A stretch of DNA of 64,000 nucleotides, taken from NCBI GenBank assembly GCA_917880885.1, contig OU862913.1:24995286-25059285 (forward strand), written 5' to 3'. Shown here piece after piece: positions 1 to 64,000 of this stretch. The notes below the pieces were generated by a model that was given only the letters and a program-made list of their open reading frames with translations, searched no databases and was not told the origin of the DNA. This stretch comes from Limnephilus marmoratus (lineage: Eukaryota; Arthropoda; Insecta; Trichoptera; Limnephilidae). Position 1 is the stretch's first letter. Each line of letters starts with the position of its first letter. The position numbers were made by a program, and so were the translations under genes.

Positions 1-63
1 TTTGTAATTCAACATATGAGCTGTAGATATTCGTCCGACATACAGGCTGTAGATATTAGTATC
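1..63. repeat. Foldback-family subrepeat fragment
   Basis: Carries short units of the form GCTGTAGATATT(C/A)GTC and ends in GTATCTGGGGTC. The same units in the same order occur at about 13,700-13,775, which places this at the edge of a related foldback element running off the left end of the window. Confidence 0.6.
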
Positions 64-305
64 TGGGGTCCTAGCATGGTCGATGGATATAGGTTTTATC
101 GAAAATGTCGGTAACTTGCCATCACTCCCGAGCACGACTGCAGGCCGCTAACGAACAAACAATAGTTCACAATGACTAGGGTTTCCTAATATATTTGACG
201 TAAACTGTTGTTTATTCGTTAGCGGCCTGCAGTCGTGCTCGGGAGCGATGGCAAGTTATCGACATTTTCGATAAAACCTATATCGATCGACCATGCTAGG
301 GGACC
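64..305. repeat. Long inverted repeat (hairpin), foldback-type element
   Basis: Two arms of roughly 100 bases (about 64-168 and 196-305) are near-perfect reverse complements around a loop of about 30 bases. Both contain CTAGCATGGTCGAT, TTTTATCGAAAATGTCG and GCACGACTGCAGGCCGC in opposite orientation. It adjoins the GTAGATATT units on its left, so it is probably the core or spacer of the same foldback family. No coding potential. Confidence 0.8.
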
Positions 306-310
306 TGGAG

Positions 311-640
311 TCAAAGAAAACAGGGACGTGAAAGGCCACTGCCACAAGCCTATAACCACTCGCCATTTTGAAGAAATTAAATGGCGGCTGGCTGCTTCAA
401 TCATAAATATCAGGGAAAAAACTGAAGAAACATTACTGCCAATAATACGAAATGAATGCTGTATTACCTACAAAGCTCTTGACCTTTTAAATTTTACTCA
501 AAGATGTCGTCACTTGTTATGCTCATTATTCGTTTTTTGGTCGACCTACTCTAGCCCGTCTGTGAGCCGGGTTTTGTGGCCAATGGTTAAAACTGGCTTC
601 AACCTAAAAATAATAATCTTATTGCTTACCTTATAGAAAG
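311..640. repeat. Dispersed repeat, copy 1 (copy 2 at about 10,916-11,210)
   Basis: Shares long stretches with 10,916-11,210, for example AAATTAAATGGCGGCTGG, GAAATGAATGC and TTTATGGCCAATGG. Open frames are not conserved between the two copies, so this is a non-coding repeat. Family unknown. Confidence 0.6.
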
Positions 641-1163
641 TAATACAGAACGGGACTGCCGTTCTAATACAGAGCAGAACAGAGTAATTCAGAGCGGGAC
701 GGCAGATTGTTGATTCCTTCCGGTGATGTCCACAGACAGAGTTTCTGTAATTAAAACATATTATATAATGTGTGAGCAATTTCTTCATACCAATTGTCCA
801 GTTGATTAGTCACACATCTCCAAATACTAAGTTTTGAGATAATTTGGAAAGCAATTTATGAATGCTCACCATAAATTAAATTTTATTTTCACGTGTTTTA
901 CATATTAAATGTTACATATTAAAATCAATATTTGTTTGCTTGTTCGTATTTTATGCACTGCTAAACCGTTCATCCGATTTCGATGAAACTTTGGTGATTG
1001 GTTGTGCGCAAGCCTACAAAGGTTTTTATCTATAATGGTAAGCTCTGGCGTTATTAAATTTGTATAAGTAGTACCCATATACCCGCCTCCCAAATTGAAA
1101 ATAAGATTTCTTTTGATTTGCCAAATATCTTAATAAATGAAGAAATAATAAAAAATATGTGTA
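641..1163. other. Intergenic stretch, no gene seen
   Basis: AT-rich sequence without a convincing open frame. Around 1,075-1,098 it carries ACCCGCCTCCCAAATTG, a short piece of the dispersed repeat found complete near 39,330 and 55,390. Confidence 0.5.
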
Positions 1164-1580
1164 CCTCAAGAGGTGTCCAGGCGCAGACGTGGATCATTGC
1201 TGCATTTGGAGTGTTAATTCCCCCGAGAGATGACCAGAGGCAGACGTGGATTGTGGTTGCATTCAGAGTGTTTTCCTCAAAAGATGTCCAGTGGCAGACG
1301 TGGATTGTGATTGCATTCAGAGTGCTCCCCTCAAAGATCACCAGAGCTAGACGTGGATTGGGGTTGCATTCAGAATGTTTCCCTCAAAAGATGTCCAGTG
1401 GCAAACGTGGATTGTGATTGCATTCAGAGTATTCCCCTCAAGAGATATCCAGAGGCAGACGTGGGTTGTGATTGCATTCAGAGTTTTCCCCTCAAGAGAT
1501 ATTCAGAGGCAGACGTGGATTGTGGATGCATTCAGAGTGCTCCCCTCAAGAGAAGACCAATGGCGGAGATTGTTATGAGC
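1164..1580. repeat. 54-bp minisatellite, about 8 diverged units
   Basis: The core CAGACGTGGATTGTG recurs at 1184, 1241, 1295, 1347, 1402, 1456 and 1510, spacing mostly 52-57 bases. Units also share GCATTCAGAGTG and CCCCTCAAGAGATG. Because 54 is a multiple of three, several frames stay open and give repetitive peptides; these are by-products of the array rather than a recognisable protein. Confidence 0.85.
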
Positions 1581-1693
1581 TGAACTAGTTGAACTTTTGG
1601 ATGACGTTTTTTAACATGTAATCATGTTTTGTTTTAAGTGTAACTTTTTCTTGTAACATTATTACAGATGTAGAGATAAAACATATAGTTGAC

Positions 1694-1778
1694 GTCGGTG
1701 GCATTTATCTTTTCTCGGGAGATTTTTTCAATGTAGATGAGTGTTTCAGGCTAATAATTATTTCTTATAATAATTGTT
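1694..1778 (+). mobile_element. 5'-truncated tRNA-derived SINE with 13-bp TSD
   Basis: Matches the body of the SINE at 60,388-60,612 (TTTTCTCGG.AGATTTTTTCAATG, GAGTGTTTCAGGCT, TTCTTATAATAATTG). It is bracketed by a perfect 13-base direct repeat ACATATAGTTGAC at 1681-1693 and 1779-1791, the mark of LINE-driven retroposition. The tRNA head is missing. Confidence 0.85.
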
Positions 1779-1791
1779 ACATATAGTTGAC

Positions 1792-2299
1792 ATTAGTACA
1801 CACTTATATTATAAATTAAGTATTTTATTTTATTTTTTACGATGCACATAGGTGTAATAATTATAAATTTATAATTTATCAAAAAAAAATTAAATTTTAA
1901 AGTTATTTTTAAATTATTATTATTACTGTTTTATTACATTTACATTGACGAATTTTTATGAGAATATTGTACATACATATTTAGTTTACTCACTTCGTTC
2001 AAAGTTTATAATATGTATTATTTAACTTGATATAAACATTATTAATGTATTTTGGATTCATTAAAGTGCACTTTTACTGTAGAATTTGCGCAACTTTTAT
2101 TAAGAGGCACTTTTAATATTATCAGTGGTGGTTGTAAGCAGATCATTTTTATATTTTAATCTTATTTTTATTTAGAGTACTTGTTTTATATATTATTTAT
2201 TCACTTTTTAGAATAGAACATGTAACACTTTGAGATTGAATTAGTAAAATAATCATAAACAGTTGTGATAATAGAAGTCCAGCTGATGGTGGTGTATTC
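1792..2299. other. AT-rich 3' flank of the NACHT gene
   Basis: No open frame of note. On the minus strand it lies immediately downstream of the NACHT-ankyrin stop codon and probably holds its 3' UTR. Confidence 0.5.
2196..2201 (-). terminator. Candidate polyadenylation signal AATAAA for the NACHT gene
   Basis: TTTATT on the plus strand reads AATAAA on the coding strand, about 100 bases past the stop codon. Such hexamers are common in AT-rich DNA, so the assignment is tentative. Confidence 0.35.
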
Positions 2300-5200
2300 C
2301 TATAGGTGCTCAGCGGGTCTGGCTTCCTGGTGGCCACGGAGAAGATCAACTATCTCTTGGTGACCCTTTTCTTCCGCCATGGAGAGAACTGTGCGACCAT
2401 TCTGGTTCTGCAATGATGTATTGGCATTGTACTGTAGAAGTAACTCTACAATATTCTCATATCCATGGAATGCTGCCACAAACAATGCTGTTATACCGAT
2501 TCTGTTCTGATGGTTTATTTCTGCCCCGGAGTCTAGCAGCATGCGTGTCACCTCGTGGTGTCCATTGTATGCAGCCATCATCATGGCAGTAATACCTCTA
2601 CTATTTGCAAAGTTAACATCTGCTCCGGAGTCTAGCAGCATGAGTGTCACCTCGTGGTGTCCATTTTGTGCAGCCATCATCATGGCAGTAATACCATCAC
2701 TATTTGCAGAGTTAATATCTGCCCCGGAGTCTAGCAGCATGCGTGTCACCTTGTGGTATCCATTCCTTGCAGCCATCATCATGGCAGTATCACCATCACT
2801 ATTTGCAGAGTTAATATCTGCCCCGGAGTCTAGCAGCATGCGTGTCACCTTGTGGTATCCATTCCTTGCAGCCATCATCATGGCAGTATTACCATTACTA
2901 TTTGCAGAGTTAATGTCTGCCCCGGAGTCTAGCAGCATGCGTGTCACCTCGTGGTGTCCTCTCTCTGCAGCACTCATCATGGCAGTATAACCAAAATTAT
3001 GTTTGCAGTTAATGTAAGCCAACATTTCTTTAGAATATATTATATAATTATTTTGGTACTTTAATGTGATATCAGGGTTTTCGTATATTTTCTCTTTTCC
3101 ATCGTTTATCTGTGCATAAGTTTCTTCAGATTGATTTAATAAAAAATTAACTATTTTTAAATTTCCCCTCAGCGCTGCGTAATGCAAGGGAGTACGCCCC
3201 TTTTTATCATGCGATACACAAACTCCTTGTTTTGCAAATAATTTAAATAATGCATGATTTTGTTTATTTATTGCTAGATTTATAGCAGTTTCTCCTTGAC
3301 CATCAGTGGCAATCAATAAGTACGCTCGCTCTGTATCACTTTCCAGGTCACTGAAGATCTTTAACACAGTCTCATAGTCATTATCTCTCACTGCCGCAAT
3401 AAATGGCCCAAATATATCTTTTATATGACGTGTTCTTTCCAAAGCCTGGTTTACGCTAGGTAAATGCTGTGTTTTTAAAACATATTCTTCAAAATAAGAT
3501 CTTTCGATGTTTTTATCTTCCTTGTCTAAGAAAGTAGCAAGCATTAGTCCTACTATTGACTCATACAAGCAACTCCTTACATTCTCAGTTATTTGTTTTA
3601 CAATATTAGTATTTCCCTTCTCCAATGCTATATTCAGCACGGTCCTCCCATCCATGTCTCTTGATGTAATTAAAGAAATATAGCCTTCATCAGATGTCCT
3701 GCTGGGCGGGCCACTAAGAAGAACTCCAACAATGCGTGTATTCTGTTCCTCAGCTGCTATATGCAATGGAGTTTTTTTATGATCGTGGTAGAATAGCTGA
3801 CGATGTTGGTAAATTTGGTTGGTAAATTTGGTTGGTAAATTTGGTTGGTGTTGGTAATGTTTGTAAATTTTTGGATGATTTTTCAGTTCTTCATCAGAAA
3901 TTGGCGTTGTTTTAAGCTGTGTCTCGATGAACATTCTGATTATTTTATAGTCTGGCTTGAGCAAAAATTTACAAAATTCATTTTTAATCAGTGTGTTTTC
4001 TTCTTTACTGTTTCTCCCCTGTCGGAGCCATCGAACAAAGAAATCAGCACAAAAGTATTCTTGGAACGTCCGGTGTACAAAATGGAAAGTTCCATCAGTT
4101 TTATACTTTAATAGCCCGAGACTACTTATGTCTTTCTCTTCTTCGGTTGTCAGTTCAGATAGTTTAATGTTTGCGAAATTTTCCCTAGCGAATGTCGGGT
4201 CGATGGTCTGGAAAGCCAAGACACAATGTTTTTCCATCACACCTTCAAACACAGCTTTTTGGAGGGTAGGTGGAAGGAGCTTGTTGATATTAGTCTTTTG
4301 CTGAAAATATATTTTTTCCTTGACTTCAATGAACTGTTTATACAAGTCAAACAGATTGGTGATTTTGCGCAAGTTATTGACTTGTTCAGGAGATATCACA
4401 GACAGTATGGCCTGCTGGAGGAACACTTCTGCCAGCATACGGATCTGCAGCGGGATGCCCATGAAGCTGGCCACATCGTTCCTCAGCACTCCCTCAACCT
4501 CCTTCCGCAGACCTCTGGTAAACTGACGCAGCCTTCCCTTCTCCAGCTCTCCGTACTGTGGGAGTTCCAACGCCAGGTGAGGAAGCCAGAAGATCAACAA
4601 ATAATCCTCCTGCTCTTTTTCTGTAATTTTTTCCAGTTCTACCACAAATTCTTCCAAATCGTTTTCAAGCCAATTTTGTTGGTATTTCCGTGTGGTGACT
4701 ACTGTTTGACAGGTTGTCGCAGTTTTTAAATATTTCAGGAGCTCTGCCATTTTAACCTTACTTTCCTCAAAAATTTCGTCAAACGCATCCACCAAAACAC
4801 AAACCTGCCTCGAATTGTCTGATTGTAGGCAATATTCTAATAGACTGCTCAATATTTTTTTATCGGTAGTTAAACTCGATGCGTGAATCAAAAATTTGAT
4901 GACAGATTTCATGTCAAGTCTCGAAGGTAATTTTAAGTCAGCCAAATTCTTGTGGTCAATTCTCAATACCCAGGACTCTGGAATGAGCTCCGACATGCGC
5001 GTTAGTATGGTGGTCTTCCCCATACCAGGATCATCAGCGATGATGGTATGCTTCTTCCTCCTGACGCAGAAGTCCTTTTCCTTGATGGGGTCCTCGTAGT
5101 CCCTGGTGATGAAGGGGCGCAGGCCATCCAACGAGCCCTTGGAGTATTTCCACACCAGACACGGGTTGCCTCTAATCTCCAATATTTCAAAGTAGTGTTT

Positions 5201-8200
5201 ACTAAATGATTCCTCCTTTTTTTTGTCTTCGACGCTCAATTCTTGAGATGGTGATCTTATTATAAAGTGACTGTTATTTACAAGTGCGTCCTCAGCTTCG
5301 CCAGTTAAGCCAAAGATTTGTATTAACGAGTTTTTATCATTAACGTTGTTGAATATAAATAAATCCTTATCTTCCTTGTACTGGACGAATTCATTTATGG
5401 ATTTAATAGTGAGTCGACTGTAGAACTTCCTGGGCAGGTACACACTTGTATTGAAAATTTCATTCAGGGTGAAGCCTTCAGCGGATAAATGGAAAAAGTA
5501 AATTAGTCGAGCTGACCCCTCCCGACATTTTTCCAAAAACATTTCCTGCCCATCTTCCTCTGTGGTGTAGATTCTCCCCTTTAAACCCTCCCCCCAGTAG
5601 TCCTGACTGAGCCGCTTTGGATCGCTGATCACCAGCAGCGGTCCATCAGCCCCACTCCTCTCCAGTAATGCGGTAAGCCCCTCTCTGTCCACTATCTTAT
5701 TCCCTTTGGAATAGAGAGCACTTTGTTCACAAAGCCGGGGGAGGGTATTGGGGATTTTTTCTATACACAGGTTGTTCATCGCGAGGTCCTTCAAAAGGGG
5801 TGATATTAATTGATTTATTTTTTCATTGGGAGTTTTACAGTCATTTCCCAGTATAACTTCGAAGCTTAGGGTTTCTTCACCTATTGTAATTGCATCTCTG
5901 GAGAATATTTTTTCTCTAGACAAAGGAGTTAGATCTTCTAATTCAAATGTTTTTAAAGTCTTTGTTTCAACAGTTAGTTCAAATTCGTCATATAATTGTT
6001 CACCAATTGACTGAGATCGAATGATCACAAGCTTCTTGTGAATAAATAATCTTAAATTCTGCAATATGGTTCTCATAGGTTCGCAGTCTGGATGTATCTG
6101 TGGTTGATGTTGATGTTGTGGTTGATTAGTATCAGTTGAAGGTGGAAAATTAAGAATGAACAGATTATTATTGGTAACGTTGCACACGTTTTTATTGGTA
6201 TCGTCGTTCAAACCTGTGAAATTTATAGCTATATTATGCATATCATTCCAATTTAACATTGTATGACAGTTTGGATGCGTGTAGTCTTTTATATTCAAAG
6301 ATGTTAAGATGTTGCGAAATCTGGCAGCTTCAAATTCAAAATCACTTTTCACAATAATTTGTAAAACACGTTTAGCAGATTCTAGGAATGACTTCAATTC
6401 AAAGGTATCCTCGCAGTCTAGGATTTCAGGCAAGGTGCGGACATAAGCCCGGCTAGCATCGTACAAGGGGGCTGCCACTATACTGGTATTCTGTTCATCT
6501 AGAGCTTTCATGATATCTGGTTTCCACCAGCGCACCAATTGTTTCGTTTCTCTAATAACCTTTGTCAAATCTTCCTTTGAATTACAGGTGATGGTGTTTT
6601 TTATAATATCTGTCTCAAATATTGGGAGCTCTAACTTCTCCAAATTTTGATTATTAGTGAAATCATTAATTTTGGTACGTTGCATTAATGGAATGTTTTG
6701 AAAAGTTTTCCAATTTTGAATAAATTTGAATTCATCTGTGGAAAACACCCCCAGTTTAGAAGATTCTCCCGACCACGGATTAGTCTTGTAATGTAAGTTC
6801 TCCTTTGAGTGCGCATTCTGTAGTACTTTATTGATGTCGTCCAAATATTTGTGAAGTTTGCGAATATCGCGTGTGCTAATTTTGAACCTGTGTTCCTCCG
6901 AGTCACTGAAGAGAGTGACAGGATCAGTATTAATGACTTGCAGATGCCCCACTTGAAGGCCACGGAAGTTCACCACATTTGGAGTGGCATAGAAGGTTGT
7001 GCCAGTATTTCCTTCAACTGACTGTGTTTTTCGGTAGCTGCCACTAGAACTCCCAGAACGAAGGTTTTCGGCGTTTAGATTCAAAATGTCAGGGTTGCTG
7101 GACATGTCTTGCTTTGGGTCATTTTTGAGCTCTCCCAATCCATTAGACCCGTTCTGTGCTTTATATGATTTCTTCACATCATCCAATTTTTTGTGAAGAT
7201 TGTTTGCATCGTGTTTGCTCATTTTGTACCTGTGGTTTTCCGAGTTACTGGGGACATCAACAAGTTTAGTGTTAATCACTCGTTGAATGTCACGGAAGTT
7301 CCCCACATTTGGAGTGGGAAAGTAGATTGTGATGTCAGTGTTTCCTTCAGATGACTGATTATTTTGGTGGCTGCTAGAAATCCCGGAAGGAACGTTTTCA
7401 GCACTCGGATTCAAGATATTATGGTTTTGCTTGTGATAATTTATGAGCTCTCCCAATCCGTGAGGCCAGTTCTGTACCCGATCGGTTTTCTTCATAATAT
7501 CATTTCGGTGAAAATTTTCTATGAAGTGCGAGTTGATTTTATACCAGCGCTCCCCTGAGTCATTGCGGAGAGTGATAGGTTCAACAATAATCTTATGCAG
7601 ATTTCCCATATGATAACCGATGCAGTTCACAATATTCGGTTTGGCAAAGTAGGTTGTGATATCTAAATAAGTCGTAGGCATAGAATGGTCGTATCGAACA
7701 CTGTAATCTCTGGAAATTTTTAACAGCATGTCTTCGACCCCCGGGTTGTCCAAGGCAATAGTATGGGCATGTATACCTTCATCAGGGCAGGCAATGAAAC
7801 TTTTGCCTTCCCTCTTCAGATGTTTCACTGTCATGGTGGTGACTCCGGCCAGCCACCCCCCCTTGGAATGACCAACAATAGATAGAGTCAAACGAATGCC
7901 GGGTTGTTCGTTAATTTTCAAAATGGCTTCCTTCACGCCGTCTGCCAAAGTGACTGCAGATTCCATGTGTTTGGTGTATTGGTTAAAATAAATACTTTTG
8001 ATGTTAATTCCCCATGATCCCCAACACGCCGTTCCTCTGTGGGCTACCACTACCTGCTGCTGTGAAGGACACCAGAAGACGCACCCAAAGTATCCATTAC
8101 GCCAGGAGTTGCTCCGTGCAGTGGTGAGCAGAAACCACCCTTCGGGCAGGACTTCATTCTCCGGATGATCAAAGTACGCCAATTCTGCCAAGGCTGCCAA

Positions 8201-8323
8201 CACTCCAACATCAGGAAATGGTTCCATCTCCATTCTTGTTCGGTTGTCATCAATGTGATGGATATTTGATAGCTTTTTCCACCAGTCGGGTGAACTGTAC
8301 AATAGACTGCTGTCGGCCTGCAT
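2300..8323 (-). CDS. Lipase-NACHT-ankyrin protein, candidate NLR-like (STAND) receptor
   Basis: Uninterrupted frame. It is open from 8386 but that first codon is GTG; the first ATG is at 8323, with A at -3, so I start there (residues below are numbered from 8386). Residues about 55-265 resemble a class-3 lipase: VVVAHRGT (112-119), nucleophile elbow GHSKG with Ser174, a candidate acid Asp213 and His259. Residues 241-525 hold about three copies of a ~110-residue module. Residues 1111-1440 are a NACHT ATPase: Walker A DPGMGKTT (1119-1126), Walker B VLVDAFDE (1197-1204) and the FVHRTFQEYF helix (1426-1435). Ankyrin repeats begin near 1527 and are densest at 1799-2020. The family logic is an effector domain held off by a NACHT switch and a repeat sensor; that it senses infection or damage is inference. 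No signal peptide or membrane segment is apparent, so it is probably cytosolic. No intron is evident. All neighbours are mobile DNA, yet this frame is intact. Confidence 0.85.
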   Translation of the reverse strand: MQADSSLLYSSPDWWKKLSNIHHIDDNRTRMEMEPFPDVGVLAALAELAYFDHPENEVLPEGWFLLTTARSNSWRNGYFGCVFWCPSQQQVVVAHRGTACWGSWGINIKSIYFNQYTKHMESAVTLADGVKEAILKINEQPGIRLTLSIVGHSKGGWLAGVTTMTVKHLKREGKSFIACPDEGIHAHTIALDNPGVEDMLLKISRDYSVRYDHSMPTTYLDITTYFAKPNIVNCIGYHMGNLHKIIVEPITLRNDSGERWYKINSHFIENFHRNDIMKKTDRVQNWPHGLGELINYHKQNHNILNPSAENVPSGISSSHQNNQSSEGNTDITIYFPTPNVGNFRDIQRVINTKLVDVPSNSENHRYKMSKHDANNLHKKLDDVKKSYKAQNGSNGLGELKNDPKQDMSSNPDILNLNAENLRSGSSSGSYRKTQSVEGNTGTTFYATPNVVNFRGLQVGHLQVINTDPVTLFSDSEEHRFKISTRDIRKLHKYLDDINKVLQNAHSKENLHYKTNPWSGESSKLGVFSTDEFKFIQNWKTFQNIPLMQRTKINDFTNNQNLEKLELPIFETDIIKNTITCNSKEDLTKVIRETKQLVRWWKPDIMKALDEQNTSIVAAPLYDASRAYVRTLPEILDCEDTFELKSFLESAKRVLQIIVKSDFEFEAARFRNILTSLNIKDYTHPNCHTMLNWNDMHNIAINFTGLNDDTNKNVCNVTNNNLFILNFPPSTDTNQPQHQHQPQIHPDCEPMRTILQNLRLFIHKKLVIIRSQSIGEQLYDEFELTVETKTLKTFELEDLTPLSREKIFSRDAITIGEETLSFEVILGNDCKTPNEKINQLISPLLKDLAMNNLCIEKIPNTLPRLCEQSALYSKGNKIVDREGLTALLERSGADGPLLVISDPKRLSQDYWGEGLKGRIYTTEEDGQEMFLEKCREGSARLIYFFHLSAEGFTLNEIFNTSVYLPRKFYSRLTIKSINEFVQYKEDKDLFIFNNVNDKNSLIQIFGLTGEAEDALVNNSHFIIRSPSQELSVEDKKKEESFSKHYFEILEIRGNPCLVWKYSKGSLDGLRPFITRDYEDPIKEKDFCVRRKKHTIIADDPGMGKTTILTRMSELIPESWVLRIDHKNLADLKLPSRLDMKSVIKFLIHASSLTTDKKILSSLLEYCLQSDNSRQVCVLVDAFDEIFEESKVKMAELLKYLKTATTCQTVVTTRKYQQNWLENDLEEFVVELEKITEKEQEDYLLIFWLPHLALELPQYGELEKGRLRQFTRGLRKEVEGVLRNDVASFMGIPLQIRMLAEVFLQQAILSVISPEQVNNLRKITNLFDLYKQFIEVKEKIYFQQKTNINKLLPPTLQKAVFEGVMEKHCVLAFQTIDPTFARENFANIKLSELTTEEEKDISSLGLLKYKTDGTFHFVHRTFQEYFCADFFVRWLRQGRNSKEENTLIKNEFCKFLLKPDYKIIRMFIETQLKTTPISDEELKNHPKIYKHYQHQPNLPTKFTNQIYQHRQLFYHDHKKTPLHIAAEEQNTRIVGVLLSGPPSRTSDEGYISLITSRDMDGRTVLNIALEKGNTNIVKQITENVRSCLYESIVGLMLATFLDKEDKNIERSYFEEYVLKTQHLPSVNQALERTRHIKDIFGPFIAAVRDNDYETVLKIFSDLESDTERAYLLIATDGQGETAINLAINKQNHALFKLFAKQGVCVSHDKKGRTPLHYAALRGNLKIVNFLLNQSEETYAQINDGKEKIYENPDITLKYQNNYIIYSKEMLAYINCKHNFGYTAMMSAAERGHHEVTRMLLDSGADINSANSNGNTAMMMAARNGYHKVTRMLLDSGADINSANSDGDTAMMMAARNGYHKVTRMLLDSGADINSANSDGITAMMMAAQNGHHEVTLMLLDSGADVNFANSRGITAMMMAAYNGHHEVTRMLLDSGAEINHQNRIGITALFVAAFHGYENIVELLLQYNANTSLQNQNGRTVLSMAEEKGHQEIVDLLRGHQEARPAEHL
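2535..2990 (-). repeat. 99-bp tandem ankyrin-coding units
   Basis: At least four consecutive 33-codon units are almost identical in DNA as well as protein (unit core TAMMMAARNGYHKVTRMLLD). The flanking ankyrin repeats are strongly diverged. This indicates recent unit duplication or gene conversion inside the NACHT gene. Confidence 0.9.
6810..7666 (-). repeat. Internal triplication (~330 bp units) within the NACHT gene
   Basis: Three successive segments (residues about 241-349, 350-460, 461-525) share the order [ITxYF/FY]..PN(I/V)VN.., an acidic/Ser-rich HR(Y/F)K(M/I) block, LHKxLDD(V/I), NGLGEL, ILN.NAENxxSGxSS and S(S/V)EGNT. The first copy overlaps the end of the lipase domain and contains its likely catalytic His259; copies two and three lack that residue. 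Confidence 0.8.
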
Positions 8324-8436
8324 GTTGGATGGGAGACTGATTCTGCAACAAGGATAACAGCCTGAGTTGGTATTGTGGCACTGCACCCAGATGATTTTTT
8401 TGCAGTTTTAACAATACGTCTACATGTCAAATCACA

Positions 8437-8545
8437 ATAAAATTTATTAAATACAATAAGTCTTGTTTCTATTGATCTGTAATTTGCCAAACAAGTTCCT
8501 TAACCCATTGGCTACAGAATTAATAAGCTAAAAAATTGGCCCCCA
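8437..8545 (-). promoter_or_regulatory. Possible promoter of the NACHT gene (CCAAT boxes, AT-rich TATA-like stretch)
   Basis: On the coding strand, CCAAT pentamers lie at 8535-8539 and 8507-8511 and an AT-rich GTATTTAATAAATT at about 8441-8455, some 120-210 bases before the chosen ATG. The arrangement is plausible but weak; a TAA in frame just upstream of 8386 closes the frame. Confidence 0.2.
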
Positions 8546-8631
8546 ACAATGGATTAATTTTGTACCAAAAATTGAAAACCTGCTTTGGCATACTAAATCA
8601 ACTGTAACTTTTAAAAGTTTAAACCGTATAT

Positions 8632-8873
8632 CAAGGGCGGATCCAGGGGGGGGTCATGGGGTTCATGACTGACCCCCATGACCCCCCCCCTCCCTGGATC
8701 CGGGGTGGGTTCCCGGACCTAGGTGGACCACTAATACCCTACTTTTTACTTGTATCTATTATTATCAAAATTAAATTATGAATTCTTGTGACTTGATCAC
8801 GACTATGTGACCTCCCCCCCCTGGCGCCATGTAACCCCTCCCCCCCCTGATGACAAAGCTGGATCCGCTCTTG
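8632..8873. mobile_element. hAT-type MITE with 8-bp TSD
   Basis: 15-base terminal inverted repeats CAAGGGCGGATCCAG and CTGGATCCGCTCTTG. Exact 8-base duplication CCGTATAT at 8624-8631 and 8874-8881. The interior is 242 bases of C/G runs without coding capacity. The same terminus opens the larger composite at 26,014. Confidence 0.88.
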
Positions 8874-8993
8874 CCGTATATTCAATCAATGTCTTTAAAT
8901 TCGTTTGGACATTGGATTAAGGTAAGGAAAAACATAAAAATAAAAATTAAAAAAATGATAAAATTCGTGTACTTAAATACGTACACAAATATA

Positions 8994-10689
8994 CACTAGT
9001 GGACTTAAGTATGGACACTTTTCGAGATTTCTTGTATCTTGTCGTTTGCCTTATAAAAAAACAACTTATTTTGTTACGGAACCCTTCTAAGTTTTTTTTT
9101 CGTGTTCCTTGTGTTATAGTTGATCAATAAAAGTATCATACAATATGCCATGTGGTTATTCAAAATTCTTATCACTATTATGAGAAATGGGAGCAAACGC
9201 CTTAAAGACAACCAATTTTTGAGAATAATGTTTTTGAGTTTTGGCAACCCTAAAATGTCTCGTCTTCTGTCTAAACCAACCACAAAGTGCAGAAGATCGT
9301 TGTGTGCTTCAATCACGACACATAAAGATGCAACACGATTAAGTTTTACACCCGTATTAGTCAGTCATCCATTAAATAAAAGAGATATTGTTTTTTTTTT
9401 AATAAATATTATAAAAATGGCTCCTAAGGTGCCAAAATGTGCCGATTGGTAGCCCAAAGAGAAGAAAAGATGTTGAACTTTGTGAAGAAGGCTACACATA
9501 CAAAGAAAATACAAAAATATTGGGTGGAGAAGCTACCAAGTCTGGAGTAAGAAAGGTTTGCCAACGCTGCAAGGAGTCTAAAACTACAAAAACAGTCCGA
9601 AAATCGTCCAAAATCTAAAGGTTACGCCACAAAATGAAAGGAACATGTGTTACCTTACCCTGCAGAATCATCGTCAAACATCCAAAGATAACAAGGTCGT
9701 TAAAGCTGCTGTACTCGATATTACTGATATAACATTTAGGAAGAAATTAGGCAAGAATAATGAAAGTTTTACCAAACTATGAAACAGAGGCATAAACGGC
9801 TGAAATGGGCTGTAACACATAAGCAATGCACCTCAGAAGACTGGGCAAAGGTGATATGAAGTGATGAGACCAAAATTTTTACTTTTGGGAGTGATGGAAT
9901 CAGATTTGTTCGTTGCCATCAAGTTGAAGATGTGATACCATAATGCACTACCGCGACAATGGAACTTCTTCTGAATGTAATGGTATGGGCTTGCATGATA
10001 AGGGATAGTTTTGGACTTCTGGGAGTGGTAGAAGGCACAATTAAGGCTAAAAGTCATCAAAATGTGAATCTGAATCCAAAATTAGTGCTCAGCATAATGA
10101 TTTGTTCGAGGGGAACCGTGGTAGATGCAATTTCCAGCAGCATGGACCCCCATGCCACATAGCAAAACGAACATGAAATGCTTACAGAACCACCATATTG
10201 TTGGTTTACCTTGGCCAGGGAACCATCTGGACTTGAATTCTATTGAAAATCTTTGGTCTAGAATGAAAATACTGGTTTCAAGTCGCAAATCCAGCAATAA
10301 AAGATAAATAATTGAAATATTTTTTTCAAACATGGTTCCATGTCAACAAAACTAAAAATTAGTGACGTTTTGTGGACTCCATGCCTAGAAGACTTTGGGA
10401 AGTTATTAAACTTAAAAAATTTCCAACGAAATACTAACGTTAAATGCTAATTTGAAATATTATGCAAAATCTTCGTAAATAATAAATAATTTTTGTTTTT
10501 CCATGTCGTTGTTTTATTCAGCATTTTTGTTATTTTTCTAAGAAAAACATTTAAATCTATTCAAAATATATCAGTATAATATGTTGTTGAATCAATTAGC
10601 TAACAAAATTAAACTTAAACCCCAACGTGATTTAAAAAAGAGCGAATGAACATCAAATATAAGAAATTTATGAAAAGTGTCCATTAGTG
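8994..10689 (+). mobile_element. Tc1-like DNA transposon, inactive
   Basis: Ends CACTAGTGGAC... and ...GTCCATTAGTG are inverted repeats and both are flanked by TA, the Tc1/mariner target. The 1.7-kb length fits the family. The transposase inside is broken (separate entry). Confidence 0.85.
9416..10310 (+). pseudogene. Tc1-like transposase, degenerate
   Basis: A cut-and-paste DDE transposase recognisable in shifting frames. Around 9,830-9,900 is a relic of the WSDETKIFTFG motif in which the Trp codon has become a stop (VI*SDETKIF). Around 10,130-10,165 is QQHGPPCHIAKRT, where the family has QQDNAPCH, so the second catalytic Asp is now His. Around 10,203-10,270 is LPWPGNHLDLNSIENLW, which retains the third acidic residue. 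Multiple frameshifts and stops make it non-functional. Confidence 0.9.
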
Positions 10690-10696
10690 TATCTTA

Positions 10697-10880
10697 CTAG
10701 CTGACCCAACGAACTTTGTACCGCCTCAGAATCAATAACTGTTGAATTAAATAAAGTTTTTTTATTGTGTTAAAAATTACACAGTGAAGCAATTATCTAT
10801 GCCCAACTGTCCGTTTTTCATGGTGGGTGGGTAGGTGGGTGGGTTTGATGGGTGGATGGATGGATGGATGGATAGATAAT
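10697..10880 (-). mobile_element. Helitron 3'-end fragment (minus orientation)
   Basis: Begins CTAGCTGACCCAACGAAC after an A, the same terminus as the elements at 39,826, 54,005 and 62,801. It runs through TGCCCAACTGTCCG like the 54,005 copy and then into GGTGGGTGGG and (GGAT)n simple sequence, after which the similarity is lost. The opposite terminus was not found. Confidence 0.65.
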
Positions 10881-10915
10881 TTTAAAAAATAATTTGGTAT
10901 GATGCGAGTAGTTCT

Positions 10916-11210
10916 CAAAGCAATCAGGGATGTGAAGGGCCACTGCCATTAAAATCACTCGTCATTTTTAAGAAATTAAATGGCGGCTGGTTGTATAAAC
11001 ATATAAATATCAAGGAAAAAACTAAAGAAACATTAATGCCAATGACACGAAATGAATGCTTCATTACCTACAGAGCTCTTGGCATTTAAAATTTTAATCA
11101 AAGATGTCACTGTTATGCTCGTTTTTCGTTTTCTGTCGGGGTTTATGGTTAAGTACCTGAGCTGCACACCCGGCAGAGAGTCGGGGTTTATGGCCAATGG
11201 GTTTATTGTG
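10916..11210. repeat. Dispersed repeat, copy 2
   Basis: Partner of 311-640 with many substitutions and small gaps. Shares GGCCACTGCCA, AAATGGCGGCTGG and GGGTTTATGGCCAATGG. Confidence 0.6.
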
Positions 11211-11932
11211 ATAATATTAGTTGAATTAAAACCATAAATAAATGTTTTATTGTACGTAATTTAACTTTCTTTTTCTGGTTATGATTTGAAATTTTCACGA
11301 CCAAAAGTTAAATGCAATGTTAAGTAATAAATAAAACTAGTAAATATAAGTACACACGAAAAACACACATTTATAAAAGTTTCATAAATACCTACTCAAA
11401 CACTACATAACATAACAATACAAACAAGTCTCTACATATTATAAATTAAATCCTCCGCGTCACGTCGTCTGTCCGTCTGTCTGTCTGTCTGTCTGTTCGC
11501 GATAAACTCGAAAACTACTGAACGGATTTTCATGCGGTTTTCACCAATATACAGAGTGTTTCGTGAGGAAGATTTAGGTATTTAATTTGTCAAGGATTTG
11601 TGTAAATTGGTTGAAACATAACAATAATTGTTAGAAGTCAAGCCGCCTGGTAGCTTTCATCGAAAACGCTGCCTAATCCTTATGGAATTGGAATATAACA
11701 AAACAATGCATGGTGGGATATTCTTCTTTTATAGATCTACAAAAAGTCCGCGAAGGCATATATCTATCTTTTACGGATAGCTTACTGTACCCATTCTATC
11801 TTCTAAAAAAATGGTCACGTACATTGCGGTAATTGAAAAGTTATTTAGACGGATACAGTATTAAACCTTATTAACTTAAATACGTTAGTTACCCCAAGCA
11901 TTTTAAGCACATTATTATAATCTTTCACACAA
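11211..11932. other. AT-rich stretch with a (TGTC)n microsatellite
   Basis: No coding frame. About 11,467-11,500 is a TGTC/TGTCCG run. The text from about 11,440 resembles the start of the mini-Helitron at 11,933 (TATTATAAATTAAA, then CTGTC), so an older, longer relative may begin there. Confidence 0.5.
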
Positions 11933-12084
11933 TCTCTGCGTATTATAAATTAAAGTCCTTCGCGGCATCTGTCTATCTCTTCGCAATAAACTCAAAGACG
12001 GCGGTGGTTATAAAGGTTGGATAACCATCCAGTAGATGACGTTGTGTTTTATTAGCCACTGCAACGCATGGCCGGGTCAGCTAG
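11933..12084 (+). mobile_element. 152-bp mini-Helitron
   Basis: Starts TCTCTGCG after an A and ends GGGTCAGCTAG before a T, without target duplication: the A^T insertion, 5' TC and 3' CTAG of Helitrons. Far too short to encode Rep/helicase, so non-autonomous. Confidence 0.7.
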
Positions 12085-12214
12085 TTATACACTAAAACCA
12101 ACAGATAAGTCTGATATTAGTGGTAAAAGATTGGGTAACTGGACAACTTAGAACAGAACAGTGAGACGAATCAAAACACTTTTGAAAAGTTATATTAACC
12201 TTCCAGTGGCCACC

Positions 12215-12540
12215 ACGCCCGGCAAAGTCCAGCGGTAAGGCTCTTGACTCGCAATCCGAAGATCGCGGGATCGAATATATAGAATATTTGCGGCACATTC
12301 CAGAGTGGAAGATACTCAAATCGCCCTGGTGTAAGACCACCATTCAGAATTGAAACACTGCTTGAAATGGCTTTAGCTGTGTTTGGTGACCAGATCTGAA
12401 TAGCCAGGTACTTCCCGACCTTCCTCTTCACTATCTCCTTCTCCCCACTGCCTTCAGCCGCACAACATATCCCAATCGGGGATGCCATAGTCTCACTGGC
12501 TCCAGACGGGAGCAGTTAGGACCGTTGTGCGGTATTCATA
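12215..12540 (+). mobile_element. tRNA-derived SINE
   Basis: The tRNA-like head has an A-box-like GTCCAGCGGTAAGG (about 12,227-12,240) and a B-box-like GGGATCGAAT (12,267-12,276), separated by the usual anticodon-arm distance (CTTGACTCGCAATCC). A GC-richer unrelated tail follows. The B box has lost its canonical GGTTC, so it is an old copy rather than a functional tRNA. Confidence 0.7.
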
Positions 12541-12559
12541 TTAACCCTTCAAAAATATG

Positions 12560-12905
12560 GCATTTTTTTCAAATGGTCAAAAATATTTTCGCTTTGTAAT
12601 AAAATGCAAATATTGGAATATTTCTGAGCACATTCAAAAACCAAAAATTGTTTTAGAAAGGTGATGAAATACGCTTTGAAATTATAGAATTCTAAAAAAA
12701 ACATATTTTTTAAATTATAAAAAAATTGCATACAAACATAAAAAAGTTTTCAAAATGGCTCACAATACGTTTTTTCTTACTAAAGCTACTGATAACAAAA
12801 AAAATAAAAACATATACATATTTTATTAGAAAAATGTAAAATAAACATATATTGTAACCTCACTTTTTTGTCACTCTATGTAAAAATAATTTATAAAAAA
12901 TTCCC
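12560..12905. repeat. Dispersed AT-rich repeat, copy 1 (copy 2 at 29,710-30,060)
   Basis: Shares GGTGATGAAATAC, ATATTTTATTAGA, CTTTTTTGTCA and ATGTAAAAATAAT in the same order with 29,710-30,060. Non-coding. Confidence 0.65.
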
Positions 12906-13242
12906 GAAGTTTAAATTTGTGTACATAAAAGAGTACATTTTACTTTTTTGGTGGCTATTTTTTAGATTGGAATATCGCGAATATCGCGATAAGCGCCAAG
13001 CAAAAGCGACACAAAACAACGCTATAAATCAACATAACAACGAGACAAGAATTCTACAACTACCTATTTGCGTATAACGTATTTACGTAAAAAAAAGTTC
13101 TAAATAATATGATACGAATATTACGAAATATTCACCCAGTTCATTTTTCAAGTACCCAACCAGTCGTACGCGGAATCTGAGACCGCAAATATAAACAAAC
13201 TATCACATGCGTTTACGACGAATGTTACTGGGGTACTGAGGG
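12906..13242. other. Intergenic, nothing recognised
   Basis: AT-rich and non-repetitive at this scale; no supported frame. Confidence 0.4.
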
Positions 13243-13344
13243 GTAGGCTTGTTGAAAAAGTATCGATATATCGATATTTTTAATTCAATATATCGATATT
13301 TTTAGTCGATATATTTCGATCCGATATATCGATACAAAAGGAGG
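13243..13344. repeat. TATCGATA-rich repeat end
   Basis: Repeated TATCGATATTTTT and CGATATATCGATA palindromes. The same type of end occurs at about 18,785-18,985 and 19,540-19,640, each after a related unit. Confidence 0.7.
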
Positions 13345-13775
13345 CGTCTACTAATATCTACAGGAATTCCAAAAACTAAAAAAATCGAACTACATAATAT
13401 CTATGACAACCAAAGTGTTGACGAATATCTACAGCTCAAACTGTTGACTAATATCTATGGGAACCAAAGTGTTGACGAATATCTACAGCACTGGCGGAGG
13501 TTGGATTTGCAATTATGTATAGCATATTGGAATAACGTAATATTGCGTATGCAGTTTAAAAAACTTAATTTATGTAAGTATGTACGGAAAATCCCTAATA
13601 TCGGACTATTGTACACATTTAGCTGATTAGTCCAACCTACGCTCTGTAGATATTAGTTCAACCTATGCTCTGTAGATATTAATCAACACTCTGAAGTTCG
13701 TAGATATTAGTTCAACATATGAGCTGTAGATATTCGTCAAACATACAGCCTGTAGATAATAGTATCTGGAGTCAT
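13345..13775. mobile_element. Foldback element with tandem subrepeats in each arm
   Basis: The left arm (to about 13,490) has repeated ACTAATATCTA / ACGAATATCTACAGC. The right arm (from about 13,625) has the reverse complements GTAGATATTAGTTCAAC and AGCTGTAGATATTCGTC several times. About 130 bases of unique DNA separate them. No transposase. Confidence 0.75.
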
Positions 13776-13916
13776 ACATTTTGTATGACTGGATATTTTA
13801 TCCAATATCGAAAATTGTACCAAAAACGATATTTTTTTAAATTTATGTAATTTAAGTCACTAGAATCCAAAACCGTATAGGAACGAACGGAAAAAGTAAC
13901 TGTATTGGGTCATAAC

Positions 13917-16429
13917 CAGTAGCGTAGCGAGGGGGGGCGGGGGGGGCGGACCGCCCCGGGTGCCACCCGAGGGGGGGTGACACTCGAACGTGGAGAAAAA
14001 AACTTATGAAAGTGCCAAATTGCCGAAAAAAATATTTTACGCTTGAATACTGACTGTTAGCTCTATGGCTCGTTTAATTAAAAAATGTTTAATTTTTTTT
14101 TTATTTTCGTTCCTAGCTCAAAGTATTGCTCGGTCGGGGATTTCCCTGAAATATTCCTTTTGTCATTCTAATTTCGTAATGTTATTGTTATCGTAAACGT
14201 AAACTTGCGAAGTGAATTGTTATCTATTGACTGACATGAATTAGTGGAAAAGTTGTTATTCTGTTAGCGTTTTTATTAGTGCTGAAAGATCATTAAAAAA
14301 AACAAGGTAAGTGGATTTGATAGTTCACTTTTCTTATATTCGCAAAATTTGAATACAATTATACCAGAATCGATCGATAATTGATTGAAGAAAATTGATC
14401 AATTATCTGTATGTTTTTTTTTGTATTATATTGTTTTGTGTACATGAATAAATACTTAAGGAATAATAAGTAATTTGGAGGTTTTTAGAAAACGTCTTTA
14501 TGAATTCGAAATATGCGTTTTGAATTTGTTGACGAAGCGCTATTTACACCGATTACAAAGTCAACTGCCATCAGTATTTACGCCAAACGATTTGCTGCTT
14601 ACACTGGGGTAGTTTCGCAAGCTAAGGTAATTCGTCTACCAAATGTAAGAGCACCCTCAGATTTCGATCAGTTGTCGATTCTTTGGATAAGAGGTCACCT
14701 TCACATTACTAGCGCTGTAAATCATAACACCTAAATTTTTTTTCCAATATTAGGTTGGGTATTATCCAAAATCTAGTTTGAGTTACTAAAAATAAAGATA
14801 CTGTATATTTTAAATAATTTAATTATATGTACAAGTATAAACGAAAAAACTAGTAATCATTAAATCAGATTTTTGCCTTAGTCCTATTTTGGAAAATAGT
14901 TTTTTGATTGGTGACGTTACGTGAGTATGACGTCTAGACAGTGTATTTATTCGTTGACCCGGCCTACACTAATCTCACATTTTTCCAGATTTAAGTTAAG
15001 AGATTTGAGCCTGTGTTAGAATCCAAAAGCTTGAATAAAAGTTACACACGGAACAAGCAAATGGTTTTCTTTCGAATTTTGGAGCGTACGGTGTGCAACT
15101 CAAATTTTAAGCACATATCAAACCGGTTTCAATTTTAGATTGAATCTGTATTCTGTAGCTAGTTTTAATTAAAGCTACAACCATAACATGAAAATGGTTT
15201 TCCTCCGATATTTGCAGCACATAGTCTGAAACTTTCATATCTTGCAACTCGGGGAATATCTTGCAATAGTTGATCTCGGGGATGGTTTCCTTCGAAATGG
15301 GTCCGCAGATGAACAGAGTTACAAATTAAATTTCAAAGGAAACCATTTTTGAGTTCCACGTGCAAGATTTGAAAGTTGAAGAATATGTGCTACAAAGATC
15401 GGAGTAAAACCATTTTCGTGTACTGCGTGACTTACACTGGGGACTCACACCTTTACTATCTCACAACTAAAATTTTATCGTTACAATCTGAACACAAAAC
15501 TGGTTCCACAGCTTAAATTAAAATTGAATCTTATTAATTATTAGAATCTGTATTCGGTAACTCGTTTTAGTTAAAACTGCACTCATAACATGAAAATGGT
15601 TTTTCTCCGGTATTTGCAACACGTAGTCTGTAACTTTCATATTTTGCAACCCGGGGAATATCTTGCAATCGTGGAACTCGGGAATGCTTTCCTTCGAAAT
15701 GGGTCTGCAGATGATCAAATGAAGTTTCAAACGAAATTTCAAAGGAAACCATTTTCGAGTTCCACGTGCAAGATTTGAAAGTTGCAGACTATGTGCTGCA
15801 AAGATAGGAGGAAAACCATTTTCGTGTACTGTGTGCATTAATAATTAAAGCTGAGGACTTACACCTTTACTATTTCACAATTGAAATTTTATCGTTACAC
15901 TCAGAACACAAAACTGGTTTTAACTTAAATATGGTTTGTCAAAATGATGTTTTCATGCCAGCAAATGATTTTCTACAGAATTTTGCAGCATATTAGAATT
16001 GAAGACTCCACTCGGAACTCTCTTATTTGTAGCTCTATGGCTCAGTCGGTCAGGATTCCCAATAAATGTTGTTGTTTTATTTTCGTTCCTTGCTCTTACT
16101 ATTGCTTTGTGGGGGATTCCCCTGAAATATTCTTCGCTTATCACCTTTGTCATTCTCATTTCTTTCGTACATTGTGATTGACGGGAACTCGTGAAGCGAA
16201 TTAATACCTTTTGATTGTTGAAAAAGTTGTTATTCGGTTAGTGTTTTTAAAGGTGTTTTAATTTTGAGGATTGCGAAATTTTTGTTTACACATTTGACTA
16301 TCTAGTAATGTTTTTATATTTAAGGAGGTCGAAATTTGCGTTTTGAATTTCTCAAAGTAAACTTAAATAGGGGGGGTGGTGACACCACGTTTTCCGCCCC
16401 GGGTGCCACCCATGCTAGCTACGCCACTG
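13917..16429. mobile_element. 2.5-kb hAT-type element, non-autonomous, with 8-bp TSD
   Basis: Termini CAGTAGCGTAGC and GCTACGCCACTG (TIR CAGTrGCGTAGC). TSD GTCATAAC at 13,909-13,916 and 16,430-16,437. The uninterrupted related sequence at about 19,070-19,090 reads GGGTCATGACATCTGG and serves as an empty site. The interior holds two direct copies of a ~390-base hairpin unit and a ~250-base duplication (about 14,050-14,300 and 16,030-16,280). No transposase frame survives. Confidence 0.88.
15121..15915. repeat. Two direct copies of a hairpin unit with zinc-finger-like snippets
   Basis: Copies at about 15,125-15,505 and 15,540-15,915. Within each, a ~70-base segment near the start is the reverse complement of one near the end (ATGAAAATGGTTTT... 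versus ...AAAACCATTTTCGTG). Read on either strand the arms give peptides like TGEKPFSCYEC, GGKPFSCTVC and QRKPFSSSTC, resembling the linker and first cysteines of C2H2 fingers; the His pairs are not preserved. Confidence 0.6.
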
Positions 16430-16437
16430 GTCATAAC

Positions 16438-18399
16438 ATCTGGCGGTTGAAATTTAAACTATTAATAGCTTACAAATCTATTGTCTTTGCATTAGTATTT
16501 GTGATCACTTATACTAATACACCTTCACTTTCATTGCCCGCCACACTGTAAATAACTAACGTGTAAAAACTTGGAAAAAAAATGTAAGCGTTTGTGAAGG
16601 TTATTTCATGAACATTCTCCAGCCCTAAAGACTCCGAAATTCTCAAGTATTTTAAAATAAATACCAACTCTACTTTTGCCACTAATCTATTCACAAATGT
16701 AATACTAACAGTGATGAGGGTAGCAAATAATGTAAAATCATGCAATGTCCAGTGTGTTAACTGTAATGTCCTCCGCGTACAAAGCCGTATCCTCTCCAAG
16801 CATAAACTTATAATTAAAGTGTGTTTATCGGAAGTGACCTGCCAGGTAAGTATATTTCTGTATCCGTTTGTAAATAGTAAAATCAGTTGGAACCTAAGCA
16901 TTCCTAATAGATTGTACAGCGCCCTTGAGGTGATTTTTCACAAATACGGCGCTTTATAAATTATCCAATTATTATTATTATTATTATCTCATGTCTGTAG
17001 GTATAGGTCTCGCAAGTTAAGTTGACTTCATCACAGTACTCACAAAACTTTCATACAGCGTGTTTCGTTTTAGGCTTTTAACAAAAAAACAATTAATAAT
17101 TATTTCACAATTGAGAATTTGAATCCAAAGCGTGCTTAAATCGGTAACATAAAACTAATATTGTTTTACAACATTTTTATAGAAATACTGAAGGTTTAGT
17201 AAGAAAAATAAGTTTATTAACTAAATGTGATAATCTTCAGGATTGAATTCAAATGGGTATTCATAACTAATAACAAGGTTAAAAAAATATTGTGTTATTT
17301 AAAAAGAATAATTTATTATAATATTCATACTTATAAATAATATTTTATAAAGTAAATAATCTACAAACCGCCACATGCCGCTACACGTTTAATAGGCATA
17401 GATTTTGAAAAGTACCTAAACGACTGTTAAACGTAATTACCAAAAGAAACATCAGTTTCGGTCGGGATAGATGGAAAAACATGCATTAAAATTCGGTTTT
17501 CAAAGTTATAAATTTCCCATATAAAACATCTCCATTGCCGCCATTTTTTTCTACGGATTTGACATTTGTAAAGTTTCGTTTAAAACTCAATACGCATGAA
17601 TTACTTGGTTTACCTAAACCAAGAACCTAATGTTGGAATGAAGTGTGATTTCCAAAATTTGTGCTTAAAAATTTTGCTGCTTGTGGATTATTTATTTTTT
17701 ATAATTATGTGTTAGCAATCATCAGCAACAGTAATTATTTAATTATGTATCAGTCATCATCAGCAACTATCTATACGTATATTATCTAAAATATAACAGA
17801 TTACTAACACAAAGGTACAAAAGATTAACTGTTGAATAGGTACTAGTTTGTGATACTCCAGTTGCCTTAGACGTCAAATCATACAAGTCATTTATGCTTA
17901 AAAGTTGACCACCGTTTTTTTATAAGTAAAATAATTAAACATACGGAATAAAATTTCACGAGTTGGTCCATTCAGTGATTTGCCACGTTCCGTTTCATAA
18001 CAGGACTCCATGATATTGTAATAAATATTACAAACACTTTACAAACACTCTGTAAATCTACTAATAAAGATTCGAATTAAAAATAATGAATACTATTTTT
18101 TATTTCAAATTTAAAAAATTGATTTTGTATCTTGCGAAATGTAGGTGTACGTATGTTTAAATCAAATTACGAACCGAATGAAGAGAATAGAACACCCTGT
18201 AAGTACAGCCTCAAAAGGGTGTCGTAAAACTTGCCTCTCTTCTAACTAGTTGCAATAAGTGGGCGTAAGCAAGACAGAGAGCCTTATCGGTTTTGTGGGC
18301 GTCGCTTGACGTTCACACAGATAGACTAATACATCAATACTAAGCATTTTTATTGCTTCCAACTTAAGATGTTTTACCTATACATACATAGAAATGTTT
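16438..18399. other. AT-rich intergenic DNA, no gene seen
   Basis: Up to about 16,560 it continues the repeat unit interrupted by the hAT element. Near 16,910-16,990 a TACGGCGCTTTATAAATTATCC(ATT)n end looks like a retroposon tail. The rest is unrecognised. Confidence 0.45.
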
Positions 18400-19640
18400 G
18401 CTATTTTTCGCCATTTTTTATATACATATTTAACCTATGTGTTGGTTCCCAATTGTCTATGATTATTAATTAATTATATAATATTAATTGTCTTGTTCCA
18501 AACACGAAGTCCTTTTTGACAGATTGATACGCCAAGAGAATGTTATTGCGACGCAATCAAACTTTGTATGCGTCTCAGTTTACATATAAGTTAGAAGACA
18601 GCTTTTTAGTTTTTTAAATTTTTGTAATTATTACCTAATAAAAATGAATACTGATAAAAATACCTTCATTTTTTATTGAGATTTTTGTACATTAAAAAAA
18701 AGCACATTGTGTATAAAAATTACTATTGAGAATATTGAGCTGAATACACTATTATTTTAAAACACAAAATCTCTTGAAAATTTGACCGATATATCGATAT
18801 TTTTTCCTCGATATACCGACGTCGATATTGATATTTTAATAAATATCGATACATCGATATTTTTTTTCACTTTCAACATCCCTTCTGATACATCGATGTT
18901 TTTAATTCAATATATCGATATTTTTCGCCGATATATTTTGATCCGATGTATCGATACAAAATATCCATCCAATATCGAAAATTGTATCAAAAACGATATT
19001 TTTTTTAATTTATGTATTTAAAGTCACTAGAATCCAAAACCGTATAGGAACGAACGGAAAAAAGTAACTGTATTGGGTCATGACATCTGGCGGTTGAAAT
19101 TTTAACTATTATACAAAGCTATTGTCTTTGCATTAGTATTTGTGATCACCAATACTATCTCATGTATGTATGCTATTTTTCGCCATTTTTTTCTAAACCA
19201 CTCCTATGTGTTGATTCCCAATTGTCTATGATTATTGACTATACCTTGTTCTAAACACGAAGTCCTTTTTAACAGATTAATACGCCAATAGAATGTTACT
19301 GAGACGCATATAAACATTGTATGCGTCTCAGTTTACATCTGATTTAGAAGACAGCTTTTTAGTTTTTGGTATTTATGTAATTATTACGTAATAAAAATGA
19401 ATAGTGATAAAAATACCTTCATTTTTATTGAGATTTTTGTACATTAAAAAAAGCAAATTGTGTACAAATATTACTATTGATAATATTGAGCTGAATACAC
19501 TATTATTTTAAAAACGCAAAATCTCTTGAAAATTTGACCGATATATCGATATTTTTTCCTCGATATATCGACGTCGATATTGATATTTTAATAAATATCG
19601 ATAAATCGATATATCGATATTATTTTCACTTTCGACATCC
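18400..19640. repeat. Tandem duplication ending in TATCGATA arrays
   Basis: Two copies (about 18,400-18,985 and 19,170-19,640) share CAATTGTCTATGATTATT, ATGCGTCTCAGTTTACAT, AGAAGACAGCTTTTTAGT and a TATCGATATTTTT-rich end. The sequence between them (18,961-19,160) matches the flanks of the 13,917 hAT element. Confidence 0.75.
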
Positions 19641-20339
19641 CTAAAGCGACGTACCTCAACCCCCCCCCCCCCCCCCCGAGGATATTACGAAAGCGCGAGA
19701 TTTGTGGACGCTTGGAGCTTGTGGAGGCTTGCCAAGCCTTGGCAAGCGTGGAAACGCACCATATAGTTAATGCATAATCAGTAAAATAACTTCGCTGCGG
19801 AATCACAGACCGCTGAAGTTTAAAAGTGATGGAAAAATTAGTTAAAAATGTTACGTTAGGTGAGATCATGGCCTATTTTTCATAGCTTTTAAAGACTTTT
19901 CAAAGTGATGTTGAGTTGAGTTGATTCTGAGTTGGAAAAGAACTTATTACATGGAATCACCTACTAAAACAGTGCTTAGTTTCCGGATACATTCAGAAAT
20001 ATTTCATTTATTTGGATTTTATTGCAAAGTGGAAATTTTCTGACCTTCTGACAGAATGTGCTCGAGACCTGATGGATTAAAAAGTTTCCTTTTAATAGTT
20101 TTGGTGCTTAGGGAACGTACCCATTTTTTTTATTTATTTTTTTTTATTTTTTTTTTTTTTTTAATATTCGGAGACGGTTTACATATATATAGTTCCCGAG
20201 AGCACTTAGGCCATAGACCCATTGTACTATCTCCCATTTTACCTCATTCCTTTGACAGTAATCCAGTCCCTTTTGTAAAGTTCACCAGGATTGTCATTCG
20301 AAATGAAGCTGTATCTTCTGGTCCGACAATGTGTCTTCC
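19641..20339. other. Intergenic with C and T runs
   Basis: Contains a C run near 19,661-19,678 and a T-rich run near 20,126-20,163. No supported gene. Confidence 0.45.
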
Positions 20340-20880
20340 CAGGTCTCATTTCCCCTCTTCACTCCTCCTTGGTTCCCTGAAGGCCCCACGACGGAAGAGG
20401 GCTTCATCTCTCCTCTCCACTCTTTAGTTCCCCGAAGGCTCCACGACGGAGAGTCCACCTCCCCTTGGTTCCCCAAAGGCCCCACAAAGGAAGAGTCCAC
20501 TCCACTTGGTTCCCCGAGGGCCCCAGGAAGGAAGAGAACTTCATCTCTCCTCCTTGGTTCCTTTAAGGCCCCACAGAGGAAGAGTTCACCAAGATGGCCT
20601 CATTTCTCCTCATCACTCCTACATGGTTCCTCGAAGGCCCCACATGGGAAGAGGACATCATCTCTCCACTTCACTCCTCCTTGGTTCCACAGAGGCCCCG
20701 CGCTGGAAGGGTGCCCTTCCCCTTGGTTCCTCGAAGGCCCCACAAGGGAAGAGTTCATGGAGGTGGCCTCGGCTCACCTCTCCACGGTTTCTCCTCTTAG
20801 TTCCTACTACGGCCCCAGGAAGGAAATCCACAGAGGTGGCCTCAGCACTCCTAGGTTCCCAAAAGGCCCCTAGTTTTAGA
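20340..20880. repeat. GC-richer minisatellite, irregular units
   Basis: GGTTCCCCGAAGGCCCCAC and close variants recur about a dozen times at 30-80-base spacing, often followed by GAAGAG and CTTCATCTCTCC. Open frames on both strands are repetitive (WFPEGPT/GSSKAP-like) and match no protein I know. Confidence 0.75.
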
Positions 20881-21130
20881 ATGGTCCAATTTTTTTTGTC
20901 CCACAAGTTACCAGGGAAATAGAAGGTCCACTCCAGCAGAGCCCTGAGTGCTGGAGTGAGGTCTAAATACTCCGAGATGCGACCTTGTTTCTCGGAGGCA
21001 CCGTTTGTGACGCTGTTCCCCAGGACATTCAGCCTGAGCACGGTAGCTCACACCTTGGCTTGGGATGGCTATTGCAGGTTTGTGTTTTCCACTCCCTGAG
21101 CGATGGGTTCGCCACACTCCCTACGCTTTA

Positions 21131-21293
21131 GAACGTACCCATACTATGTGACCAACTTTTTGCAATTTTTAACCCCCCCCCCCCCCCCCCCCGGTGACCA
21201 AAAACCTATGGCCCCCGCCGCTCATTTGTACCAAGCGTGGTGTTTTGAAGACCCCCCCCCCCCCCGAACAGGTCACGTAGTATGGGTACGTTC
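21131..21293. mobile_element. MITE with 23-bp inverted ends
   Basis: Ends GAACGTACCCATACTATGTG and its near reverse complement, around C runs. 163 bases, no coding capacity. It abuts the CAGCGGCGGCCC terminus of the following hAT remnant. Confidence 0.7.
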
Positions 21294-22375
21294 AGCGGCG
21301 GCCCTAGGGCGGTGCGAGCGGTGCGACCGCACAGGGCGCCGCGTAAGGGGGGCGCTGAAAACACCCGACCACTGATCGACTATCTATCGATCGTGCGCTT
21401 AAATCGTGTGGTCGGTGCGGGAAGCAAGCAGTGTTGCCAACGTATGCGATTTTTCGCCATTTAGGCTACTCAGGACGAGAATCGACGTTGAAAAATCTAA
21501 AAGGCGACTGGTCTCCTATTAGGCTTCTTCAGAGACAAGTTATTTTAAATGAATCGCAAATAATTAAGAAAAAAATACAATAATGCTGTCGCTGAAAGAA
21601 TTTTCAGCGTAATGGGGACAATCAAAACAATCATGGACTTAGCAAACGCATCGCGATTGCTGAAAAACTGCTTAAAATTTGTGAAGCAGTACCGGACTTA
21701 TTCGCCTGCTCAAATAACAGCTAAGGAAATAGCTTCCCAGGCTGGGATAGATTCTACGCTTAAGCTAGTCCGATCCCGAAGAAAGAAACGATGATTTGAA
21801 TATGAAGCTGCAGATGAGACACCAACAAATCCCGAAGAACTGTTTAAAATTAAAGCCTTTTACCCTATGATAGATACAATTGAAAATATAGACAATTATC
21901 TAAATTCAATGATACATGGTCTTTTTTGTATAACATCAAAATAATTCCTGAGTGATAAGCCTTCATTAGAAAAAGCCTGTGCAGATTTGCAAATCATTTT
22001 AACCGATCGGGAAAAATGTGATGTCTCTAGTTGCGAATTGGTTGAAGAACTTTTGAACCTAAATCCATTACTAAAATATCTTGACTCAGCAGAGTCACTA
22101 CAAGTTCTTCAACCTATAAAAAAATGATTGGTAGGATATATTCCAAATGTGTGGACAGCGCTTCGGATTTTGCTGACCATCCCTGAATATGGGTCAAAGG
22201 AGAACGAAGCTTTAGTAAATTAAAACGTACTTATGTTCGGCTATGTGTCAAGAAAGACTGTCAGATCTTGCAATTTTATCAATAATTGAGAATGATATTG
22301 CCCAAGGGTTAAATTATTCTGATTTAATAAAAAAATTCGCAAAGGCAAAAGCAAGAAAAGTTGTGTTCTAGTGAT
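21293..22375 (+). pseudogene. hAT transposase relic (ZMYM-like C-terminal half)
   Basis: The left end CAGCGGCGGCCCTAGGGC is a hAT-type terminus. From about 21,600, broken frames resemble the C-terminal part of hAT transposases. The best piece is at about 22,150-22,370: VWTALRILLTIP, then after a frameshift RSFSKLKRTY and an ERLSDLAILSIIEND segment, the hAT dimerisation region. Multiple in-frame stops and frameshifts. No matching right end was identified. Confidence 0.75.
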
Positions 22376-22429
22376 TTTATTGATTTCGCAGATTTAATTA
22401 AACAAATGTACCTAATCAAACATATATTT

Positions 22430-22970
22430 TTTAAACGACTTCAAAAAAATGGAGGTTCTCAATTCGACTATATTTTTTTAAAGTTTGTTACCTCAGAACT
22501 TTCGACTGGGTGAACCGATATTGATGATTCTTTTTTTATTTGAAAGCTAGTGCTTCCCGTGTGGTCCCAATTTGGTTCAGTTCTGACAATGGCATCCATA
22601 AGAAAACCATATATGTAAGTCTTAAATTTGCATCAAGTATGTGCGGGACAAATGGACGAATAACTCAATATCACCCCAATCGATTTTGATGATTCTGTTT
22701 TATTGGAAAGGATGTACTTCAAGGATAGTTTGATGAGAGTTTGGTTAGGTTCTGATTATGGAATCTACGACAAAGTAACGGAACTCTTCAACTCTTAGAA
22801 GCAAATTAACTATACTCGGCCGAATCTTTTATAGGCTATCCGGATATTTGAGTCACCTACCGTAACGTCGTTCTGGTCAAGTAATGTCTGTCTCATATAA
22901 GCAGTACGTTTAGTAGGGCTACCCATATTCAGACAAATTAGTTAAAGTACTTCAGATTCATTAAAAATCA
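22430..22970. repeat. Insect-type dispersed repeat, no gene
   Basis: Begins AAACGACTTCAAAAAAATGG and runs through CTCAGAACTTTCGACTGGG. The AACGACTT end also appears in the hairpin next to it, so both may be parts of one element. Confidence 0.45.
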
Positions 22971-22976
22971 AAAAAT

Positions 22977-23372
22977 AACAAAAAATTTAACAAAACAAAG
23001 AACGACTTAAAAAATGCACTAAAAAGTAAAAAAAAATCGTATTCTTCTATAAAAACTAAATTTTTCTACTCATCAATATGTAGGTACGATTGTTATTTTT
23101 GGAGTCGGTGTTCACTTGATAGCTCCCCTCCCGCCGTGGCCCCGCTCTCGCCTCTCGCCTCGTCAAGTCGCGCGTGCGACACAAGCACATCTTACCATAA
23201 CTATGTATGTAGTTACAAACCTACCTTGGCTGACACCGACTTCAAAAATAACAATCGTACCTACATATTGGTGAGTAGAAAAAGTTAGTTGATTATTAAG
23301 TTTTAGAATACGATTTTTATTTTTTAGTGCATTTTTTGAAGTCGTTTTTTGTTTTGTTAAAATTTTTGTTTT
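22977..23372. mobile_element. Foldback/MITE with ~120-bp inverted arms
   Basis: The left arm (AACAAAACAAAGAACGACTT, TGCACTAAAAA, ATGTAGGTACGATTGTTATT) is matched in reverse by the right arm (AATAACAATCGTACCTACAT, TTAGTGCATTTTTTGAAGTC). The GC-richer centre (23,110-23,240) is non-coding. Confidence 0.8.
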
Positions 23373-23419
23373 TTCTGATATTATTTCTCATCTGTCCTAT
23401 TAAAAAAAAAATCGTTAGA

Positions 23420-23790
23420 CTACCCAACAGAATGCCTATTTGAAGAATTTCAAGTAACCACATTTAAAGATTTATATATTAAAAATTCATTAATTTAAAT
23501 CATAAAAGAAAAAGATAAATATCCATTTTTAAATGAAAACAGAACTCGACTTAAACATGTTTTTCTATGCCCAAAACTAAATACTTCTTTTGCACAACAT
23601 CAATACACTTACCAGGGAAGAACTTTTTTCAATCGTCTACCAGAAGAAATCAGAAGCATTAATGATAAAACCCGAATACTGCTCTCTGTTAAGAGACATT
23701 TTAAAAATATTCTTAAGAAAAAAACTAATATCTTACAAACATCTTTAGTTTTCCAAATGTTCGATAAACTATTAAAAAGGAACTATTTTT
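23420..23790 (+). pseudogene. LINE (Jockey/CR1-like) C-terminal tail fragment
   Basis: Broken frames with the end-of-RT pattern TRL..V...PK.NTSFAQ..YTYQGRTFFNRLPEEIR, then a basic KRHFKNILKKK end. Upstream RT is absent. A stop interrupts it near 23,497. Confidence 0.65.
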
Positions 23791-24655
23791 GATAAAACGA
23801 AATAGAGGAAACATATTTATTTAAAAAATTTATAAATGTAGTTCAAATTATCTCAAGGCAGTGTATTCAAATACCAGCAAAATCCTTCTTACTCTCAAAT
23901 TTCAGCAATATTTTGGGAGACTCAATCTTCGGACTTTTTGTAAATGATTTCGTAAATATATACTACATTCGCTTTGGAAGATTACAACAAATATGATTTA
24001 AGTTTAAAGGATTCATAGTAACTTTTATATACACTAGAAATAACCCCTTAAAATGAAAATTTTCAAAACTTCGAAGTGAATCTGGAGGAAAAAGATTGTA
24101 TCAGAAATTTTATAATTTTGAACACGTCGCTTTGAACCTATTTGGCACCCTTTTATCACTCTTAGAATTTAAAAATAACAGTTTTTAAATGACCCGCCGA
24201 AAAAAAACCTCTGAAGTTTATTATTATGGTGCGTAATACTTTAATAAGAGTCAATAATATGAATATCTGTGCGATGTGGAAACAATTACAACGGGATAAC
24301 GGATCTGCATGTGTTTCACGAAATTTCGGTTCCCAAGGAACCCAACCATATCTTTTACGATATCGACTTTATTTGAAAATTAATTTATCTTACTGCTAAT
24401 GCGCTTGGTGACGTAAATGTTGGTGAAAAGATAAAAAATTACAATTTAGGATTTCATCAGTTCAATCTTATAATTTTGATTGTTTTCCTGAATGTTTGAA
24501 TGAATTAAATTTTAAAGTGGACGAAGAGGTTTCCAAAGAATTTTAAGAAAATGTACATAACTTGAAAACAACTCTTTTTCAATATTTTCTGAAAAGTAAT
24601 AAAGACGATTCCTGGGTTCGGAATTTTCTGTGACAGCTAAATCAGTAGGCTTATG
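23791..24655. other. Intergenic, nothing recognised
   Basis: AT-rich, no supported frame. Confidence 0.4.
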
Positions 24656-24835
24656 CGAAAGTGAAAATGAATATTTAATTAATATTTTTTTTAATATTAA
24701 ATCCACAAGGAGGCTCTGGGGAAAATAGTTTTCCTCAGGACCTATGTCATCTGATATGGTGTGTGGAGGGTCTTTTTGGTCTTGAAGATACCCATGTTGT
24801 AGGAAGGAGGAAACACAAAGTGTAATTGATGTCAT
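24656..24835. repeat. Dispersed CTCCACACAG-type repeat, partial copy
   Basis: Shares GGACCTATGTCATCT, GTGTGGAGGGT and CCATGTTGTAGGAAGGAGGAAAC with 42,990-43,155. In the other copies the unit contains a short inverted repeat CTCCACACAGGAGG...GTGTGGAG. Confidence 0.65.
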
Positions 24836-25271
24836 TAGTGACTCTAACTTGTAACAAAATAAAAATTAGCCTTTAATTGATTTCTGGCGAGTTTGTCAGA
24901 AAAGTACCCCAATTTATCAGAATAAATTATTTATGTTTTACTGGCGTTTTCTACCTATTTATATGAAGCAGGATTTTTTAACTATGCTGCAACGAAGTCA
25001 AAATGTAGGAACAGTCTCGATGCCACGATATTAAAATCTAACTTACCAATATTGAGCCTGATCACAAGAAGATATTCAATTTACGAACTCAAAGTCGTCG
25101 AATTCATTAGGTGCTTTATTTATTCCACTTTTTTGGTTAATATTTCATTTTTTAATTTGTATACTAAATAAACAATATGTTTAATAATTTTTATTTTCAA
25201 AAGAAGCATAAGCATTGTGACTTGACATTTTAAATAAATAAAAAGAAAATACTTTATTTTCAGTCACTCTT
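24836..25271. other. Intergenic, nothing recognised
   Basis: AT-rich with no supported frame. Confidence 0.4.
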
Positions 25272-25390
25272 CATTGTTATTTTTTAGTCTACCGATTCGG
25301 TACCTCCGTACCATCATCAGGACTGTTATAAAAATAATAGTCCTGATGATAGTACGGAGGTACCGAAACCGGTTGACTAAAAATAACAAT
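25272..25390. repeat. Near-perfect hairpin, ~55-bp arms
   Basis: GGTACCTCCGTACCATCATC on one arm faces GATGATAGTACGGAGGTACC on the other, with CATTGTTATTTTTTAGT outside and a loop of only a few bases. Confidence 0.85.
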
Positions 25391-25499
25391 AAAGTGAAAA
25401 ACAAATTAAATTTACTTAAACAAATTATTTTCTTTTTATTTATAATAAAATATTACACTATTAGGAATTTTTTGAAATAGGCGATTCACCCTAAAAAGA

Positions 25500-25980
25500 G
25501 TGCTTTGTACCCAACCTAAAAAATAAGCCAAGTGTTCCGTTAAAATTTACGGGTTTTCAAAGTGTTCCATTGCAGAAAAAGTTTGGGAAACCCTGACCTA
25601 AAACATATCGCTAACAAAACTAAATAATCAACAAAACATTATTATAAGCACTAAAACTGAAAAAAATAACACCAGCATTGGTATATTGAATATATTAAGT
25701 ATATTAAGTGCGAGTACAATTCAATATGTCAAAAATTAAGTTATTAATTAGTAAAACAAGATGGCCGCGGCGCCTGCGCAGATCTAGGGAGATTCAAGCG
25801 ACCAACATAAAAATAATAAAAAACTTGATATTCTTATTAGTAAAGATGCAAAAATGATGTTCATTGGGCACACAAAAGATGTACCGTTTTAATAAGCCCC
25901 CCCCCCCTCTCCTTAGCGGGCCATGGTAAAATTGTTAAATGCTGACCAGTCCACGGCGATAAAAAGGTTGGGGACCACTG
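25500..25980. repeat. Remnants of hAT-type ends
   Basis: AGTTTGGGAAACCCTG ending near 25,597 and GGTTGGGGACCACTG ending near 25,980 look like right-hand hAT termini. Partners and TSDs were not found, and a C run lies at 25,897-25,906. No gene. Confidence 0.4.
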
Positions 25981-26029
25981 GTTTAGAAGACTGCAGATAG
26001 CAAGATGGATGGCCAAGGGCGGATCCAGG

Positions 26030-26325
26030 ATTTTTTCTGGGGGGGCACAAGGGGCGGACGGGCGAAAAAATCAACTATTACTGTTAGAATTTGTTTCTGG
26101 GGGGGGGAGAGGAAGGGGCGGACGGGCAAAAAAAACAACAATTACAGTTAGGATTTTTTTTCCTGAGGGGGGGCACAAGGGGTGGACGGGCAAAATATCA
26201 ACAATTATTACTGTCAGGTTTTTTTTTCTGCGGGGGGCACAAGGGGCGGACGGTAAAAAAATCAACAATTGCTGTTAGGATTTTTTTCTGGGGGGGGGGG
26301 GGCACAAGGGGCGGACGCCATATCA
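26030..26325. repeat. G-rich tandem array, about 5 units of 55-70 bp
   Basis: GGGGGGCACAAGGGGCGGACGG followed by an AAATCAACAATTACTGTTAGGATTTTTTTCTG-like half, repeated from the element's left end. Unit length varies with the G and T runs. Confidence 0.8.
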
Positions 26326-26367
26326 TACTTCAAGTTTATTTCTACAAGTTCGAGTATGTATCTATAG

Positions 26368-26662
26368 TGTTAGTAGCATATTTAAATATTGCCGCTTCAC
26401 ACGTTTGGTTTGCTCGTCAGCCGCCAGAGGTACTGCTGTCGCCTCTGGCGGCCAACAAGGAAACTACACCAGCTACGGCGGTCGGTAAAGGAGGGAACTA
26501 CTAACTCTTCCTGGTTGGCAGGACTGCAGGAGAACTACCAACATGGTATATTTATGTACCAACGGCACGGAGAGCGAACGGCTGGGAAATACAAATGGCG
26601 GAATATGATCTTGCCGATTCTTGAATGTTGTTATTGTCAATTAACGTGGAGACAATATATTT
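26368..26662 (+). repeat. Probable left LTR of a decayed retroelement
   Basis: Begins TGTTAGTAGCATAT. Its right part is almost identical to 29,345-29,482 (ACTCTTCCTGGTTGGCAGG; ATCTTGCCGATTCTTGAATG). Followed by AACATCAGAAGTGGGATTC, which could be a primer-binding region. Confidence 0.6.
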
Positions 26663-27989
26663 CATCGTGAATATTAACTTAGCGTTTTATTAATTGCTAA
26701 CATCAGAAGTGGGATTCGTAAAAGCAAGTGTCTTTTGGCTTTTGTTTCGTTCACCTGACTTGAAAACTCGTGTTTTGTAAACCAACGGCGGCCATCACGG
26801 CGTCTCTCGAGTTTGTTTTGATGCCGGCGATTTTTTACGCCTTCGGCCTTAGTGACAATCTGTGTATCGGCTTTCTTGTGAAATGTTTGGACGTCTGTTG
26901 TAAATTTACGTAAAAATGCCGCGTAATTACAGTGATGACAGATGTATTGATGCCCGATGTCTGAGGAATGCGTGGATCGTGTTCCCGCCGAAAGGACGCG
27001 TTAAAAAATTTTATTTGGTGCTTGAAAACTCATTTGTGGTTCAACGGATTCGTCAAAATGACCTTTCCCTTTTGGTGTTTATCATCGTGAGCCTAATTTG
27101 ATGCTTGAAGACATTTGTCAAAAATGTCAAATAAAGTCTCTAGCAATATGCTGGGCGCATAACTGAAATCCAAAGTGACTCATGGAAGTTGACTTCAGGG
27201 CCAGAAGATAGCAGATGGATATGATCTCTTGATGGCAATTGGCGAAATGTTCGGAACCTCAAAATGTTTCGGAATTACGATACTGAAAGTTCACGCGGCG
27301 ATGACAAAGTCTGATCCTGGTAGCCGTCTAGCTGAATAGAGGGGATCGATTTGGTGATTTGCTCTAAGTATGGACATCGCAGATGACGCAATAACTGAAA
27401 AGAATTATGTTTGCGAAAATTAGCCCGTTTATATGTGGCGATGAGTTATGTCGAAATCCTGTATTTATGGTTCGAAGTTGTTTGAAATGGTTCGGAGATA
27501 ATCGAAGTGATTCGAGTTTGAAATGATTGGGAGATATCGAAATGATTCGATGTTAAAATGCTTTAAAGATATTCGAAATGGCGTACACCTAGAAATATCA
27601 GGTGTGGCTTTGGATACTTCATGATGAGTGTGAACATCAAGGTGTTTATCAAACACTGGCTGCCGTCCGGGACAAACAGTGGTTTCCATGGATGAGGAAT
27701 GTTATCACAAAATATGTGAAAAACTATTTTAAATGTTTGTTGGAAAATGAGATACCTACTGGGCGATGTGATGTGTAAGCCCGGGTTTTTAGAAAATGGA
27801 GATATCTTTTGCTGTTGTGTTGAGCATGTGGATAGATCAATGTATTATGAATTTTCGTGAAGAGCGTGGACGGAATGCTGCGTGTTATTGCTCTTCAGGA
27901 CGGCTTCATGAAAAACTGCCGATTAGAGGCGGAGGCAGAAACAATCATGAAAGTTGTCATCAAGGCAATTTTGGCGATGGCGTACCTTT

Positions 27990-28560
27990 TTGGGGTGCCA
28001 CGGAAGCTTTTGATGAATATCAAAGGCAACAGATGAAACGGTTCACCTCGAACCGATTCATAAACTCACAGGCTGGTGAGTGGCAGGACCTTATGGTCGT
28101 ACATGCTGAGACACGGGTGCTTTTGATTAATATCAAAGGCGGCAGATGAAACAGTTCAACTCGAACCGATTCATAAACTCACAGGCTGGTGAGTGGCAGG
28201 ACCTTATGGTCGTACGTGCTGAGACACGGGTGCTTTTGATTAAAATCAAAGGCGGCAGATGAAATGGTTCAACTCGAACCGATTCATAAACTCACAGGCT
28301 GGTGAGTGGCAGGACCTTATGGTCGTACGTGCTGAGACACGGATGCTTTTGATTAAAATCAAAGGCGGCAGATGAAACGGATCAACTCGAACCGATTCAT
28401 AAACTCACAGGCTGGTGAGTGGCAGGACCTTATGGTCGTACGTGTTGAGACACGGGTGCTTTTGATCAATATCAAAGGCGGCAGATGAAACGGTTCAACT
28501 CGGACCGATTCATAAACTCACGTAAGTTGGTGAGTGGCAAGACACATTGAGACAATGTTG
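27990..28560. repeat. Minisatellite A, ~118-bp unit, about 5 copies
   Basis: Near-identical units with TTCATAAACTCACAGGCTGG, TGAGTGGCAGGACCTTATGG and ATCAAAGGCGGCAGATGAAA. Confidence 0.9.
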
Positions 28561-28870
28561 TTAAATAATCTCACATAGGCTGGTGAGAGGCAGAATCCTC
28601 ACGGTTTTGCGTGCTAACGCATGGTGTTGATAAATCTCACATAGGCTGGTGAGAGGCAGAACCTCTGGGTTATGCGTGCTGAAGCACGGTGTAGATAAAT
28701 CTCACGTCAGCTGGTGAGAGGCAGAACCTCCGGGTTATGCGTGCTGAAGCACGGTGTACCTAAATAAATTTCACGTCGGCTGGTGAGAGGCAGAGCCTCC
28801 GGGCTATATGTTTGTGCTAAAGCACGGTATGAATAATAATCTCACGGCTGGTGAGAGGCAGGATTTCAAC
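28561..28870. repeat. Minisatellite B, ~75-bp unit, about 5 copies
   Basis: Units share GGCTGGTGAGAGGCAGAACC, GGTTATGCGTGCT and AAGCACGGTGT. The GGCTGGTGAG.GGCAG core is common to array A, so B is probably a contracted derivative. Confidence 0.88.
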
Positions 28871-28924
28871 GTCATACATGTTGAGTCATGGGAACTGTTT
28901 GATGAATATCAAAGGTGTGAGATG

Positions 28925-29130
28925 AAATGTTTTCATTTAAACTATTCATGAAACCCTCGTATCGTGTCGGCGATACGGTGGTGATCAATATCTCTACAGG
29001 AATTCCTGGATGCAAAAAGGTTGAAAGATCGGATTCAGAGCTTGCCTTATAAAGTGGTTGAAGTTTTGCCGAAAGATCGTTTCAAAGTATCGGCTACCCA
29101 AAGGCAGCACTTGTAAAAGAGTAACGGTAA
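28925..29130 (+). pseudogene. Relic of an LTR-retroelement pol C-terminus
   Basis: In broken frames it reads SYRVGDTVVINIS, then in a shifted frame LPYKVVEVLPKDRFKVSA, resembling the C-terminal region of integrases (VGD.V ... Y.V..VL..D.F.V). It lies just upstream of the right LTR-like repeat, as expected. The rest of pol has been replaced by minisatellites. Confidence 0.5.
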
Positions 29131-29317
29131 CGTATTTATGAAAATATGAGGAATTGACCGGATGAACAAATTTCTGCAATGGTCAGGAAGGGCGAACAGT
29201 GTGATTCGTTTGTCGGTACCATTGTGGGGTTGAAAAAATTTCAATCCGTCGAATTATTTTTTTTATTTTTTATTTTAGCTTCCTGCTTTGAGGTCAAAGC
29301 AGTGGTCAGTATGGCCG

Positions 29318-29482
29318 TGTTAGCAGCATATTAATAGAACTACTAACTCTTCCTGGTTGGCAGGACTGCAGGAGAACTACCAACAGCACGGAGAGCGAAC
29401 GGCTGGGAAATACAAATGGCGGAATATGATCTTGCCGATTCTTGAATGTTGTTATTGTCAATTAACGTGGAGACAATATATT
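29318..29482 (+). repeat. Probable right LTR, internally deleted
   Basis: Starts TGTTAGCAGCATATTAATAG and ends GAGACAATATATT like 26,368-26,662, lacking about 130 internal bases. Confidence 0.6.
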
Positions 29483-29642
29483 ATAAGTGTCAAAACAATC
29501 GAAAAATTAAATTAATGTTTAATAAAGACAGTTTTAGCTTCTAACTATGTACTGTGATGGAATCTCACAAAAAATACCGTCTGGGGGGGGGGGGCACGGG
29601 GGCACGTGCTAAACGGGGGCTAAATCCGCTACTGTGGATGGC

Positions 29643-30158
29643 TAATGCAATCTATACGCTAAACATCTATTGAGAAAACAATTCAAATTGACAAAAGAGC
29701 GTATTTTATCAGTTGATAAAAATATTTCCGCTTTGCAAGAAAATCCAAATAAATGGCAAAATTGCGAATGAATCCGAAAACTAAAAACTGTTTTAGATAG
29801 GTGATGAAATACAATTTAAATGTTTATTATTACAAAAAACATATTATTATTTTAATATAAAAAATTTGAATGCAAGCTTTACAAAGTTTTAAAAATGACT
29901 CACCTTACGTTTTCTAACTTAAATTGCTGATAACGAAAAAACACACACATATTTTATTAGACAAGTGAATTATAACGGTTATCGTCACTTCGCTTTTTTG
30001 TCATATCATGTAAAAATAATAAATTAAAAATTCACAAATTTTCATAATATTTTTCAAATTGCGGTTGGGAACTTTGGTTTAGAAACGTGTACATTTTAAT
30101 TATTTTGTGGTTCACTTTTAAATTTGAATGTACGAGTACCTATAGCGTGTTTTCGTTA
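29643..30158. repeat. Dispersed AT-rich repeat copy 2 and flank
   Basis: About 29,710-30,060 parallels 12,560-12,905. No gene. Confidence 0.6.
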
Positions 30159-30297
30159 TTTGTTTTTGGGGTGTTATGCCGTGTTGCGCTACCTCCTTCT
30201 TTAGCCAACGTTTCGGACAGCGTTGCAGTGTCCGCTGTCCGAAACGTTGTCTAAAGAAGGAGGTAGCACAACACGGCATAACACCCCAAAAACAAAT
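30159..30297. repeat. Near-perfect hairpin, ~64-bp arms, 10-bp loop
   Basis: TTTTTGGGGTGTTATGCC, CTACCTCCTTCTTTAG and CGTTTCGGACAGCG all recur in reverse after the loop. A single diverged arm occurs at about 32,425-32,500. Confidence 0.9.
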
Positions 30298-31482
30298 ATA
30301 GAAAATACTTTTGGTCGAGAAAATCTTAAAACGTATATAGCGTGTTGTTTTCTCTTTCCAATACTGTTTAGATCATTTTTATCACTATGATAGTAAGGAA
30401 GACACAACGATTTACAACGGGTAAAAGATGTTTGTATTTATGCAAACTATTGGTTTCAAGCTCCTTGCACTCTTTGCACTGTGGTCTAGGACAAAGAATG
30501 ATTTACAGCTTTTAGAGGACTTGGTGGCTTACAAAATGATCTTCTGAAAATCTCGAGCAAACAGAAAAAAGTTTTAAAATGCGCTATCGCTCCAGTGGTA
30601 AAGAAAAGATAAATAAATCACTAACTACGCTACAAAAAAAAAGGAACATCGTTGACGTCATTATGAAGAGCTGGTCGCTTTTGCATTCTTCGTTGATGAA
30701 GTTATTTAATTAATAAAGAAAATTAATAAATAATAAAAATTAAAATAAGAAAAAAACTAAATTAAATTAAGGAAGTAAGTAAAAAAAAAATTAAATGTTT
30801 AATTTCATTTAATTTACTTTATTTTATTATTTTATTTTATTTCTAATTAACATTTTTAATCTTAATGAAACAAATAAAATAAACCAATAGATAAATTAAA
30901 TAAAATAGACAAAATAAAAAAATAATAACATTAAAAAAAAATTTAATTCAATAAAATATGTTAAATTAATAACAATAACATAATTAATATAATCAATAAA
31001 AATGATAAAATGATTAAATTAAATTAAATGTTTAATAAACTAAACATTTAATTTCTAATTAAAAAATTTAATCTTAACGAAACAAATAAAATAAACCAAT
31101 AGATAAATTAAATAAAATAGGTAAAATTTGTATAAATAAATAAATTATATCAATTAAATTAAACATTTATTTAGGAATAAAATTTAAAATAAATGAAATT
31201 AAAAAAATAGTTATATTAAAATAATACAAAATAATAATAACATTAAAAAAAATTATTCAATAAAATAAAAATTTATTGAATAATTTTTTTTTTAATTTTT
31301 TTTTTTTAATTTTGTTATTAAATTTAAAAAAATTTAATTCAATAACATATGTTAAATTGATAACAATATCATAATTAATATAATCAATAAAAATAATAAA
31401 ATGAGTAAATTAAAGTAAATAGAATAAAAAAAAATAATAATAAAAACACAATTTAAATAAATAAATTATATTGATTATTATT
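30298..31482. other. Very AT-rich DNA with internal duplications
   Basis: From about 30,690 it is almost pure A/T built of AAATAAAAT-like words. Two segments are duplicated: AAACCAATAGATAAATTAAA (near 30,880 and 31,085) and AACATAATTAATATAATCAA (near 30,975 and 31,366). No gene. Confidence 0.6.
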
Positions 31483-31672
31483 TATATTGAGGGATCAGTA
31501 GGATTTATAGGTTCAATTAGAAATGCCACAAAGCCGAGCCAACCCGCAATTGCATATCGTGGATTCACTAAATGATCATTTGGGGAAGTGTATGAAAGGG
31601 TTTAGTTTTTCTTTTTTTTTTTTTTTTTGGGGGGGAAAATTTAACCCGGACATTTAAATCTGGTGCGTAAAA
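31483..31672 (+). repeat. LINE 3'-UTR copy upstream of the LINE
   Basis: Matches the DNA just after the LINE at 35,878-36,170: GAGGGATCAGTAGGATTTAT, GATGATCATTTGGGGAAGTG-like, then a T run, a G run and AACCCGGACATTTAAATCTG. This is either the tail of a previous tandem copy or a duplicated 3' end. Confidence 0.75.
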
Positions 31673-33354
31673 AATGAAAAAAATATATATTATAATTAAA
31701 TAGATTTTGGCGCAAACGAATAAAAAAAGATGGCGTATTTATTTGTATAGTCGGCTGAGGAAAAATGCGTTGTTGCTACCTACATATGACGTAAGTATGA
31801 CATAAGAGGTGACGTAGGTAACGCGTTAAGAAAAGATGATGAAATGAAGTGGAAATGAAATAAATAAGTACTATGTCGAGTTTTAAGTTATTGAGTTCCT
31901 TTTCAGCAAGTTAATATATTCCATTCCATCAGTTAGTTTAAAAAGGACTTACCGGAAGAAGTTGATGATTCTTGATTGATACGGAGCAAAGTCAAATCAC
32001 TTTAATTTATTGTTATTTTGAAAACTTTAATATTATTATAACTGAACACTGGGAATACAGATAGGCAGGTAACTAATTGTCAGATTTTGGTTGAAATAGT
32101 TTTGCACACAACAAGATAACTCACAGCTTGACACAGGTATATAACGAATTCTTAAGAAAGAATTTAATTTGTCGTTAAGCAGAAGAAAAAATTAGAAAGT
32201 CACAAGGTGTGAGGTGTTTTAACAAGGATGGGCTTGATAATAAGTAAAGTGTGCAGGTTTTTGCAGTATCAGTAGTCTGTTACTGGCTTATCAATTATTG
32301 CTATCAATAGCAACTGATTTATCTTATCTGCCTCAATAGATAAACACCAAGGACCGAGCGGTTCGATCACTTCAATTTTTCATAACTTGATTTGAAATTT
32401 TCACGACCGAAAGAATTATCGTGTTTTATTTTTGGGACGTTTTGCCGTGTTGCGCTATCTCCTTCTAGAACCAACATTTCGCGCAGCGTTACAGGGCAAA
32501 TGTGTAATTAAAGATTGTCATATTTTTATTGGTTTTGTAGATTTTTTTTCCATGAAATGGGAATAGGCCACTTGATCATTTTTCAATTTTTTTTCCGGTT
32601 AAGGCAAATATTCTAAGACATTCTGTACTTTCTTTTTATGAAACCCTGGCGATTATTTGAAAATTTCAATCCGAAAAATCAGACCATTTTTGATGAAACG
32701 GAAAGACGATAATTACATAGCCGAAAATCATTTAAAAAAAATGTTTTCCACACAAATGGCACAGGAAAATAACAAGGCATACCAAAATTATTACTCATCT
32801 CATAAATATTTTCTATCTTGATCCATCTTATTGATCATAAATCATTATAATGTTCAATAATAATAACAATAATAATAATAAGAAAATAATAATATTTTAG
32901 CTCTCTGATTTTTTTATTGTATTTGATAGAAAAGAATTTGCTTTGATCCCAAAACATATAAATATTTGAAAATAAGTATATTAGAAAACGTAATAAATAA
33001 ACTGCCAGTGAACCGTAGGATATTTAGGTAAATAAATACAATATAAATTTTCCTTTTGTGAGGACTTCAGTAACCAAGGTAAACAACAATATTTTGAGAT
33101 TACGTTGAAATATATTTTGTAGGTAAATTTAATTATATATTTTATTTTGATAACATTATTCTAAAATATAATATATATATTATAGATTTGTAGTATTAAA
33201 GGGTAGTTTACATTAAAATATTTAATTTGGACATATTGAAAATTATTTGTTGACAAATGACAGCACTAGATAACGACGACAGTTGCTTGGTTACTGGAAT
33301 GTAGGAATAATAATTAATAACAATCATTTCCAAGTTGTTTTGAAAGGTGACAAA
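31673..33354. other. 5' region of the LINE, AT-rich
   Basis: No long frame. About 32,425-32,500 carries one arm of the 30,159 hairpin family. An AATAATAATAAG-type microsatellite lies near 32,870. Confidence 0.5.
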
Positions 33355-34689
33355 ATGTCATTTTCAACCAACGGAAATGAAAATGGGTTTATTATGTCAT
33401 CTATACAGATGAACATTGATAATCTGAGACCCCAAAAAACAAAAGCAGGTATTCCTAGGCAGCGTATGAAATGGACGAACCATTTCAATATGTTCATCGT
33501 TCGTTCATATTTTTATGTAACTAAACTAGAAACAGATATGTTATTGTATAGGAAAAAATTACATTTACTTTTCTCACAAAATTATCCGGTTGCCCAAGTA
33601 AACGAACAAAGATTAGCTGACCAAAAAAGGGCAATTTTAAAAAATAATTTAATTCCTGTAGTAACATTAAATCAGATAAGAAAAGAAGTAGCAGATAGAT
33701 TGCAATTGGAGAATAATGTAGAACAAATTAATACGAGTAGTAATGTTATATTAGATGCATTGAATGAAGATAGTTTAGATAATATTCTAGTAGAAGAATC
33801 CAATGATATTACAGTAGATTCAAATAACTTAGACATTATCCATAATCTTAGGGAAATCAATATTGCAAATTTAAACTTACTAAATGATAATGTAATAGAA
33901 TTAGCTAACTTGCTTCAAAATAATATAAATAGATATATAGATATAGAGCCCACAGTTAGACCAAAATTACCAAAATTGCATACGTCAAAGAAATTATCTA
34001 AATTAATTTCTGAATTAAATAATTTAATTTTACCAAAAATAATATTTGACGATATTAGTTTTTTAGATCTTCATACAATAGTGTACGCTAGTGCTATCAC
34101 TATATGTAATAAGTTAGGAGTTAAATTAACGTCCTCTGATGATAGATCATATAGTTATAGTAAACCAGAATGGCAGATTAGATTAGAAAATGATGTAGTA
34201 TTTTTAAGAAGTAGTATAGCTAGAGTAATTGAATATAAAAATGGAAATAGAAGTAGGAATATTTTGAGATATGTAGATGAAATTGGGAGAAAATTTGGTT
34301 ATAGCATTGGTAGTAATAGTAATGAAAATATAATCAATGATTTATTAGATTTATTAAAACAAAAATTAGGTGTAAAAGCTAGTAGATTAAAAAGATATAA
34401 TTATACGTATAATAAAAGAAATAATAATAGATTATTTCAGAAAAATGAGAAAATATTTTATTCCAAACTTGACGATAAACAGAATATTATTTCGAATAAT
34501 AATATTCCGTTGCCATCTGAATCAGATATGCGCGATTTTTGGACAAACATTTGGAGTAAAGATATAAAACATAATGAGGCAGGTAACTGGATAGAAAATG
34601 AAGAACTCAATTGTTCAGACATTGAACAAATTAGTTTTTCTGATATATCGGTTGAATTGTTAGCCAAAATTATAAAAACTATCTGCTAA
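33355..34689 (+). CDS. LINE protein, N-terminal part (RT core deleted)
   Basis: I chose the ATG at 33,355; the frame is open a little further up without an ATG. About 445 residues, Asn/Ile/Lys-rich, with a basic start (RQRMKWTNHF). Near the end is the pattern MRDFWTNIWSK...HNEAGNWI (residues about 383-403), which in R2/RTE-like LINE proteins lies shortly before the reverse transcriptase. The frame stops just after it, where the RT fingers and palm should begin. It is therefore the N-terminal half of a non-LTR retrotransposon polyprotein truncated by an internal deletion. An alternative, that this is an ORF1, is less likely given the pre-RT signature. Confidence 0.65.
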   Translation: MSFSTNGNENGFIMSSIQMNIDNLRPQKTKAGIPRQRMKWTNHFNMFIVRSYFYVTKLETDMLLYRKKLHLLFSQNYPVAQVNEQRLADQKRAILKNNLIPVVTLNQIRKEVADRLQLENNVEQINTSSNVILDALNEDSLDNILVEESNDITVDSNNLDIIHNLREINIANLNLLNDNVIELANLLQNNINRYIDIEPTVRPKLPKLHTSKKLSKLISELNNLILPKIIFDDISFLDLHTIVYASAITICNKLGVKLTSSDDRSYSYSKPEWQIRLENDVVFLRSSIARVIEYKNGNRSRNILRYVDEIGRKFGYSIGSNSNENIINDLLDLLKQKLGVKASRLKRYNYTYNKRNNNRLFQKNEKIFYSKLDDKQNIISNNNIPLPSESDMRDFWTNIWSKDIKHNEAGNWIENEELNCSDIEQISFSDISVELLAKIIKTIC

Positions 34690-34721
34690 AAATTTAGTAC
34701 TATCTGCTAAAAATTTAGTAA
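34676..34721 (+). repeat. 21-bp direct duplication at the deletion junction
   Basis: CTATCTGCTAAAAATTTAGT occurs twice in tandem exactly where the N-terminal frame ends and the C-terminal frame begins. Confidence 0.9.
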
Positions 34722-35851
34722 AAGCAATAAATACTTGGGCAATACCTCTATTAACGTACTCATTTGGCATAATTAAATGGTCCAATACAGATTTAGATAG
34801 TTTAGAACGATTAATTAGAACTACGTTAACAAAGTTTAATTGCCATCATCCAAATTCAGCTATAGAACGTATTAATTTACCTAGAAATTTAGGAGGTAGA
34901 GGTGTAGTCAAAATAACATCTTTGAAACACAATCAGGTAGAAATGCTTAGAAATTTTTTCCATAGGAAAGCTAATAGCTCAGAAATGCACAAAATAATTT
35001 GCAAGGCAGATAGAAACATTACTCCATTAAATTTATATGACGAGAATGCCAACATTCTTATAAATACTAACCAGGAATTATTAGATTCCTGGTCAAATAA
35101 AATTATTCATGCAAAACACTTCAATTATCTCAACCAAACGTATGTTGACAAACTTTCGTCAAACAAATGGTTGAGTATTGGAGAGTTGAGCGCAGAAATA
35201 GAAGGATTTATGCTTGCCATTCAAGATAGAGTCATTAATACTAAAAATTATAGAAAGCATATAATCAAAGATATAAATCAAATTGATGATTTATGTAGAA
35301 AATGTTTGGCTTTTCCTGAAACTATAGAACATATTATATCGGGATGTTCTATATTAGCGCCGTCCGAATATACATTTAGGCACAATCAGGTTTTAAAAAT
35401 AATTCACCAAAGTTTGGTAATTAAACATAACTTGATTGACTGCCGTAATATAGTACCATATTATGAATATGAACAAAATTCATTTTTAGAAAATGAATTT
35501 TATAAAATATATTATGATAAAACTATACTAACAGACAGAACAATTAGTCATAATAGACCAGATATAGTTTTACATGACAAAATTAAAAAAATAACTTATA
35601 TCATTGATGTAGCTATTCCAAATTCCTGTAATATTCAAAGAACTGTTTCTGAAAAAATAAGAAAATACACAGATTTAGGAAATGAGATTAAAAGAATTTG
35701 GCATTCTCGGACTATAAAAATATTACCATTTGTTATTTCGGCCACTGGCATAATACCTAGGAATCTGATTCAAAATTTAAGCATATTAATTAGATTTGTC
35801 AAAGAATTTGTATATAAAAATGCAAAAAGCAGTAATTTTAAATACATGTAG
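34679..35851 (+). pseudogene. LINE protein, RT thumb plus restriction-like endonuclease
   Basis: The open frame continues from the junction. First is an RT-thumb pattern (AINTWAIPLLTYSFGIIKWS, then RTTLTKFNCHHPNSAIER, LPRNLGGRGVV). Next is a zinc-knuckle CRKCLAFPETIEHIISGC (CX2CX7HX4C), then NRPDIVLHDK...IIDVAIP, a PD-(X14)-D arrangement. The CCHC knuckle followed by PD..D is the signature of the restriction-like endonuclease of R2/R4/CRE-type LINEs, which nick the target site for reverse transcription. It lacks its own start and the RT catalytic core, and is in a different frame from the N-terminal part, so the element cannot move alone. Confidence 0.75.
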
Positions 35852-35877
35852 GATTACAAAAGATTTTTTAAATATTT

Positions 35878-36203
35878 ATATTGAGGGATCAGTAGGATTT
35901 ATAGGTTCAATTAGAAATGCCACAGAGCCGAACCCTCTGATATGAAAATATCTGGAGTCGGTGAATTATATTCCCATTTAGTCTCTAGTAGGTTGACATG
36001 TTGTTCTTGTATTGTTTTGTATTTATAATACTTATATAGTGCAATTGCATAGCGTGGATTCACTAGATGATCATTTGGGGAAGTGTATGAAAGGGTTTAG
36101 TTTTTCCTTCTTTTTTTTTTTTTTTTGGGGGGGAAAATTTAACCCGGACATTTAAATCTGGTGCGTGATAAAAAGAATTTGGCATTCTCGGACTATAAAA
36201 ATT
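35878..36203 (+). repeat. LINE 3' UTR, rearranged
   Basis: Second copy of the 31,483 unit with an extra ~100-base insert (about 35,935-36,040). It ends with AAGAATTTGGCATTCTCGG, which repeats the coding DNA at 35,693, showing a template-switch-like patch. Confidence 0.75.
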
Positions 36204-36481
36204 GTTATGTCTGCCCTTTCCTCGGCAGATGGTAATAATTAATATCGGTTCTTTTAATATAAATGTGTTTATTACTTGAATAACCTAGCTGGATAGCTAC
36301 GACTGTTTACTATTCGGGGGTAGGTAAATCTCTGGGGCCTTGCCAGGGAGCTCGTAGAGTCTATCTCTGATACTGCTTCTTGTACGCCAATGCCATCTGG
36401 CGAGCTATGGTGCAAGCTACATGCTTACCGCCATCTATCGTATTCTTTCCATATTAAATACTTAATTACTCTACATTACAC
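36204..36481 (-). repeat. LTR of a degenerate Ty3/gypsy element (3' LTR, minus orientation)
   Basis: In minus sense it runs TGTAATGTAG...GACATAACA (TG...CA) and is preceded by the purine tract GGTCGGGGAGGG. The pol relic upstream in the same orientation supports the call. The partner LTR is not in the window. Confidence 0.6.
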
Positions 36482-36677
36482 CCTCCCCGACCTAATCTCA
36501 AGCCCTGGCTACAATAAATACAAGTCATGTTTTTTTTCAAAAGAAGCTATACAATTGACAAAAAATGGGATTTTAAATATTTCATTTTTACACGATTTTA
36601 TACACTAAATTCAACCAAACATAGTCATGATTTTAAATATTTCAACTTAAGTACTTCTGTTTCTCTGGGAGGGACCT

Positions 36678-36990
36678 CTATGAACGCTTTGAACGGAGCC
36701 TTCCTTCCCAAGGTCTTAGTTGAGTAGTTTGCTCTCGATCATCCGCTGGTAATCTGAAATCAAGAGAACTCCACGATAGCCCCTTCAACAAAGCTGAGGT
36801 CCCCAACTCGTCTGAAGCGCATTTCGTGACCTCAGACGCGGTGGGTGGGTTATTATCTTCACTCTCCTCTTCCCATTTCACAGATAAACTCTTTAACTGA
36901 TCAATATGCCTCTTCCAAGTCAACGGAGTACCACAGATCCTAACGATATAAACTTTTTTACCCACTTTCCTTTCTACAATACCTCTAACC
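36678..36990 (-). pseudogene. Ty3/gypsy pol C-terminus (integrase tail)
   Basis: Contains WVRGIVERKVGKKVYIVRI followed by WKRHIDQLKSL. This is the end of gypsy integrases, where a short beta-barrel precedes W(K/R)RHxxQL. It is cut at 36,990 by the terminus of the hAT element that begins there; the rest of pol is absent. Confidence 0.7.
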
Positions 36991-37766
36991 CAGTGTTTTT
37001 CAATCTGTGGGTCGCGACCCCCAGGGGGGTCGCGAAGCATTACTCGGGGGGTCGCCGCCAAAAGGAAAAAATGCGAGGTTCTAACTATAATGAAAACACT
37101 ATTTCAGTGAGAAGGCTGGGCTTGTTTATTTTTCAAAAATATTTCAAATCGTGGTGATATATTTGATATTGTGGCAGGATATTTATATAAGAAAATAGTC
37201 TTTAGGCGTTGTTCAGTTTATTTCTCTTATATAGGGTTCACAGCTTATAGTAAAAACAGAGTACAGAACCGTTTTAGCACAAAGTAAAGTCACTTAGAGT
37301 TTAAACAATGTTCACTATTGTCTTCACTAAACACTTAGCGTAATACCCCCAACATAGGACCCGCGGTCTCTTAGTTGGGTTAAGGTTTCCCGGCAAGTAA
37401 TGTCCACTAGGGCGCTGCTACTTGAATTCCCAAGGAGGACCCAGAGGGTTCTCTCGACTTGGTACTGGTTTTGTTAACTGAGCACTGACCACTAGGATGC
37501 TGTTGCTTAGTTCAACCAGGAGTACGGCTAGACTGATTTCATATAGGCCTGCACTGTATTATATACCACTTAGGGCAGGGTAGTGCCGGCTGGCGATGGA
37601 GGGGAGGCGGTAGCTCAGTCAATGGGGTGTCTTCGCGTCCTGGTGGCGAGGCGAAAGTTGCCGAGCGAGACGGCGCTATGCGTGTGAGGGAGTATTCGGA
37701 TCCGTGCGTCGGACCGAATACCAAGCGCTACAATATGTTAATAATCAAATCATTTTCTAAGTTAAG

Positions 37767-37977
37767 GGTGGGTTCTTTCAAAAAATTTAACGAATTCATC
37801 AAATATTTTAAGTTAATTTTCACGTTCTGTGTAAGTTCTACTCAAGTTCTGTGATTATTTCAGTTTTACGATGTAACTGGCCTATATAGTAACAGAACTC
37901 GAATAGAACTTACACAGAACGTGAAAATTAACTGCAAATATTTGATGAATTCGTCAAATTTTTTTAAACAACCCGTC
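37767..37977. repeat. Long hairpin, ~87-bp arms
   Basis: AATTTAACGAATTCATCAAATATTT and TTAATTTTCACGTTCTGTGTAAG on the left face their reverse complements on the right; the loop is about 35 bases. Arms differ by a few bases. Confidence 0.85.
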
Positions 37978-37984
37978 CTAACTC

Positions 37985-38046
37985 TGTTTCTCTTTTTAGT
38001 TTGAATGTCCACCATTGAAGAAAATGACAGTTCACATGAAGTGAAC
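37985..38046 (-). pseudogene. hAT transposase C-terminal snippet
   Basis: Minus-strand reading gives SCELSFSSMVDIQT, a paralogue of LCELTFSSTVDILT at about 38,620. It is cut by the LINE fragment that follows. Confidence 0.5.
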
Positions 38047-38590
38047 TACATTTTCGACCAAAAAAACAAATTTCAACAATCTCAAAATAACACTACCAGA
38101 CCAATAAGACAATCGTACAAAAATAACATAAAAACTCCGACAGTGAATACAAGCTTTGGAAAAAGGCACTATAAATATCATGCTATAAAAGCATTCAACA
38201 ATCTTACCCTTGAAAATAAAATAGAAGAAAACAAAAATAAATTCATACTCAAAATTAAAAATTGGATTAAAGAACAAAAAAGACAATATTTCCAAAATCT
38301 CATAACACAAACAGAATAAAACACATACATGTAACACACAAAAAAAATCACATCATTTAAAGGAAACATTTTACCTAAATTATAAATTTTTATTTTTAAT
38401 TTAATTTTAGCATTCTTTTTTTTCTTTTTTTTATGCAGCATTATTTTAATATTATTTTTAAAGTAATGTATTAATTTTTATTTTATAAAATGGAGGCCTC
38501 AGCACAGGTGAGCTACCCAGTGCGGCCGACATTGCTGAATTGTATTAAAAATGTTAGATATTATGACAAATAAATAAATAATAATAGTGG
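38047..38590 (+). pseudogene. 5'-truncated LINE insertion (Jockey/CR1-like tail)
   Basis: About 90 codons with the C-terminal RT-end pattern TRPIRQSYKN...HAIKAFNNLTLENKIEENKNKFILKIKNWI. A 3' UTR containing GGCCTCAGCACAGGTGAG (a word also seen in reverse at about 53,040) follows, then an AAATAAATAAATAA tail. The 5' truncation and A-rich tail are typical of target-primed insertion. Confidence 0.7.
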
Positions 38591-38619
38591 CAAATGGCAC
38601 TAATAATTTTTGTTAGAAT

Positions 38620-38847
38620 ATCCACCGTTGAAGAGAATGTGAGTTCACATAAGTATGAAGTGGTAAATGGCACTAATAATTTTAGAGCTTCCCTTGCCAG
38701 CTCTGGACACTCTTCTTTTCTTTTCATCAAAAACACGCCAACACTTTGAGCATGAAATGCCATTTTAAGCATGCCGTCAGCAGCTAAATCTGTAAGATTT
38801 TCTTTCATATTTGTGGTGAGATCAGCCAGTTCCATTGACTTATCCAA
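38620..38847 (-). pseudogene. hAT (ZBED5-like) transposase C-terminal region
   Basis: The frame contains LTDLAADGMLKMAFHA, RKEECPELAREALKLLVPF and TTSYLCELTFSSTVDI, the conserved end of ZBED5/SCAND3-type hAT transposases, where this region dimerises. The remainder of the protein is missing; a short tandem duplication (AAATGGCACTAATAATTTT at about 38,590 and 38,664) garbles its end. Confidence 0.75.
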
Positions 38848-39039
38848 GAAAGGGTTTTAAAATCCATCTGTGCCGCAAAATTAGGCCCGCGCAAGTGGGA
38901 GCGTCCAAGTCAAAGTGGCACGCAGCCTTAACTTACATAGTCCTTATTTTAAAAGCTCTCGCGGCTTCCTTGCAGAGTGTAGTCCGTAATAATGAATATA
39001 GAGGTACCAAAATAGAGAAAATAATAAACGTATTTTTTT

Positions 39040-39355
39040 ACATAAGCTCCACACAGGAGGCTGTCATCTTTGGGGATGCTGTGTGGAGGGTTTTTTTAAG
39101 GAACGGAAGGAGAGGAGAGATCTGGGAAGGAAAGGGGTTTAAGGGGTGGGTAGGAATCTAGGGTTCAGTGTGTCTTGGTCATCCGCCTCTAAGACCTTGA
39201 CAAACATAACCTCATAAACCCGGGCACCCCTGCTAAATCACCAAACGTAGCGAACCACTTGGGGTGACCTATGGCAGAGGTGTTGGTTATCCAATAAAGG
39301 TTCCCGGGGCGGCGGTACCCATTCCCGCCTCCCAAATTGTAAGTATTTACTCGTA
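39040..39355 (+). repeat. Dispersed CTCCACACAG...CCTCCCAAATTG repeat, full copy
   Basis: Runs CTCCACACAGGAGG, GTGTGGAGGGT, GGTGGGTAGGAATC, GTAGCGAACCACTTGGGGTG and CCCGGGGCGGCGG to CCCGCCTCCCAAATTG. Other copies: 54,225-54,745 and 55,386-55,720 (minus); partial copies at 24,656, 42,990 and 61,975. Confidence 0.85.
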
Positions 39356-39465
39356 ACTTACTCACTTTTTGCCTGTATCTATGGCCAAAGGGGGTCGCCA
39401 GAATTTTTCAACCTGTAAAGGGGTCGCGTATTCAAAAAGATTGAAAAACACTGTTATAGGATCAT

Positions 39466-39825
39466 TCTATGGTCAAATCCATACTTAGATATGGAATTCG
39501 AACTCGGGGACACTCGAGCATAATTAATATTAAATACATTAAAAATTTACAAACTGCTATTATTAAAAAAATTGTTAAACCTAACATTTACAAACAAAGA
39601 AACACCTTAAAATTACTGTATGGGTCTGAGGGCCTACTTACAATTAAAGGGCTTCTCTGGTACATTATAATTATGGATAATTCGGGAGAAAGCGCGTATA
39701 AAAAGTTATTGGTGCACAGTCACACAACAAGATATACCGAAAACAAAGGCCTAAAAATAACACGAATATCAAATAAGTATAATAGCAGAACGCTCGAATA
39801 TATGATACCTTTGATTTATAACATA
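39466..39825 (+). pseudogene. Non-LTR RT C-terminal fragment, interrupted by a Helitron
   Basis: Reads SILRYGIRTRG...INIKYIKNLQTAIIKKIVKP, the thumb-side end of Jockey-like RTs (L.YGI..WG......LQ...I), then a basic tail. The frame runs straight into the Helitron at 39,826. Removing the insert would leave a stop a few codons later, and 40,784-41,050 then looks like the LINE 3' UTR ending in (TAAA)n. Confidence 0.7.
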
Positions 39826-39925
39826 CTAGCTGACCCGACGAACTTCGTACCGCCTCAGAATCAAAAACTGTTGTCAACTTATTAACTGAATTGATCTAAA
39901 TTGTTTCTCCCTGCGTATCCTTTCC

Positions 39926-40211
39926 CCTCTCCCTCTCCCTCTCCCTCTCCCTCTCCCTCTCCCTCTCCCTCTCCCTCTCCCTCTCCCTCTCCCTCTCCCT
40001 CTCCCTCTCCCTCTCCCTCTCCCTCTCCCTCTCCCTCTCCCTCTCCCTCTCCCTCTCCCTCTCCCTCTCCCTCTCCCTCTCCCTCTCCCTCTCCCTCTCC
40101 CTCTCCCTCTCCCTCTCCCTCTCCCTCTCCCTCTCCCTCTCCCTCTCCCTCTCCCTCTCCCTCTCCCTCTCCCTCTCCCTCTCCCTCTCCCTCTCCCTCT
40201 CCCTCTCCCTT
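39926..40211. repeat. (CCCTCT)n hexanucleotide array, ~48 units
   Basis: Essentially perfect CCCTCT repeats inside the Helitron. The purine strand is (AGAGGG)n. Long Pro-Ser or Arg-Glu frames across it are artefacts. Confidence 0.97.
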
Positions 40212-40286
40212 CTCCCCTTCCCCCGTCCCGCTAACCCCCTTCCTGAGTTCCTCTCCCCCCTCCCCCCTCCCCCCTCCTCCGGTTCA

Positions 40287-40640
40287 CAGTTCAATATTAT
40301 ACCCCTTACAATACTGCTGCAGTTCTTTCAAAATAGGAGAATTCGTTCCATACAAAATTTATGGGGAAAATAATTTTCTTCGGAGTGGAACACCCTTTAT
40401 TCACGCACAGTTCAATATTATACCCCTTACAATATTGCTGCAGTTCTTTCAAAATAGGAGAATTCGTTCCATACAAAATTTATGGGGAAAATAATTTTCT
40501 TCGGAGTGGAACACCCTTTATTCACGTACAGTTCAATATTATACGCCTTACAATATTGCTGCAGTTATTTCAAAATAGGAGAATTCGTTCCATACAAAAT
40601 GTATGGGGAAAATAATTTTCTTCGGAGTGGAACACCCTTT
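40287..40640. repeat. Three tandem 121-bp units in the Helitron
   Basis: CAGTTCAATATTATACCCC begins units at 40,287, 40,408 and 40,529. Each has AATAGGAGAATTCGTTCC and CTTCGGAGTGGAACACCC. The same triplet is in the other copy at about 63,245-63,600. Confidence 0.95.
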
Positions 40641-40783
40641 ACTTTTAGGGGCATGAAAAATAGATGTTGGTCGATTCTCAGACCTACCAGATAAGCACAC
40701 AAAATTTCATCAAAATTGGTCCAGCCGTTTCGGAGGAGTATGGCAACAAACACCGTGACACGAGAATTTTATATATTAGAAGA

Positions 40784-41050
40784 TTGAATTAAAACATTAA
40801 TTTAAAAAATAATGAGGAACCCTGCCATAAACTGACAAAAAAGTGGTTAATAAATGAACAACACATTTATCTATCCTAAATTTTATATTAGGTATTAATA
40901 TTGTAACTTAAGCTAATGTGTGTTATGTAATAATATTATACGGTAGAACCTACAGACAAGCTGATCTGTCACAGCTTTGTGGGACTACCCGTATCTTATA
41001 TTGTATTAGATGTGATTATATTCAATTTAATAAATAAATAAATATAAAAA
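40784..41050 (+). repeat. LINE 3' UTR with (TAAA)n tail
   Basis: Continues the LINE interrupted at 39,825; ends AATTTAATAAATAAATAAATAT. Contains CAGCTTTGTGGGACTACCCG. No gene. Confidence 0.6.
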
Positions 41051-41186
41051 TTATTACTGTGACGATCCACGGTTACCGCACCGTGACGGCATAAACATAC
41101 GTTCCTTATCACAATATTGCGGCAGCTCTTTCAAAAGATGCGATACACAATATATATGTAGGTGATTTTGTTGACCTGTTCTGCAG
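41051..41186 (-). repeat. Dispersed repeat CCGTGACGGCATAA...
   Basis: Shares CGTGACGGCATAA, ACATACGTTCCTTATC and CTCTTTCAAAAGATG with 61,075-61,145 (opposite strand) and 42,895-42,955. Confidence 0.6.
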
Positions 41187-41356
41187 CGTGCCTTCACTGC
41201 CAAGGGAGATGCCTCAATAGCGTGCCTGTTGCCGAGGTCGACGATGAAGACGACGTGGAGCCCATTCAGCAAGAACCATCCACCACTGAGAATGACGATG
41301 CCATGGATGAACAACGCTTGCCAGGACCCTCACGTCCAAAGAGGTTGAAAACGTGA
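41187..41356 (+). CDS. Possible terminal exon or captured gene fragment (unknown product)
   Basis: A pyrimidine-rich TTTTGTTGACCTGTTCTGCAG just before it looks like a 3' splice site. The following frame (55 codons, stop at 41,354-41,356) reads CLHCQGRCLNSVPVAEVDDE..., is acidic and ends PGPSRPKRLKT. Its GC-rich codons differ sharply from the AT-rich surroundings. AATAAA follows at about 41,449. I do not recognise the protein. It may be the last exon of a host gene or a fragment carried by a transposon; upstream exons are not evident. Confidence 0.35.
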
Positions 41357-42189
41357 ATCCATATAAAGTTGAGAGTGTAACATGATGTTTTTGAGAACAG
41401 TGATAACATTGAGGTTTATAATTTTTTGTACTTAATGTAACGAAGTAGAATAAAATTACAATGAGATTATCATCATTATCATTATAAATTTTAAAATCAT
41501 TATAAAATTTTAAATTTTCAAGTTATATGATTTTGGTCTACTTTATTTAATAACTGGCTTTAAAGTGTGGTCACACATATTATTAGGCGAACAAACAAAA
41601 GTTGTGTGTCAGAAATAAGATGAAAACATATTACTTGAAAACAGCTTTTTTTAAAATGACGACATTTTACGAAAAAACTTAAAATTGCTGTAAATATTTA
41701 CTAGTTGGAGATTTATTCGCATATGTATATATATTCTAAAATAAAATTAAATTATTTACAACTTCTTTCAAAAAATTTATTTCTTTGATGAATATTTTAG
41801 ATGATATGAAGGAATGTTTAATGAAAAATGTGATGTAAAATGATTTTTTTTCGAAAATATTGACATTTGAGGAGCGTGTAACTCAAAAACGGTTAGGATT
41901 TCCAAAATTACGTATAGAATAAAAGTTCTAGATAATTTTATGAGCTTTTACTTATTCTAAAAAGTTTTCTTCTGCGACGCACCGTTTATGAGATATAAAC
42001 GGAAACCCGAAAATCGGGACCTTCCCCCCCCCCCCCTCCCCCCCCCTAGCTCACCACCTAGACGTCAGGACTTTTAGTATGTTCATACCCTAAGCACCCT
42101 AAACAAGTCCTGAAGGAATCGCTTAGGTTCCTGATCATGCACTCTACAACTCCTTCCTTGACTGGATTAAAAGTAAAAAATGTTAAATT
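41357..42189. other. AT-rich intergenic, no gene
   Basis: Contains AATAAA near 41,449 and a C run at 42,026-42,049. Nothing else recognised. Confidence 0.45.
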
Positions 42190-42483
42190 TTATAAATTCT
42201 CTCTCACATACAGCATCATGACGTTTCCGTAGACCCCTACAATGCTACTAGCCATGACGATAATTGTGGTGAACTTACGTCTTGCAGTATGAAAGAGACA
42301 TGCGTGTATGAGTGCGAGAGAATGGGGAACATATAAAAGGGTGTGATTGCAGTCCATTGACCTCTTTGCCATCAAACTTCCTACGAAGCACCAGTACAAT
42401 ATATCGGAATAAACATCAATAAACGACTTATTATTATCTATACCCGTACTGAGATCATAATCAGAGGAATCTGGATCCATCAT
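42190..42483 (-). CDS. Small ORF, possible first exon, unknown
   Basis: ATG-initiated 97-codon frame (MMDPDSSDYDLSTGIDNN...). After FHTARR (about 42,280) the coding strand has GACGTAAGTTC, a strong 5' splice-donor match, so the translated part may end there. No family recognised; the N-terminal half is acidic. It lies between dispersed repeats, so it may be a fragment. Confidence 0.25.
   Translation of the reverse strand: MMDPDSSDYDLSTGIDNNKSFIDVYSDILYWCFVGSLMAKRSMDCNHTLLYVPHSLALIHACLFHTARRKFTTIIVMASSIVGVYGNVMMLYVRENL
42331..42338 (+). promoter_or_regulatory. TATAAAAG motif
   Basis: A consensus TATA box on the plus strand with a GCAGTCC initiator-like word about 20 bases on. No plus-strand gene follows, so it may be chance or belong to a transposon. 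Confidence 0.2.
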
Positions 42484-42989
42484 CCACCAGGAGTCATCAC
42501 AATAATTTTGAAAGTATGGAATTTAGTTACAAGGATAATATTAAAGTGTGAGTGAATTCCAAAAATTAAAAAAAAAACGTCAATAATATCAATGTGCTGT
42601 TGGTTTTGCTTTTTTATTGAAACTTATAATGCTGCAGCTCTTTCTTGCATACTAAATAACAATAGTCGAAAATGAGAAATGATATGTCTGCACCCCCCCA
42701 AAGGAAACATACTATCATTATCAATCATACATTTACCTCACACATGAGAAGAAAATGAAAAGCATTTCCGTAGAGCTGTAGTAAGATATACTCTTATCTG
42801 TTTCCTCCAAATGAAAAATTTGTACTTTGGAGGAAACTGTCACACGTGTTTTGTGTGTTTCATCTTTGTCTCACCATTTGTTAATGTGTAAGAAAGAGTT
42901 GCAGCATTATAACGATAAGGAACGTATGTTAATTGCCTTTTATGCCGTCACGGTAATTATAAAAGCGTTTAACTCTTTCAAGAAAGACA
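42484..42989. other. Intergenic with dispersed-repeat pieces
   Basis: 42,640-42,720 and 42,790-42,955 share words (AGTCGAAAATGAGA; GATAAGGAACGTATGTT) with 54,790-54,900 and 61,030-61,140. No gene. Confidence 0.45.
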
Positions 42990-43158
42990 TACAACTTTTT
43001 TTTTACATTAACTCCACACAGGAGGCCCTGAAGAAAATAATTTCCCTCAGGACCTATGTCATCTAAGATGCTGTGTGGAGGGTATTTTTGAGGAAAGGAA
43101 GGAATGAGCATTGGTCTTGAAGAGACCCATGTTGTAGGAAGGAGGAAACACAAAGGCC
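42990..43158 (+). repeat. Dispersed CTCCACACAG repeat, partial copy
   Basis: CTCCACACAGGAGGCCCTGA ... GCTGTGTGGAGGGT ... CCATGTTGTAGGAAGGAGGA, as at 24,656. Confidence 0.75.
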
Positions 43159-43760
43159 GGCAAATCGTTCCACAGCCGAGCTGGTGAACACAAAAACGAG
43201 TAGAAGAAGCGACCCGTTCTCATGTGACAAATTGTAACCGTGTACATATGTTGAGCATGCATTTGGCGTGTCTCCCGACTATGCCGAAGGGATCCACGAC
43301 GCTAGTTCCTTGAAGCATCTTCCAATGAAATACCAGTAGAATAAGGATAGCATACCCAACCGACACCTGTGGTCTAAAGATTGCAATCCATTCGTTAAGG
43401 TGGGAGAATCCATCAAACGAGAATGTCGAGGGTATTTTTTAGGTATTTTGGAGCTCCAAACCAGCGGTGGCTGCCAAATTCAGGCGCGGAGCGCGCTTGT
43501 GATTTGTACAGGGTTAGCAGTTGTGTACTATTAAAGTATCTGCGGGCCCTGAACAGTACACACAGTTTTTTGGAGGCTAATTTAACTTTGGCTTCGATGG
43601 AGCCCCCATATCTGAGGTGGTCACTAAAAGTTACACCAAGCATATCAATGGAGGGCTTGTTCGGAAGATTGCTTCTGTTGAAGGAGACTAGCTTGTCATT
43701 TCGATCCCTTAAAGACGTAATCAGACATGATTGGGTCTTTGAAACATTAAATTCAATATT
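43059..43760 (-). pseudogene. Jockey-like LINE RT C-terminal region, frameshifted
   Basis: At about 43,440-43,640: LGVTFSDHLRYGGSIEAKVK, LASKKLCVLFRARRYF, LYKSQARSAPEFGSHRWFGAP, the conserved thumb end of Jockey-type reverse transcriptases. After a frame change, about 43,070-43,260 gives FLCSPARLWNDLPAFVFPPS and YNMGLFKTN, the usual C-terminus. The catalytic part is absent and frames do not join. Confidence 0.85.
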
Positions 43761-43843
43761 CTATTTGTGTGCCTGTCTTGAAAGAATTGAATTTTAAACT
43801 AATAAAACAACTTATCCATAATGATATGGCGCAAATAAACCAT

Positions 43844-44847
43844 TGTAATTCCATTTTAATATAGGTTACCTACCTTTGTCATCCGACAGCCTCCCAGAGC
43901 ATAAAGAACATCCATCTCAGGATGGTGGAGATAGGGATCAGAGATCATGCATATAAATAAAAGAAAGTATTTTCTAGTGAAATGTAAAAAAAAGGCTTTA
44001 TTGCACTTTGCAAATAACATCAAAGAAAGGTAAAAAAAGGAAACATAAATACCTTTGGCATCTATCAGATTTGGAGAGAGAGAGTTATGTTAAAATTACG
44101 GTTGGTTATTAGAAGCGCGTACGTCCCGTCGCGTCGTCGTGATTCTCTTCCAGTCGTGTAGAGCAATCCTCAACAGCGATCGTCAACAGCAAACTCCAAA
44201 ACGCCGTTCCACACGTCATGGGGCGTTTGGTTAAAGGGAGTCCTCCCAACACAAAAAGCTCGGTTGAGCCTCCATCCATCAGGCGGCATGGGGAATCTCA
44301 CCGGCCCAAAGGTACAACAAAGGATATTTGGCGGGTCCAACAGAGTCTAGGAGCCGCTTCATCAGTAAAGGGAATTCACCCAACAAAACGAGCACGGAAG
44401 GTCCTCACCCATCAAGCGGCATGAGGGAACCTCATCGGCCAAAGGTTTCACCAGCAAAGAATCCTTGCGGGCAGTTCATCACCCGATGAATTTGGTGTAA
44501 AAAACATCAGCACGCGGACAACATTATCTCGCGGCATCCGGCGGGGGATTTAACAAAATAAATCGGCTACAGTGCCATTAGAGTTGTCACACACTCACGT
44601 GACGTGTAAAAACAAACTTTCTAGGCTACATCGCCTTCGTAACTCACAACATAATCCCCATCGCCCCGAAAATCTGCTCCCCCACACAAAACTACGTTAT
44701 GTCTTCCGCCATCTTTCCCCCGAACGCCCGTTTCCGGTGTCGTTGCAGTTTCGCCAACCAACAAAGTTAAATAAAAAATAAAAAATTAATAGACAATAAA
44801 CAGTACCTGCTTTAAGCAGTACCTACTCGCGAAATAGATATGTTACA
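43844..44847 (-). repeat. 3' LTR of the gypsy element
   Basis: Same length and apparently same sequence as 51,822-52,825. In sense orientation AATAAA lies at about 43,996-44,001, a likely poly(A) signal. The short frames inside (69 and 68 codons) occur in both LTRs and are probably not genes. Confidence 0.95.
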
Positions 44848-44866
44848 TTTCCCCGCAACCCCCGAA
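44848..44866 (-). promoter_or_regulatory. Polypurine tract of the gypsy element
   Basis: Sense strand CGGGGGTTGCGGGGAAA abuts the TGTAAC start of the 3' LTR. It primes plus-strand DNA synthesis in this family. Confidence 0.75.
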
Positions 44867-46911
44867 AATTTTACGCCGCGAAGTGAAGTAAAATTATTAG
44901 GACACCGCCCAATACGACTCTCTCTTTCCACATCTGTTAAAGAAAAATAACACAACATAGTATCAGAAAAACATAAACGTAAAACATATTAAAGTAGCAA
45001 ACCCATTCACAGAATGGTGTACAAAAAAAACAACATAGAAAATGAGGTAATACCTCCACTTTTACAAGCTCGCTTGTAAGATTACCAACACGTTACTCAC
45101 ATGACGAGAGACAATCTCTCAAGAAAACACTAGTGAGTATGGAGAATTCAAGCTCCCACTTTCATTTATAGAAAAAAAAGCAACACTTAGTTATTATTAA
45201 CATAAAAAAAAATAACTCTCTCTCTCTATCCTTATATTCTAATCAAAAGTGATATTTGAAAAAAGTTACGTCACAGATATTATACTCAACGCGTCTTAAA
45301 TTATCAACTAAAACTTTACCAAGGTATAAACAAATATACAGAATTAACTCATTCAATTTAAAAAATTGATGTCTAGGAGGTCAGATCAAGTATAATACAA
45401 TTATTACTTGTCCATCGTACAACAAGTTTTATAAAAAACTGTCAATTACAAAGTGGTCAGAGTAGGGTTTATATGTAAAGACATACCTATCTGTCAAAAA
45501 AAAATCAGATCAAGTATAATACAATTATTACTTGTCCATCGTATAACAAGTTTTATAAAAAACTGTCAATTACAAAGTGGTCAGAGTAGGGTTTATATGT
45601 AAAGACATACCTATCTGTCAAAAAAAAAATCATTAGGAACACAGAAGCAAAACAGGATCTAGAATGTTAGGCTTAGAGCTTAGGGATTAAAATTAAACAA
45701 AACACCTAGCTATTAAAAAAGTGAACCTCAAAAAGTACTCTTGATTTTATACAAAAATACAAGATGTAACTATTATAAACCATCCTCAGAGGACGTTGCT
45801 TGTGCAAGAAAAGACTGAAGATAAACCCAGGTGACATTCCTTCAAAAAAAAATAACACTTAATACATCAAGTAAGTGAAAAGTCATAAATTTCTTGAACA
45901 AACAATGATATTTTGGTGATCGAATATACTTATTAGATAATCGACACTAGGTAAGGGGTGATCGAACAATATCCAAATGAACGACACTAGTAGACAAAAT
46001 TAACAGTACAACACTGGTTTAAGCAGTAAGAGACCTATATATGTAAATGCTTAATGTTAACTTAGAACTAAAAGACAAAATACACTTTCCTGTATTAGAG
46101 GTAAGGTGATAAACTTCAAATATGAGTTACTTTAATGGGTAGGTATGCCAGAGCAGTACCACCTTTGTTTGTGACAAGAAAAAAAAAAAATTTTCTTAAC
46201 AAATATTCTTAACAAACTTAACTAACTGACTTTAAGGAAAGTTATACCAGACTTAATCTATTTAACATAGCTATGGTATATTTAAGAAAAACTTTACTTA
46301 ATCACTAATTGTTGAAATTTTAACAATCTGTACATAAGAAAGTCGCTCAAATCTCTCATAAACAGAAGTTTTGAATCATTCTTTCCAAGTGCTTGGAAAG
46401 TCATTATTCGGGAGAAAATTCCAACGAACTTGAGAAGAAGGATTCAGACTTAAACGCTAAAACAGTACAACATAACCTATTGTTTTACGAACGCATCAGT
46501 GTGTAAGTATAATTGTAGCCTATAAGGAAGGCGAAACGACTCATTACATACAAAAAATTATTTAGAGTTTAAATAAAAAAAAAATCTCGTCAAAGACTAA
46601 GTCAATTACAAAATATGACTTAGACAAAATATTGGGCGCCACTGATCACACGGATCAGAGGAAACGACATTCATTGTAAACGACGTCTCCTATAGAAAAA
46701 ATTCCGAAGAATTTAAAGAAAAAAAATTAAATTGAGGAAGCAAGATTGAGGAAATTTCGTGAAAATTCTAGACAAAACCTCTTGAGGGTACCAAACCTCA
46801 AAAGCAAGTGACCAGAAAAACCACTGACGAAACAAATGGAACAGCATGCAGGGTTGGTAGTCCCGCATGCAATCACGTTGGTTTCATCTATATATAAAGA
46901 GTAAGAAATAT
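44867..46911 (-). other. 2-kb non-coding spacer between pol and 3' LTR
   Basis: No frame long enough for an envelope gene on either strand. It includes a 124-base tandem duplication. Confidence 0.75.
45381..45631. repeat. Two tandem 124-bp units in the gypsy spacer
   Basis: TCAGATCAAGTATAATACAA starts copies at 45,381 and 45,505. Copies differ at about one base plus the length of the closing A run. Confidence 0.93.
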
Positions 46912-49900
46912 TTAATCCATGCGAACAATATCCTTTACATGAAAATTTCCTACAATTTTACCGTTCATATCAGCTAGAGTATAGACCAAATTAGAGACTT
47001 TACCTTTAATAACATTGCGAACGAATCTAGGGGCCAATTTGTGAGAGAAATAATTCGGTCCACTGGATTGAACGAAATTCTTCCTCCAAACGACATCGCC
47101 TACTTCATAATTAACCGTCTTACGGCGTAAATTGTAGTGTTGGGCATTTTTCTTAAAAGCTTGTAACAAAGCATTTGAAACTTGTTCATAAATTGGAACT
47201 AAGTCTTCCAACTTCTTAGCAAATTCGTCCCTAGATTGCTGCAACGTAGTGTCTACGACACCAGAAGATAAGTTATTTTTATGAAAGTTTCCGTCAATAA
47301 TTTGTTCCCTACCATGCATGAGGAAGAAGGGGGTGAAGCCGGTTGCAAAATTAACCGTGTTATTGAGAGCTGATTGAATTTGAGGCAGAAATCTGGACCA
47401 ATTACGCTGGTCAGATTCGGTTAAAATAGACAAAGCAGTTCCAATGGTTTGGTTATAGCGTTCGACCACGTTATTTTGGGGAGTATAAAAAGCATTATAA
47501 AAAGGCGGAGGTACGTTATACTCTGCTAACAATTGTTTAAAGTCTTTTGAAATAAATTGTTTTCCGTTGTCGCAGACGCACGTTTGCGGTACCCCGTGTA
47601 CAAGGAATATGTATTGTTCAATGTTTTTAACAATGCTTTTAGTAGTTGCATTTCTAAGCGGAAAAATCCAGGTATATTTAGAAAATACATCAACGACTGT
47701 TAGAATATACATAAATCCTGCATAGCTACGCGGAAGAGGACCGACAAGGTCAATAGACAGCATTTGCATAGGTCTTGTGACTATTTTCGGGTTCGTAGAA
47801 ATGCCTGCCGGCGCAGCAGTGTTAATTTTATGTGCCTTACACGTTTTACATCTATTGACAAAATTTTTGACGTCATTATACATCCCTGGCCAAAAATAAT
47901 GAAGTTGAACCTTCTTATATGTTCTAAAAACTCCTGGATGACAAGAGATAACCGACTCATGTTCTTTAGATAGAACAGCGTTACGGTCCTCAAAAGGAAC
48001 AACAAGCTTCCAAGCTGTGTCCTCCTGCAGAGCGAAACGAGATTTAGTGTGACGAAATAATTTATTTTCCTTAATTTGAAAATTATTAAAACGTTGTGGA
48101 TTTGATTTACAATTAGAAAATAAGGTATTATACCAAGTATCTGTACTCGTGGGAGCGGAATCAACGGCCGAAATTAAAGAAACGTCTTTACGTGAAAGAA
48201 CGTCCGGAACCGTATTTAATTTACCTTTCCTATGTATAACATCAAAAGAGTACTGTGACAGCCGAGTAGACCAGCGAGCAAGCCGACCTGTTGGATTAGA
48301 TAATGAGACTAACCACTGTAGACTAGAATGGTCCGTTACCACAGTGAAGTGAGCACCTTCTATGTAGGGCCTAAAATGGTTGACTGAATCTAACACCGCT
48401 AGGAGTTCGCGCTCCGTCACGCCGTAGTTTCGTTCATGCACATTAAGACACCTAGAGAAATAAGATACAGGGTGCTCCTCTCCTTCAAAAATTTGTGTAA
48501 GTACACCTCCGATCCCAACGTTGCTCGCGTCACAGTGAATCGTGAAAGGAAGCGAAAAATCCGGACAATTAATAACAGGGGCAGAAGTCAACGCCTTCTT
48601 TAATTTCTTAAAAGACAACTCCGCTTCAGGAGACCAAGAGAAATTACTAATTCCCTTCCTTGAACCAGTGAGTTTTGTTAAGGGAGCAGCAATGGTTGAA
48701 AAATCCTTTATAAAACGCCTATAATACCCGCACAGGCCAATGAAAGCTTTTACCTGTTTAGAATTCTTTGGAATGGGGTAAGTACGAATGCATTCCAACT
48801 TAACTGGGTCTGTGCGAAGTCCTTTTGCATCCACAACGTAACCGAGATACTTCAATTCATCCTTGCAAAACTCGCACTTTTTCAAATTGACAGTTAAGCC
48901 TGCTTCTTTCAGACGCAAGAAAACCCTATTTAATTGCTCTAAATGTGAATCGATATCTTCTGAAATTATAATTAGGTCATCCAAATAGCAAAAAACGTTT
49001 TCGTCGAACTCTGGACCAAAAAGTGCATCAACCAGACGCTGAAGTTCACTAGGAGCGTTTTTTAACCCAAACGGCATCCTAACGAATTCAAACAAGCCAT
49101 GTCCAGGTACTACAAAAGCCGTTTTGCAGCAAGAATCCTTATGTAAAGGGATTTGCCAGAAACTTTTCGATAAGTCAATAGAAGATATGAAGCGTGCACC
49201 ACGTAGCTTGTCTAAAATACGCGAAATATACGGCAAGGGGTAGGAATCTCTTGTCGTGACGCTGTTAAGCTTCCTGGAGTCTAAGCAGAACCTTGCAGAA
49301 CCATCCTTTTTAGGCACAATCAAAACCGGGTTCGACCAAGCCGAACGCGAACGTCGAACAACACCTAAGTCAAGCATTTCTTTAAGTTGAGCTTCAAGTT
49401 GTTTTTGACGTGTTTGAGACAACGGGTAATATCGTTGCTTAATGGGATCTCCCGTCGTATTAATTTTGTGCTGAACTAAATGAGTACGACCCAATCCACA
49501 TTTTTCAAAAGAAATTGACTTAAATTTATCAATTACATTATTTAACCTATGATTGTCTTGAGGGGACAGTAGGGAAGCTGACGTGATCTTGCGAATTTCA
49601 CTTATAGTATTTTCAACATCACGACCGCTGTTGGCCTTTGAAAACAATTGAGGAGCGATGTCAAATTGTTTCCAAAAGTCGACTCCCAAAACAATCACAG
49701 GTGAAAGAGAAGGAATAACAAAAAAGGTAACATATTTCTTAAAATTATTATAAGTAACTAGTACTCGCATAGTACCAATTACATCTTGACGTACACCATC
49801 AGCGGTGGTAACGTACGATTCTAACTTATCTAGATTAAACCCTAAACTAATAAAGAAGTTGTAAAGAGAACCGCCAAAACAACTGACAGTCGCACCACTG

Positions 49901-49995
49901 TCCAAAAGACCTGAAAAGACAAGGTTTTGAATCGAAATATTCGCATGGGGTCTTATATCTTGTCCAGAACTAGCCATCGGCATGCATGCGTCCAT
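46912..49995 (-). CDS. pol: Gypsy pol: protease, RT, RNase H, integrase
   Basis: 1,027 codons from the first ATG; the frame is open upstream to the gag end, so the protein is probably made as a Gag-Pol fusion by -1 frameshifting. Aspartic protease LLDSGAT (residues 30-36). RT with FVRMPFGLKNAP (304-315) and catalytic YLDD (337-340). RNase H: HCDAS (488-492, Asp489) and TDHSS (554-558, Asp555). Integrase: zinc finger H679, H686, C716, C719, then D749, D809 and E845 with D-35-E spacing, and a VGDVVW-containing C-terminal barrel. All catalytic residues are present; no stop or frameshift. No chromodomain seen. Confidence 0.96.
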   Translation of the reverse strand: MDACMPMASSGQDIRPHANISIQNLVFSGLLDSGATVSCFGGSLYNFFISLGFNLDKLESYVTTADGVRQDVIGTMRVLVTYNNFKKYVTFFVIPSLSPVIVLGVDFWKQFDIAPQLFSKANSGRDVENTISEIRKITSASLLSPQDNHRLNNVIDKFKSISFEKCGLGRTHLVQHKINTTGDPIKQRYYPLSQTRQKQLEAQLKEMLDLGVVRRSRSAWSNPVLIVPKKDGSARFCLDSRKLNSVTTRDSYPLPYISRILDKLRGARFISSIDLSKSFWQIPLHKDSCCKTAFVVPGHGLFEFVRMPFGLKNAPSELQRLVDALFGPEFDENVFCYLDDLIIISEDIDSHLEQLNRVFLRLKEAGLTVNLKKCEFCKDELKYLGYVVDAKGLRTDPVKLECIRTYPIPKNSKQVKAFIGLCGYYRRFIKDFSTIAAPLTKLTGSRKGISNFSWSPEAELSFKKLKKALTSAPVINCPDFSLPFTIHCDASNVGIGGVLTQIFEGEEHPVSYFSRCLNVHERNYGVTERELLAVLDSVNHFRPYIEGAHFTVVTDHSSLQWLVSLSNPTGRLARWSTRLSQYSFDVIHRKGKLNTVPDVLSRKDVSLISAVDSAPTSTDTWYNTLFSNCKSNPQRFNNFQIKENKLFRHTKSRFALQEDTAWKLVVPFEDRNAVLSKEHESVISCHPGVFRTYKKVQLHYFWPGMYNDVKNFVNRCKTCKAHKINTAAPAGISTNPKIVTRPMQMLSIDLVGPLPRSYAGFMYILTVVDVFSKYTWIFPLRNATTKSIVKNIEQYIFLVHGVPQTCVCDNGKQFISKDFKQLLAEYNVPPPFYNAFYTPQNNVVERYNQTIGTALSILTESDQRNWSRFLPQIQSALNNTVNFATGFTPFFLMHGREQIIDGNFHKNNLSSGVVDTTLQQSRDEFAKKLEDLVPIYEQVSNALLQAFKKNAQHYNLRRKTVNYEVGDVVWRKNFVQSSGPNYFSHKLAPRFVRNVIKGKVSNLVYTLADMNGKIVGNFHVKDIVRMD

Positions 49996-50084
49996 GTCAC
50001 GCCTGAAGAACCGGTTACTGGAGCTATAAACTAAGGGTGATGATCTCCTGGCATCCTTGCTAGCAGGACGCAGAGGATCACACT

Positions 50085-51008
50085 CTAGTTTTTTGGATTT
50101 GTGCGAGCGGGGTCATCTCGGCGTTTGTCAGAATTCTTCTGAGAATCAAACTTCCATTTTCTACAAAAAGGTTTTGTATGACCTTGCGCCTTACAATAAA
50201 AACAATTTAAAGTTTTTCTACTATTCGAAGAAGAAGAATGTGTAGGAGAAGAGGATGTTGCTTGAGGAGAAGTAAAATGCGGTAAGGGTTTATCTACGGA
50301 GTGCTTTTCAAATCTCCTACACACATTTACCAAAGAAGATAATTCCTTTTCTGCAAAATATGCGATGGCCAATGCGTATTTAGGTAACAGACTATCAGAA
50401 ACTAGGTCTACCAACTGTTCCTCCGTAAGTTGAACGTCTAATCTGAGATTAGCTAATTTAACTTCATCAACGTAATCCACAACACTTTGGTTAAATTTCT
50501 GTTTCATCGCGAATAAAGCTTTTAGGGCCTCTGTTTGATTAATACAACGGTCAAAACGTGCAATGAGGAGATTTCTCAACTCAGGCCAAGATAATGAATC
50601 TTTATAAATAGTCCTATACCAAGAGAGAGCTTTCCCCTCCAAAAGATCTGCAAAGGACGTCACAACCGATGACAGTTCTATATGACGGCATCTAGATAAT
50701 TCCTCCACACGTTGTATAAAATCCCTAACATCAGAAGAACCAGAAAATTTAATACCCCAAGAATGTACGGACGTATTTGTATTTATCGATTGATAATAAT
50801 TATTGACTATGTTTGTAGTCTGACTCGCATTATCACTATTGCCTTCATTTTGTTGTGGAGAATCACTACTTGATTGTTTTAAACTTTTATTATATATGCG
50901 AGCCTGTTCCCGCATAGCTGATAACGTAGGCTCTGGAGTGATATTTAATTCAGATAACATCTGTATCATCTCCTCCTTAGTTGCACCGTTAATATTAGTA
51001 ATCGCCAT
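50085..51008 (-). CDS. gag: Gypsy gag
   Basis: 307 residues starting at ATG 51,008. The centre has the retrotransposon-gag pattern ALSWYRTIYKDSLSWPELRN followed by LLIARFDR. A single zinc knuckle CFYCKAQGHTKPFC (CX2CX4HX4C) is at residues 269-282, followed by a basic tail. It should form the cytoplasmic particle and bind RNA. The stop TAG immediately follows a slippery heptamer. Confidence 0.93.
   Translation of the reverse strand: MAITNINGATKEEMIQMLSELNITPEPTLSAMREQARIYNKSLKQSSSDSPQQNEGNSDNASQTTNIVNNYYQSINTNTSVHSWGIKFSGSSDVRDFIQRVEELSRCRHIELSSVVTSFADLLEGKALSWYRTIYKDSLSWPELRNLLIARFDRCINQTEALKALFAMKQKFNQSVVDYVDEVKLANLRLDVQLTEEQLVDLVSDSLLPKYALAIAYFAEKELSSLVNVCRRFEKHSVDKPLPHFTSPQATSSSPTHSSSSNSRKTLNCFYCKAQGHTKPFCRKWKFDSQKNSDKRRDDPARTNPKN
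50088..50094 (-). promoter_or_regulatory. -1 ribosomal frameshift heptamer A AAA AAC
   Basis: In the gag frame the last codons are CCA AAA AAC TAG. Slipping back one base on A_AAA_AAC enters the pol frame (next codon CTA), which is open through to the pol ATG and beyond. The position directly before the stop and the exact X_XXY_YYZ form make this convincing. Downstream ATCCT...AGGAT may form the stimulatory stem. Confidence 0.88.
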
Positions 51009-51821
51009 TTTGTTTTGTTTTTTTTTTTTTTTTAATTTTAAATTTGGGAAAAAATAATTAAATAATTATTGAATTTAAAAAAAAAATAATGTACTTTATA
51101 GTTTGAAATACCGGACACCCTGTAAAGCAAATTATCCTTCATTAAAAAAATTATTAGAAAAAAAAAATCAAAATTATTTTCCAAAAAAAAAAAAAAAATT
51201 TTTTATGTATGTAGCTCACCGGACATTTTATAATGTATGTAGCTCACCGGACACCGTGTAAAGCCAATGGATCACCGGAACTAAAATTCCCTCAAAACAA
51301 AGCAAGTTTTTCCGCGAAAAATTATAAAAAGAATCCACATCGTCTTCCCTTGTAAATTTTTAATTGTATATCCAATTAATGTACAAAACCCTTTCACAAT
51401 ATAACGTATCTTCTTATTTGCGAAAACAAAACACAACAATTGTTTTGATGTTTAGACAACTGACACTTAAATCCAGTATTGCCAGAAAAGAGAATATTTT
51501 TCGCTGTAAATTATTCAAGCTGTCACTGGTACCAATGTACATTAAATTGCGGGAAACAATATATTAACACGCACATTTTTTTTTATATATGGCAATAGAT
51601 ATAACTAAACGTCAAACTTTGGTAATCAACAAGTTCAAATGCATAATTGCAAATAACTAACTTACTACCCACACACTGATGAGTTGTAAAATGACATCGT
51701 AAAAAGCAGACAAATTATATAACATTAAATAAGACTATTCTTATAGATATATGCATGATCTATAAATACCCTTCCGAACACCTGTTTAATATACTTAAAA
51801 AACTCTTTCGTTGGGCGCAAA
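51009..51821 (-). other. Gypsy 5' untranslated leader
   Basis: AT-rich leader between the PBS and the gag ATG, with T/A runs and a duplicated ATGTATGTAGCTCACCGGAC word (about 51,206 and 51,233). No frame. Confidence 0.75.
51803..51821 (-). promoter_or_regulatory. Primer-binding site, tRNA-Lys-like
   Basis: Sense strand right after the 5' LTR reads TTTGCGCCCAACGAAAGAG. GCGCCCAACG matches the common core of tRNA-Lys primer sites (TGGCGCCCAACG); the first bases differ. Confidence 0.6.
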
Positions 51822-52825
51822 TGTAATTCCATTTTAATATAGGTTACCTACCTTTGTCATCCGACAGCCTCCCAGAGCATAAAGAACATCCATCTCAGGA
51901 TGGTGGAGATAGGGATCAGAGATCATGCATATAAATAAAAGAAAGTATTTTCTAGTGAAATGTAAAAAAAAGGCTTTATTGCACTTTGCAAATAACATCA
52001 AAGAAAGGTAAAAAAAGGAAACATAAATACCTTTGGCATCTATCAGATTTGGAGAGAGAGAGTTATGTTAAAATTACGGTTGGTTATTAGAAGCGCGTAC
52101 GTCCCGTCGCGTCGTCGTGATTCTCTTCCAGTCGTGTAGAGCAATCCTCAACAGCGATCGTCAACAGCAAACTCCAAAACGCCGTTCCACACGTCATGGG
52201 GCGTTTGGTTAAAGGGAGTCCTCCCAACACAAAAAGCTCGGTTGAGCCTCCATCCATCAGGCGGCATGGGGAATCTCACCGGCCCAAAGGTACAACAAAG
52301 GATATTTGGCGGGTCCAACAGAGTCTAGGAGCCGCTTCATCAGTAAAGGGAATTCACCCAACAAAACGAGCACGGAAGGTCCTCACCCATCAAGCGGCAT
52401 GAGGGAACCTCATCGGCCAAAGGTTTCACCAGCAAAGAATCCTTGCGGGCAGTTCATCACCCGATGAATTTGGTGTAAAAAACATCAGCACGCGGACAAC
52501 ATTATCTCGCGGCATCCGGCGGGGGATTTAACAAAATAAATCGGCTACAGTGCCATTAGAGTTGTCACACACTCACGTGACGTGTAAAAACAAACTTTCT
52601 AGGCTACATCGCCTTCGTAACTCACAACATAATCCCCATCGCCCCGAAAATCTGCTCCCCCACACAAAACTACGTTATGTCTTCCGCCATCTTTCCCCCG
52701 AACGCCCGTTTCCGGTGTCGTTGCAGTTTCGCCAACCAACAAAGTTAAATAAAAAATAAAAAATTAATAGACAATAAACAGTACCTGCTTTAAGCAGTAC
52801 CTACTCGCGAAATAGATATGTTACA
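51822..52825 (-). repeat. 5' LTR of the gypsy element
   Basis: Pairs with 43,844-44,847. Should carry the promoter in its U3 part (high-coordinate end); no clear TATA box was picked out. Confidence 0.95.
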
Positions 52826-53164
52826 CCATCTATCGTTATATTTCACCGCTCTAACTTACAAAAGTATTTTTACTAATATAACTCAGGCTATCTATGAAAG
52901 AGCACACTATGAATTATTTTAATTAAACCCTTTGGGGTACTTTTATTTTTTTATTTAGTAACTATACATTTATTATTTTTTTACATTTTTATGTGAAACA
53001 TATATAAAATAGAAAATATATTCGCAGTCCTCCTCACTAGGAGATCCTGTGCTGAGGGGGACTATGCTTAGGATAAGTTTTCAGCGACTTCTATGGTTTA
53101 ACTTTATTGTTTGGATAAGGTTTTCCAGAAACTTCTATGACGTTGTTGTAAGTATACAAGTAAG
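52826..53164. other. LINE 3' UTR-like AT-rich DNA
   Basis: Includes CCTAGTGAGGAGGACTGCG and CCCTCAGCACAGG on the minus strand, the latter also in the LINE tail at 38,496. Probably the 3' UTR of the LINE relic that follows. Confidence 0.45.
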
Positions 53165-53960
53165 TTCATTTTCCGATAGTTCCTTCAGCCAACATTTAAT
53201 GTCCTTAATGTAGCTATTTTTTGTTTTAATTTGTTTGATACTAAGTGGGAGTTTGTTATATAACTTTACTTCTAAAAATTCAGAACTTCTTTGACCAAAT
53301 GAAGAGTTACACGTTGGTATATTAAGTATGTCTGTTTGTTTGGCTCTGGTTTTATGAGCATGTGAGGTGTCTGCCTCTGAATCATTTTTGTGGTGATGTA
53401 CTAGAATGTTTTTGGCGAACTGAACTTGTGGTGATGTACTAGAATGTTTTTGGCGAACTGAACTTGTGGTGATGTACTAGAATGTTTTTGGCGAACTGAA
53501 CTTGTGGTGATGTACTAGAATGTTTTTGGCGAACTGAACTTGTGGTGATGTACTAGAATGTTTTTGGCGAACTGAACTTGTGGTGATGTACTAGAATGTT
53601 TTTGGCGAACTGAACTTGTGGTGATGTACTAGAATGTTTTTGGCGAACTGAACTTGTGGTGATGTGCTAGAATGTTTTTGGCGAACTGAACTTGTGGTGA
53701 TGTACTAGAATGTTTTTGGCGAACTGAACTTGTGGTGATGTACTAGAATGTTTTTGGCGAACTGAACTTGTGGTGATGTACTAGAATGTTTTTGGCGAAC
53801 AAACTTCTTGAACTTAAATTAATCATTAAGTACTCGTTCAGAGATGGCACCAATTTAATTATTTTAAGAAGAAACACTTCTTGCAAGTTATACTTTAAAC
53901 ACCACATATAAATCGGATCAAATTGCACAACAGAACTCAAAATAAAGTTAAAAATGGCTA
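53165..53960 (-). pseudogene. LINE RT C-terminal relic disrupted by a minisatellite
   Basis: Minus-strand peptides: before the array VVQFDPIYMWCLKYNLQEVF, and after it TRAKQTDILNIPTCNSSFGQ, RSSEFLEVKLYNKLPLSIKQ. These fit the tail of Jockey/CR1-like reverse transcriptases (TR....D........FG.R......YN.LP..IK). The 38-bp array between them is out of frame. Confidence 0.7.
53390..53799. repeat. 38-bp minisatellite, ~10.8 units
   Basis: GTGGTGATGTACTAGAATG plus TTTTTGGCGAACTGAACTT repeated almost without change (one A-to-G near 53,666). The final unit is partial and continues into single-copy LINE sequence. Confidence 0.97.
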
Positions 53961-54004
53961 ATGGGTCAAAACTTTTTATATTGATATTGTTTTTTATTCT
54001 TATA

Positions 54005-55211
54005 CTAGCTGACCCGACGAACTTCGTACCGCCTCAGAATCAATAACTGTTGAATTAAATAAAGTTTTTTTATTAAGTTAAAAATTACACAATTGAGCAA
54101 TTATTATCGATGCCCAACTGTCCGTTTTTTTGTTTTTGTCAGTATCAGAGATGGCGTTGTGTACGGATTTATATTTTTTGTGATTTTCTAACTTTTCCAC
54201 TTACTTACGGGAATTTTTGAAAGGAAGCGGGTACGGGTGCCGCCGCCCCGGGAACCATTTATTGGATAACCAACACCTCTACCGTAGGTCACCCCAAGTG
54301 GTTCGCTACGTTTGGTGATTTAGCAGGGATGCCCGGGTTCATGGGGTGACTGGTCTTGACGGCGGATGCGTCTGCCCATCTGCTGCGTGGCGGGCAGGAT
54401 CGAGAGAGATCGAGGTTGAGGGAGGCCTTTTGACCTTTCCAGCCGGATTCTCTCGACCAATGGGTCGAAAGAGTCAAGGTAAAAGGTTAATTTTTAATTA
54501 ATTAGTTAATTTTTAGTTAATTTCTTTCAAGAGTCCGGAAAGGTCAAGGTAAAAGGTTAATTCCGGTCAAGGCAATGGCCTTGCACCGCAGTTGGAGGGA
54601 TGGATTCACTCCCGGATACACTAACCTCCAGATTCCTACCCACCCCTCATGCCTTTTTCCTTCCCAGAACTTCCTATCCTACCCTTCCTTAAAAAGATCC
54701 TCCACACAGCATCCCCTAAGATGTCATTGGTCCTGAGTGGAGCTTATGTAAAAAAATGCGTTTCATTTCAGAGATTTATTATTATGTAGGTATTTTCCTT
54801 TGGAGGGGTGCAGAGACATACGTTCACCGTTTGTCTCATTTTCGACTATTGACATTTAGTGTGTAAGAAAGAGGGGCAGCTTTATATGATTAAGAACAAA
54901 AGCGAAACAATCAGCGCATTGACATTTGACGTTTTTGAATTTTTGGAATTCATGAACAGTTAAACATTATACCTATCACAATATTGCTGCAGTTCTTTCA
55001 AAATATGAGAATTCGTTCTATACAAAATGTATGAAAAAATTAATTTTCTTCATAACTTTCTTTTTCGTGGATGTTTGCGATGTTTTATTAGTTATTCTGT
55101 TATCCGGGGCGAAGACAAATCCAACAAATCAAAGATCATCAAAATCGGTCCAGCCGATCTCGAGTTATAAATAGTGTAACTAGCCCGACTTTGTTTTATA
55201 TATTAAAAAGA
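54005..55211 (-). mobile_element. Non-autonomous Helitron, 1.2 kb, different interior
   Basis: Minus sense: TCTTTTTAATATATAAAAC ... GGGTCAGCTAG; A on the left (54,004), T on the right (55,212). Inside it carries a minus-strand copy of the CTCCACACAG/CCTCCCAAATTG repeat (about 54,225-54,745) and a single relative of the 121-bp unit (about 54,960-55,050). Confidence 0.8.
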
Positions 55212-55385
55212 TATAAATATGACACTGAGTAATTTGCCTGTGTCTGTCTGTATATTGTAAGCCTTTGTATTGAATTTACTTTAAAGTTATTATTCTGTAC
55301 CTGTTTTGTACATTATGGTTTCTTGTCATAATTGTGCTTTAGTGTTATATTAATATTGATAAATTGACCTGCTGACAAACATTTC

Positions 55386-55725
55386 AATTTGGGAGGCGGG
55401 AATGGGTACCGCCGCCCCGGGAACCTTTGTTGGATAACCAACACCTCTGCCATAGGTCACCCCAAGTGGTTCGCTACGTTTGGTGATTTACAGGGGTGCC
55501 GGGTTCATGGGGTTAGGTTTGTCTTGGTCTTGGAGGCGGATGACCAGGATACACTGAATCCCTGATTCCTACCCACCCCTTAAACCTTTTTCCTTCCCAG
55601 AACTCTCCTCTCCTTCCTGTCCCTAAAAAAACTCATCCACACAGCATCCTCAAAGATGACATAAGCACTGAGGGAAATTATCTTCCTCAGTGCCTCCTGT
55701 GTGGAGCCAACATAAAAAATTATAA
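55386..55725 (-). repeat. Dispersed CTCCACACAG...CCTCCCAAATTG repeat, full copy
   Basis: Minus-strand counterpart of 39,040-39,355; begins CAATTTGGGAGGCGGGAATG and ends CCTCCTGTGTGGAG. Confidence 0.85.
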
Positions 55726-56893
55726 AACTGCTTTGGCAGTTTAGCGGATACTTAAAATGAAGATTTTTTTTTTAAATCGATGAAAAATACATCGATAGCT
55801 TTAAAATGCGAGGTTGAATTATTAACCCGTCTGCTTGTTAGGAATAAATACATCCCAAAACACGTTATCACATCCCCATAAACAAATCCCAAAATCGCGT
55901 TATACCGTTATGCGTTATATCTATATAAGACCAAAAGCGTCCCGAGCGACTTTACATTTCAAAAGCTATATTATTATATATCTCTCTTCCTCTCATGCAA
56001 ACATATGAATTTTTCTTTTAACCAGAAAGAGAACGAAAAAATGCTTCTTATTATCTATGAAAGCTATCTTGCGTAGATATTTTACAATCTCGATCCAAAG
56101 TGACGGTTTCAGAATTTTTGCGCTAAACTGAGGCTTCTGGATTGTGTGAGGTGCGAATATATTGAACCAAGCAGACGGGTTAATTGTGTGCGTCTATACA
56201 TGCTTACAGTTTTTTTTCTCTCAATTATTTCTGGCTTTCACCCTTCAAGGGTGTTCTAGGCCATCATTTAAATTATGTAGAAAGAAAGGGGAATTTATAT
56301 ATACATTTTATTGTAATGTTAAAATTTCAAAATTATATGGAAGATTAGAGTCAAGTTTAGACTTAGTAGAGATGAGATGTTGAATAGAGGGGAGGCAATT
56401 TGAGATAACGCTTGATAGAAGAGAGGATATTTGTTAAGAGAGGAACAAACAAAAAATAATGTTACATATTAATGTAACAAGTTATATTATATAACTGAAT
56501 ATAGTTCTTAGTAAGTGGATACCTTTAGGAATGAACATTATCATTTCAAACTTGTTGTTTTATATTTTTTTTTTTTATTTATTATGGATAATCAACAGAT
56601 ATTTTACACAAACTTATAATAATAACATTAATAATATACATAATATCCAATAACAGATTTTCACATAATTAAAAAGTAAAAAAATTGTAATGGCAACATT
56701 GCTATTTTTCTCTGCTCTATTGGTTAGGCTGACCATCTGAGCATAGGTGTAACTAAGGCAGGATTCCCTTGAGCCTTCATTCTTCATTCTTTGACGAGCC
56801 ACGGCTGACCTTGGCCACCGTTCCTGTGGCTGGTCGACGCGTGACTTCCCCATATTTGTATTTAATGATTGAGAACATGAGATTTATAACTGT
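55726..56893. other. Intergenic, nothing recognised
   Basis: AT-rich; a T run at 56,565-56,577. No frame with recognisable content. Confidence 0.4.
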
Positions 56894-57815
56894 TAAGTAA
56901 CTCTGACTGACAGAAGACCAACTGTAGCGGACCGGTGCCCTTCCGCCCTGCCTCCGGTGACCCGATGTTCTCTTTTATCCCTAGTGTCTTCAGGTCTTTC
57001 CGCCCTTAATCCCAACACTTTCTTCGAGGGCCTACCGGGAAGCCGGCTTAGGGGCGCGGACACCGAGTCTCGCTTGCGACTGGACTGATGGCTCCGCTTA
57101 TCCTCGGTGGGACTGCCGGGTGACTGTAGCTCAGCTGCTTTTGTTAAGTTAAGCAATCTCATCATAATATTTTTTTTTTATTCTGCATATTAACAAACTT
57201 TTATTTCAGCTACATCAGGTGGCGGAGATGAGACGTGATACTGTGAAATAAATAACTAACAACATGTACGCACTCGCATACTGCCTGCTTACAATGTATG
57301 CCCGGACATTGGGGGTCTAGAGTCATTTTAAATAAAAAGTAGCTTCTTTGTAAATAGGAGGAAACAATCTGTTTCCTTAGAACGCCGTGGGAAAGTGGTG
57401 GGCAACCTCCAATGTTAAGTAACTCTGACTACCCAACGCTGAATTTTCTTTAGGTCTTCGGGTATTTTACCCCAAATATTCAGTTAACATTCTTCGAGGC
57501 TTCACTGAGTGGTTGGCTAAGGAACACGGAAGCATAGTTTATGGTCAGACCGAAAGCCATTCACATTTTTTGTTGGTACTTGCCAATTGATTTGAGATTT
57601 ATTGTATTACTTATGTTCTCTATTTTATGCAGGTGCTTGCAGGTTTTTAGAGATGCAATGCCGCCTCATGGAGCCTCATGAATGAGTTTTTATTTTGCCC
57701 TATTTATATCTTTGTCTTACTAACCTATTTTTTTGCATTTTGTTTTTCCTGTTGAGCACTTGCATACTGCTTACTAACAATATATGCAAGGACACTGGAG
57801 GTCTCGTTATGAAAA
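56894..57815. repeat. Two diverged direct copies of a ~450-bp unit
   Basis: GTTAAGTAACTCTGACT at 56,894 and 57,414; TTCTTCGAGG near 57,023 and 57,492; GCATACTGC..AC.A..TATGC..GGACA near 57,276 and 57,761, then TGGAGGTCT or GGGGGTCT. GC-rich in the first copy. Family unknown, no gene. Confidence 0.6.
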
Positions 57816-60387
57816 TATGTAATATTCACATAACAATTGTAATTAGGGACTGATTACTAATTTCATTATTGTCAATGGTTTTTTTTTGACAGCCGTATAT
57901 CGGCGCGAATAGAGAGGAAACGGATTATTCTTGCCGGCCGCACTACTTACCCACGGGGTCTGGTTGGGCTCAGACCCGGTGGGAACTTCACAGTGCTAGT
58001 TTGAAACTATGTGAGTTTCTTTTTATTTAAAGTCGAGCGGAACAATTGTTCTTTAATATTGATCGAGGCATCTTATCCTGGATAATGACGGATGATACTA
58101 AAGTGGCCGAATCGAGTATAAATACGTGTAATCGCGAATTAAAATCGCACCCAAAGTTGTAAAACGCGTGTCGATGTGCACCCGGGAGTGGTCTTCCGTA
58201 TTGGGGATAATCGAAGCTAACGGCCGGCGATCCTCGCTCACTTTGGACTTGTTAAATGTCGGGAACGAGCAGTGACATTTATTTGATCGGATAAAATCCG
58301 TATTTGGAGGTGAGACCTCCTTTTACCCACTTTGCCGCGCACGCCGTGGAAGTAGCGCTAGCACACGGATGGATGGATACCGGAGGTAATTGGCGAGGAC
58401 CTGGATGATCCTTGGCCGGGGTTTGAACGAGAGACGGAGCTGGCAGGCTGGCCGCCCGCGCTGAAGCAGTCACGGACCCGTGGAGAAAGGCGTCCCCATC
58501 CCTCCGCAGACTATTAGCTAGTTTGCATAGGTTTTACAAAACGGTCTGTGATGGGGGTAAGTGTATTTAATCCCTATTGTATGTAATCCACTTAAGTGAA
58601 ATAGATTTAATTGTCATATCGGAAGAACTTGTCTTTCATTGGATTAGATCTACTTGTGAATAAGCACCATATGCCTATCCCTGAAGATGAGTACTCATGC
58701 CACCGCAGAGTTCAGCATACTCTGTCGCCGACAGAGTTTGGCGTCTTAAAGTTTCCTCCGGAAACTAAGTTGACCACTGTGATGGAAATTACAGTACGAA
58801 TCTCAATTTTACCATGCACCCATTCAACAAGCGGTGTATAAAGGCATCTACCACTTGCCTCACAAAGTAGGTACATCACACACAGTAGTATTGCATATTA
58901 GCTGCCATTTATCTCATATTAAAGTACCCTAACAGAAGTCGCAGACTGCTACCTATCAGTCTTGATTCGTTCAAAATAAATAAATGTAGCTTCGTTTAAC
59001 ACAAAAAATAGAATCTAGCGAGACCCTTGCAGGAGAAATCATCAGTTACCAGGGCGGGTAAGAGGTGGATTACCTCCACTGTTTAGTAACTAATGATCAC
59101 AGAATGTATAATCTGGGGACTCTAGTACGTGCATTTTAAAAAGATGAAAAGGAACGAGCATTGTCCTATTTTCATTCGAATAAATGAGGATATTTCTTTT
59201 TTGGAAAAATGGGGGAATTGTTGAACCCATGATTTTGATGGGATAGTCCTTTGTATTGAGGCACAGCAGGTTCCCTTGGATTGACTAGCAATGTGCCAAT
59301 ACTCTGCACCAACATTGCGGGATCTATCTTGAAGGCAAAAAATCAGATAGGGGAATGTGGTTTACGAGAGTAACAGTAAGGTTAGACGCTCCTTGTTTTC
59401 CCGAGAAATCCGCAATATCGTTATCAATTATGCCAATATGTACAGGAAACCATTATCAGAGTTACGGTTTTTCCAGAGCTTTAAATGGAAGCTATCAGTA
59501 CTCTAATAAGACATACAAAGTGATCATCAGGATGAAGAAGAGGACTGGATTTAAATTTTTGGAGGGAACTGATAGAGTCGGAGTGAACAAGGAAATATTC
59601 ATAATTATGAGATTCAATTATCGGAAAGCACTCGAACAAGAAATTTAATGAAATATTCTGTCATTAGAAATATTGTGATAAACGTTAAAACCTATACCAC
59701 CGTTAGGAGAGTCTAGATATTTGCAGCCATCAGTTAATAAACGAGAAGAGTTGGGCCATTTAGAAGAAATAATGTCATTGAACATGTATTGAAAATATGA
59801 GCCTGAAGATTTGAATGACTTTTAAGAATGCCGATCCCTTCAAAAATTGTTAGGGATGGGGTGAGTGACTATATTTGAATTTATATAAGGGGAGAAGATC
59901 ATTTTGAATAATTTTCTAACAAGAAATACATTAATACTAGATTGGACAAAAGAGTTGGCCAACGCCTAAAAGTTTTTATTTCAAGATTTGGATGGAAGTA
60001 TTGTCAAAGGCGCCTTATCTACACAATGACTGATATCGACATAAAGACTGCAAGACATACTTCCTGATAACAGATTGATTATTTAATATCAGAGTTGATG
60101 ACGGCAAGGTTATTTTGAGTAGATTTTGTTTTTCCTAAATCCAAATTGAGATGGAGAGAAAAGCTAAGTATTTACTTTCGACAAAAAATTCTAACCAGTT
60201 TTGAATTATTTTTCATAAAGTTCACTGAAGTGGGTGAAGGAGCGATTGTCCTGAAGTTAGATTCAGAATTGGATGATTTGTTCGCTTTTAGGATTGGGAT
60301 GATTAATTGAGAACTCCAGTCAATCAATCTGTAAGATTTTATTTAATATTCTCAAGAAGTGGTTTAGAAGTTAGAACATTATCATTA
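57816..60387. other. Intergenic, no supported gene
   Basis: GC-richer islands at about 57,890-57,990 and 58,200-58,500. The latter has GTTCAAACCCCGG on the minus strand (B-box-like) but no matching A box at tRNA spacing. A 97-codon frame at 59,355-59,648 (MWFTRVTVRLDAPCF...) matches nothing I know. Confidence 0.4.
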
Positions 60388-60612
60388 CTATTATTATAAG
60401 CAATAATTATCAGCCTGAAACACTCATCCACATTGAAAAATCTTCCGAGAAAAGATACATGACGCCAACGGGACATGAACCCGTGCCCTTCTGATTGCCG
60501 GTCAGCTGCTCTCCCAATTGAGCTATGGCCCGTTGGCGTCATGTATCTTTTCTCGGAAGATTTTTCAATGTGGATGAGTGTTTCAGGCTGATAATTATTG
60601 CTTATAATAATT
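60388..60612 (-). mobile_element. tRNA-derived SINE in a head-to-head palindrome
   Basis: Minus strand: tRNA-like head (next entry), then the body TTTTCTCGGAAGATTTTTCA to TTGCTTATAATAATAG. A second body copy runs in plus orientation from 60,526, so ~87-base arms (60,388-60,474; 60,526-60,612) flank the head. Confidence 0.85.
60461..60540 (-). tRNA. tRNA-Ala-like SINE head (not a functional tRNA)
   Basis: A box TAGCTCAATTGGGAGAGC and B box GGGTTCATGTCCC at proper spacing; the anticodon-loop reading CCGGCAA suggests GGC (Ala). The acceptor stem pairs only in its inner four positions, so it serves as the SINE pol III promoter rather than a tRNA gene. Confidence 0.6.
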
Positions 60613-61298
60613 GTTTCCCTTTGTGCCATGCATAAAAATCTTGTCTTAAACGTTAGTTTAACAATTAAAAATAATAATTATCATTACTTTTTTATTATAC
60701 TTTATCTGTCTGAAGATAAATTCTGGACTATTTAAAGACAATTTTTTGGCTCAAAGTGAATGGAGAGTCTAGCCAATGATAAGACGTAGATGGTATTATA
60801 GATGGGAGTTAATCTCAAGTTATAACCTCTAAGTTAGATATAGATGGGAGAATTGCCAAGCCTCCCCCCCCCCCCCCCTCCTCCCCCCCCCCCCCCCCCC
60901 CTTCCACCCCTTTCCCATTTAAGAATTTATCCATCCATTTAGAACGAGACGCTCAAAGAGATGTTCAACTGCTAGTAGTGTTGTGGGAGTCACGGTGCGG
61001 TGTGTGAGAGAGATGCAAGAAAATTTTGATTTTTTTCCATTGGAGGAAACAGACCTACGCACATTGTATATCTCATCTTTTGAAAGAGCTGTAGCAATAT
61101 TGTGATAAGGAACGTATGTTTATTGATTTTATGCCGTCACGGTAAATAAAAAATCGACCATAAAAAGTATATAAGAGAATGTATTTGAAAATGCCATCAT
61201 GCATTGACCATATCTTTTTTTTTAAGTAAAACTTCTTTATACACGCTCGACGTGTTGGTGAATACGTTACGGAAAAGGATATATACATTTTAAGCAAA
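60613..61298. other. Intergenic with C run and dispersed repeat
   Basis: C runs at 60,864-60,902. 61,030-61,145 matches the family at 41,051 and 42,895 in plus orientation. No gene. Confidence 0.5.
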
Positions 61299-61895
61299 CG
61301 GTGACGGGGATGGTGACGGGGACGGGGACGGGGACGGGGACGGGGACGGGGACGGGGACGGGGACGGGGACGGGGACGGGGACGGGGACGGGGACGGGGA
61401 CGGGGACGGGGACGGGGACGGGGACGGGGACGGGGACGGGGACGGGGACGGGTACGGGGACGGGGACGGGGACGGGGACGGGGACGGGGACGGGGACGGG
61501 GACGGGGACGGGGACGGGGACGGGGACGGGGACGGGGACGGGGACGGGGACGGGGACGGGGACGGGGACGGGGACGGGGACGGGGACGGGGACGGGGACG
61601 GGGACGGGGACGGGGACGGGGACGGGGACGGGGACGGGGACGGGGACGGGGACGGGGACGGGGACGGGGGCGGGGGCGGGGGCGGGGGCGGGGGCGGGGA
61701 CGGGGACGGGGACGGGGACGGGGACGGGGACGGAGACGGGGACGGGGACGGGGACGGGGACGGGGACGGGGACGGGGACGGGGACGGGGACGGGGACGGG
61801 GACGGGGACGGGGACGGGGACGGGGACGGGGACGGGGACGGGGACGGGGACGGGGACGGGGACGGGGACGGGGACGGGGATGGGGACAGGGATAA
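61299..61895. repeat. (GACGGG)n hexanucleotide array, ~98 units
   Basis: Nearly perfect GACGGG/GGGGAC repeats with a short GGCGGG patch at about 61,666-61,697 and single variants near 61,453 and 61,735. The Gly-Thr frame across it is an artefact. The plus strand has a GGG run every six bases. Confidence 0.97.
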
Positions 61896-61974
61896 GGAGG
61901 ATAAGGATAAGAGGGAGATATAAGTTAGTGAAGTTTTACTTCAGTCGTGTGGTCTAAAGTCTAAAGCATACTCG

Positions 61975-62150
61975 TTTTTTTACATTAGCCTCACATAGGA
62001 GGTCCTGAGGAAAAGAAATTCAGCAGGGCCTATGTCAACTTTTGGAATGGATGGAGGGTATTCTACGGAAAGGAAAGAGAGGAAGTTCTGGGAAGAAAAA
62101 AGGTAAGAGAGGTGGGTAGGAATCTGGGGGTCAATGTGTCCATTAGTGAC
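61975..62150 (+). repeat. Dispersed CTCCACACAG-type repeat, partial diverged copy
   Basis: ACATTAGCCTCACATAGGAGG, GGACC/GGGCCTATGTCA and GGTGGGTAGGAATC in the order seen at 39,040. Confidence 0.65.
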
Positions 62151-62235
62151 GAATAGGGAATGCAATCCCGGTGTACCCGGAATCCCGAAATACCGAGATC
62201 CCGCAGACATTTTGCGGGACTAATCTCGGTCGAAA

Positions 62236-62800
62236 AAATACAAACCAATCTTCGCCAAAGATAAATACGACGTCGGTACTGTAAAACATTATGAAGCTCA
62301 TATTGACTTGATGGTGGATAAATACTGTTACAAACGTCCATACAGATGCACAGCAGAAGATAGAAGACAAATAGAATATCAAATATCAAAACTATTAGAG
62401 AAGAATTTAATTGAGGAATCTTATAGCCCATTTGCTGCTCCAGTAACTATGGCATATAAAAAAGAAGATGATCAAAAAACCAGGTTATGTATAGATTTCA
62501 GAGAATTGAACAAAATTGTCGTCCCTCAATCACAACCTTTTCCGTTGATTGAGGATTTGATGGTTAAAACCGTAAACTGTAAATATATTTCTACTTTTGA
62601 CATAAATTCGGCATTTTGGTCAATTCCTTTGAAAATTCAAGATAGATATAAAACTGCATTTGTTACACAAGAAGATCATTTTCAATGGACTTGTCTCCCG
62701 TTTGGGTTGAGGACGGCCCCAGCCATTTTTCAAAGAATATTGAGCAACATCGTAAGAAAATACAAACTCTCCAGTTTTGCAGTAAATTTTATAGATGACA
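62236..62800 (+). pseudogene. pol: Ty3/gypsy RT, 5' part, split by a Helitron
   Basis: Open frame from a stop at 62,221. Motifs in order: LIEESYSPFAAPVTMAYKK, LCIDFRELNKIVVP, STFDINSAFWSIPL, TCLPFGLRTAPAIFQRIL, and the catalytic FIDD at the very end. The next bases belong to the Helitron at 62,801; the frame stops three codons in. A different gypsy lineage from the 43,844 element (FIDD instead of YLDD, low similarity). Confidence 0.9.
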
Positions 62801-63738
62801 CTAGCTGACCCGACGAACTTCGTACCGCCTCAGAATCAATAACTGTTGTCAACTTATTAACTGAATTGATCTAAATTGTTTCTCCCTGCGTATCCTTTCC
62901 CCTCTCCCTCTCCCTCTCCCTCTCCCTCTCCCTCTCCCTCTCCCTCTCCCTCTCCCTCTCCCTCTCCCTCTCCCTCTCCCTCTCCCTCTCCCTCTCCCTC
63001 TCCCTCTCCCTCTCCCTCTCCCTCTCCCTCTCCCTCTCCCTCTCCCTCTCCCTCTCCCTCTCCCTCTCCCTCTCCCTCTCCCTCTCCCTCTCCCTCTCCC
63101 TCTCCCCCTCCCTCTCCCTCTCCCTCTCCCTCTCCCTCTCCCTCTCCCTCTCCCTCTCCCTCTCCCCAATTCACTTCTCCCCTTCCCCCGTCCCGCTAAC
63201 CCCCTTCCTGAGTTCCTCTCCCCCCTCCCCCCTCCTCCGGTTCACAGTTCAATATTATACCCCTTACAATACTGCCGCAGTTCTTTCAAAATAGGAGAAT
63301 TCGTTCCATACAAAATTTATGGGGAACATAATTTTCTTCGGAGTGGAACACCCTTTATTCACGCACAGTTCAATATTATACCCCTTACAATATTGCTGCA
63401 GTTCTTTCAAAATAGGAGAATTCGTTCCATACAAAATTTATGGGGAAAATAATTTTCTTCGGAGTAGAACACCCTTTATTCACGTACAGTTCAATATTAT
63501 ACGCCTTACAATATTGCTGCAGTTATTTCAAAATAGGAGAATTCGTTCCATACAAAATGTATGGGGAAAATAATTTTCTTCGGAGTGGAACACCCTTTAC
63601 TTTTAGGGGCATGAAAAATAGATGTTGGTCGATTCTCAGACCTACCAGATAAGCACACAAAATTTCATCAAAATTGGTCCAGCCGTTTCGGAGGAGTATG
63701 GCAACAAACACCGTGACACGAGAATTTTATATATTAGA
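62801..63738 (-). mobile_element. Non-autonomous Helitron with (CCCTCT)n array, copy 2
   Basis: Minus sense TCTAATATATAAAATTCTCG ... GGGTCAGCTAG; host A at 62,800, host T at 63,739. Same interior as 39,826: the hexanucleotide array (62,901-63,166, ~44 units), three 121-bp units, and a common TCATCAAAATTGGTCCAGCC end. Confidence 0.93.
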
Positions 63739-64000
63739 TATTAATTTTTTCAAGAACTTTTGAAGAACATATGCAACATATATCGAGACTAATGGAGGCA
63801 ATTCTAACAGAAGGTTTTAGACTAAAATTTCGAAATGTACTTTTGCAAAAAATTATGCAAAATATTTAGGTCACATAATAGAAAACAATTCAATCAGACC
63901 TCTGAAAGATTATTTAACCGCTGTCAAAAACTTTCCAGTTCCGGAAACAAAAAAAAATATACGCCAATTCCTAGGAAAAATAAATTTTCATCATAAATTT
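63739..64000 (+). pseudogene. pol: Ty3/gypsy RT, 3' part, continuing after the Helitron
   Basis: Resumes with an LIFS-type strand and a long helix (EEHMQHISRLMEAILTEGF), then after a one-base frameshift near 63,826 KNYAKYLGHII and a PVPETKKNIRQFLG thumb motif, running off the window. The order matches an uninterrupted gypsy RT, showing that the Helitron entered the gene. Confidence 0.85.

Follow-up and report, generated by a model that had tools for sequence, protein, structure and literature searches.

Vertebrate NLRs bear N-terminal death-fold domains, and insects are not known to have NLR repertoires. In fungal NLRs, a sesB-like (lipase/esterase) effector is combined with NACHT and ankyrin repeats and, in Podospora, the ankyrin positions under positive selection lie on the concave binding face, with one exception, according to the portion of the fungal study used here [PMC4986451]. 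Here, we analysed a lipase-NACHT-ankyrin gene in a window of 64,000 nucleotides from chromosome 8 of the caddisfly Limnephilus marmoratus (24,995,286-25,059,285). In the same assembly, the mitochondrial COI (C67) matches a Trichoptera cluster with 100% identity over 98% of its length, and Limnephilus abstrusus and L. decipiens with 99%. The initial annotation of this DNA had likened the gene product to fungal STAND proteins joining lipase-like, NACHT and ankyrin parts, a parallel that the same portion of the fungal study supports [PMC4986451], and its proposal of an arthropod gene agrees with the origin of the window in a caddisfly genome.

The frame first proposed at 2300..8323 was recovered at the same coordinates and encodes a 2,007-aa protein, whose anatomy of lipase, NACHT and ankyrin repeats in one frame is borne out by Pfam, motifs and structure models (Table 1). 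The start Met is conserved and lies within an N-terminus common to the paralogues. Given that at least 245 related loci exist in the same genome, the frame is not a product of chance. In a Pfam search with the window copy alone, the ankyrin match was decisive, but NACHT (E 0.005), nSTAND3 (E 0.015) and Lipase_3 (PF01764, E 0.017, 15.5 bits against a cut-off of 22) all scored under the curated cut-offs; two relatives (P0007 and P0017) exceed the cut-offs for both NACHT and Lipase_3, the latter with 23.7 and 24.8 bits. PADLOC gave matches in the ankyrin region and weak ones in the ATPase region. The insert between lipase and linker partly repeats the end of the lipase region, as AKPNIVN/ATPNVVN segments recur in it. 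Retroelements are present elsewhere in the window.

Table 1. Features of the lipase-NACHT-ankyrin gene (window coordinates)
Feature	Position	Strand	Remarks
Open frame, stop to stop	2300-8407	-	2,035 codons
CDS, lipase-NACHT-ankyrin protein	2300..8323	-	2,007 codons plus stop; first Met at 8323
Predicted 3' splice acceptor (CTTGTTGCAG)	8343..8344	-	19 nt before ATG, aligned with the paralogues' site
Class 3 lipase-like domain (predicted)	7418..8215	-	AlphaFold2 model, Foldseek and VIA matches; limits approximate
Nucleophile elbow GHSKG	7859..7873	-	Ser153 codon 7865-7867, Lys154 codon 7862-7864
Asp221, predicted catalytic Asp	7661..7663	-	D in 46/51 caddisfly lipases, N in 5
His266 (Met numbering), predicted catalytic His	7526..7528	-	Conservation in copies and relatives
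Insert without counterpart in most paralogues	6809..7336	-	Residues about 358-533 unmatched in most loci
Linker, ORF about 540-980	5468..6790	-	Alpha/beta; partly modelled with a pLDDT of about 80
NACHT, helical and winged-helix module	3926..5458	-	
Walker A ADDPGMGKTT	5009..5038	-	ORF 1124
Walker B CVLVDAFDEI	4772..4801	-	ORF 1203
Winged-helix His motif FHFVHRTFQEYF	4052..4087	-	FVHRTFQEY
Ankyrin-repeat region	2309..3499	-	Ank_2 E 1.4e-76 (Pfam); left limit set by eye and approximate
Six tandem 33-aa ankyrin repeats	2408..3001	-	First five alike; repeat positions 3, 5 and 13 vary most

The gene had also been described as single-exon. This holds for the coding part, which is uninterrupted, but the predicted acceptor that shortly precedes the Met points to a 5' leader that is spliced. 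A strict pattern, with a polypyrimidine-CAG 5-37 nt upstream of the ATG, is matched by 13 of 24 loci and by 72 of 737 background windows. The window copy is outside those 13 and has a weaker acceptor-like site, aligned with that of the paralogues and ending at 8343.

An alpha/beta-hydrolase fold of the class 3 lipase type, on which the original reading of the N-terminal domain depended, is supported by the AlphaFold2 model, which spans residues 1-302 counted from the Met and has a pLDDT of 88.3; class 3 lipases are among its matches in Foldseek and VIA. The lipase also resembles plant phospholipase A1. The GHSKG elbow is present as described, the usual form being GHSLG (48 of 51 aligned caddisfly lipases); Ser153 occurs in all 51, Lys154 in the window copy alone, and this copy further differs from the commonest residue at positions 107, 110 and 193. 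Relatives were added to the alignment of these caddisfly lipases only with GHS[LMKQ]G (37 of 46); of the nine left out, four carry I, A, F or C in place of Ser, two have GHSIG or GHSTG and three are without the region. GHSxG was found in all 26 of the longer caddisfly loci fetched first, and the 20 short loci were chosen irrespective of Ser. All later counts omit L020 (1.6 kb) and L022, which is part of L023.

Of the remaining residues, Asp221 is the predicted catalytic Asp, and the earlier choice of His needs revision. His238 is present in 47 of 51 caddisfly lipases (Gln in four) and was rejected as the catalytic His, as all 43 relatives have it, including those without Ser. Each of the 31 caddisfly copies that were read up to His266 has this residue, as do 37 of 43 relatives, and it is missing in three of four Ser-less relatives against three of 39 Ser-bearing ones; this comparison covers the 43 of 46 relatives with HRGT. 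Considering its conservation and the loss of His266, unlike His238, in most Ser-less relatives, we predict from sequence that S153-D221-H266 is the class 3 lipase triad, with all three residues in the window copy. The predicted Ser-to-His spacing is 113, as in the Rhizomucor lipase.

The NACHT domain, previously described as complete in Walker A and B, has both motifs and a winged-helix motif as well. The model of the NACHT, helical and winged-helix parts aligns with NOD2, NLRP3 and NLRC4 over about 300 residues, the NLR matches covering model residues 408-1015 only, and this fold similarity supports the proposed NLR type of the module. A profile search of the PDB returned mainly ankyrin rows because the alignment used was full length. 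In the broad sense of NLR/STAND proteins, Walker A, Walker B and the winged-helix His are found in the NACHT module, between an N-terminal predicted lipase effector and C-terminal ankyrin superstructure repeats. In the strict sense, NLRs carry LRRs, and no LRR family was detected by Pfam at E up to 1, ankyrin repeats taking this place.

The ankyrin repeats, the most readily recognized part of the earlier description, number nine in the window copy according to a profile built from the family's own repeats. In DARPins, the contact positions form a set of seven (2, 3, 5, 13, 14, 26 and 33). Of these positions, which DARPin engineers randomise, six also vary in the natural arrays of the caddisfly, the exception being position 26 (0.23). 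Outside the set, positions 1, 10 and 16 are variable as well.

The window gene does not stand alone; the genome has at least 246 such loci, itself included. Two lipase queries against the genome, for which the best 150 of 324 and the best 150 of 372 candidates were scored, together gave at least 242 distinct loci, and four lipase loci found via a NACHT query were added to these; as only part of the candidates were scored, the counts are lower bounds. Frames reach at least 1,200 aa in 202 of the 242 loci and at least 600 aa in 224, with 18 shorter; some of the 40 loci with frames below 1,200 aa are perhaps decayed. Many paralogues in the genome are intact, and neutral change at 0.03-0.15 per site would give an average of 6 to 32 stops per frame. 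Stops within the lipase were seen in none of the matches listed for one query and in four of those listed for the other. Grouping of the 242 loci gives 60 groups, of which 35 consist of one locus and the largest hold 29, 24, 22, 18, 18 and 17. Some pairs are identical or nearly so, and a few loci may therefore be assembly duplicates. C2 carries 126 of the 242 loci and C8 carries 59. Chromosomes 2 and 8 share Hi-C signal, which the assembly authors, in the part of their report used here, attribute to shared repeats [PMC10509604]; the same two chromosomes also hold 185 of the 242 tabulated loci.

Most copies read at length consist of a predicted lipase, a predicted nucleotide switch and an ankyrin array. 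With the NACHT query (best 149 of 350 scored), eight rows at seven places had no tabulated lipase within 9 kb. No other effector domain was found when sought in the genome among these rows: each of the four places that were read has a lipase, and the remaining three (C14, C19 and C23) are fragments or broken. Two frames have two NACHT matches each among the rows scored.

Selection differs between the parts of the protein. We compared 19 pairs from seven paralogue groups, which are not independent and in which gene exchange can disturb dN/dS; the ratio ranged over 0.14-0.46 for the lipase, 0.28-0.79 for NACHT and 0.47-2.57 for the ankyrin region. The ankyrin value exceeded that of the lipase in 19 of 19 pairs and was above 1 in nine, and the highest lipase value (0.46) belongs to the window copy compared with L002. 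Pooled pN/pS was 0.35, 0.46 and 0.91, respectively. The lipase is constrained and the ankyrin region changes fast. Within the repeats, 353 of 682 comparisons differed at the seven DARPin contact positions against 574 of 2,618 elsewhere, with pN/pS of 1.32 (95% 1.07-1.68) at contact and 0.92 (0.77-1.09) at framework positions. When the groups are split, two chromosome-2 groups give 1.95 at contact and 1.58 at framework positions, and the other five pooled give 0.72 and 0.60, with contact not above 1; the excess at contacts is, therefore, owed to the two chromosome-2 groups and is not confined to contacts there.

Regions have also been exchanged between paralogues. The N-terminal half of the window gene is L002-like (lipase 87-91%) and its NACHT half L003-like (93-96%), and the last part of L011 is as in L012 (99-100%) with a lipase of the L010 type.

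Considering the predicted lipase, a switch model resembling NOD2 and NLRP3 and the fast-changing ankyrin repeats, this family probably represents NLR-like intracellular immune receptors with a built-in lipase. This reading draws on the modelled folds, the conservation of candidate catalytic residues, the length and integrity of the frames, a constrained lipase next to a fast-changing ankyrin region, the concentration of changes at ankyrin contact positions and region exchange. In such a receptor, the ankyrin array would bind a (non-self) ligand, and the NACHT module would undergo nucleotide switching and oligomerise. The N-terminal predicted lipase, then freed, would cut membrane lipids, which may lead to signalling or cell death as an immune outcome. 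One point against the immune reading is that NLR-type modules also have non-immune roles. Further points against it are Lys154 and the other departures of the window copy, its high lipase dN/dS with L002, its NACHT and Lipase_3 scores under the cut-offs, the contact pN/pS of 0.72 in five of the seven groups, the three Ser-bearing relatives that lack His266 and the 40 loci in shorter frames. An NLR-like switch could serve, for example, regulated lipid signalling or the control of germline or symbionts, and the diversity of the ankyrins would then mirror a multitude of endogenous partners; some of the NLR-fold matches are parts of the mouse oocyte cytoplasmic lattice, next to the likeness of the lipase to plant phospholipase A1. 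We regard this as unlikely, since repertoire size, cassette exchange and contact-site diversification recall fungal non-self receptors as presented in the portion of the fungal study used here [PMC4986451].

Copy number itself invites the idea of a multigene element that is selfish or mobile, for instance transposon cargo or a drive or toxin-like gene, that would proliferate on its own and whose lipase would be directed against rivals or competing genotypes and not against infection. The at least 246 copies with their uninterrupted coding frames, near-identical pairs, clusters mainly on two chromosomes and the retroelements of the window would suit such an element. However, in 11 locus pairs homology breaks off at differing points, some within the CDS and others up to 1.1 kb upstream, as in segmental duplication, and the flanks of these pairs, examined over short stretches, showed no shared element ends. 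Constraint on the lipase together with diversification at the ankyrin contacts fits a role in recognition, and a predicted splice acceptor precedes the ATG. Together, these points make a mobile element improbable.

Arthropod relatives were found in Photinus pyralis, Pyrocoelia pectoralis, Blomia tropicalis and Chamberlinius hualienensis, all as hypothetical proteins, and Hypothenemus and Culex have NACHT-ankyrin proteins without lipase motifs. P0004 and P0005, NACHT-ankyrin proteins from a beetle and a mosquito, had by eye suggested a nuclease N-terminus, for which neither Pfam nor PADLOC gave support. A weak search of other genome contigs and viral contigs, using two peptide patterns each, gave no further relatives, and the open-licence literature matches listed include no report of lipase-NACHT-ankyrin proteins of arthropods or caddisflies. 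A search of bacteria with the lipase alignment returned 26 loci, the closest mostly from Rickettsia, Rickettsiales and Proteobacteria, with lipase identities of 23-38%. Among eight of these that were scanned, L058, L061 and L066 have NB-ARC above the cut-off and TPR (Lipase_3 is not listed for L066 at E 0.001), L060 has NB-ARC below the cut-off and TPR, L057 and L068 have TPR, L059 has a weak ankyrin match and L062 is a lipase alone. The lipase tree, built from 246 columns for 109 tips, is weak at its deeper nodes. It places caddisfly copies in one clade of 25 (support 1.0) and in a second clade of 25 that includes P0006 (0.988), with L009 apart; fireflies are near the caddisfly copies (0.688), and bacteria are not one clade.

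A further reading is that the loci are non-functional leftovers of a gene transfer from bacteria that lived as intracellular symbionts, as the lipase domain that they have in common with Rickettsia, Rickettsiales and Legionella proteins and the intron-less coding parts might imply. It is very improbable and already largely refuted by the intact frames (at least 1,200 aa in 202 of 242 loci), together with purifying selection on the lipase, chromosomal clusters and two well-supported caddisfly clades apart from bacteria. A transfer in either direction is possible and would be old.

Returning to the immune-receptor reading, we lean towards an insect NLR repertoire of some 250 germline-encoded lipase-armed NACHT-ankyrin receptors, with binding faces diversified by selection and by swaps of recognition regions between effector lineages; it would be an animal counterpart of the fungal and plant non-self repertoires, with a lipase module shared with intracellular bacteria of arthropods. 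The scale, the host and the mode of diversification are new, and the proposed function, if correct, would overturn the picture of an insect immunity without a large intracellular receptor repertoire and provide a tractable insect in which to study a NACHT-switched lipase effector. The link between the arthropod genes and the lipase-STAND proteins of Rickettsia-type symbionts makes origin and direction of transfer testable.

Like the vertebrate NLRs NOD2, NLRP3 and NLRC4, the caddisfly protein has a NACHT-helical-winged-helix module with the winged-helix His motif, but it combines this module with a predicted N-terminal enzyme and ankyrin repeats, where the vertebrate proteins have leucine-rich repeats. 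The caddisfly lipase model has the plant proteins EDS1, PAD4 and SAG101 among its matches; these are separate proteins that act with NLRs, and their lipase activity is dispensable. In the Lipase_3-NB-ARC-TPR proteins of Rickettsia endosymbionts (L058 and L061, and L060 with NB-ARC below the cut-off), a related lipase is likewise followed by a STAND ATPase and repeats, and the Legionella lipase-AAA-TPR protein (L068) has a related lipase ahead of an AAA ATPase and a repeat array; the bacterial proteins use NB-ARC or other AAA domains with TPR, in contrast to NACHT with ankyrin in the caddisfly. The arthropod relatives share the GHSLG lipase and a related central region, and those of the fireflies and the mite also ankyrin repeats; Chamberlinius lacks an ankyrin call, and each named species has one match after clustering at 90%. 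In the portion of the fungal study used here, the sesB-like NLRs have the part order of the caddisfly family and ankyrin repeats that are, as in the caddisfly, highly similar internally; their effector is termed sesB-like, that of the caddisfly has a predicted class 3 lipase fold, and the caddisfly family differs from the fungal NLRs in its insect host and its at least 246 loci in one genome [PMC4986451].

Among the matches listed, 185 of the 242 loci of the lipase-NACHT-ankyrin family tabulated in the Limnephilus marmoratus assembly, a lower bound, are located on chromosomes 2 and 8. The same two chromosomes form the pair with a highly shared Hi-C signal, which a passage of the genome note ascribes to common repeats (PMC10509604). 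Since two open frames on chromosome 8 each contain two NACHT matches, as detected among the best 149 of 350 matches of the NACHT query, an internal duplication of the switch is suggested.

The window also carries retroelement-like frames, recognized by eye, and long simple-sequence arrays, the latter translating in several reading frames as repeats of SP, PR, GT or LP. ARAGORN called no tRNA at the position of the Rfam tRNA match, which may be part of a SINE. The further COI copy, on another contig, is probably a nuclear insertion or an assembly artefact.

Features in the window and elsewhere in the L. marmoratus assembly (G000; C8, chromosome 8; C28, another contig)
Feature	Location	Strand	Basis
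tRNA match	window 60460-60532	-	Rfam, 47.5 bits
Gypsy-type retroelement	window 46912-51065	-	gag-like and protease-RT-integrase frames, by eye
Two adjoining frames like non-LTR retroelement	window 33274-35851	+	
Simple-sequence array	window 39895-40494		
Simple-sequence array	window 61073-61957		
Simple-sequence array	window 62865-63452		
Further COI copy	G000:C28:25770511-25771848		415.1 bits, equal to mitochondrial COI
Frame with two NACHT matches	G000:C8:28770588-28773713		NACHT query
Frame with two NACHT matches	G000:C8:29174741-29177851		NACHT query

Relatives of the window protein in other insects include the NACHT-ankyrin proteins P0004 (Hypothenemus hampei) and P0005 (Culex pipiens), which have in common an N-terminal region of a different kind, not assigned to a family. 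By eye this region resembled a nuclease; neither Pfam nor PADLOC gave a nuclease match. In the metagenomic relatives P0019, P0024, P0027 and P0040, the catalytic Ser of the predicted lipase is replaced by Ile, Ala, Phe or Cys, and, judged from sequence, these are likely inactive paralogues.
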